NCBI GenBank assembly: GCA_903838995.1
Contig: CAIMAP010000202.1
Span: 1 to 35,823, forward strand
Reading direction: 5' to 3'
DNA: 35,823 bases
Source of the DNA: an uncultured bacterium
GTDB taxonomy: Bacteria > Bacteroidota > Bacteroidia > Sphingobacteriales > Sphingobacteriaceae
Part shown: positions 1 through 35,823 of the stretch, piece after piece
Numbering within the stretch: the stretch's first letter is position 1
Layout of the letters: each line of letters opens with the position of its first letter
Notes under the pieces: generated by a model
Told to the model about the DNA's origin: nothing
Databases searched by the model: none
The model's input: the letters and a program-made list of their open reading frames with translations, nothing else
Translations under genes and position numbers: made by a program

Positions 1-165
1 CTTATAAAAGGGAATATTTTAAATTCCAAAGGGATTGCTTATCTTAGTAGTATATTTAATCCAAAAGAGGTGGTTTTATTCCAAAAACAATCAAAAAAAC
101 ACATAGAAAATAATTTTAGAAAAGCCTTAATTGCTAAAATTATTTTCGCCCAATATTCTTTTTAA
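1..165 (+). CDS. C-terminal fragment of an unidentified protein (5' end outside window)
   Basis: Frame 1 is open from the first base to a TAA at 163-165 and gives 54 residues ending in AKIIFAQYSF. The fragment is lysine-rich (QKQSKKHIENNF) and composed like a normal soluble protein or domain. There is no ATG in the visible part, so it can only be the tail of a gene that begins to the left. It runs in the same direction as hmgA, with 62 bases between its stop and the hmgA start. I do not recognise the family. A chance open frame of this length at a window edge is possible in AT-rich DNA, so confidence is moderate. Confidence 0.5.
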   Translation, partial: LIKGNILNSKGIAYLSSIFNPKEVVLFQKQSKKHIENNFRKALIAKIIFAQYSF

Positions 166-227
166 TAGAATACGCAATTTTCACACCATTTTTTATTAAA
201 TTCAACCCAAAATAAGCTTATATAATT

Positions 228-1391
228 ATGCCTATATATCATCAATTAGGGCAAATCCCGAAAAAACGACACATCGTATTTCGCAAGCCCAACGGAAAAC
301 TTTATGCAGAAGAATTAGTTTCGACTGAAGGTTTTTCAAGTGTTTATTCAATAGTATATCATTGCCATCCACCTACCATAGTTAAACATTTAGGCGAACC
401 CTATAATGTAGAACCAAAAATTGCGAAGGCAAAACATTTAAAACACACGAGTTTAATTGGCTTTAAAATTAAACCCGAAAACGATTATTTGCAATCGAGA
501 AAACCTGTTTTAGTAAATGATGATTTGCATATTTCACTTGCTGCACCTAAGCAATCGATGACAGATTATTTTTACAAAAATTCACAAGCAGACGAAATTA
601 TTTTTATACATGTGGGCTCGGGTGTATTGAAAACAGGCTTCGGCGAAATTAAATTCGAATACGGTGATTACATCGTTATACCAAGAGGCACTATTTACCA
701 AATACATTTTAACGACGAAAATAATCGCCTCTTTATCATTGAATCTTTTTCGCCAATTCGTACGCCTAAAAAATACAGAAACAATCATGGTCAATTACTG
801 GAGCATTCTCCCTATTGTGAGCGTGACATGAAATTACCAAACAACTTAGTGACGCACGATCAAGAAGGAGATTTCAAAGTTTTAATTAAGAAACAAGGAT
901 TAATTTATCCTTATACTTATGGCACACATCCCTTCGACTTTATTGGTTGGGACGGCTACCATTTTCCATATGCCATTTCTATTCACGATTTTGAGCCGAT
1001 TACTGGTCGCATTCACCAACCACCTCCAGTACACCAAATGTTTGAAGCGCATAATTTTGTAGTATGTTCTTTCGTACCTAGAAAATTCGATTATCACCCT
1101 GAATCAATTCCTGCTCCTTATAATCATAGCAATGTAGATTCTGACGAGGTATTGTATTATGTAGATGGCGATTTCATGAGCAGAAATAGTGTGGAAAAAG
1201 GACAAATAACTTTACACCCTGGCGGCATACCACATGGGCCGCATCCTGGTACGGTCGAAAAAAGTATTGGCAAAGATGCAACAGAAGAATTAGCCGTAAT
1301 GGTAGATCCTTTTAGACCATTAATGTTAACCGAAGATGCCATTGCCATTGAAGACGAAGACTATTACAGAAGTTGGATAAATCAAGAATAA
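228..1391 (+). CDS. hmgA: Homogentisate 1,2-dioxygenase
   Basis: Opens the aromatic ring of homogentisate with O2 and Fe(II) to give maleylacetoacetate, in cytosolic tyrosine/phenylalanine breakdown. The 387-residue protein has the family's cupin-type C-terminal half: a G-W-D-G-Y segment, then RIHQPPPVHQ, then the probable iron site made of H300 (in APYNHSN), E307 and H336 (in LHPGGIPHGPH). It is shorter than the roughly 440-residue animal and proteobacterial enzymes, as I expect for this phylum's form. The start is the first ATG in a frame with no good upstream alternative, and no clear Shine-Dalgarno precedes it, which is normal for Bacteroidota. hppD starts 21 bases downstream and makes this enzyme's substrate, so the pair is almost certainly one operon. 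Confidence 0.93.
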   Translation: MPIYHQLGQIPKKRHIVFRKPNGKLYAEELVSTEGFSSVYSIVYHCHPPTIVKHLGEPYNVEPKIAKAKHLKHTSLIGFKIKPENDYLQSRKPVLVNDDLHISLAAPKQSMTDYFYKNSQADEIIFIHVGSGVLKTGFGEIKFEYGDYIVIPRGTIYQIHFNDENNRLFIIESFSPIRTPKKYRNNHGQLLEHSPYCERDMKLPNNLVTHDQEGDFKVLIKKQGLIYPYTYGTHPFDFIGWDGYHFPYAISIHDFEPITGRIHQPPPVHQMFEAHNFVVCSFVPRKFDYHPESIPAPYNHSNVDSDEVLYYVDGDFMSRNSVEKGQITLHPGGIPHGPHPGTVEKSIGKDATEELAVMVDPFRPLMLTEDAIAIEDEDYYRSWINQE

Positions 1392-1412
1392 TTCAATCCT
1401 TAAATTAATAAA

Positions 1413-2561
1413 ATGGAAACTATAGACCAAGCGAATCAACTCGCAACATTACATAAAGACAACGATCCCTCAAAAGATTTTTTACCCTTATTAGGCACCG
1501 ATTATATTGAATTTTATGTGGGTAACGCTAAACAAGCGGCTTACTTTTATAGATCTGCATTTGGATTCGAATTAATTGCTTATGCCGGACCGGAAACTGG
1601 TGTGAGAGGTCGCGCCTCATATGCCGTAAAACAAGATAAAATTGTATTGGTGTTTACCACTTCTTTCGATCCAAATAGTGAAATTTCTGCACACATTAAT
1701 TTACATGGTGATGGCGTAAAAGTATTGGCGCTTTGGGTAGATGATGCTAGAAAATCTTACGAAGAAACTACCAAACGCGGTGCAGTAGGCGTTTACGAGC
1801 CTCAGGTTCATCAAGATGAATTTGGAGAAATTGTAACAGCTTCGATTAAAACATATGGCGATACCATCCATACTTTTGTAGAAAGAAAAAATTATAAAGG
1901 GGTATTTATGCCAGGCTTTAAAGCAACACCTAAAGATACCATCAGTAAACCAATTGGATTAAAATTTGTAGATCATTGTGTTGGTAATGTTGGTTGGGGA
2001 GAAATGGATACTTGGGTAAAGTTCTATGAAGATGTAATGGGTTTTAAAATTTTATTAACCTTTGATGACAAAGATATTTCAACAGAATATTCTGCGCTCA
2101 TGTCTAAAGTGGTATCGAATGGAAATGGATATATTAAATTTCCAATCAACGAGCCAGCTGAAGGTAAAAAGAAATCTCAAATAGAAGAGTACATCGATTT
2201 TTACAAAAGTGCTGGGGTGCAACATATAGCAGTTGCAACCGACGATATTTTAAAAACGGTGGCAGAGATGAAAAACAGAGGTGTAGATTTTTTAATAGTC
2301 CCTGAATCTTATTATGAAGATTTAATCGACCGTGTGGGTGCAATCGATGAAGATATAGCCGCATTAAAAAACCTAAACATTTTAGTAGACCGCGATCCAG
2401 AAGGTTACTTATTACAAATTTTCACTAAACCTGTCGAAGACAGACCTACCGTTTTTTACGAAATTATTCAAAGAAAAGGCGCAACATCCTTTGGTAAAGG
2501 TAATTTCAAGGCATTGTTTGAATCTATCGAAAGAGAACAAGCGCTGAGAGGCAACTTGTAA
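1413..2561 (+). CDS. hppD: 4-hydroxyphenylpyruvate dioxygenase
   Basis: Converts 4-hydroxyphenylpyruvate plus O2 to homogentisate and CO2 using non-haem Fe(II); the product is the substrate of the preceding hmgA. The 382-residue protein has the two vicinal-oxygen-chelate halves. The N-terminal half contains YIEFYVGNAKQAAYFY. The catalytic C-terminal half carries the H-H-E iron ligands H188 (in KFVDHCVGN), H271 (in GVQHIAVATDDI) and E350 (in FYEIIQRKGA), followed by the conserved SFGKGNFKALFESIE helix that closes the active site. Length and motifs match the family, and all ligands are present. A strong intrinsic terminator follows the stop codon, so the two-gene catabolic operon ends here. Confidence 0.95.
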   Translation: METIDQANQLATLHKDNDPSKDFLPLLGTDYIEFYVGNAKQAAYFYRSAFGFELIAYAGPETGVRGRASYAVKQDKIVLVFTTSFDPNSEISAHINLHGDGVKVLALWVDDARKSYEETTKRGAVGVYEPQVHQDEFGEIVTASIKTYGDTIHTFVERKNYKGVFMPGFKATPKDTISKPIGLKFVDHCVGNVGWGEMDTWVKFYEDVMGFKILLTFDDKDISTEYSALMSKVVSNGNGYIKFPINEPAEGKKKSQIEEYIDFYKSAGVQHIAVATDDILKTVAEMKNRGVDFLIVPESYYEDLIDRVGAIDEDIAALKNLNILVDRDPEGYLLQIFTKPVEDRPTVFYEIIQRKGATSFGKGNFKALFESIEREQALRGNL

Positions 2562-2570
2562 ATAAAAAAA

Positions 2571-2600
2571 AGAGCGATTCAAAAATCGCTCTTTTTTTTT
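2571..2600 (+). terminator. Intrinsic terminator after hppD
   Basis: A 9-bp perfect stem, AGAGCGATT (2571-2579) with AATCGCTCT (2584-2592), encloses a CAAA loop and is followed by T's to 2600. An A-run at 2562-2570 precedes the stem, so the element could also work on the other strand. It ends the hmgA-hppD transcript and insulates purN. Confidence 0.9.
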
Positions 2601-2636
2601 GATTGAATTTGATTTCAACAAAAGCAAAATTATTGC

Positions 2637-2644
2637 TACTTTTG
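2637..2644 (+). promoter_or_regulatory. Candidate Bacteroidota -7 element for purN
   Basis: TACTTTTG matches the primary-sigma -7 consensus TANNTTTG and ends 12 bases before the purN ATG, just after the hppD terminator. A TTTG at 2608-2611 could serve as -33 element, but the 25-base gap is longer than usual. The implied leader is only a few bases. Confidence 0.5.
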
Positions 2645-2656
2645 AAATTAAATTAA

Positions 2657-3253
2657 ATGCCCTTGAAACGTATCGCTATTTTTGCTTCTGGTTCTGGTTC
2701 GAATGCACAACGCATAATGGAACATTTTAAACGCCACAAAGAAATGGAAGTAGCCATTGTTCTTTCCAATAGAGCAGACTCCTATGTTTTACAGCGAGCA
2801 GATAATTTTGAAATCCCAACACATGTTTTTAGTAAAGAAGAATTATACGACTCTTCCACTATATTACAATTATTAAAAAATCTAGACATTGACATCATCG
2901 TACTTGCTGGTTTTTTATGGTTGATTCCAGAAAATATTATTCGACAATACCCTAAAAGAATCATCAATATACATCCTGCCTTATTGCCGAAATATGGTGG
3001 TAAAGGAATGTATGGCGACATCATTCATGAAACAGTGTTAGCAAATCGCGATCACGAAACAGGTATTACCATTCATTATGTAAATGAGACTTTCGATGAG
3101 GGAGAAATTATTTATCAAAATAAATGTTTCGTAGAAAATACAGATACCGCCGAAAAACTTGCATACAAAGTTCATCAACTAGAACATTTACATTATCCTA
3201 GGGTAATTGAAGACCTATTAAAGAAGACCGAGAAAGCGAGCCTGGCTTTATAA
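2657..3253 (+). CDS. purN: Phosphoribosylglycinamide formyltransferase (GART)
   Basis: Transfers a formyl group from 10-formyl-tetrahydrofolate to GAR in purine synthesis. The 198-residue protein is the normal PurN length. It starts with the phosphate-binding ASGSGSNAQ loop (about residues 10-18). It carries the catalytic trio N104 and H106 (in IINIHPALLPKYGGKGMYG) and D147 (in ETFDEGEII), with the preceding HETGITIHYV strand conserved. purH, a later enzyme of the same pathway using the same cofactor, begins 46 bases downstream. Both genes have a good -7 element, so they may be transcribed both together and separately. The ATG used is the first in frame and sits just after a promoter-like element, which supports it. 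Confidence 0.95.
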   Translation: MPLKRIAIFASGSGSNAQRIMEHFKRHKEMEVAIVLSNRADSYVLQRADNFEIPTHVFSKEELYDSSTILQLLKNLDIDIIVLAGFLWLIPENIIRQYPKRIINIHPALLPKYGGKGMYGDIIHETVLANRDHETGITIHYVNETFDEGEIIYQNKCFVENTDTAEKLAYKVHQLEHLHYPRVIEDLLKKTEKASLAL

Positions 3254-3269
3254 TTCCCGTTTTTTTTGC

Positions 3270-3277
3270 TAAATTTG
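3270..3277 (+). promoter_or_regulatory. Candidate Bacteroidota -7 element for purH
   Basis: TAAATTTG is an exact TANNTTTG match in the 46-base purN-purH gap, 22 bases before the purH ATG. No good TTTG -33 element is seen at the usual distance. It suggests an internal promoter in the purine pair. Confidence 0.5.
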
Positions 3278-3299
3278 CGGCTTCAATCCCCTATAATTA

Positions 3300-4826
3300 A
3301 TGGAAAATATCAAAAAGGTTAAATCGGCCCTTATTTCGGTTTATTACAAAGATAATTTAGCGCCAATCATCGAATTACTTCATCAACATGGCGTAACTAT
3401 ATATTCTACTGGCGGTACAGAAACTTTCATTAAAGAAATGAATGTGCCGGTAATACCTGTCGAAACACTGACTACCTACCCTTCTATTTTGGGAGGCAGG
3501 GTTAAAACCTTGCATCCAAAGGTGTTTGGAGGAATTTTAACCAGAAGAGCAAACCCTTCTGATCAAGCAGAAATTCAACAGTTCGAGATTCCGGAGATTG
3601 ATTTGGTGATTGTTGATTTATATCCATTTGAAGAAACCCTGGCTTCTGGCGCATCTTCAGAAGATATTATCGAAAAAATAGATATCGGCGGCATTTCTTT
3701 AATTAGAGCAGCAGCAAAAAACCACCAAGATGTGATTATTGTAGCTAGCAGAAACGAATACAGCATGTTAGCCACTGTTTTAACTGAAAATCAAGGAGGC
3801 AGCAGCCTTGCTAATCGTAGAGAATTTGCCAAAAGGGCCTTTAATATTAGCTCCCATTACGACGGTGCTATTTTTAATTATTTTAACCAAGAGGAACCCC
3901 TTCCCGTTTTTAAACAAAGCATTCAACAATCAAGCGTTTTAAGATACGGCGAAAACCCACATCAAAACGGTGTATTTTTTGGAGATTTAACCCAAATGTT
4001 CGACAAATTAAATGGCAAAGAATTGTCTTATAATAATCTAGTGGATGTAGATGCTGCCGTTGAATTAATTAAAGAGTTTACAGAACCTACTTTTGCTATT
4101 TTAAAACATACCAATGCCTGTGGGATTGCAAGTCGAGCTACATTAGCCGAAGCTTGGTCTGTCGCATTAGCATGTGACCCCGTTTCTGCTTTTGGCGGTG
4201 TGTTAATTTGTAATAGAAATATTGACCTAGCAACAGCTACTTTAATTCAGCCTTTATTCTTTGAAGTGTTGATTTCGCCTAGCTTTGACGCAGATGCGCT
4301 AAATCTTTTAACAGAGAAAAAGAACCGCATTTTATTACAACAGAAAAAAGTTGAATTACCTAAAAAACAATTCAAAACTTTATTGAATGGGGTTATAGAA
4401 CAAGACAAAGATTTGTCGATAGAATCTGCCGAGCAAATGAAGCCTGCCAGCAGCAAACTCGCTACAGCAGCGGAGTTAAAGGATTTAGAATTCGCCGGTA
4501 AATTAGTAAAACACACCAAATCAAATACAATAGTGATCGTTAAAAACGCGCAGTTATTGGCAAGTGGTGTAGGACAAACCTCGAGGGTTGATGCATTACA
4601 ACAAGCCATTTTAAAAGCGCAGACATTTGGTTTCGATTTAAATGGTTCGGTGATGGCCTCTGATGCTTTTTTCCCATTCCCAGATTGCGTGGAAATCGCT
4701 CACAATTCAGGTATAACAGCTGTTCTACAGCCTGGCGGATCAATCAAAGACCAAGCATCTATTGATTATTGCAATGCACATGGATTAGCCATGGTGATGA
4801 CAGGCGTTAGGCATTTCAAGCATTAA
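3300..4826 (+). CDS. purH: Bifunctional AICAR transformylase / IMP cyclohydrolase
   Basis: Catalyses the last two steps to IMP: formylation of AICAR, then ring closure. The 508-residue protein has the N-terminal MGS-type cyclohydrolase domain (about 1-190; STGGTETFIKE, GGRVKTLHPKVFGGIL, IDIGGISLIRAAAKNH). The C-terminal transformylase domain follows (RYGENPHQNG; K269-H270 in ILKHTNACGIA, the catalytic Lys-His; VSAFGGVL; DAFFPFPDCVE; QPGGSIKD). The ending GVRHFKH is typical of the family. Its product feeds purine synthesis begun by enzymes coded elsewhere, apart from the adjacent purN. The mreB operon starts 85 bases downstream on the same strand; no strong terminator separates them. Confidence 0.96.
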   Translation: MENIKKVKSALISVYYKDNLAPIIELLHQHGVTIYSTGGTETFIKEMNVPVIPVETLTTYPSILGGRVKTLHPKVFGGILTRRANPSDQAEIQQFEIPEIDLVIVDLYPFEETLASGASSEDIIEKIDIGGISLIRAAAKNHQDVIIVASRNEYSMLATVLTENQGGSSLANRREFAKRAFNISSHYDGAIFNYFNQEEPLPVFKQSIQQSSVLRYGENPHQNGVFFGDLTQMFDKLNGKELSYNNLVDVDAAVELIKEFTEPTFAILKHTNACGIASRATLAEAWSVALACDPVSAFGGVLICNRNIDLATATLIQPLFFEVLISPSFDADALNLLTEKKNRILLQQKKVELPKKQFKTLLNGVIEQDKDLSIESAEQMKPASSKLATAAELKDLEFAGKLVKHTKSNTIVIVKNAQLLASGVGQTSRVDALQQAILKAQTFGFDLNGSVMASDAFFPFPDCVEIAHNSGITAVLQPGGSIKDQASIDYCNAHGLAMVMTGVRHFKH

Positions 4827-4911
4827 TAAATATTTGTATTTTTATATCAATCATAATATTCATATTTTTATGTAATTTACACAGCTAGAACGCTGTAAAA
4901 ACTTTTATACA
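4827..4911 (+). promoter_or_regulatory. purH-mreB intergenic region
   Basis: Eighty-five AT-rich bases hold TTTG at 4833-4836 and a near-match -7 sequence TATTTTTA at 4863-4870. A small hairpin, ACAGC (4881-4885) with GCTGT (4892-4896), lies about 15 bases before the mreB ATG. The likely elongasome promoter is here, but the elements are imperfect. The hairpin is not followed by a T-run, so it is not a terminator. Confidence 0.3.
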
Positions 4912-5934
4912 ATGGGATTATTTAATTTTTTCACGCAAGAAATTGCCATAGATTTAGGAACTGCCAATACACTAATTATTCATAACGATAAAGTAGTAGT
5001 TGACGAACCTTCTATTGTTGCCATCGACAGAAAAACCAATAAAGTAATTGCGGTGGGTAAACAAGCCATGCAAATGGATGGAAAATCTCATGATGGAATC
5101 AAAACAATTCGTCCACTAAAAGATGGCGTTATTGCAGATTTTGATGCTGCAGAACACATGATTCGTGGTATGATTAAAATGATCAATACCGGCAAAGGCT
5201 GGTTTTTGCCAAGTTTAAAAATGGTTATCTGTATTCCTTCCGGAATTACTGAAGTAGAAAAAAGAGCAGTTCGTGACTCGGCAGAAATTGCTGGTGCGAA
5301 AGAAGTTTATATGATTCACGAACCGATGGCTGCTGCAATTGGAATTGGTATCGATGTAGAAGAACCAATGGGAAATATGATTATTGATATTGGAGGTGGT
5401 ACTACAGAAATTGCAGTCATTGCTTTATCAGGAATTGTTTGCGACCAATCTATTCGTGTGGCTGGTGATAACTTTGACAGTGACATTGTAAATTACATGC
5501 GCCGTCAACATAATATTTTAATTGGCGATAGAACTGCAGAAAAAATTAAATTAGAAGTAGGCGCTGCATTGCCCGAATTGACTGATCCTCCTGCAGATTT
5601 TGCAGTGCAAGGAAGAGATTTAATGACAGGTATTCCTAAACAAATTAAAGTTTCCTATACAGAAATTGCACATTGCTTAGATAAATCAATCTCTAAAATT
5701 GAAGAAGCAATTTTAAAGGCTTTAGAAATTACCCCTCCAGAACTTTCTGCTGATATTTACCAAACCGGAATTTATTTAACAGGTGGTGGTGCATTATTAC
5801 GCGGCTTGGATAAGCGAATTTCTGCAAAAACAAAATTACCAGTTCATATTGCAGAAGACCCATTAAGAGCAGTTGTAAGAGGCACAGGTATTGCATTGAA
5901 AAACATCGGGAATTTTAAATTCTTAATGACCTAA
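4912..5934 (+). CDS. mreB: Rod shape-determining actin homologue MreB
   Basis: Actin-like ATPase that forms membrane-bound filaments and guides lateral wall synthesis by the PBP2-RodA pair coded downstream. The 340-residue protein has the actin-fold nucleotide site: phosphate-1 loop DLGTANT (14-20), phosphate-2 loop DIGGGTTEI (from 159) and adenosine loop TGGGALLRGLD (from 290). The N-terminal GLFNFFTQE segment is amphipathic and may bind the membrane. Length and motifs are those of the family. It is the first gene of an operon with mreC, mreD, mrdA and rodA. The gap to mreC is 32 bases, the widest within the operon. Confidence 0.97.
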   Translation: MGLFNFFTQEIAIDLGTANTLIIHNDKVVVDEPSIVAIDRKTNKVIAVGKQAMQMDGKSHDGIKTIRPLKDGVIADFDAAEHMIRGMIKMINTGKGWFLPSLKMVICIPSGITEVEKRAVRDSAEIAGAKEVYMIHEPMAAAIGIGIDVEEPMGNMIIDIGGGTTEIAVIALSGIVCDQSIRVAGDNFDSDIVNYMRRQHNILIGDRTAEKIKLEVGAALPELTDPPADFAVQGRDLMTGIPKQIKVSYTEIAHCLDKSISKIEEAILKALEITPPELSADIYQTGIYLTGGGALLRGLDKRISAKTKLPVHIAEDPLRAVVRGTGIALKNIGNFKFLMT

Positions 5935-5966
5935 TTAGTTAAAGAAAGCAATATAAAACTCCCCGA

Positions 5967-6800
5967 ATGCGCAACCTAGGAATATTCTTTATTAGATATT
6001 ATTCTTTCTTTCTTTTTTTATTCTTAGAAGTCATTGCCTTTTCGATGTTATTTAATAGTAATAACTATCAAAGCGCTAGCTTTTTTAATTCTTCCAATAA
6101 AATTAGTGGCAAAATATTTAGCATCAGTTCTAATGTGGAATCATTTATTAACCTCAGTATTGTAAACGATAGTCTATCTATAGAAAATGCAAGGTTAAAA
6201 AATCAAGTATTAACGGAACGCTACTCCAATAAGATTAATACGGGCGTATATACAGACACCAGTATGTCTTTTCAACAATACACCTACATCCAAGCAAAGG
6301 TGATTAATAATACTATTTTAAAAAGGAATAACTATTTAACTTTAAATAGAGGTCGCATTCATGGCATCAGGAAAAACATGGGTGTGATTTGTGGCGATGG
6401 TATTGTAGGAATTGTGAAAGATGTATCTGACCATTATTGTTCTGTTATTTCTTTTTTACATAAAGACTCCAGAATTAGCGCACAACTTAACGCTAGTAAA
6501 GACTTTGGTTCTTTAGTATGGGACGGTTTGAATCCTAAAATTGGTACTTTAAAAGACATACCTACCCATGTGAAAGTGAAAATTGGTGATTCGATAACGA
6601 CTACTGGTTTCTCTTCTATTTTTCCAGAAAATGTAATGGTCGGAAAAGTAAAAAGCGTGAGTCAAAAAAATGGAGATAACTTTTTTGAAGTATCTATTAA
6701 TTTATCTACCAACTTTTCTACCTTAAGATATGTCTATGTTGTTTCAGATATTTTAGCAGAGGAGAAAGTAAAAATTGAAGGAGGACGCATCAATGATTAA
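5967..6800 (+). CDS. mreC: Rod shape-determining protein MreC
   Basis: Bitopic membrane protein that links cytoplasmic MreB to PBP2 in the periplasm. The 277-residue protein has one hydrophobic helix at about residues 8-30, a helical, probably coiled-coil stretch (about 60-90, NDSLSIENARLKNQVL), then the beta-rich MreC domain (GRIHGIRKNMGVICGDGIVGIVKDVS and the later IGDSITTTGFSSIFPENVMVGKV). The tail is strongly charged. Its last codons contain the ribosome-binding sequence of mreD and overlap the mreD start by 8 bases, so translation of the two is probably coupled. Position between mreB and mreD supports the call. Confidence 0.93.
   Translation: MRNLGIFFIRYYSFFLFLFLEVIAFSMLFNSNNYQSASFFNSSNKISGKIFSISSNVESFINLSIVNDSLSIENARLKNQVLTERYSNKINTGVYTDTSMSFQQYTYIQAKVINNTILKRNNYLTLNRGRIHGIRKNMGVICGDGIVGIVKDVSDHYCSVISFLHKDSRISAQLNASKDFGSLVWDGLNPKIGTLKDIPTHVKVKIGDSITTTGFSSIFPENVMVGKVKSVSQKNGDNFFEVSINLSTNFSTLRYVYVVSDILAEEKVKIEGGRIND
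6778..6784 (+). promoter_or_regulatory. Strong Shine-Dalgarno deciding the mreD start
   Basis: AAGGAGG lies 8 bases before the ATG at 6793, inside the last codons of mreC. Such a full match is uncommon in Bacteroidota. It favours ATG 6793 over the in-frame TTG at 6775, which lies before this sequence. Confidence 0.6.
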
Positions 6801-7308
6801 TCCTATTATCAGTAACACCTTTCGTTTTTTATTCTTAGCGCTCTTGCAAGTTGTGGTGCTGAATAATGTAGGCTTATTTAATCTTTTCAATCCTTATTTA
6901 TACATTCTATTTATTATATTATTACCATTCGAAACAGCACCATTTTTTGTATTACTGTTTTCGTTTTTATTAGGCCTTAGCATAGATACCTTCTCAAGTA
7001 CAGACGGTATGCACACCATAGCCTGTACCTTTATTGCATTTATCAGACCCATGATTTTTTTAATCATTACTCCAAGAGGCGGCTATGAACACCAAATAAC
7101 TCCTAACTTAAAAAGTATGGGGGCGCCATGGTTTATTACCTATGCCATCATCATGGTTTTTATCCATCATTTAATTTTATTCAACATTGAAGTTTTTAGA
7201 TTATCCGAATTCTTTATTACGCTTGCAAGAACCGCATTGAGTTCGCTATTCACTTTAGTGCTGATCATCTTATCTCAATATTTACTTAGTAATTCCAAAA
7301 AAAGATAG
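6793..7308 (+). CDS. mreD: Rod shape-determining protein MreD
   Basis: Small polytopic membrane subunit of the elongasome. From ATG 6793 the protein is 171 residues with about five hydrophobic helices (ISNTFRFLFLALLQVVVL near the start, then PYLYILFIILLPF, FFVLLFSFLLGLSIDTF, WFITYAIIMVFIHHLILF and the C-terminal SSLFTLVLIILSQYLL). The GLSIDTFSSTDGMH turn resembles the conserved MreD motif. The frame can be opened at TTG 6775, but the ATG has an 8-base-spaced AAGGAGG and a better N-terminus. It overlaps mreC by 8 bases, and its TAG directly abuts the mrdA ATG. Function rests on family pattern and operon position, since MreD sequences diverge widely. Confidence 0.88.
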   Translation: MINPIISNTFRFLFLALLQVVVLNNVGLFNLFNPYLYILFIILLPFETAPFFVLLFSFLLGLSIDTFSSTDGMHTIACTFIAFIRPMIFLIITPRGGYEHQITPNLKSMGAPWFITYAIIMVFIHHLILFNIEVFRLSEFFITLARTALSSLFTLVLIILSQYLLSNSKKR

Positions 7309-9153
7309 ATGAATATTTTTTTTGAACGAAAATATATTATTCAAGCAATACTCATATTCACTTGCTTTATTTTAATCGTCCGCTTATTTTACATTCAAGT
7401 AATTGACGATAGTTATTTTTTATCAGCCAATAATAATGTTTTAAGAAAACTAACGGTCTATCCTGCGCGTGGTATTATTTACGATAGGCAAGGGAAAATT
7501 ATTGTTCAAAACGAACCTGTTTACGATTTAATGGTTATTCCAAGACAAGCTAAAAACTTAGATACCATTGGCTTTTGTAAACTTATGAGTATTGATAAAA
7601 ACGAATTCATTACTCGAATAAATAAAGCAAGAAAATTCTCTCCCTATAAAGCATCTATTTTTGCAAAGCAATTATCTGCTCGCGCATACGCCTCTATTCA
7701 GGAAAGACTTTTTGATTACCAAGGATTTTTTGTGCAAAACAGAACGGTAAGAAGATATCCAGATTCGGTGGCCGCACAGGTACTTGGCTATATTGGAGAA
7801 GTAGACGAAAACAGAATTAAGAAAACAAATAATTACTACCAAATAGGCGACTACATTGGCATTTCGGGCATTGAGAAATCTTACGAAACAATTTTACGCG
7901 GTCAACGAGGCACTAAAATTATTATGGTAGATGCCTTAAACAGAGACCAAGGAAGTTACGAACAAGGTAAATATGACACCACTGCCATTGCCGGAGAAAA
8001 ATTAATTTCCTCGCTCGATTTACGCATTCAAAAGTTGGCCGAAAAACTGATGCGAAATAAAAAAGGAAGCGTGGTTGCTATTGAACCTAGCACAGGCGAA
8101 ATTTTATGTTTTGTGAGTAGCCCAACATATGATCCTAATTTATTAGTTGGGCCCGAAAGAGGTAATAATTATATCAAACTTTTAAAGGCACCCGAAAAAC
8201 CATTATTTATTAGGCCAATTATGGCACAGTATCCGCCAGGCTCTATTTTTAAAGCGGTACAAGCGCTTATCGGTCAACAAGAGAAGGTGATTACACCAGA
8301 AAGTAGATTCCCTTGTAATGGAGGTTATTCAATTGGAAACAGAATAGTTAAATGCGAGCATAACCATTCTCCTCTAAACTTAAACGAATCGATTGCGCAA
8401 TCGTGTAATTCCTACTATTGTTGGTTATTTAAAAAATTGATAGACCATGGTAATTATGGCTCGGTAGAAAAAAATTATTTGGTATGGCGAGATTATATTT
8501 TACAATTTGGCATTGGTAAAAAACTAGACATAGATTTGCCCAATGAATTAGGTGGATTACTTCCAACGGTTGCTTTTTATGATAAATATTATAGCTCCGG
8601 CCATTGGAAATCTTCGACCATTATTTCTTTAGCCATTGGTCAAGGAGAGCTTGGCGTAACCCCATTGCAAATGGCGAACACCATGGCCATTATTGCTAAT
8701 CGAGGGTTTTATTATAGCCCGCATTTGATCAAAGCGATTGGAAAAAATCAAGTGAAAAAAGAAACTTACACCACCAAACATGCAGTTAAAATTGATAGCT
8801 CTTATTTTAATGTGGTGATAGATGGCATGCAACAAGTAGTGGACCATGGTACAGCTACTTATGCAAAAATTGCAGACATACCCATGTGCGGAAAAACAGG
8901 AACAGCCCAAAATTCGCATGGCAAATCACATTCTGTTTTTGTAGCCTTTGCCCCTCGAAACAATCCTAAAATAGCCATAGCAGTTATTGTAGAAAATTCG
9001 GGCTACGGTGCCACATGGGCCGCTCCCATTGCCAGTTTACTTGTAGAAAAATATATTAAAGATAGTATCTCTAGACCTGCCTATTATATTGATCGATTAC
9101 TAAATGCAGATTTAATTCATCCAACGTTTACCGAAACTAAAGAAGGCCATTAA
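7309..9153 (+). CDS. mrdA: Penicillin-binding protein 2, elongasome transpeptidase
   Basis: Class B PBP that cross-links lateral-wall peptidoglycan together with RodA. The 614-residue protein has an N-terminal anchor (about 9-30), the dimerisation/pedestal domain (PARGIIYDRQGKIIVQN; RRYPDSVAAQVLGYIGEVDE; GISGIEKSYE), and the transpeptidase domain. The active-site motifs are S312-I-F-K315 (in YPPGSIFKAV), S365-C-N367 and K529-T-G531 (in CGKTGTAQN). All three are intact, so the enzyme should be active and beta-lactam sensitive. The start codon follows the mreD stop with no gap, and rodA starts one base after the stop. This tight packing implies translational coupling and fixed stoichiometry. 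Confidence 0.96.
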   Translation: MNIFFERKYIIQAILIFTCFILIVRLFYIQVIDDSYFLSANNNVLRKLTVYPARGIIYDRQGKIIVQNEPVYDLMVIPRQAKNLDTIGFCKLMSIDKNEFITRINKARKFSPYKASIFAKQLSARAYASIQERLFDYQGFFVQNRTVRRYPDSVAAQVLGYIGEVDENRIKKTNNYYQIGDYIGISGIEKSYETILRGQRGTKIIMVDALNRDQGSYEQGKYDTTAIAGEKLISSLDLRIQKLAEKLMRNKKGSVVAIEPSTGEILCFVSSPTYDPNLLVGPERGNNYIKLLKAPEKPLFIRPIMAQYPPGSIFKAVQALIGQQEKVITPESRFPCNGGYSIGNRIVKCEHNHSPLNLNESIAQSCNSYYCWLFKKLIDHGNYGSVEKNYLVWRDYILQFGIGKKLDIDLPNELGGLLPTVAFYDKYYSSGHWKSSTIISLAIGQGELGVTPLQMANTMAIIANRGFYYSPHLIKAIGKNQVKKETYTTKHAVKIDSSYFNVVIDGMQQVVDHGTATYAKIADIPMCGKTGTAQNSHGKSHSVFVAFAPRNNPKIAIAVIVENSGYGATWAAPIASLLVEKYIKDSISRPAYYIDRLLNADLIHPTFTETKEGH

Positions 9154-9154
9154 C

Positions 9155-10420
9155 ATGAGTAATTTAGGACAAAACAAATTTTGGAAAAGCATAGACATGC
9201 CAATCATTTTGCTTTATATCGCTTTGGTATTAATCGGTTGGCTCAATATTTATGCAGCAGTTTTCGACGAATCTCATGCCAGTATTTTTGATTTAGAAAA
9301 AAATTACGGTAAACAGTTGCTATGGATTGCAACGGCTTTGTTTATTGGGCTAATGGTTTTATTGATTGATAGTAAATTCTTTTCAGTTTTTTCTTTTGGT
9401 ATTTACGGCATCACCTTACTGATGTTGGTTTCTGTATTATTTTTTGGAAAATATGTAAATGGGTCGAGGTCTTGGTTTGAAATAGGCAGCTTTCGTTTAC
9501 AACCTGCAGAATTTGCAAAATTTGCAACTGCATTGGTCGTCGCCAAGTACTTAAGCTCGGGTGTGAAAATGGAAAGATTCAGCACCAAGTTCAGTGTACT
9601 CGGCTTGATAGGTTTACCCATGGGATTAATCTTATTACAGGGAGATGTAGGATCTGCCTTAACCTATGTTGCCTTTATTTTAGTGCTTTACAGAGAAGGA
9701 CTTTCTGGAATGGTATTGGTAATTGGTTTGTTAATTGGTATTGCATTTGTGTTGAGTTTATTGTTTGCAAAAGCGGCCATTCTTATTTCCATTGCTATTA
9801 TTACTGCCATTTTATTGTATAATTTTAGAAGAAAAAAGAAAATTATTCCGGTAATAATAGCCGGTGCTGCTTTGGTTGCGACCATGGTTGTTGGTTTTAG
9901 TTATGTATTTAACAATGTAATGAAACAACACCATAGAGACCGTATTAATAACTTAGTTGGAAAAGAAATTGACATTAAAGGTGCAGGATATAATGTTAAT
10001 CAAAGTAAGATTGCCATTGGTTCTGGCAGATTAATTGGCAAAGGATTTTTAAATGGCACCCAAACAAAATATGATTTTGTACCCGAACAAAGTACCGACT
10101 TTATTTTTTGTACCATTGGAGAAGAATATGGATTTGTGGGTAGTGTTGTTTTAATTGGACTCTTTTTAGCCTTACTACTTCGAATTGTTTTTATAGCCGA
10201 AAGACAACGCTCTTCGCTGAGCAGAATATATGGCTACGGAGTTGCAAGCATTTTATTTTTGCATCTCTTTGTCAACATTGGTATGACCATAGGATTGGTG
10301 CCCGTAATTGGCATACCCCTACCCTTTATAAGCTATGGTGGCTCTTCGTTATGGAGCTTTACCATCCTATTATTTATCTTAATTAAACTCGACGCGAACC
10401 GTCAGAATATCGTTAAGTAA
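9155..10420 (+). CDS. rodA: SEDS glycosyltransferase RodA
   Basis: Polymerises lipid II into glycan strands in the inner membrane, partner of PBP2. The 421-residue protein is highly hydrophobic with about ten helices. It has the SEDS signatures NGSRSWFEIGSFRLQPAEFAK, LQGDVGSALTYVAF, GAGYNVNQSKIAIGSGRLIG followed by GKGFLNGTQ, and the late ISYGGSSLWS segment. D315 in the EQSTDFIF loop is the probable counterpart of the catalytic aspartate known in E. coli RodA. It is longer than the roughly 370-residue E. coli protein because of extra sequence in the middle (RRKKKIIPVI region). It ends the operon. Its stop codon touches the stop codon of the convergent leuS, with no terminator between. Confidence 0.95.
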   Translation: MSNLGQNKFWKSIDMPIILLYIALVLIGWLNIYAAVFDESHASIFDLEKNYGKQLLWIATALFIGLMVLLIDSKFFSVFSFGIYGITLLMLVSVLFFGKYVNGSRSWFEIGSFRLQPAEFAKFATALVVAKYLSSGVKMERFSTKFSVLGLIGLPMGLILLQGDVGSALTYVAFILVLYREGLSGMVLVIGLLIGIAFVLSLLFAKAAILISIAIITAILLYNFRRKKKIIPVIIAGAALVATMVVGFSYVFNNVMKQHHRDRINNLVGKEIDIKGAGYNVNQSKIAIGSGRLIGKGFLNGTQTKYDFVPEQSTDFIFCTIGEEYGFVGSVVLIGLFLALLLRIVFIAERQRSSLSRIYGYGVASILFLHLFVNIGMTIGLVPVIGIPLPFISYGGSSLWSFTILLFILIKLDANRQNIVK

Positions 10421-13186
10421 TTACACTACTAAATTGATGATTTTCCCTTTTACAAAAATGACTTTTTTAGGCGTTTTGCCTTCTAAATATTTTTGCACCT
10501 CTGCATTGGCTAAGACTAAATCTATCACCGATGGCTGATCTAATTGCAAAGAAATAGCTAAGTTGATTTTTGTTTTTCCATTAATAGAAATAGGATAACT
10601 GAATTCATCTTCTACTAAAAATTCGGGATTGTATACCGGAAATTTTGTAGTCGATAAACTGCCCGCGGCATTGCCTAATAAAGTCCATAATTCTTCCGAA
10701 ATATGCGGCGCATAAGGCGAAAGCAATACCACTAAATCTTGCAAAACGCTTTTGCTATTGCATTTTAAATCTTGTAATTCATTTACACAAATCATAAAAC
10801 CACTTACCGAAGTATTGAAAGAAAATCTTTCGATATCTTCTTGTACTTTTTTAATTAATTTATGTAAGGCTTTATTTTCTGCTTTTGTTGCGGCAGTATT
10901 TGATACCTGAAAATCAAATTGTTCGTTATGAAATAATTTCCAAAACTTTCTTAAAAACTTGTGGACACCCTCAATTCCATTGGTATTCCAAGGTTTACTT
11001 TGCTCCAATGGGCCCAAAAACATTTCATACATTCTAAGCGTGTCTGCGCCATATCGCTGAATAATATCGTCGGGGTTCACCACATTGTATTTCGATTTAG
11101 ACATTTTTTCTACTTCAAAACCACAATGGTATTTACCTGCACTTAAAATAAATTCGGCATTGGCAAATTCTGGAAAAGATGCTTTAAATTTCGGAATATT
11201 CAGTATATCATTTTCTACACAATTCACATCTGCATGCAATGCCGTAGTTTGGTATTGCTCTTTTAAATCATAAGATACATATTGATTGCTACCATTTATG
11301 CGATAAACAAAATTAGAGCGTCCTTGTATCATGCCTTGGTTAATGAGCTTTTTAAATGGCTCATCAAATGTCAAATAACCTAAGTCGAATAAAAATTTGC
11401 AGAAAAAACGCGCATAGAGTAAATGGCCGGTTGCATGTTCCGAACCGCCAATATATAAATCCACTTGATTCCAATATTTTAAAGCTGCTGTATCGGCAAA
11501 TGTCTGTTCGTTTTGCGAATCCATATAACGCAAGTAATACCACGAAGAACCAGCCCAACCAGGCATGGTAGTTGTTTCGTAGGCAAATTCGTTTTTATAT
11601 TTCCAATCTTGCGCCCTTGCTAGCGGTGGCTCGCCATCTTCTGTTGGAATAAATTTATCAACCGCTGGAAGTGTTAAAGGCAAATCTTTTTGTTCGACTA
11701 AATAAGGAATCTCCTCTTGATAATATACAGGAATGGGTTCACCCCAATAACGCTGACGACCAAAAATCGCATCTCTTAATCGGAAGTTTATTTTTCCTTT
11801 TCCAATGCCTGCGGCTTCAATTGCTGCTATTGCTTTTTTAACTGCTTCTTTAACAGTTAAGCCATTTAAAAAATCAGAATTTAACAACAGACCTTCTTTT
11901 GCATCGTAAGAAGCGATACTAATATCCCCACCTGCTACTACTTCAATAATATTTAATTTAAAATGTTTTGCAAAAGCATAATCTCTTGCATCATGCGCAG
12001 GAACAGCCATTACAGCGCCCGTACCATAACTTGCTAAAACATAATCTCCAATCCAAACTGGAATTTGCACATCCAAAAATGGATGTTGCACATAAGCTCC
12101 TGTAAATTGTCCAGTAATGGTTTTTACATCACTCATGCGGTCGCGTTCGGATTTAATTGCTGCCGATTTTTGATAAGCTGCAACTGCATCTTTATAATCT
12201 GACTTAGTAATTTGATTGACCAATTCGTGTTCTGGTGCTAAGACTAAAAATGTAGCACCAAAAATTGTATCGGGACGCGTACTAAAAACTTCAATTTTTT
12301 CGGGATGGCCAATTAAACTAAATTGAATGGCAGCGCCTTCGCTTTTCCCAATCCAATTTCTTTGCATTTCTTTAATTGGATCGGTCCAATCTAATTCGTT
12401 TAAACTAGTTAACAAACGATCGGCATAGGCCGCAATCCTTAGCGACCATTGCTTCATGAGCTTTTGCTCTACCGGATGACCGCCTCTTTCTGAATAACCA
12501 TCTTTGACCTCATCATTGGCTAGAACAGTTCCTAATGCCGGGCACCAGTTCACCCAACTGTCGGCCAAATAAGCAATTCTATAATTCAATAATATTTTTT
12601 GTTGTTCTTTAGCTGGTAATTCGTTCCATTGTAAAGCAGTAAATTCGGGAGTTTCAGCGCATGCCGCTTTTACACTTGCATTTCCGTGTTGAGAAAAAAG
12701 AGCAATTAAATTTTCGATGGGTTCTGCTTTTTGATTGGCTGTATTATACCACGAATTAAATAATTGCTGAAAAATCCATTGGGTCCAACGGTAATAACTT
12801 GGATCGCTGGTTTTAATTTCGCGCGACCAATCAAAAGAAAATCCAATTCTATCTAATTGTTCTCTGTATCGATTAATATTATTGGCAGTGGTAATGGCTG
12901 GGTGTTGCCCAGTTTGAATCGCGTATTGTTCTGCAGGCAAACCAAATGAATCGTATCCCATTGGATGCAAAACATTAAATCCTGTTAATCTTTTATACCT
13001 CGCAAAAATATCTGATGCAATATAACCTAGCGGATGCCCCACATGTAAGCCGGCACCTGAAGGGTAGGGAAACATATCCAAAACATAATATTTGGGCTTA
13101 TTGGAGCTGTTTTCGGCCTTAAAAGTGCCATTTTGAGCCCAAAACTGCTGCCATTTCCCTTCAATTTCGCTAAACTTATAATCCAT
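10421..13186 (-). CDS. leuS: Leucyl-tRNA synthetase
   Basis: Charges tRNA-Leu. The 921-residue class I synthetase has the HIGH-type motif YPSGAGLHVGHPLGY (41-55) and KMSKS at 694-698. The CP1 editing domain includes STRPDTIFGATF and GTGAVMAVPAHDARD, which hydrolyse mischarged tRNA. An anticodon-binding domain closes the chain. Two extra segments are seen, one after WTQWIFQQLFNSWY and one just before KMSKS (YRINGSNQYVSYDLKEQY); from memory these are usual in Bacteroidota LeuRS. The start MDYKFSEIEGKWQ fits the family N-terminus. A -7-like element lies only 4 bases before the ATG, and another 17 bases before it, so the mRNA leader must be very short or absent. Confidence 0.97.
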   Translation of the reverse strand: MDYKFSEIEGKWQQFWAQNGTFKAENSSNKPKYYVLDMFPYPSGAGLHVGHPLGYIASDIFARYKRLTGFNVLHPMGYDSFGLPAEQYAIQTGQHPAITTANNINRYREQLDRIGFSFDWSREIKTSDPSYYRWTQWIFQQLFNSWYNTANQKAEPIENLIALFSQHGNASVKAACAETPEFTALQWNELPAKEQQKILLNYRIAYLADSWVNWCPALGTVLANDEVKDGYSERGGHPVEQKLMKQWSLRIAAYADRLLTSLNELDWTDPIKEMQRNWIGKSEGAAIQFSLIGHPEKIEVFSTRPDTIFGATFLVLAPEHELVNQITKSDYKDAVAAYQKSAAIKSERDRMSDVKTITGQFTGAYVQHPFLDVQIPVWIGDYVLASYGTGAVMAVPAHDARDYAFAKHFKLNIIEVVAGGDISIASYDAKEGLLLNSDFLNGLTVKEAVKKAIAAIEAAGIGKGKINFRLRDAIFGRQRYWGEPIPVYYQEEIPYLVEQKDLPLTLPAVDKFIPTEDGEPPLARAQDWKYKNEFAYETTTMPGWAGSSWYYLRYMDSQNEQTFADTAALKYWNQVDLYIGGSEHATGHLLYARFFCKFLFDLGYLTFDEPFKKLINQGMIQGRSNFVYRINGSNQYVSYDLKEQYQTTALHADVNCVENDILNIPKFKASFPEFANAEFILSAGKYHCGFEVEKMSKSKYNVVNPDDIIQRYGADTLRMYEMFLGPLEQSKPWNTNGIEGVHKFLRKFWKLFHNEQFDFQVSNTAATKAENKALHKLIKKVQEDIERFSFNTSVSGFMICVNELQDLKCNSKSVLQDLVVLLSPYAPHISEELWTLLGNAAGSLSTTKFPVYNPEFLVEDEFSYPISINGKTKINLAISLQLDQPSVIDLVLANAEVQKYLEGKTPKKVIFVKGKIINLVV

Positions 13187-13190
13187 ATTG

Positions 13191-13198
13191 CAAATATA
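13191..13198 (-). promoter_or_regulatory. -7-like element immediately upstream of leuS
   Basis: On the minus strand TATATTTG matches TANNTTTG exactly but ends only 4 bases before the leuS ATG. Transcription from it would start at or inside the start codon. A second candidate further upstream gives a short leader. Confidence 0.4.
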
Positions 13199-13203
13199 TA
13201 GGG

Positions 13204-13211
13204 CGAATTTA
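13204..13211 (-). promoter_or_regulatory. Alternative -7 element for leuS
   Basis: Minus-strand TAAATTCG is one base off TANNTTTG and ends 17 bases before the leuS ATG. That allows a leader of roughly ten bases. It resembles the TATCTTCG before the divergent ftsX. Confidence 0.35.
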
Positions 13212-13268
13212 TTAAAATTGGAGCAGATTTTCAGTTTTTAAACATTCCCTGTTTTAATCAAGATTTTT

Positions 13269-13276
13269 TATCTTCG
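13269..13276 (+). promoter_or_regulatory. Candidate -7 element for the ftsX operon
   Basis: TATCTTCG, one base off TANNTTTG, ends 17 bases before the ftsX ATG. An AAAGGA at 13282-13287 follows as a weak ribosome-binding site. It probably drives ftsX through ribF. Confidence 0.45.
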
Positions 13277-13293
13277 CAAACAAAGGAACAACT

Positions 13294-14175
13294 ATGTCAA
13301 ATACCAATTCAGTAAAACCTAAGAAAACGCTTAAAACATTTTATATATCTACCATTTTCAGCATATCGTTGGTTTTGGTGATGGTGGGCTTACTTGGGCT
13401 GATTGTATTACATGGAAAAAATCTTTCGAACTTTGTTAAAGAAAATATTGTTTTAAATGTGGTCATCAAAGAAAATGCAGGGGATAACGAAATTTTCACG
13501 CTACAAAGTAACTTAGAGAAAAACGAAAGTATTAAATCAACACAGTTTATTAGCAAAGAATCTGCAGCTAAAAACTTATCCAACGATTTAGGAGAAGATT
13601 TTGTCAAATTTTTAGGATACAATCCACTATCGGCTTCTATCGATGTCTATTTAAAAGCAGAATTTGCCAACAAAGAAAGAATACAAAAGTTAGTGACTAA
13701 GCTCAAGAAAAAAGAAATTGTGAAAGATGTGATTTACCAAGAATCTTTAATTGATATGGTAAATGAAAACTTAAAATCAATTAGCTTAGTAATTATCGCA
13801 TTTGGTTTTACGCTACTTTTAATCGCCATTGCATTAATCAACAATACCATCCGATTGGCCATGTATTCTCAACGATTCATTATTAGAAGTATGCAATTAG
13901 TGGGTGCCACCAAAGGCTTTATCCGTAAGCCTTATATCGTTTCCGGAATGATTCATGGCTTACTGGGCGGCGTTGTTGCCATACTTTTACTACTAAGTAC
14001 TTTATATATTGCTAAAACAGAAATGCCAGAATTAGCTATGTTGCAAAACTATCTTGAATTCGGATTTTTATTTGCTGGTATCATTTTAATGGGCATCATC
14101 ATTTCTATCTTTAGTACTTATTTTGCAGTTAATAAATATTTAAATCAACACATAGACGATCTTTATAAAAAATAA
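13294..14175 (+). CDS. ftsX: Cell division protein FtsX (permease-like)
   Basis: Membrane partner of the ATPase FtsE; the complex controls periplasmic peptidoglycan hydrolases during division. The 293-residue protein has a cytoplasmic N-terminal tail rich in K/T, a first helix at about 18-42, a roughly 120-residue periplasmic domain, and three clustered helices at the C-terminal end (FGFTLLLIAIALIN, GLLGGVVAILLLLSTLYIA, FAGIILMGIIISIFSTYF). MQLVGATKGFIRKPYI is the conserved cytoplasmic FtsX loop. No ftsE is adjacent. It heads a tight operon; the next gene starts 2 bases after its stop. Confidence 0.93.
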   Translation: MSNTNSVKPKKTLKTFYISTIFSISLVLVMVGLLGLIVLHGKNLSNFVKENIVLNVVIKENAGDNEIFTLQSNLEKNESIKSTQFISKESAAKNLSNDLGEDFVKFLGYNPLSASIDVYLKAEFANKERIQKLVTKLKKKEIVKDVIYQESLIDMVNENLKSISLVIIAFGFTLLLIAIALINNTIRLAMYSQRFIIRSMQLVGATKGFIRKPYIVSGMIHGLLGGVVAILLLLSTLYIAKTEMPELAMLQNYLEFGFLFAGIILMGIIISIFSTYFAVNKYLNQHIDDLYKK

Positions 14176-14177
14176 CC

Positions 14178-14405
14178 ATGACAAAGAAAACAACAACTCA
14201 AAATAGCGAAAAAAATACAGATTTCGTTTTTGGAAAAGCAAACTATCAATACCTTATTGCAGGTGTAATTATATTATTTCTTGGATTTATCTTGATGAGT
14301 GGAACCGAAAATATTTTAGATTTCAGAAAAATTACCCTTGCGCCAATTGTCGTATTATTAGGAATCATTACGGTAATTATTGGCATTCTAAAAAAAGCTA
14401 AATAA
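14178..14405 (+). CDS. DUF3098 family small membrane protein
   Basis: A 75-residue protein with a polar, charged N-terminal tail (about 1-25), then two hydrophobic helices ([18 protein letters not shown] and [19 protein letters not shown]), ending KKAK. This matches the small DUF3098 proteins that, from memory, sit between ftsX and uppP in many Bacteroidota. Its function is unknown. The spacing of 2 and 5 bases to its neighbours implies co-translation with FtsX and UppP. A role in division or lipid-carrier recycling is only a guess from position. It is not a truncated gene: both ends fit the pattern. Confidence 0.85.
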
Positions 14406-14410
14406 GTCCA

Positions 14411-15205
14411 ATGACATACATTGAAACCGTTATTATTGCAATTGTAGAAGGGCTAACAGAGTTTTTACCAGTATCTTCTACTGGTCATATGATTATTACG
14501 ACTTCCATTATGGGCATTAGTACCGATCATTTTACCAAACTTTTTACCATTGCGATTCAATTTGGAACCATTTTATCGGTTGTGGTATTATACTGGAAAA
14601 GATTTTTTCAAAGCCTAGATTTTTATTTTAAATTAATTGCTGGATTTATTCCTGCAGCCATTTTCGGATTATTATTTTCTGACGCCATAGATGCGCTATT
14701 AGAAAATACTTTTGTGGTTGCACTCATGTTAATGATTGGCGGGGTAGTATTTATTTTGCTAGACAAATGGTTCGAAGCCAGTAATCAGCGTGCCGAACAA
14801 GAAATAACATATCCAAGTGCTTTTAAAATTGGATTATTTCAATGTATCGCTATGATACCTGGCGTGTCTAGGTCTGCAGCTACCATCATTGGCGGATTAA
14901 CGCAGAAATTATCTAAAAAACAAGCCGCCGAGTTTTCTTTTTTCTTAGCAGTACCCACCATGTTTGCATCAACCTGCAAAAAAAGTTATGATTATTATAA
15001 ATTAGGCATTACTTTAAATGCACACGATATTAATTTATTGATTATTGGAAATGTAGTTGGTTTTGTAGTGGCACTTTTTGCGATCAAAACTTTTATCAAT
15101 TATTTAAGCAATAACGGTTTTAAAATTTTTGGCTATTACCGAATTGCTATTGGAGCAAGTATATTAATCTTATATGCATTAGGCATCCAAATTTCAATTA
15201 GCTAA
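14411..15205 (+). CDS. uppP: Undecaprenyl-diphosphatase UppP (BacA)
   Basis: Dephosphorylates undecaprenyl diphosphate at the membrane to recycle the lipid carrier for peptidoglycan and polysaccharide synthesis; extra copies are known to give bacitracin resistance. The 264-residue polytopic protein has both signature motifs: E13-x3-E17 in [15 protein letters not shown], and [13 protein letters not shown] with P150, S153 and R154. The hydrophobic helices and length fit the family. It lies between DUF3098 and truB with gaps of 5 and 3 bases. It supports the cell-wall genes 4 kb to the left and the glycosyltransferase cluster at the right end. Confidence 0.96.
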
Positions 15206-15208
15206 AAA

Positions 15209-15940
15209 ATGAGCAATGCATTCGATTTTGTGAAAGGGGAATTATTATTAATAGATAAGCCATTAACATGGACGTCTTTTGATGTGGTTGGTAAAATCAG
15301 AAATTCTTTGCGAATTAAAAAAATAAAAGTGGGCCATGCCGGCACGCTAGATCCATTAGCAACCGGACTATTAATTGTGTGTACCGGAAAACTGACCAAA
15401 GAAGTAGACCTGCACATGGCCGAAGAAAAAGAATATACCGGCACCTTTACCTTAGGCGCCACCACACCATCTTACGATTTAGAAACAGAAATAGATCAAA
15501 CTTTCGAAACTAAACACATTACCGATTCGCTTATACACCAAACCTGTCAACTATTTATTGGCGAAATTGCCCAAGTTTCTCCTTCCTATTCTGCTTTAAG
15601 GATAGACGGAGAACGCGCATATCATAAAGCACGCCGTGGCGAAACCGTGAATATTAAATCTAGGAATATTACGATAAGTGAATTTGAGATTACAAATATA
15701 CGCATGCCTGAAATTGATTTTAGAGTTGTTTGTAGTAAAGGAACTTATATTCGATCATTGGCAAACGATTATGGAAAGGCCTTGAACAGTGGCGCATATT
15801 TGACGGCTTTAAGAAGAACCAGAAGCGGTGCCTTTAACATTGCCGATGCTTGGAATCTAACTGCTTTAATAGACGAGATTTCGGTACAAAGAATTAATTG
15901 GACAGCAAAAGAAACTGCAAGCATCGATGAAAGTTTATAA
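15209..15940 (+). CDS. truB: tRNA pseudouridine-55 synthase
   Basis: Makes pseudouridine 55 in the T-arm of most tRNAs. The 243-residue protein has the TruB catalytic block VGHAGTLDPLATGLL with nucleophile D48, the preceding LLIDKPLTWTSFDVV segment, YSALRIDGERAYHKARRGE, and CSKGTYIRSLANDYG near the C-terminus. It lacks the C-terminal PUA-type domain of the 314-residue E. coli enzyme, as I would expect for this phylum, so it is not regarded as broken. Its last 14 bases overlap the ribF start, which suggests translational coupling. Confidence 0.95.
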   Translation: MSNAFDFVKGELLLIDKPLTWTSFDVVGKIRNSLRIKKIKVGHAGTLDPLATGLLIVCTGKLTKEVDLHMAEEKEYTGTFTLGATTPSYDLETEIDQTFETKHITDSLIHQTCQLFIGEIAQVSPSYSALRIDGERAYHKARRGETVNIKSRNITISEFEITNIRMPEIDFRVVCSKGTYIRSLANDYGKALNSGAYLTALRRTRSGAFNIADAWNLTALIDEISVQRINWTAKETASIDESL

Positions 15941-16853
15941 ACAGTTATCGGAGTTTAGCCCTATCAAAAATGCCGTTGTTACAACAGGCACTTTTGATGG
16001 CGTTCATATTGGTCACCAAAAAATCATTCATCGCGTAAAAGAAATTGCCCATCAAATTGCTGGAGAAAGCGTCATCATTACCTTTCATCCACATCCAAGA
16101 TTGGTTTTATTTCCAGAAGACAATCATTTAAAAATCCTCAATACGCTTCCAGAAAAAATAAAATTACTGGAAGCATCCGGAATTGATCATTTAATTATTA
16201 TTCCATTTACGAAAGAGTTTTCGAGATTGAGTTCGGTCGATTTTATTCAACAAATAATAGTAGATCAAATTGGTACTAAAAAATTAGTTATTGGTTATGA
16301 CCATCATTTTGGTAAAAATAGAGAAGGCAGTTTTGAGCATTTAAAACATTACGGTCCATCATACGGTTTCGAAGTAGAAGAAATTCCTAAACAAGATATC
16401 AACGATGTTGGGGTGAGTTCTACAAAAATTAGAACGGCTTTAGCACAACACCAAATTGCGATTGCAAATCAATATTTAGGTTATCCTTATGCCATTGAAG
16501 GCATTGTTGTCAAAGGCGACCAAATAGGCCGCAGCATTGGCTTTCCAACGGCCAATATACAAATACAAGAAAGCCATAAATTGATTCCAGCTGATGGCAT
16601 TTATGCAGTTCATGTTCAATGGCAATCCCAAACATACAAGGGCATGTTATATATTGGTGATCGGCCAACCGTTCAAGGAAGTAAAAAAGTAATAGAGGTA
16701 AATATTTTTGAATTCGATCAAGAAATTTACGACGAAGAAATTCAAGTTAAATTAATTCAATACATCAGGGGCGACCAACATTTTGATTCGCTAGCTGCGT
16801 TAACTTTGGCTATTCAGCAAGACGAAATTAATTGCAGAAAAGCGTTAAGCTAA
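15927..16853 (+). CDS. ribF: Bifunctional riboflavin kinase / FAD synthetase
   Basis: Makes FMN from riboflavin and then FAD. The 308-residue protein has an N-terminal FAD-synthetase (nucleotidyltransferase) domain with TGTFDGVHIGHQKII and, near residue 160, the VSSTKIRTAL motif. The C-terminal kinase domain carries GDQIGRSIGFPTANI (about residues 196-210) and YDEEIQVKLIQYIRGDQHF. It overlaps truB at its start by 14 bases and the convergent uvrA at its end by 9 bases. RibBA, the first enzyme of the pathway, is coded 15 kb away. No FMN riboswitch is seen before either gene. Confidence 0.95.
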   Translation: MKVYKQLSEFSPIKNAVVTTGTFDGVHIGHQKIIHRVKEIAHQIAGESVIITFHPHPRLVLFPEDNHLKILNTLPEKIKLLEASGIDHLIIIPFTKEFSRLSSVDFIQQIIVDQIGTKKLVIGYDHHFGKNREGSFEHLKHYGPSYGFEVEEIPKQDINDVGVSSTKIRTALAQHQIAIANQYLGYPYAIEGIVVKGDQIGRSIGFPTANIQIQESHKLIPADGIYAVHVQWQSQTYKGMLYIGDRPTVQGSKKVIEVNIFEFDQEIYDEEIQVKLIQYIRGDQHFDSLAALTLAIQQDEINCRKALS

Positions 16854-19661
16854 TTTTTCTAATAAGAAAGGTCCTGTGATCGAGTCTTTACACTGAGCCA
16901 ATGCTTCTGGCGTTCCTTCAAAAACTAAATTTCCGCCTTTATCCCCGCCTGCAGGACCAATATCTATGACCCAATCGGCCGATTTAACAACTTCTAAATT
17001 ATGTTCGATTACAATAATAGAATTACCCTGTGCAATTAAAGCATCGAAAGATTTCAATAACTTTTTAATATCATGAAAATGAAGACCCGTAGTTGGTTCG
17101 TCAAAAATAAATAAGGTATGGGTTTGCGAATTACCTTTTAATAAAAAAGATGCTAATTTAATACGCTGTGCTTCCCCACCCGATAGCGTGTTAGAAGATT
17201 GTCCTAAATGAACATAACCTAAACCAACTTCTGCTAATGGAATAATTCTATTTAGAATTTTCTTTTCTTGTGCAAAAAATTCAATGGCTTCGTCGATGGT
17301 TAAATCTAAAATTTCTGAAATATTTTTCTCGAGATAGGTGACTGCTAATACTTCTTGTTTAAATCTTTTTCCATGGCACGATTCACAGGTTAGAAATATA
17401 TCTGCCATAAACTGCATTTCTACTCGCACTTCGCCTTCGCCTTGACACAACTCACATCGTCCCCCATCCACATTAAAAGAAAAATGCGAAGGCTTCATTC
17501 CTGCTGCTTTTGCACTGGCTTGACTCGCAAATAAATTTCGAATTTCGTCGTAAGCTTTTACATAGGTAACTGGATTCGATCTAGAAGATTTTCCAATTGG
17601 ATTTTGATCGACCATTTCAATTTGTTGCACTGATTTATAATCTCCTTCTAAGGAATTGAATAAACCCGTTTGATCGACGGTATAACTTCCAATTGCTTTT
17701 TGCAAAGCAGGCACTAAAATTCTTTTGACTAAACTGGTTTTTCCAGATCCACTCACGCCCGTTACCGCGGTTAAAGTATGTAATGGAAATTTAACATCTA
17801 TGTTTTTTAAATTATTTTCTCTTGCCCCTTTGATCATGACAAACTCCGACCATTTCCTTCTTTGTTTAGGTACTTCAATACTTTCCTGCCCTCCTAAATA
17901 TTTTCCAGTCCAACTTTTTTTATCTTTTACCAAAGCACTGTATTGGCCTTCAAAAATAATTTCGCCACCATTTCGACCCGCATCAGGACCAATGTCAATA
18001 ATATAATCGGCCGCTTTCATTACTTCTTCGTCGTGCTCTACCACAATGACCGTATTACCCGTATCGCGCAAAGATTCCATGACAGAAATTAATTTCTGGG
18101 TGTCTTTGGCATGCAGCCCAATACTTGGTTCATCTAAAATATATAAAGAGCCTACCAAACTACTACCCAAAGAAGTAGCTAAATTAATTCGCTGTGACTC
18201 CCCACCCGAAAGGGTATTAGACAAACGGTTTAAGGTTAAATAACCTAAACCAACATCTTGTAAATAGCGTAATCTATTTTTGATTTCTGCTACAATTCTT
18301 TTCGCAATTTGTGCATCGTGCGTATTTAATTTCAAGGAATCGAAAAATTGAGCAATTGTACTTATTGGCATCAATACTAAATCTGTAATAGATTTTTCCG
18401 CAACTTTTACATTATTAGCATCTGGCCTTAACCTACTACCCTTACAATCGGGGCAATTAGTTTTGCCTCTATACCTCGATAACATTACCCTATATTGAAT
18501 CTTATAGGTTTGCTCTTCTAATTGTTTAAAGAAATCATTTAAACCCGAAAAATATTTATTACCAGTCCAAAGCAATTGCTGTTCGGCTTGCGTTAATTGA
18601 AAATATGAGCGATGAATTGGAAAATCAAATTTGATAGAATGCTTGATAAATACATCTAACCATTCTTTCATTTTTTCTCCACGCCAAGGTGCAATGGCCC
18701 CTTCAAAAACAGATTTACTTTTATCTGGCACCACTAAGTCTTCGTCGATGCCAATTATTTTTCCATAACCTTCGCAACGCTTACAGGCGCCATAAGGATT
18801 ATTGAAACTAAAAAAATTGGCAGAAGGTTCTTCAAATATAATTCCATCTAATTCAAAGCGATCGCAAAATTGATGCGTGCTGTTTTTATCTGCTATAGTT
18901 AATTCGATGATGCAATCGCCATGTCCTTCAAAAAATGCAGTTTGAATAGAGTCTGCTAACCTCGAATGTGTTTCTTCTTCTTGATTCAACACAATTCTAT
19001 CAATCAGAATAGCTAAAGCTCCTGCTTTTTTGATACTGGTATTTTTAACCGTTTTATCTTCAATTAAATCTTCAATTTTAAAAATAGACTCATTAAATCG
19101 GACACGCTTATAGCCTTTTTGTAAAAGTATGGCCAACTCTTCTTTTAGGTTTCTGTCTTTTAGTATGGGTAGTGGCGCAAAAACAACACAAAGTGTTTCG
19201 TCGGCTTGGGTATTTAAAAAGGCCATCACCGAATCGACCGTGTCTCTTTTTACCTCTTGACCCGAAACTGGCGAAAAGGTTCTACCCACCCTTGCAAAAA
19301 GCAATTTTAAATAATCGTAAATTTCTGTAGATGTACCAACCGTCGATCGGGGATTATTGGCGGTTACTTTTTGTTCAATGGCAATAGCAGGCGCAATTCC
19401 TTTTATATAATCGACCTCTGGCTTATTCATTCTGCCCAAAAATTGCCTAGCATAAGAAGACAAGCTCTCGACATACCTTCTTTGCCCCTCGGCATATAAA
19501 GTATCAAAGGCTAAAGAAGACTTACCAGATCCAGATAGGCCTGTAATAACCACTAATTGGTTTTTAGGGATATTAACAGAAATGTTCTTTAAATTATGAA
19601 CCCTAGCCCCTTTAATCAGTATAAAATCTTTTACATCTAGTTGATTGGCTGTTTTCGACAT
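16845..19661 (-). CDS. uvrA: Excinuclease ABC subunit A
   Basis: DNA-damage recognition ATPase of nucleotide excision repair; works as a dimer with UvrB. From ATG 19661 the protein is 938 residues, close to the 940 of E. coli. It has two ABC modules: Walker A GLSGSGKS (41-48) and GVSGSGKTS, signatures LSGGESQRINLA and LSGGEAQRIKLA, and Walker B-type ILDEPSIGLH and IFDEPTTGLH. The zinc-binding clusters are CKRCEGYG, CPDCKG, CELCQGEG and CESCHG. The frame can be read back to ATG 19697, but a TAGCTTTG promoter element lies inside that extension and MSKTANQ fits better as N-terminus. Its 3' end overlaps ribF by 9 bases. Confidence 0.96.
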   Translation of the reverse strand: MSKTANQLDVKDFILIKGARVHNLKNISVNIPKNQLVVITGLSGSGKSSLAFDTLYAEGQRRYVESLSSYARQFLGRMNKPEVDYIKGIAPAIAIEQKVTANNPRSTVGTSTEIYDYLKLLFARVGRTFSPVSGQEVKRDTVDSVMAFLNTQADETLCVVFAPLPILKDRNLKEELAILLQKGYKRVRFNESIFKIEDLIEDKTVKNTSIKKAGALAILIDRIVLNQEEETHSRLADSIQTAFFEGHGDCIIELTIADKNSTHQFCDRFELDGIIFEEPSANFFSFNNPYGACKRCEGYGKIIGIDEDLVVPDKSKSVFEGAIAPWRGEKMKEWLDVFIKHSIKFDFPIHRSYFQLTQAEQQLLWTGNKYFSGLNDFFKQLEEQTYKIQYRVMLSRYRGKTNCPDCKGSRLRPDANNVKVAEKSITDLVLMPISTIAQFFDSLKLNTHDAQIAKRIVAEIKNRLRYLQDVGLGYLTLNRLSNTLSGGESQRINLATSLGSSLVGSLYILDEPSIGLHAKDTQKLISVMESLRDTGNTVIVVEHDEEVMKAADYIIDIGPDAGRNGGEIIFEGQYSALVKDKKSWTGKYLGGQESIEVPKQRRKWSEFVMIKGARENNLKNIDVKFPLHTLTAVTGVSGSGKTSLVKRILVPALQKAIGSYTVDQTGLFNSLEGDYKSVQQIEMVDQNPIGKSSRSNPVTYVKAYDEIRNLFASQASAKAAGMKPSHFSFNVDGGRCELCQGEGEVRVEMQFMADIFLTCESCHGKRFKQEVLAVTYLEKNISEILDLTIDEAIEFFAQEKKILNRIIPLAEVGLGYVHLGQSSNTLSGGEAQRIKLASFLLKGNSQTHTLFIFDEPTTGLHFHDIKKLLKSFDALIAQGNSIIVIEHNLEVVKSADWVIDIGPAGGDKGGNLVFEGTPEALAQCKDSITGPFLLEKLA

Positions 19662-19678
19662 GCTAATTATTATGCTTG

Positions 19679-19686
19679 CAAAGCTA
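19679..19686 (-). promoter_or_regulatory. Candidate -7 element for uvrA
   Basis: On the minus strand TAGCTTTG matches TANNTTTG and ends 17 bases before ATG 19661. It falls inside the longer reading frame starting at 19697, so it decides for the shorter start. No SOS-type operator was recognised near it. Confidence 0.5.
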
Positions 19687-19697
19687 AAATAACCCAA

Positions 19698-19892
19698 GCA
19701 AAAAATAGCTTGTTTTACCTTTCTTTTGTAACATATTTAATATTTTTTCAAAAAAATTTTGATTTTAAACTCAATATCCGTTTATTCGTTTAAATAATAA
19801 TTCAAAATAAACCTAAAAAACCAAAAGGAGGACCATATATAGATTAAAATTCTACACTAATTAACATTTAAATTTTAACGGGAGGAACCATT
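19698..19892 (+). promoter_or_regulatory. Sigma-factor leader with two ribosome-binding-like sequences
   Basis: This AT-rich stretch carries AAAGGAGGA at 19824-19832 and GGGAGGA at 19880-19886, the latter 6 bases before the sigma-factor ATG. The contexts look like copies: GGAGGACCATATATAG against GGAGGAACCATTATGA. After the first there is no ATG; an ATA-started frame of nine codons runs 19835-19864. No exact TANNTTTG promoter was found. The leader could control translation of the sigma factor. Confidence 0.45.
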
Positions 19893-20480
19893 ATGAACCG
19901 TAAATTAATTAGTGACCAAGAATTAGTCAATCTGTATATTCATGGAGATGAATCTGCTTTAGGCGAATTATTAACCCGTCACAAAACAAAAATCTATTCT
20001 TCGATTAACTTATTAGTGAAAGATTCTTTTTTAGCAGAAGATATCTTCCAAGACACTTTTATCAAAGTTATAAAAACCCTTAAAGGTGGTAAATACAACG
20101 AAGAAGGAAAATTTCTTCCTTGGGTAATTCGCATTGCCCATAATTTAGTGATAGACCACTTTAGAAAAGTAAAGCGTACGCCTGTGATTACCAACAGCGA
20201 TGGCTTTGACATCTTTGATGTAATTGGCATTGCCGATGAAAACATAGAAGACAAAATGTTGAGAGCACAAAATCATCAAGATTTAAGAGCTTTTATTCAA
20301 TTGCTTCCAGAAGAACAAAAAGAGGTGTTAATTATGAGGCATTACGCTGATTTGAGTTTCAAAGAAATTGCCGATTTAACGGGTGTAAGTATCAATACCG
20401 CATTAGGCAGAATGCGCTATGCATTAAACAATTTGCGAAAAATGATAGGCGATAAAGAAGTAAGTTTTAAACAACAATAA
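19893..20480 (+). CDS. ECF-type RNA polymerase sigma-70 family factor
   Basis: Directs RNA polymerase to a set of promoters; the regulon is not visible here. The 195-residue protein has sigma region 2 at about 25-95 (LLTRHKTKIYSSINLLVKDS, AEDIFQDTFIKVI, FLPWVIRIAHNLVIDHFRK) and region 4 at about 130-185 (LLPEEQKEVLIMRHYADLSF then KEIADLTGVSINTALGRMRYA, the helix-turn-helix). There is no region 1.1 or 3, so it is of the ECF/group 4 size. It has an unusually strong ribosome-binding site. No anti-sigma gene with a membrane helix is adjacent, but a 72-residue acidic protein follows. FecR/SusCD-type neighbours are absent, so it is not of the nutrient-uptake ECF class. Confidence 0.93.
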   Translation: MNRKLISDQELVNLYIHGDESALGELLTRHKTKIYSSINLLVKDSFLAEDIFQDTFIKVIKTLKGGKYNEEGKFLPWVIRIAHNLVIDHFRKVKRTPVITNSDGFDIFDVIGIADENIEDKMLRAQNHQDLRAFIQLLPEEQKEVLIMRHYADLSFKEIADLTGVSINTALGRMRYALNNLRKMIGDKEVSFKQQ

Positions 20481-20504
20481 TTTTTTTTTAGGTTTATATG
20501 GTTT

Positions 20505-20539
20505 AAATAGGCTTTTCAAAAGAAAGCCTATTTTTTTTT
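20505..20539 (+). terminator. Intrinsic terminator between sigma factor and small partner gene
   Basis: Arms AAATAGGCTTT (20505-20515) and AAAGCCTATTT (20523-20533) pair over 11 bp around a 7-base loop, and the T-run continues to 20539. It should end or attenuate sigma-factor transcription before the small gene at 20604. Confidence 0.85.
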
Positions 20540-20603
20540 ATCCCATTAGAAAATATCTACACCTTTTCTGCGTTTAATTCCCATAAACATAAAAAAACGG
20601 TCT

Positions 20604-20822
20604 ATGGTAGAAACCTTTACTCAAAATGAACTAATAATGGCCATTTATCACGAATTATCAAGCGATGAAATGGTTGGATTAGAAACCCAATTAAATACTA
20701 ATTTCGAAATAGAAGATAATTTCGATCATTTGCAGGAGATGAAAACAGCATTAGATCAATTAAAAGTAAGTCCAAGGCAAGCTATTATTGATCAAATTCT
20801 TGCATTTTCTAAATCTATTTAA
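20604..20822 (+). CDS. Small acidic protein, possible anti-sigma-like partner
   Basis: A 72-residue, helix-rich, acidic protein with no signal, membrane helix or cysteine. The sequence runs ELIMAIYHELSSDEMVGLE, then LNTNFEIEDNFDHLQEMKTA, then SPRQAIIDQILAFSKSI. The Y-x-E-L-S-x-x-E-x-x-x-L-E pattern resembles the first helices of anti-sigma domains, but the usual zinc-binding His and Cys residues are missing. I recall similar short proteins following ECF genes in Bacteroidota. It is 124 bases downstream of the sigma gene, beyond a terminator, and has its own strong terminator after it. The functional link is inferred from position and pattern only. It is flanked by real terminators, so I regard it as a true gene. 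Confidence 0.7.
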   Translation: MVETFTQNELIMAIYHELSSDEMVGLETQLNTNFEIEDNFDHLQEMKTALDQLKVSPRQAIIDQILAFSKSI

Positions 20823-20841
20823 TTGTTTCCATTCATTATTT

Positions 20842-20878
20842 AACCCGACTAGCAAATACTAGTCGGGTTTTTGTTTTT
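20842..20878 (+). terminator. Intrinsic terminator after the small partner gene
   Basis: An 11-bp perfect stem, AACCCGACTAG (20842-20852) with CTAGTCGGGTT (20859-20869), has a CAAATA loop and is followed by two T-rich runs. It closes the sigma/partner transcript and insulates nth. Confidence 0.92.
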
Positions 20879-20946
20879 GAAATTTACCAACATTTTTTGT
20901 GGATATCATTTTTTCTAAAACGCTACTAGAACTGCTACTTTAGCGT

Positions 20947-21597
20947 ATGACAATTAAAGAAAGATACGAAGGTGTTTTGGAGATTTTTGAAAAAAAAATG
21001 CCCTCTGCAGAAACAGAATTAAGTTATCGTAACCCCTTCGAATTACTAGTCGCAGTAATACTTTCGGCCCAATGTACCGACAAAAGAGTAAACCTAATTA
21101 CTCCAAAATTATTTGAAATTTATCCAGATGTAAACAGCTTAGCTACTGCAACAGTTGCCGATGTTTTTGCTATTATTCGCAGCATCAGTTATCCAAATAA
21201 TAAAGCCAAACATTTAATTGGCATGGCAAATATTTTACTAAGCGCCTTTAATGGGATCGTCCCTTCTGCAACCAAAGAATTGCAAAGACTTCCGGGTGTG
21301 GGTCGAAAAACAGCGAATGTTATTTCCTCCGTCATTTTTAATATGCCAACCATGGCAGTAGATACCCATGTGTTTAGGGTTTCGGCAAGAATCGGATTAA
21401 CGAGAAATGCTAAAACGCCTTTAGCCACCGAAAAGCAGTTAATCAAGCATATTCCTAAAAGTAAAGTTCACATTGCCCACCATTGGCTCATTTTACATGG
21501 AAGATATACTTGTACCGCCCGCAGTCCAAAATGCGAAAACTGCGATTTAATAGCTTTTTGCAAGTATTTTAAAACAAATGGATTGAAATTAGCTTAA
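20947..21597 (+). CDS. nth: Endonuclease III, DNA glycosylase/AP lyase
   Basis: Removes oxidised pyrimidines and cuts at the abasic site in base-excision repair. The 216-residue protein has the HhH-GPD fold: LLVAVILSAQCTDKRVN near the start, the hairpin LQRLPGVGRKTANV with catalytic K121, and D139 in AVDTHVFRVSARIG. The 4Fe-4S cluster loop near the C-terminus has the exact C-x6-C-x2-C-x5-C spacing (CTARSPKCENCDLIAFC). All catalytic residues are present and the length is normal. It stands alone between a terminator and a 275-base gap before recA. A TACTTTAG sequence just before the ATG is an imperfect promoter element. Confidence 0.96.
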   Translation: MTIKERYEGVLEIFEKKMPSAETELSYRNPFELLVAVILSAQCTDKRVNLITPKLFEIYPDVNSLATATVADVFAIIRSISYPNNKAKHLIGMANILLSAFNGIVPSATKELQRLPGVGRKTANVISSVIFNMPTMAVDTHVFRVSARIGLTRNAKTPLATEKQLIKHIPKSKVHIAHHWLILHGRYTCTARSPKCENCDLIAFCKYFKTNGLKLA

Positions 21598-21872
21598 TTA
21601 CTATATATAATCTTTAAAAAATGCAATTGTGGCTAGCCTAAAATTGACTGATATTTGATTATTGAATGAAGGTAAATTTTACTAAAAATAATAGAATTGA
21701 GGCAATATTGAAAAATGTGGAAAATTATTTTTTAATAAAATACTTTGTTTAATTGGTTTAATTAGGCTTTTTTAGATTTGTTAGCAATAAAAGTTGCAGA
21801 TTACAAAAAATGCTATTATTTTTAGCAAAAATTAAAATGAAAAAACAGAAAACAGAACAAAAAACAGAACAA
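21598..21872 (+). promoter_or_regulatory. recA upstream region
   Basis: This AT-rich 275-base gap holds a palindrome GTAAA-T-TTTAC (21672-21682), tandem nine-base repeats GTTTAATTG/GTTTAATTA (21747-21764), and an exact -7 element TAGATTTG (21773-21780). Three copies of an ACAGAA-type repeat (about 21843-21872) sit just before the chosen recA ATG. No E. coli or Bacillus LexA box was recognised. I see no gene here. Confidence 0.4.
21773..21780 (+). promoter_or_regulatory. Candidate -7 element for recA
   Basis: TAGATTTG matches TANNTTTG and lies 8 bases after tandem nine-base repeats. It implies a leader of roughly 85 bases to ATG 21873. A weaker TATTTTTA further down could act too. Confidence 0.45.
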
Positions 21873-22907
21873 ATGGCAGATAACAAAGAAAAGTTAAAGG
21901 CATTACAAATGACCTTAGACAAACTAGAAAAAACCTACGGAAAAGGAACCATCATGAAATTAGGTGATTCTGTAATTGAACCATTGGAAGCAATTTCAAC
22001 AGGTTCATTAGGACTAGACATCGCTTTAGGTATTAATGGTCTTCCGAAAGGCAGAGTAATAGAAATTTATGGACCAGAATCTTCTGGTAAAACAACTTTG
22101 GCTTTACATGCTATTGCAGAATCTCAGAAAAAAGGTGGCGTGGCTGCATTCATAGATGCAGAGCATGCATTCGATAAATTTTATGCTAAAAAATTAGGCG
22201 TTGATGTAGAAAATTTATTGATCTCTCAACCAGACAATGGCGAACAAGCATTAGAAATTGCAGACAACTTGATTCGCTCTGGCGCGATCGATATTATCGT
22301 GATTGACTCGGTTGCAGCATTGGTTCCTAAAAGCGAAATCGAAGGCGAAATGGGCGATTCGAAAATGGGATTGCATGCACGCTTAATGTCACAAGCTTTA
22401 AGAAAATTAACAGGTACTATTAGCAAAACAGGCTGTTGCTGTATATTCATTAATCAATTAAGAGAAAAAATTGGTGTCATGTTCGGAAACCCTGAAACCA
22501 CTACAGGCGGTAACGCTTTGAAGTTTTATGCTTCGGTTCGTTTAGACATCAGAAGAACTGGTCAAATTAAAGATGGAGATGAAGTGATCGGAAATAGAGT
22601 GAAAGTGAAAGTCGTAAAGAACAAAGTTGCACCTCCCTTCCGTATTGCAGAATTTGATGTGATGTATGGAAAAGGCATATCAAAATCTGGTGAGATTGTA
22701 GACATCGGAGTAGATTTTGAAATCGTAAAAAAAGCAGGTTCTTGGTTTAGTTATGGTGATACCAAATTAGGACAAGGCAGAGATGCTGTTAAACAATTAA
22801 TTGAAGACAATCCAGAATTAGCAGAAGAATTAGAAGGTAAAATCAAGGCGATTCTATCAAAAGTAGAACTACCTACAGAAGCACCTTCTGAAGACGCTAA
22901 GGAATAA
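21873..22907 (+). CDS. recA: Recombinase RecA
   Basis: Forms ATP-dependent filaments on single-stranded DNA for homologous recombination and the SOS signal. From ATG 21873 the protein is 344 residues and starts [12 protein letters not shown]. Walker [10 protein letters not shown] then begins at residue 67, essentially as in E. coli, which supports this start. In-frame ATGs at 21810 and 21837 would add 21 or 12 residues, the latter a K/Q/T/E repeat. Other motifs are [11 protein letters not shown], Walker [39 protein letters not shown], and [19 protein letters not shown] in the DNA-binding L2 region. An acidic tail ends the protein. A clear terminator follows. Confidence 0.96.
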
Positions 22908-22934
22908 TTTTTTATTTTCCATGTTTTATGTTTT

Positions 22935-22965
22935 AAAAGCGGCACAGCAATGTGTCGCTTTTTTT
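22935..22965 (+). terminator. Intrinsic terminator after recA
   Basis: Arms AAAAGCGGCACA (22935-22946) and TGTGTCGCTTTT (22951-22962) form a 12-bp stem with one G-U pair, capped by a GCAA (GNRA) tetraloop and followed by T's to 22965. Confidence 0.92.
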
Positions 22966-23199
22966 GTTTGCCTTTACAATCCTAATTATTTTAATCAATA
23001 GGAAAAAGGTGTTTTTGCTAATCAAACAAGTCTGCCAATGTTAATGGAGCATTATCTTTTATACCTATTGGTATATAATAGCAAATTTGACCGCATTTTT
23101 ATAAAAAAGAATAGAAAAAACCCGATATTGTCATGTTAAAAAAATAAAATCCAATGCGGTTTAAAATCCGCTATTACGATTAAATCGAAACAAAACATA
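22966..23199 (+). promoter_or_regulatory. Upstream region of the secreted endonuclease
   Basis: This 234-base AT-rich stretch has no credible gene. TATACC-TATT-GGTATA (around 23060-23075) is a short inverted repeat. CAAATTTG at 23082-23089 is one base off TANNTTTG and is the best promoter candidate, leaving a leader of about 100 bases. No riboswitch or tRNA was recognised. Confidence 0.3.
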
Positions 23200-26196
23200 A
23201 TGAGAAAACAGCTCCTATCCCTACTTTTAGTATTACAAAGTTTTGTGCTTTTTGCACAAGTTCCAGCAGGTTATTATTCGACCGCAAGTGGTTTATCTGG
23301 CACTGCTTTAAGACAAGCTTTACATGATATTATTGATAACCATTCGGTAAAAAGTTATAGTTCTTTAATGAGTTATTACCAAACAACCGATATCAAACCA
23401 AATGGAAAAGTTTGGGACATGTATTCTGATGTTCCAAATGGTACACCACCCTACTCCTTTAACTTTTCGCAAACTTGCGGAAATTATAGTAACGAAGGTG
23501 ATTGTTTTAACAGAGAACATTCTTGGCCACAAAGTTGGTTCAATAGTAACTCGCCAATGGTATCAGATTTATTCCATGTATATCCTACCGATGGAAAAGT
23601 AAATGGCCTAAGAAGTAATTATCCTTATGGCGAAGTAACAACACCAACAAGCACCACGCTCAATGGCAGTAAATTAGGGCCTTGTAGCTTCCCGGGTTAT
23701 ACTGGTACAGTATTCGAGCCCATTGCAGAATACAAAGGCGATTTTGCAAGAACTTATTTTTACATGTGCACGCGTTATTATACCGAAGATTCAGGTTGGC
23801 AAACCAACGACATGATTATTGGTGCTAGTTTAAAACCATGGGCTTTAGAATTAATGAAAAAATGGAATCAACAAGATCCAGTAAGTGCAAAAGAAATTGC
23901 TAGAAATAATAACGTTTATGCTATTCAAGGAAATCGAAATCCATTTATTGATCATCCAGAATATGCATGCATTGTTTGGCCTGGTGGTAGTTTTTGCAGC
24001 CTCATTCCAAATATCACTAACATTAACAAAATACCAAGTGCGCCAACTTTAAGCGACTCTGTTGCTTTAACAGCAAGCATTACAGACGATGGTAGTATTT
24101 CTTCTGCAAGCATTAAATGGGGAACTAGCGCAAGCAGTATTAATCAGACTATTAATATGCATGTAACTGCCACTGCAAACGTGTATCAAACCAATACTAA
24201 AATTGCACCGCAGCCAAACGGTACCACTATTTATTATTACATTACTGCAACCGATAACCAAAGCAATACGAGCACCAGTACAACTGCTAATTATTTTATC
24301 GGCACGCCTACTTCTCCTGCACCAATTATCAGCAGCATCACTAAAAATCCAAACAATGTAAATACCAATAATGCGGTAACTATTTCTTGTTCGGCAACAG
24401 ACGATGGTAGTGTAACTCAGGTAAATTTGCTTTGGGGAACCAGCGCAAGCGCAATGAATACAAGCATTCCGATGACTAATACGAGTACCAGTATTTATAT
24501 TTCTTCGACTTCTATTCCTGCACAAACACTTGGCACCACTATTTATTTTAAAATAAATGCAACAGATAATTTAGGACAAACCAGTAGCAGTACTACCCAA
24601 AGTTATGTAGTGAGCGCGGCTAGTACCAGTACTTGTGCAACCGATTTAATTATTTCTGAATATGTAGAAGGTTCTGCAAATAATAAATACTTAGAATTAT
24701 ATAATGGCACCACTGCAAGTATTGATTTGAGTAATTATAAATTGAAATTATATGCCAATGGTTCGAGTACAGTAACACAAGACATCACCCTTTCGGGAAC
24801 GATTCCTGTTAATGGTACTGCCGTTTTCAAAAACTCTGCAGCAACCATTTACACCGGTACCGCAACTAATTGTAGCGCTACTAATTTTAATGGAAACGAT
24901 GCGGTTGCCTTAGTAAAAATTTCACCAGATAGCGTGATAGATATTATTGGTAGAATTGGCGAAAACCCAGGCACCGCTTGGACCAGCGGCACTTTATCTT
25001 TATTAGATCAAACCTTAGTTAGAAAAGCAAATGTGATTGCAGGTGTGAGCAGCAACCCGCTGGCTGGCTTTCCAACGCTTGCCACCGAATGGGATGGTTA
25101 TGCAAAAGACGATGTAAGTAATTTAGGCGGACATACCATGACTTGTGGTACTGCAAGTAATAGCATACAAACTACTTTGGCTAACAATACTGGATTTTGT
25201 TTAGGTTCGATTATCAATGTTAATTATTTAGTTAATGGCAGCATCAATGCCAATAATATTTACACTGTTCAGTTATCGAATGCGAATGGTGATTTTACAA
25301 ATGCAATTAACATTGGTTCAACTACTACTAATACCATTGTTGGAAATATCACGGGTATTATTCCTAAAAATTTAGCAGCAGGAACCGGATATAAAGTAAG
25401 AGTAAACGCTACAGACCCTTTAACGACAGGCGAAAGCAACGCAACGGCATTTAGCATTCATGCATTGCCTAGTGTAAGTGCTGGCGTAGATGTACGCATT
25501 TGCAATGGACAAAACACAATACTAAGAGCCAGTGGCGCAAATATTTATAGTTGGGATAATGGTGCAGGCGATTCTTCTGTTGCAATAGTTGCGCCAAACA
25601 AAACCACTACCTACGAAGTAATAGGAATTGACGCCAACGGTTGCAGTAATTTTGATTCCGTAACAGTGTTTGTTGATACTATTGCTACGCCAGTAATTGA
25701 AATTACGCAATTGAGTAACATGCACGTTGGACTTCTTTCAGATTACGTTAATGGCAACCAATGGTACCAAGTAGACCGTTTAAGCGGTGCAATAAATATG
25801 CTGGCAAACGAAAATGGTCAAGCCATCGACATCGAAAAATGGCAGAATTTCGCATACGATTATTATACCATTGTGACCAATACACAAGGTTGTGTGAGCG
25901 ATAGCTCTAATCATATTATTGGCGCTTGGATGGGTATCAACAATTTAAAAGCACAGGCACTATCCATTTTCCCTAACCCTAACGAGGGACTTTTTCAAAT
26001 AGATTGTAAAAATAAGATGGGCGAAAATGCAAGCATCCGTGTTTATAATAATTTAGGTCAATTGGTTTTTCAAAAACAAATTAAAATTGAATCGGCCTTT
26101 TTGCCTATAGATTTAAGCAGTTTAAGCAAGGGAATTTATGCCATCGAATTATTAACTGAAAAATCAATCAGTAGCGGTAAAGTGATGATAAAATAA
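23200..26196 (+). CDS. Secreted modular endonuclease I with lamin-tail and T9SS sorting domains
   Basis: A 998-residue exported nuclease. A signal peptide (about 1-19, ending LFAQ) leads to a Bsn/endonuclease I-type domain (about 20-265) with NREHSWPQSWF, where E106 and H107 are the likely metal/general-base pair. Two tandem Ig/Fn3-like repeats (about 270-370 and 375-470) follow, then a lamin-tail domain (about 479-645, starting DLIISEYVEGS), further beta-sandwich sequence including a PKD-like segment, and a C-terminal T9SS type A sorting domain (about 920-998, starting LSIFPNPNEG and ending SSGKVMIK). It should be moved by the Sec system and then T9SS to the surface or medium to digest DNA. 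Composition is Thr/Ser/Asn-rich, unlike its neighbours. The nuclease call is firm; the substrate preference is not known. Confidence 0.92.
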   Translation: MRKQLLSLLLVLQSFVLFAQVPAGYYSTASGLSGTALRQALHDIIDNHSVKSYSSLMSYYQTTDIKPNGKVWDMYSDVPNGTPPYSFNFSQTCGNYSNEGDCFNREHSWPQSWFNSNSPMVSDLFHVYPTDGKVNGLRSNYPYGEVTTPTSTTLNGSKLGPCSFPGYTGTVFEPIAEYKGDFARTYFYMCTRYYTEDSGWQTNDMIIGASLKPWALELMKKWNQQDPVSAKEIARNNNVYAIQGNRNPFIDHPEYACIVWPGGSFCSLIPNITNINKIPSAPTLSDSVALTASITDDGSISSASIKWGTSASSINQTINMHVTATANVYQTNTKIAPQPNGTTIYYYITATDNQSNTSTSTTANYFIGTPTSPAPIISSITKNPNNVNTNNAVTISCSATDDGSVTQVNLLWGTSASAMNTSIPMTNTSTSIYISSTSIPAQTLGTTIYFKINATDNLGQTSSSTTQSYVVSAASTSTCATDLIISEYVEGSANNKYLELYNGTTASIDLSNYKLKLYANGSSTVTQDITLSGTIPVNGTAVFKNSAATIYTGTATNCSATNFNGNDAVALVKISPDSVIDIIGRIGENPGTAWTSGTLSLLDQTLVRKANVIAGVSSNPLAGFPTLATEWDGYAKDDVSNLGGHTMTCGTASNSIQTTLANNTGFCLGSIINVNYLVNGSINANNIYTVQLSNANGDFTNAINIGSTTTNTIVGNITGIIPKNLAAGTGYKVRVNATDPLTTGESNATAFSIHALPSVSAGVDVRICNGQNTILRASGANIYSWDNGAGDSSVAIVAPNKTTTYEVIGIDANGCSNFDSVTVFVDTIATPVIEITQLSNMHVGLLSDYVNGNQWYQVDRLSGAINMLANENGQAIDIEKWQNFAYDYYTIVTNTQGCVSDSSNHIIGAWMGINNLKAQALSIFPNPNEGLFQIDCKNKMGENASIRVYNNLGQLVFQKQIKIESAFLPIDLSSLSKGIYAIELLTEKSISSGKVMIK
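24010..24625 (+). repeat. Tandem in-frame repeat of about 315 bp in the endonuclease gene
   Basis: Two copies offset by exactly 315 bases share blocks such as ACAGACGATGGTAGT (24082 and 24397) and TGGGGAAC-AGCGCAAGC (24118 and 24433). In protein they are TDDGSISSASIKWGTSAS and TDDGSVTQVNLLWGTSAS, 105 residues apart. It is an internal domain duplication; the outer limits are approximate. Confidence 0.8.
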
Positions 26197-26217
26197 TGCT
26201 ACGAAAATAATATCAAT

Positions 26218-26252
26218 AAAAAAGGCTCGGAAAATTTTCCGAGCCTTTTTTT
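26218..26252. terminator. Perfect palindromic bidirectional terminator
   Basis: AAAAAAGGCTCGGAAAA (26218-26234) is followed directly by its exact reverse complement (26235-26251). The arms form a GC-centred stem with an AATT loop and T-runs on both sides, so it can stop both the endonuclease gene and the convergent tsaD. The tsaD stop codon lies in its right edge. Confidence 0.93.
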
Positions 26253-27282
26253 ATTGGTCAATGGCAATGGGCATGCGCGCAAGTGGCACCGCCGATTGTG
26301 ATAAAAATTTTCCGGCGTGGTATTTATGAAAGCCAGCAATGGCAACCATTCCAGCGTTATCGGTACAATACTGAAAAGCAGGTAAATAAAACTCCCAATT
26401 GTTATCTTTCGCCAATGTTTCGATGGCATTGCGCAAGCCAGAATTAGCAGAAACACCTCCTGCAACCGAAATGCGTGTAATACCATGATCGATGGTGGCT
26501 TTCTTTAATTTATTAATTAAAATACTGACAATTCTATTTTGAATAGACGCACAAATATCTGCTAAATTTTCGGCAACAAAATTTGGATTTGATTTTTGAT
26601 GTTGCTGTACAAAATATAAAATTTGCGTTTTCAAACCACTGAAACTAAAATTATATTGAGGGATTTGTGGTTCGGTAAATGTAAATCGATTTGGGTTTCC
26701 CGTTTGTGCATATTTATCAATCAAAGGTCCGCCCGGATAAGGCAGTCCTAATATCTTTGCTGTTTTATCAAAAGCTTCGCCTGCGGCATCGTCGGTGGTT
26801 TCGCCTAACACTTCCATTTCAAAATAATCTTTCACCAACACAATTTGCGTATGCCCACCCGAAACGGTTAAACAAATAAAAGGGAAATTGGGCTTTGGCT
26901 CGTCGATGAAATGCGCCAGAATATGCGCTTGCATATGATTAATTCCAATTAAAGGTACACCCAATGCCAAAGCAAATGCCTTCGCAAAAGAAGTACCCAC
27001 TAAAAGTGCACCCATTAATCCGGGTCCTTGGGTAAAAGCTACCGCAGTAATGTCATTTTTGCGTATTTTAGCCTTTGCTAAGGCCGCATCAACTACTGGA
27101 ATAATATTCTGTTGATGAATTCTAGAAGCAACCTCGGGAATAACACCCCCATATTGCTCGTGAATGGCTTGAGTAGCTGTAATATTGGATAAAATTTCTC
27201 CATTTACGCAAACCGATGCAGAGGTTTCGTCGCAGGAAGATTCTATTCCAAGGATAATGAGTGGTTTTTGTTGATTTACCAT
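26251..27282 (-). CDS. tsaD: tRNA N6-adenosine threonylcarbamoyltransferase TsaD
   Basis: Transfers the threonylcarbamoyl group from TC-AMP to A37 of tRNAs that read ANN codons, working with TsaB and TsaE (not in this window). The 343-residue ASKHA-fold protein has the N-terminal LGIESSCDETS, GGVIPEVASRIHQ, TQGPGLMGALLVG, and the metal-binding H116 and H120 in NHMQAHILAHF. The later motifs SGGHTQIVLV, GEAFDKTAKILGLPYPGG and AGGVSANSGLR are all present. Length is normal. It diverges from tamB with almost no space between the starts, so its promoter must lie inside the tamB 5' coding sequence. A TAATATTG near the ATG is one base off the -7 consensus. Confidence 0.96.
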   Translation of the reverse strand: MVNQQKPLIILGIESSCDETSASVCVNGEILSNITATQAIHEQYGGVIPEVASRIHQQNIIPVVDAALAKAKIRKNDITAVAFTQGPGLMGALLVGTSFAKAFALALGVPLIGINHMQAHILAHFIDEPKPNFPFICLTVSGGHTQIVLVKDYFEMEVLGETTDDAAGEAFDKTAKILGLPYPGGPLIDKYAQTGNPNRFTFTEPQIPQYNFSFSGLKTQILYFVQQHQKSNPNFVAENLADICASIQNRIVSILINKLKKATIDHGITRISVAGGVSANSGLRNAIETLAKDNNWEFYLPAFQYCTDNAGMVAIAGFHKYHAGKFLSQSAVPLARMPIAIDQ

Positions 27283-27293
27283 AAAGCAATATT

Positions 27294-30200
27294 ATTAAAC
27301 GAATACTAAAAATAACGAGCTGGACCATTGCAAGCCTTCTAATATTAGGGCTTAGCACTACTCTGCTGTTAACTTTACCGAGTGTTCAAACTTGGTTGAG
27401 CAAAAGAGCCACCTCGTATTTATCCGATCAATTACATACAAAGGTAAGCATCCAAGGCGTGGATGTAAAATTTCCAAAGAATATTGTGCTCAAAGGCTTA
27501 TTAATTGAAGATCTTCATCAAGATACCCTGCTATTTACCGAAACCTTCCAAATCAATATCAATAATTATTCTTTAAACAGGAATCGATTTTATATCAATA
27601 GCATTCAACTCGATCAACCCGTTGTAAAAATTAAATATTATCAAAAAGAGTCGGCTAGTAATTTGCAATTTATACTCGATTATTTTGAGGATACAACGAG
27701 TAATAGTACAAATACAAAACCAAGTATCTATTTAAAAATTGGTTTATTAAAAATTACGGATGGTAATATTATCTATCAAAATCAACATATTGTAGCAAAT
27801 GGAATGAAAAGCATCAATTATGATGACCTCCATATTACCCATTTAAATTATACCAGCGATTATTTTACCTACTTCCACAACGAATTAAGAACCAAGCTCA
27901 AGCGCTTGAGTTTAAAGGAAAAGAGCGGTTTTATCATCAGTCAATTAAGTACTGATTTTAAAATGACGCCAACAGAAATGGAGTTTAGCAAACTCGATTT
28001 AATTACGCCACGCAGTCATATTCGTGATTATTATTTAATGCGCTATAAAGACATTAGCGATATGGGTGATTTTTTAACGAAGGTTTATATGAATAGTAAT
28101 TTTGTGAATAGCAAGATTGCTTACAAAGATGTTGCCTATTTTACAGATGAACTGGCTAATTATACTGGAACTGTTTATGCAAATGGTAAAGTATATGGAA
28201 CGGTTGACAATTTAGCTTCGGATGAAATAACGATTAAGACTAATGACACAACTTATTGCGAAGGTAAATTCAGTATCAAAGGCATGCCCGACATGGAACA
28301 TGCCGAATTATATTTTAAAGCAGATAAATTAATTAGCCATTTAGCAGATGCCAAAAAATTATTAATTAATATTGATCAAAAAGAAATCAGTAGCCTATTA
28401 CCTAATGAATTAGCACGATTAGGCACCTTTAGTTTTTCGGGATACTACCAAGGTCGTTTAAATGATTTTAATTTAAAAGGTCAAATGCAATCTGCTATTG
28501 GTGGAATCTATGCAGATTTTAATATGAAATTGCCAGACAATCAAGCAGCAAGCTATAAAGGCGAAATACAAACCATTGACTTTGACTTAGGCAATTTAAT
28601 TGCACAAGAAAATATTGGCATTTGTAATATTAAAGCAAATTTAGATGGGCAGGGTTTTAGTTTAGCCGAATTGAAAACGAAATTTGATGCAAGCATCTTA
28701 GACATTCGCCTGAATAATTATACTTATCGAAACTTAAATACCATTGGGTCTATTCATCAAAAAGTATTAAACGCCGCGATACATTCTAACGAAACTGCAC
28801 TGAATTTTGACATCGATGGAAAGGTAGATTTAAAAAATATCGAATTACCTGCCTTTCAATTAGCCGCTAGTATTAAGCGCATAGACTTACTGGCATTGCA
28901 TTTCACAACAGATTCATTTGTGATCAGCAGTAAATTAAAAGCCAATTTTATAGGCGCCGATTTTGAAAAAATTGCTGGATCTGTAGCCTTCCAAAATACT
29001 GATATTCAAAAAGGGTCCATCGAACACCATATCAATGAAATCGAAATACATGCGCAACTTAATGGATTAGATAAAAATATTAATATCGCATCCGAATTAT
29101 TAACAGCGGAATTAAAAGGGAATTACCATTTAGCTAATATAAGCTCTGCTAGTAAATCTTTCTTGAAAAACTTTTTACCTTCTATGCGTTTAGGTAATAT
29201 TAATAAATTTGAAAACCAAGATTTTAGTTTCAAAATACTTTTAACCAATTCTAAACCCATTACGGATTTATTTTTCCCCGAATTTCATTTAGCAAAAGGT
29301 GGATCTATTTACGGCAAACTCAATACAGCAAAGGATTTACTAAAGATTAATATTGGACTCGATTTTCTCAAATATAAATCGTTTAAATTCGAAAAAATAG
29401 TCATTGACGGCGAAAATAATAGTAAAACTTTTGACCTCAATATTGCAAGTAATAAAATATTAATTAACGATAGTGTCAATATTAACAATGTGGCCATTTC
29501 AAATGCGATTGCTAATGACACCATACAGTTCAACGTTAAACTATCCGACAAAGACGCGATCAATCAATTAGACTTAAATGGAAAACTAAATTTCATCAAT
29601 GATTCTGTCAACTTAAGCGTGCTGCCATCAGAAATCATTATCGATCGGGCAGAATGGAAAATTCCATCTGCTTTTAAATTATGTTATACCCCCCAAGGAA
29701 ATTTTATTATCAATGATTTTTATTTGAGCAATGGTGATCAAAGCCTTTCTATTACCGGAATTATTTCAGATAAAGAAAAAGATAAACTAAACATTAAAGC
29801 GCATCAGCTTTCGTTGAAATCTTTTAACCAAATTCTAAAAAAATATTCGATTGCCATTGCAGGTACTTTAAATGCAAACACCACGCTGGCAGCCGTTTCG
29901 GGCGATATGAGTTTACAATCAGAATTACGAATAGACAACTTAGTATACAATAAAGACAGTATTGGCATCTTGAAATTCAATAGCACGCTAGATGAAAAAA
30001 GTAAAATTATTTCGATTGCAGGAAGCGTATTTAATAAAACGCTCAAAACATTAGAGATTGGTGGAAGTATCAATATAGGTAGAAAAGTAGATAATTTAAA
30101 TTTGAATATTTTATTAGACGAGACCGAGTTATCTGTCATTGAACCATTCGTAAAAGATTATGTATCTAATATAAAAGGAACTGCTATTGCCGATTTAGCA

Positions 30201-31643
30201 ATAACCGGCAGCATTAAAAACCCTAAACTAGATGGCTATTTAAACTTAAAAAATGTAGGACTATTGGTTAATTACCTTAATACGAGCTATACTTTAAACG
30301 AACAAATTAAATTCACAGAAGATAAAATTATTATTAATAATGTTCAACTTAAAGATAGAGAAGGCAATAAAGGCACTGCTAATGGCAGCATTAGTCATCA
30401 AAACTTTAGCAATTTTGTATTTGATGTAAAAGTACAATCACAAAATTTAATTAGCTTAAACACCACAGCTAAAAATAATGAATTGTATTATGGTAAAGCC
30501 TATACCAGCGGTACTTACTTATTTAGAGGCCCATTGGATCGTTTTAAAATTGACATTACAGCGGCTACCAATGCAGGCACCAAATTATTTATTCCAATTG
30601 CCGACGAGAATTCCATCTCTGCAAATAATTATATTCATTTTATTGCAAAAGATTCCTTGCAAAAAAAATCGGATTATAAAATTGACCTTTCTGGTATTGC
30701 TTTAAACATGAATTTACAAGTAAATGATGCGGCAGAGGTGCAATTAATTATGGACCCCAATACAGGTGAAGCCATTAAAGGCCGTGGATTTGCAAACTTA
30801 AAACTAGCCATCAATACCATCGGTAATTTTGAAATGTTTGGCAATTTTGAAATTTCGGAAGGGGTGTACAATTTCAACATTCAAAATATCATCAACAAAA
30901 AATTTAAAATTGAAAAGGGTGGAACGATTAGGTGGAATGGAGATCCTTTTAAAGCCAAAATAGACCTCTGTGCCGTATTCGAAACCAGGCCTTCTATTTA
31001 TCCGCTAATTGTATCTGCAACTAACGACACGAGCGCTTATTCGACTTCAGCAAAAGTGCTATCGCAGTGCGTACTTTATATGAAAAATGATTTGCTTTCG
31101 CCAGATATTACTTTTGGTTTACGCTTTCCTAACGATCAAGATGTGAGCAGTAAAGTAGGCGGCTACCTTGCTAATTCAGATAATTTAAACAATCAAGTGG
31201 CCAGTTTATTGGTGTTTGGAAGATTTGTAAATTCGGCTACCAACAATACCAGTATTGCCACCTCGGGTTTTATCAACGCGCAACTTTCTAATTTAATTTC
31301 TACTAAAAACTTTAATTTAAATTTAGACAAAGGAGTGGGTGGTTCCTTGAAATTATTTAATGAAAGAATTACCATTGATGGCAGTATTGCGAATCAAACT
31401 AGTGTCTCAACCGCTACAAACACCAATGCGAGTGCTATTACAGGTGATGTGAGTATAGAATATAAAATTAGTAAAGATGGCCGTTTAAAAGCAAAAGCCT
31501 TTCAACGAAACGACAATAATAGTGACATCTTAAAACGCGGAAATAGCCAAAATGAACAGGGCTTAGGCGTTTTCTACCGCATAGAGTTCGATAACTTTAA
31601 AGAGTTATGGGAAAAAATAACCAGGAAGAAAACAACAATTTAA
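27294..31643 (+). CDS. tamB: Translocation and assembly module TamB-like protein (DUF490), non-ATG start
   Basis: A very large periplasm-spanning AsmA/TamB-family protein linked to lipid and outer-membrane protein transport between membranes. From ATT 27294 it has 1449 residues: a basic start (KRILKITSW), one membrane helix (TIASLLILGLSTTLLLTL), then VQTWLSKRATSYLSDQL as in other TamBs. A long repetitive beta-rich body follows, then the C-terminal TamB domain (GRGFANLKLAINTIGNFEMF; GTIRWNGDPFKAKIDL; GYLANSDNLNNQVASLLVFG; ending near YRIEFDNFKELWEK). The first TTG/ATG/GTG in frame is TTG 27396, which would remove the anchor. The frame is closed by TAA at 27282-27284, so the real start is ATT or another rare codon, or there is a sequence error. 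Divergent tsaD-tamB is, from memory, a common Bacteroidota arrangement. Confidence 0.88.
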   Translation: MKRILKITSWTIASLLILGLSTTLLLTLPSVQTWLSKRATSYLSDQLHTKVSIQGVDVKFPKNIVLKGLLIEDLHQDTLLFTETFQININNYSLNRNRFYINSIQLDQPVVKIKYYQKESASNLQFILDYFEDTTSNSTNTKPSIYLKIGLLKITDGNIIYQNQHIVANGMKSINYDDLHITHLNYTSDYFTYFHNELRTKLKRLSLKEKSGFIISQLSTDFKMTPTEMEFSKLDLITPRSHIRDYYLMRYKDISDMGDFLTKVYMNSNFVNSKIAYKDVAYFTDELANYTGTVYANGKVYGTVDNLASDEITIKTNDTTYCEGKFSIKGMPDMEHAELYFKADKLISHLADAKKLLINIDQKEISSLLPNELARLGTFSFSGYYQGRLNDFNLKGQMQSAIGGIYADFNMKLPDNQAASYKGEIQTIDFDLGNLIAQENIGICNIKANLDGQGFSLAELKTKFDASILDIRLNNYTYRNLNTIGSIHQKVLNAAIHSNETALNFDIDGKVDLKNIELPAFQLAASIKRIDLLALHFTTDSFVISSKLKANFIGADFEKIAGSVAFQNTDIQKGSIEHHINEIEIHAQLNGLDKNINIASELLTAELKGNYHLANISSASKSFLKNFLPSMRLGNINKFENQDFSFKILLTNSKPITDLFFPEFHLAKGGSIYGKLNTAKDLLKINIGLDFLKYKSFKFEKIVIDGENNSKTFDLNIASNKILINDSVNINNVAISNAIANDTIQFNVKLSDKDAINQLDLNGKLNFINDSVNLSVLPSEIIIDRAEWKIPSAFKLCYTPQGNFIINDFYLSNGDQSLSITGIISDKEKDKLNIKAHQLSLKSFNQILKKYSIAIAGTLNANTTLAAVSGDMSLQSELRIDNLVYNKDSIGILKFNSTLDEKSKIISIAGSVFNKTLKTLEIGGSINIGRKVDNLNLNILLDETELSVIEPFVKDYVSNIKGTAIADLAITGSIKNPKLDGYLNLKNVGLLVNYLNTSYTLNEQIKFTEDKIIINNVQLKDREGNKGTANGSISHQNFSNFVFDVKVQSQNLISLNTTAKNNELYYGKAYTSGTYLFRGPLDRFKIDITAATNAGTKLFIPIADENSISANNYIHFIAKDSLQKKSDYKIDLSGIALNMNLQVNDAAEVQLIMDPNTGEAIKGRGFANLKLAINTIGNFEMFGNFEISEGVYNFNIQNIINKKFKIEKGGTIRWNGDPFKAKIDLCAVFETRPSIYPLIVSATNDTSAYSTSAKVLSQCVLYMKNDLLSPDITFGLRFPNDQDVSSKVGGYLANSDNLNNQVASLLVFGRFVNSATNNTSIATSGFINAQLSNLISTKNFNLNLDKGVGGSLKLFNERITIDGSIANQTSVSTATNTNASAITGDVSIEYKISKDGRLKAKAFQRNDNNSDILKRGNSQNEQGLGVFYRIEFDNFKELWEKITRKKTTI

Positions 31644-31644
31644 T

Positions 31645-32853
31645 TTATTTGTCTTTTAAAATGGAATGTCCCATTTTATCGCGCTTGGTTTTTAAATAAA
31701 CTTCGTTATGCGAATTGCTTTCAATTTCAATTGGAATATTTTCTACAATCTCTAAACCATATCCAACAATGGCCGCACGCTTGGTAGGATTATTCGAAAT
31801 GAGTTTCATTTTAGCAATTCCTAAATCGCGTAAAATTTGCGCCCCTACTCCATAATCGCGTTGGTCCATTTTAAAACCTAATTGAATATTTGCATCTACC
31901 GTATCGTATCCTTGGTCTTGTAAATTGTATGCTTTCAATTTATTAATCAAGCCAATGCCTCGGCCCTCTTGATTCATATAAAGAATACAACCTTTGCCTG
32001 CTTTGGCAATCATTTGCATGGCTTTGTGTAATTGTGCGCCACAATCGCATCTGCAAGAACCAAAAATATCACCTGTTACGCAAGATGAATGCACCCTTAC
32101 TAAAACAGGTTCGTCTTTAGCCCATTCACCTTTGATTAATGCTAAGTGATTTTCTCCTGTATTTATTTGCGTAAAGGCCACCATTTCGAAATCTCCAAAT
32201 TCGGTTGGTAAATTAATAGTCACTTCTCTTTTAATTAAAGATTCATGCTTTAAACGATATTCAATTAAATCTTTAATACAAATAATTTTTAAATCGAATT
32301 TTTTAGCAATGATTTCTAAATCTGGGAGTCTTGCCATTTCCCCATCTTCTCTAATAATTTCTACAATTAATCCTGCTTCTTCGAAACCAGCCAAACGAGA
32401 GATATCAACTGCTGCTTCGGTATGGCCTGCTCTTCTAATCACGCCGCCGTCTTTAGCCATTAATGGAAATATATGACCCGGTCTGCCAAAATCATCGGCC
32501 TTACTAGCCGGATTAATTAAAGCCAATACTGTTTTAGAACGATCTGAAGCAGAAATACCAGTGGTGCATCCATTACCTAATAAATCGACCGATACCGTAA
32601 AATTGGTTTCGTGCGAAGCGGTATTGTTACCCACCATTAAATCAAGTTTCATTTCTATGCAACGGCTCTCGGTCATGGGCATGCAAATTAAACCCTTGCC
32701 ATGCGTTGCCATAAAATTAATCATCTCTGGGCTTGCATTTCTTGCAGCCGTTAAAAAATCACCTTCGTTTTCACGGTCTTCGTCATCTACAACGATGATA
32801 CATTTGCCTGCTTGTATTTCAAGAATTGCTTCTTCTATGGTATGGAATTTCAT
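31645..32853 (-). CDS. ribBA: Bifunctional DHBP synthase / GTP cyclohydrolase II
   Basis: Supplies both precursors of riboflavin. The 402-residue protein has the N-terminal DHBP synthase (about 1-200) with the acidic loop [11 protein letters not shown], the GRPGHIFPL segment and [11 protein letters not shown]. The C-terminal GTP cyclohydrolase II (about 205-402) has zinc ligands C258, C269 and C271 in [20 protein letters not shown], then NQEGRGIGL and [12 protein letters not shown]. It is the last gene of the minus-strand run; its ATG starts one base after the stop of the GT2 gene. Its end lies one base from the end of tamB, with no terminator between. No FMN riboswitch precedes it. Confidence 0.96.
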
Positions 32854-32854
32854 A

Positions 32855-34027
32855 TTATTGATTTCTTTTAGTAGGCTCCCAAATACTTGATTTTATTCCT
32901 TTCTTGAAAATAAAAAAGCCTTTCAGTAAAGCCAAATTCATTAAATAAAAATGTGATGCAAATCTAAGCAATTTTAGATGTATGCCAATTTTTTTAAATA
33001 ACCAATCGATGATTGGACTGAGGGATAAGCCCAATTGCAAATATACTACTAGAAGAAAAGCATCATGGCTGAGGCTCAATAGGTAGCTAGTATTAAATGC
33101 CATAATCAGCAAAAAAGGACCCATCCAGCGAATTACTTTATGCGACCAGAAACAAAATCCTATACTGCTAAAAGGATTTTTCAGAAGGCTTGCAAAGTGA
33201 AACAAATTCTGAAAATTACCTGTTGCTATTCTCACCTTTCGCCTAAACTCTTCCGAAACTTTATTAGATACATCTTCGATACAAACTGCTTCTAAAGCTA
33301 CTATTGCCTTTTTGCCTTGCTTGAGCACATTCATGGAAAGGTAAAAATCGTCTACAATAAAATATTTTGGCACGATAGTATAGTTTGCTGCTCTTAAAGA
33401 GTAGCAACCGCCAAATGCGCCTATCATAGTGCCCCAGCAAATTCCCTCTTGGTATTTAATTTTATTCTCTCTAGTTAAATATGATTTTTCTTGATGAGCA
33501 ATGCCATCAATTTTTACAACCGGATTAAGAATGTTTCCAGCCACCAAAGCGATCTCCTTATTTTTATAATGTTTGAGCATTTCAAAAATAGTTTGTTTTA
33601 AAAAAAACACATTCGCATCGGTTAAAATAAATACATCGGCTTTGGCCAAAGTTGCTAAATGATTGATGATAGCCGTTTTTCCTGTTCTATTTTTAAATTC
33701 AATTAAATGAACTGCATGCGTGTCTACATAACGCTGAACGATAGGATTTGTTTGGTCTGTGCAGGCATCTGTTCCTATATAAACTTGTATTTTTTCAATG
33801 GGATAATCGGTCAAGAAAATGGATTTTATTTTTTCTTCAATTACCGTCTCTTCGTTGTAGGCAGCAATAAGAATGGCCACCGTAGGAAGTTCGAGGTCAT
33901 TTAACGCATAAGTGATTTCGTTTTGTTTTTTATTTTTAGCAAACCACGATAATAGCAATGGAAATAACACATAGCTGTGAAACAACAAGGCAATACATAA
34001 GCAAAATAAAAAAGTGTAGATTCCCAA
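32855..34027 (-). CDS. Membrane-bound family 2 glycosyltransferase
   Basis: A 390-residue GT-A enzyme tied to the inner membrane. It has an N-terminal helix (about 4-28) and a catalytic domain with [11 protein letters not shown], the acid motif GTDACTD, DANVFF as the DxD-like site, and [11 protein letters not shown] as probable base region. [14 protein letters not shown] occupies the place of the QxxRW-type acceptor motif of processive enzymes. Two or three hydrophobic helices close the chain ([35 protein letters not shown]). It resembles BcsA/NodC-type or polysaccharide synthases, but the sugar cannot be named. It directly follows the GT4 gene (no gap) and precedes ribBA by one base. Confidence 0.88.
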
Positions 34028-35245
34028 TTATTTAATGGTTAAATAAAAATCAATATATTTTTGCGTAATGGCTTTGTTTTCGTATTGGCTACCCACCAAT
34101 TCAAATGCAGCAGCAGCAATACTTTCACGAAAATCGTTATTTTGCAAACAATTGGTAATTGCAGCAATCCACTCAGCAGGCGTATCGGCAATCACTATGT
34201 TTTTATTTGGCGTATAGCTAATTCCCTCTGCACCAATGGTAGAACTAATAATGCATTTTTTGGCTGCCATTCCTTCAATAATTTTTACGCGCATTCCGCC
34301 GCCAGAAAGCAGCGGCACCAACATAATTTGGTGCGACTTTTTAAAAGCAATGGCGTCTTCAACAAAACCATGAATAAAAACATTTTTAAGCTGAAGCTTT
34401 AAAACCCAATCGGGTGTTGACTTTCCGGCTATGTGCAATGTTATTTCGGGATGCTTTAGTAATAATTCATTCCACACATTTTCTAAAAACCATTTCAAAC
34501 CTTCTACATTTGGCGCCCAATCTAAAGCACTGATGCTAAAAATGGTATTTGGCTTTTCTGTAAATAAATCAGCTTGTAAATATTTATCTAAAATTACCCC
34601 AGCAGGAATAACCTTAATAGGCTTTGTTATGCCCATATCCAACAGACGCTGCTTATCTTCTTCGGTAATAGCTGCAATGCCGCTAGCCATGTTGTAATAC
34701 TTGTTTTCAAAAGCTTTCAGCCTTTTACTTAAATGATTATAAAACCATTTTTTCAATGGATTTTTTGTGTTAACAGCCAGTCGCTCCCAAATAATATATT
34801 CAATATTATGCGCCCTTATAATCACAGGCCTATTCGAATGCTGTTGAATAACTTCAATATATTTTGCAACAAAAGCGCCTTCTACTTGAATAAAATCGTA
34901 GGTGTTTGCTTGCAATAATTCGATTAGTTTTTGGGAAACATTATTGCTATAAAATCGCTCCACATTATATGGAATTGTTTTGAAAATTAAATTGATTAAT
35001 AATTTAACTGGCGAAATACGGGTATCTACAAAAACATCTATTTGATTGGCGTATTCGACCATTGCGCCTTTTGGTTGTGCATGCTTAGGCGTATTGATGG
35101 CTAATAAGTCTATGATTGCGCCGTTCTCTTTTAAACCTTTAGTAATGGCATAAATACCCATTGCGCCCCCATCTGTTGGTGGAAATGGGACCCGATATGT
35201 TAACTGTAAAACTCTCAATTTATTTGATACTCGCTTTGATTGCAT
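34028..35245 (-). CDS. Family 4 glycosyltransferase
   Basis: A 405-residue GT-B enzyme. The N-terminal domain has LQLTYRVPFPPTDGGAMGIY, the usual acceptor-side loop with glycines. The C-terminal domain has VIPAGVILDKY, then IFSISALDWAPNVEGLKWFL and LHIAGKSTPDW. The nucleotide-sugar site is the segment LVPLLSGGGMRVKIIEGMAA followed by KKCIISSTIGAEGI, where the family's E-x7-E is represented by the GGGMRVKIIEGMA block. No signal or membrane helix is seen, so it is cytosolic or peripheral. The ATG at 35245 overlaps the upstream GT9 gene by 26 bases; the next in-frame ATG would cut into the first domain. The function is transfer of a sugar to a surface glycan; which sugar is unknown. Confidence 0.88.
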   Translation of the reverse strand: MQSKRVSNKLRVLQLTYRVPFPPTDGGAMGIYAITKGLKENGAIIDLLAINTPKHAQPKGAMVEYANQIDVFVDTRISPVKLLINLIFKTIPYNVERFYSNNVSQKLIELLQANTYDFIQVEGAFVAKYIEVIQQHSNRPVIIRAHNIEYIIWERLAVNTKNPLKKWFYNHLSKRLKAFENKYYNMASGIAAITEEDKQRLLDMGITKPIKVIPAGVILDKYLQADLFTEKPNTIFSISALDWAPNVEGLKWFLENVWNELLLKHPEITLHIAGKSTPDWVLKLQLKNVFIHGFVEDAIAFKKSHQIMLVPLLSGGGMRVKIIEGMAAKKCIISSTIGAEGISYTPNKNIVIADTPAEWIAAITNCLQNNDFRESIAAAAFELVGSQYENKAITQKYIDFYLTIK

Positions 35246-35823
35246 CCAGTACCGATGCCGCTGATAAATCTTTCATACAAGACTCCCCATTTTTACAAGC
35301 ACCTTGAAAATAACATTCACAATTTTTGGACGGACTTACAATTTGACCGCGTTGATACAATTCAAATTCGTATGGATTGAAAATATTATTCATCAATACC
35401 ATTTGTTTTTGCAAAGCCACTGCAATGTGCATGGCCATGGTTACTTGCGTTACAATCAAATCCATTTGATACATCAAGTTGATGAATTTTGGCAAAGAAT
35501 GATAACCTAAATAGCTTGCGCCGGTTGCTTTTGCAAGCTTCGTATTTTTTTCGTGCTCTTGTTCACCGCCTAACAATACTGGCTCAAAACCTGCTTCTTG
35601 TAAAAGTTGAATCAATTGTATCCAATGGGTTTCAGGCCAAAGTCTGGTGGTCCAACGATCACCGCAACCGGTGTTTAAACCAATTAATTTTTTATTCGAA
35701 GGTAATTCCCATACAAAACCTTTGTCTTGATGGTTATCAAAAAGATATTCTTCTCCATTAAATTCCCAGCCAGCCATCTCAAAAATTTCTTTTACATAAG
35801 ATTTTTGATTCTGCTTACTGATA
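35220..35823 (-). CDS. Family 9 glycosyltransferase (heptosyltransferase-like), 5' end outside window
   Basis: The minus-strand frame is open to the window edge, so at least 200 residues of the C-terminal part are present. The donor-binding domain shows KLIGLNTGCGDRWTTRLWPE, then HWIQLIQLLQEAGFEPVLLG and the DLIVTQVTMAMHIAVALQKQ segment. That last segment stands where heptosyltransferases usually have a T-x-D/S-x-G-P-M-H motif, so the site is changed. The cysteine-rich tail (CECYFQGACKNGESC) is seen in many GT9 proteins. It begins the visible part of a surface-glycan cluster with GT4 and GT2. It overlaps GT4 by 26 bases. Heptose or another LPS sugar is likely but unproven. An internal ATG at 35777 is not the real start, since homologous sequence continues upstream of it. 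Confidence 0.85.
   Translation of the reverse strand, partial: ISKQNQKSYVKEIFEMAGWEFNGEEYLFDNHQDKGFVWELPSNKKLIGLNTGCGDRWTTRLWPETHWIQLIQLLQEAGFEPVLLGGEQEHEKNTKLAKATGASYLGYHSLPKFINLMYQMDLIVTQVTMAMHIAVALQKQMVLMNNIFNPYEFELYQRGQIVSPSKNCECYFQGACKNGESCMKDLSAASVLDAIKASIK

Follow-up and report, generated by a model that had tools for sequence, protein, structure and literature searches.

A 72-residue protein that accompanies an ECF sigma factor in Bacteroidia is probably a stand-alone, zinc-independent anti-sigma domain

The window, by which we mean the whole stretch of DNA analyzed here (35,823 nucleotides), is an entire contig of the 2-Mb genome of an uncultured member of the Sphingobacteriaceae. 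Its forward strand carries an ECF sigma factor gene (19893..20480), whose 195-residue product matches Pfam Sigma70_r2 (region 2, E 3.5e-13) and Sigma70_r4_2 (region 4, E 4.4e-11) and has its nearest named relatives in Pedobacter, Mucilaginibacter and other Sphingobacteriaceae. Behind it on the same strand lies a 72-residue ORF (20604..20822) that encodes a putative soluble, zinc-less anti-sigma domain protein, an assignment based on co-occurrence, fold matches and a joint model. A sequence-only reading of this DNA had called both the sigma gene and the acidic 72-residue ORF, and both are present. Further along the forward strand are nth, encoding endonuclease III (20947..21597, Pfam HhH-GPD), and recA (21810..22907, Pfam RecA). 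On the reverse strand, and divergent from the sigma gene, is uvrA (16845..19697), an ORF named by eye with a likely ATG at 19661. The same reading had remarked on the absence of SusCD, FecR and other uptake genes nearby, and indeed none of these families was found among the 25 window ORFs scanned with Pfam. The order of divergent uvrA, sigma gene and then small gene, nth and recA (16845-22907) is common across much of the family, and uvrA lies upstream of the sigma gene in most relatives.

Several candidate signals accompany these genes on the forward strand. Upstream of the sigma gene there is an element of the form TAT[AC]G-N-CTAC (19838..19855), a putative leader or promoter recognized by its conservation relative to shuffled sequences, and a Shine-Dalgarno-like stretch, GGGAGGAACC, precedes the sigma start (19880..19889), in a phylum in which Shine-Dalgarno sequences are said not to drive initiation. 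A consensus scan located terminator-like hairpins between the sigma and small genes (20505..20533) and 3' of the small gene (20842..20869), and a putative ECF-type promoter of the small gene, AATA-N15-CGTT (20552..20574), was recognized from motif conservation and a held-out set of loci. The two genes had been described as a pair, and they are adjacent, but the small gene of the window, bounded by the two hairpins and preceded by its own promoter, is probably a separate transcription unit. An Rfam scan gave no match at the gathering score. A weak match to RsaOG at 20754-20873 (34.2 bits, gathering 50, E 0.0033), which covers the 3' end of the small gene together with the terminator, probably arises by chance from the hairpin.

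The small protein is acidic, with (D+E)-(K+R) equal to 9 (a value obtained from locus L007, whose protein is identical), and by eye the window copy contains neither cysteine nor a hydrophobic stretch. It had been said to lack zinc ligands and a membrane helix. Both descriptions hold: HxxxCxxC is found in 0 of 67 sigma-linked relatives, and the ORF ends after its fourth predicted helix with no hydrophobic helix. It has no Pfam match, its sole NCBIfam match (E 0.098) is meaningless, and none of the curated Pfam or NCBIfam anti-sigma models recognizes it. Pfam likewise returned nothing meaningful for 19 full-length members of the family or for four further relatives, and a profile search of the PDB by sequence gave no match. 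The ORF is not a product of chance: four of the five genomes from the same genus retain it, with 85-100% identity, and the fifth (G004), in which no small gene was found, also has an incomplete sigma match (residues 1-121). Full-length members share F-T-x-x-D-[LI]-[IL]-x-Y-x-Y-x-E-[TL]-S-x-x-E, a middle helix and then P-x(4-5)-[IV]-x-x-I-L-x-Y-S. The C-terminal motif of the diverged family across the class is P-x(4-5)-[IV]-x-x-I-L-x-[YF]-S-K, and many relatives, in which the N-terminal helices are eroded, retain mainly this motif, so that the full helix bundle is evidently not required everywhere.

The presence of the sigma factor was called at E <= 1e-30 in 60 relatives and in a class-wide sample of 149 Bacteroidia genomes that overlaps the first set; it was found in 55 and 132 of these, respectively. 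A full-length BLAST search with the small protein detected it in only 12 of the 60 relatives, a value that by itself would resemble a gene that does not track its neighbor. When the ORFs behind the sigma gene were read, small ORFs with a common C-terminus were found in many more relatives than these, and a profile (A1) raised the count to 48, with both genes in 48 genomes, sigma only in 7, the small gene only in 0 and neither in 5. Over the 149 genomes, profile A3 at a cut-off of E <= 0.05, for which about 7 false matches are expected, placed both genes in 108, sigma only in 24, the small gene only in 0 and neither in 17. Thus the small family is present in 108 of 132 sigma-positive genomes and in 0 of 17 sigma-negative ones (Fisher p 1.6e-11, which overstates independence because the genomes are related), and 24 of the 132 have no small-family match at this cut-off. 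A diverged small gene in the sigma-less genomes could be missed because sigma-adjacent genes made up most of the profile. The sequence-only reading had held that a small gene which did not follow the sigma gene in relatives would speak against a partnership; what we observe is that it does follow. It is moreover encoded with an ECF sigma gene, as is characteristic of the class I anti-sigma domain (ASDI).

These counts also bear on the idea that the small protein is an anti-sigma domain for another ECF sigma factor of the cell. The fold data described below do not name a partner, and in some genomes the small gene is unlinked from the sigma gene, as this idea would allow. Yet the small gene is missing from every genome without this particular sigma factor, even though a first look gave sigma-like candidates in all 17, and we regard a different ECF partner as highly improbable. 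A mirror-tree comparison of the sigma and small proteins yielded a correlation of only 0.43 (67 pairs, without controls) and was uninformative. So was residue covariation, assessed by mutual information over 65 pairs (effective number 43), the top pairs reflecting differences in N-terminal length between lineages.

In 79 of the 108 genomes with both genes, the small gene is downstream of the sigma gene, on the same strand and within 700 nt. It lies directly before the orthologous nth in 27, 15 of these occupying both positions; another 15 small genes are near a second type of nth, and 16 are in none of these positions. The two nth types in Bacteroidia are about 50-72% or 35-42% identical to the window nth, and the second is often found tail-to-tail behind the small gene. 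Among 67 selected linked loci, the small gene overlaps the end of the sigma gene in 8, which include Spirosoma, Emticicia, Dyadobacter and relatives, and it starts 48-375 nt behind in the rest. Inspection of 80 named sigma loci showed an adjoining small gene in 39 and none in 41. For 28 of those 41 the whole genome was searched, and in 24 the small family was present elsewhere (a second, weaker match in one genome was dropped), including 9 of 10 loci labelled Chitinophagaceae or close kin (L105-L143, with L114 outside the count).

Of these 24 unlinked small genes, 20 are followed by nth within 500 nt, and an earlier set of loci from which the sigma gene had moved away gave 11 of 13. Such constancy is what one would expect if the small gene belonged to nth, and hence to base-excision repair, and stood near the sigma gene only through inherited gene order. 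Against this, nth of any type, which served as a control, is present in 143 of 149 genomes, including most of those without the small gene, and the orthologous nth and the small gene are not associated (both genes in 73 genomes, the small gene only in 35, nth only in 33 and neither in 8; p 0.16). Furthermore, where nth lies elsewhere the small gene often still adjoins the sigma gene, and genomes that possess the small gene and nth without this sigma factor number 0 of 149. A dedicated partnership with nth is on these grounds very improbable. The gene order, together with the persistence of the small gene beside nth after the sigma gene has moved, hints at a connection with DNA repair.

Upstream of the small gene the pattern AATA-N13-20-CGTT, which was derived from the same 70 sequences, is found in 66 of 70 relatives, with a spacer of 15 in 51 and of 16 in 13; dinucleotide shuffles of these upstream regions carried it in 2.9 of 70 on average, and never in more than 8. 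The equivalent counts for the control genes were 0 of 47 for nth, 0 of 9 for recA and 1 of 57 for uvrA (1 of 113 together), and for the sigma gene 7 of 132. In a held-out set of small genes found later, all of them unlinked from sigma, the pattern is present in 18 of 24. At loci where the small gene overlaps the sigma gene, an AATAT...CTACGTTA-like element was noted by eye before the sigma gene instead. The simplest reading of these sequences is that this sigma factor, or another ECF, drives the small gene, which would amount to negative feedback. A regulon search of the window's genome with AAAATA-N15-16-CGTTWA returned 10 matches, compared with 10 for the reversed control, and so gave no excess; only the window's small gene and three others among the 10 have an ORF of at least 50 residues that starts within 130 nt, and no regulon could be seen. 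The four bases immediately 5' of the small gene's ATG are GCTT, GCCT, GCGT or GCAT in 52 of 70 relatives and GTCT in the window.

The element upstream of the sigma gene, TAT[AC]G-N6-13-[CT]TAC, is present in 95 of 133 regions as against a shuffle mean of 2.5 and a maximum of 5, and it precedes only 1 of 13 unlinked small genes. It occurs also in some loci where uvrA does not adjoin. Its conservation would suit either a promoter or an mRNA leader. The CTAC segment is complementary to a GTAG just before the start codon (for example in L062, L115, L047 and L127), and the potential pairing extends to 8-10 bp in several Chitinophagaceae loci, with only 4 pairs in the window. Over 106 leaders the mean pairing score was 12.56, compared with 11.14 when permuted (sd 0.22, maximum 11.79), a difference that is uncorrected for relatedness. 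A Shine-Dalgarno match of at least 5 nt precedes the sigma gene in 35 of 132 relatives and 4 of 149 nth, recA and uvrA genes together (p 3.8e-9). The description of the sigma factor as strongly translated rests on the Shine-Dalgarno-like GGGAGG at 19880; an effect of such sequences in Bacteroidia is not established by these data, and part of the text of PMC9723704 states that they do not drive initiation in this phylum.

AlphaFold2 was applied to the 72-residue protein alone, with an alignment of 19 rows (the protein and 18 relatives), and predicted helices at residues 7-14, 20-32, 34-55 and 59-71 (mean pLDDT 76, pTM 0.50). In this model a three-helix bundle is followed, after a linker, by a fourth helix, which is the layout of the ASDI. 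The sequence-only reading had seen the helix pattern of the first part of an anti-sigma domain; the resemblance to such a domain stands, but the protein appears to be a whole four-helix class I domain and not the first part only. A Foldseek search of the whole PDB at E <= 10 returned 11 matches, of which 9 are anti-sigma chains (RslA, MucA and ChrR), each of them weak when taken individually (E 5.2-9.7). With VIA-align, RslA ranked first (Z 6.2, rmsd 4.7, 62 aligned), with MucA (Z 5.2, rmsd 2.6-2.7, 53-54 aligned), ChrR (Z 4.6, rmsd 9.0, 70 aligned) and RseA (Z 3.5, rmsd 4.0, 49 aligned) also above the best other protein (Z 2.7); since a Z below 8 may mean merely a common arrangement, we place weight on the selectivity of this list.

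The sigma and small ORFs share a reading frame, so that for a joint model they were read through as one chain with the natural linker, the stop codons being replaced by glycine. The same four helices were predicted, with pLDDT 80-89 in helices 1-3 and 96-97 in helix 4. For helix 4 the value had been 65-74 in the protein alone, although the alignments differ (19 and 33 rows) and this may account for part of the rise; the pTM of the joint model was 0.50. That a short terminal helix reaches 96-97 suggests that helix 4 is packed on the sigma factor in the joint model, as judged from pLDDT. An interface between the two proteins, which the sequence-only reading had proposed to seek by structure prediction, is therefore likely in the predicted complex, given the confident placement of the fourth helix. 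The best PDB matches of the fused chain are sigma chains, and the anti-sigma-bound AlgU-MucA, sigmaE-RseA and SigW-RsiW are among the first.

In families f40 (three genomes) and f2 (G037 and G119), the gene directly behind the sigma gene encodes a longer protein of 173-194 residues, in which the same domain is followed by a hydrophobic helix and a short tail; bare and membrane-anchored forms therefore occur beside the same sigma factor. Four of these proteins were scored for hydropathy, with 19-residue maxima of 1.6-2.2, and G037 was judged by eye. In a third f2 genome, G151, the corresponding frame has 96 residues and lacks the hydrophobic helix. None of the membrane-anchored homologues has a Pfam match. 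For one f40 protein the only match is to the NCBIfam "anti-sigma factor" model NF052375, at E 2.3e-4 and 21 bits, below the curated cut-off of 100.

These homologues help to distinguish inhibition from a positive role. A small protein that bound the sigma factor as a chaperone or activator, stabilizing it or aiding its delivery to RNA polymerase, would produce the same co-occurrence and joint-model data, would be lost together with the sigma factor in the same way, and would agree with the lack of a sensor domain. The fold matches, however, are anti-sigma chains, and the same-locus homologues have the layout of a membrane-anchored anti-sigma factor, one of them weakly matching the NCBIfam anti-sigma model; we consider a helping role improbable. 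A further alternative is that in the window's lineage the small gene is what is left of a membrane-anchored anti-sigma factor in decay, as the erosion of the N-terminal helices down to the C-terminal motif in many relatives might suggest. But the ORF persists, motif included, in four of five genomes of the genus at the high identity given above, the small-gene promoter is conserved, and the window copy models as the full four-helix form, all of which make decay extremely improbable.

Taken together, gene tracking, fold matches and the joint model are best explained by the anti-sigma role that the sequence-only reading had suggested. We think it likely that the 72-residue protein acts in the cytoplasm as a stand-alone class I anti-sigma domain, independent of zinc, and that it binds and inactivates the ECF sigma factor encoded just upstream. 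The computed bases of this conclusion are the pairing, the resemblance in fold, the confidence of the joint model, the membrane-anchored homologues and the conservation of the promoter; from them we infer inhibition. In the mechanism that we envisage, helices 1-3 would make the bundle and helix 4, which carries the P-x(4-5)-[IV]-x-x-I-L-x-[YF]-S-K motif, would lie on the sigma factor; its probable site there is region 2, to which RNA polymerase binds, by analogy with the RseA, RskA, ChrR and MucA complexes. The ECF-type promoter of the small gene would probably be read by the same sigma factor, which would thereby raise the level of its own inhibitor. Because the small protein has no sensor domain, release would probably occur through its degradation or through the balance of synthesis.

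A more specific account can be built on this. The sigma factor would be kept in check by a bare, sensor-less domain that was freed from the membrane in evolution and is expressed from an ECF promoter that the sigma factor itself reads; the signal would enter either as the small protein is turned over or by way of the conserved mRNA leader of the sigma gene; and the position of the small gene before nth and recA, beside uvrA, would reflect a DNA-repair regulon outside the classical SOS response. As a whole we find this account unlikely.

The preferred reading, a bare class I domain, may be compared with known systems. It resembles the class I domains of RseA, RskA, ChrR, RslA, MucA and RsiW in its predicted four-helix layout, its top fold matches, its pairing with an ECF sigma factor and the probable contact through helix 4. 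In class I anti-sigma factors, according to a section of PMC7406223, the partner of helix 4 is sigma 2 and that of helix 1 is sigma 4. The small protein differs from these in having 72 residues, no sensor, no membrane helix and very low sequence similarity. With the ChrR-type zinc anti-sigma factors (ZAS), the usual soluble kind, it would share solubility, a cytoplasmic location and a three-helix bundle plus helix 4, but it lacks the zinc signature, as do the 67 relatives noted above, and also a cupin or other sensor domain. The class II protein CnrY is described in a portion of PMC7406223 as very short, with two helices that cover sigma 4 and sigma 2. The small protein is very short too, and reduced relatives with mainly the last helix may approach the same economy; yet the window protein models as four helices, and CnrY is absent among the matches listed. 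Reo/EcfO of Bacteroides and Dma1/Das1 are likewise pairs of an ECF and an anti-sigma factor in Bacteroidia. EcfO/Reo was rejected as the identity of the present pair, since Reo spans the inner and outer membranes (stated in part of PMC13114119) and the small protein is soluble, with no hydrophobic helix.

A soluble partner had been expected to depart from the usual membrane arrangement. In this respect the expectation was too strong, as about 35% of class I anti-sigma factors are predicted to be soluble and the zinc motif is absent from about 44% (figures given in one part of PMC7406223), and soluble anti-sigma factors for ECF sigma factors are listed in a portion of the review PMC8999054; what is unusual is the bare, sensor-less domain and its near-universal pairing in Bacteroidia. 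Our searches of the open-licence literature found no description of this sigma factor and small protein as a pair. Soluble and zinc-less class I anti-sigma factors are known; on our best reading, the small protein is a bare, sensor-less domain of this class for a near-core ECF sigma factor of the Bacteroidia. Parts of PMC7406223 state that about 6% of Bacteroidetes ECF sigma factors adjoin a class I anti-sigma factor and note a Bacteroidetes RpoE-like group without a conserved one. If our reading is correct, a tiny partner missed by family models, accompanying most copies of a sigma factor that 132 of the 149 genomes carry, would explain part of this anti-sigma gap in the Bacteroidetes, and the family would allow membrane-anchored, soluble and strongly reduced anti-sigma factors to be set side by side while the sigma factor stays the same.
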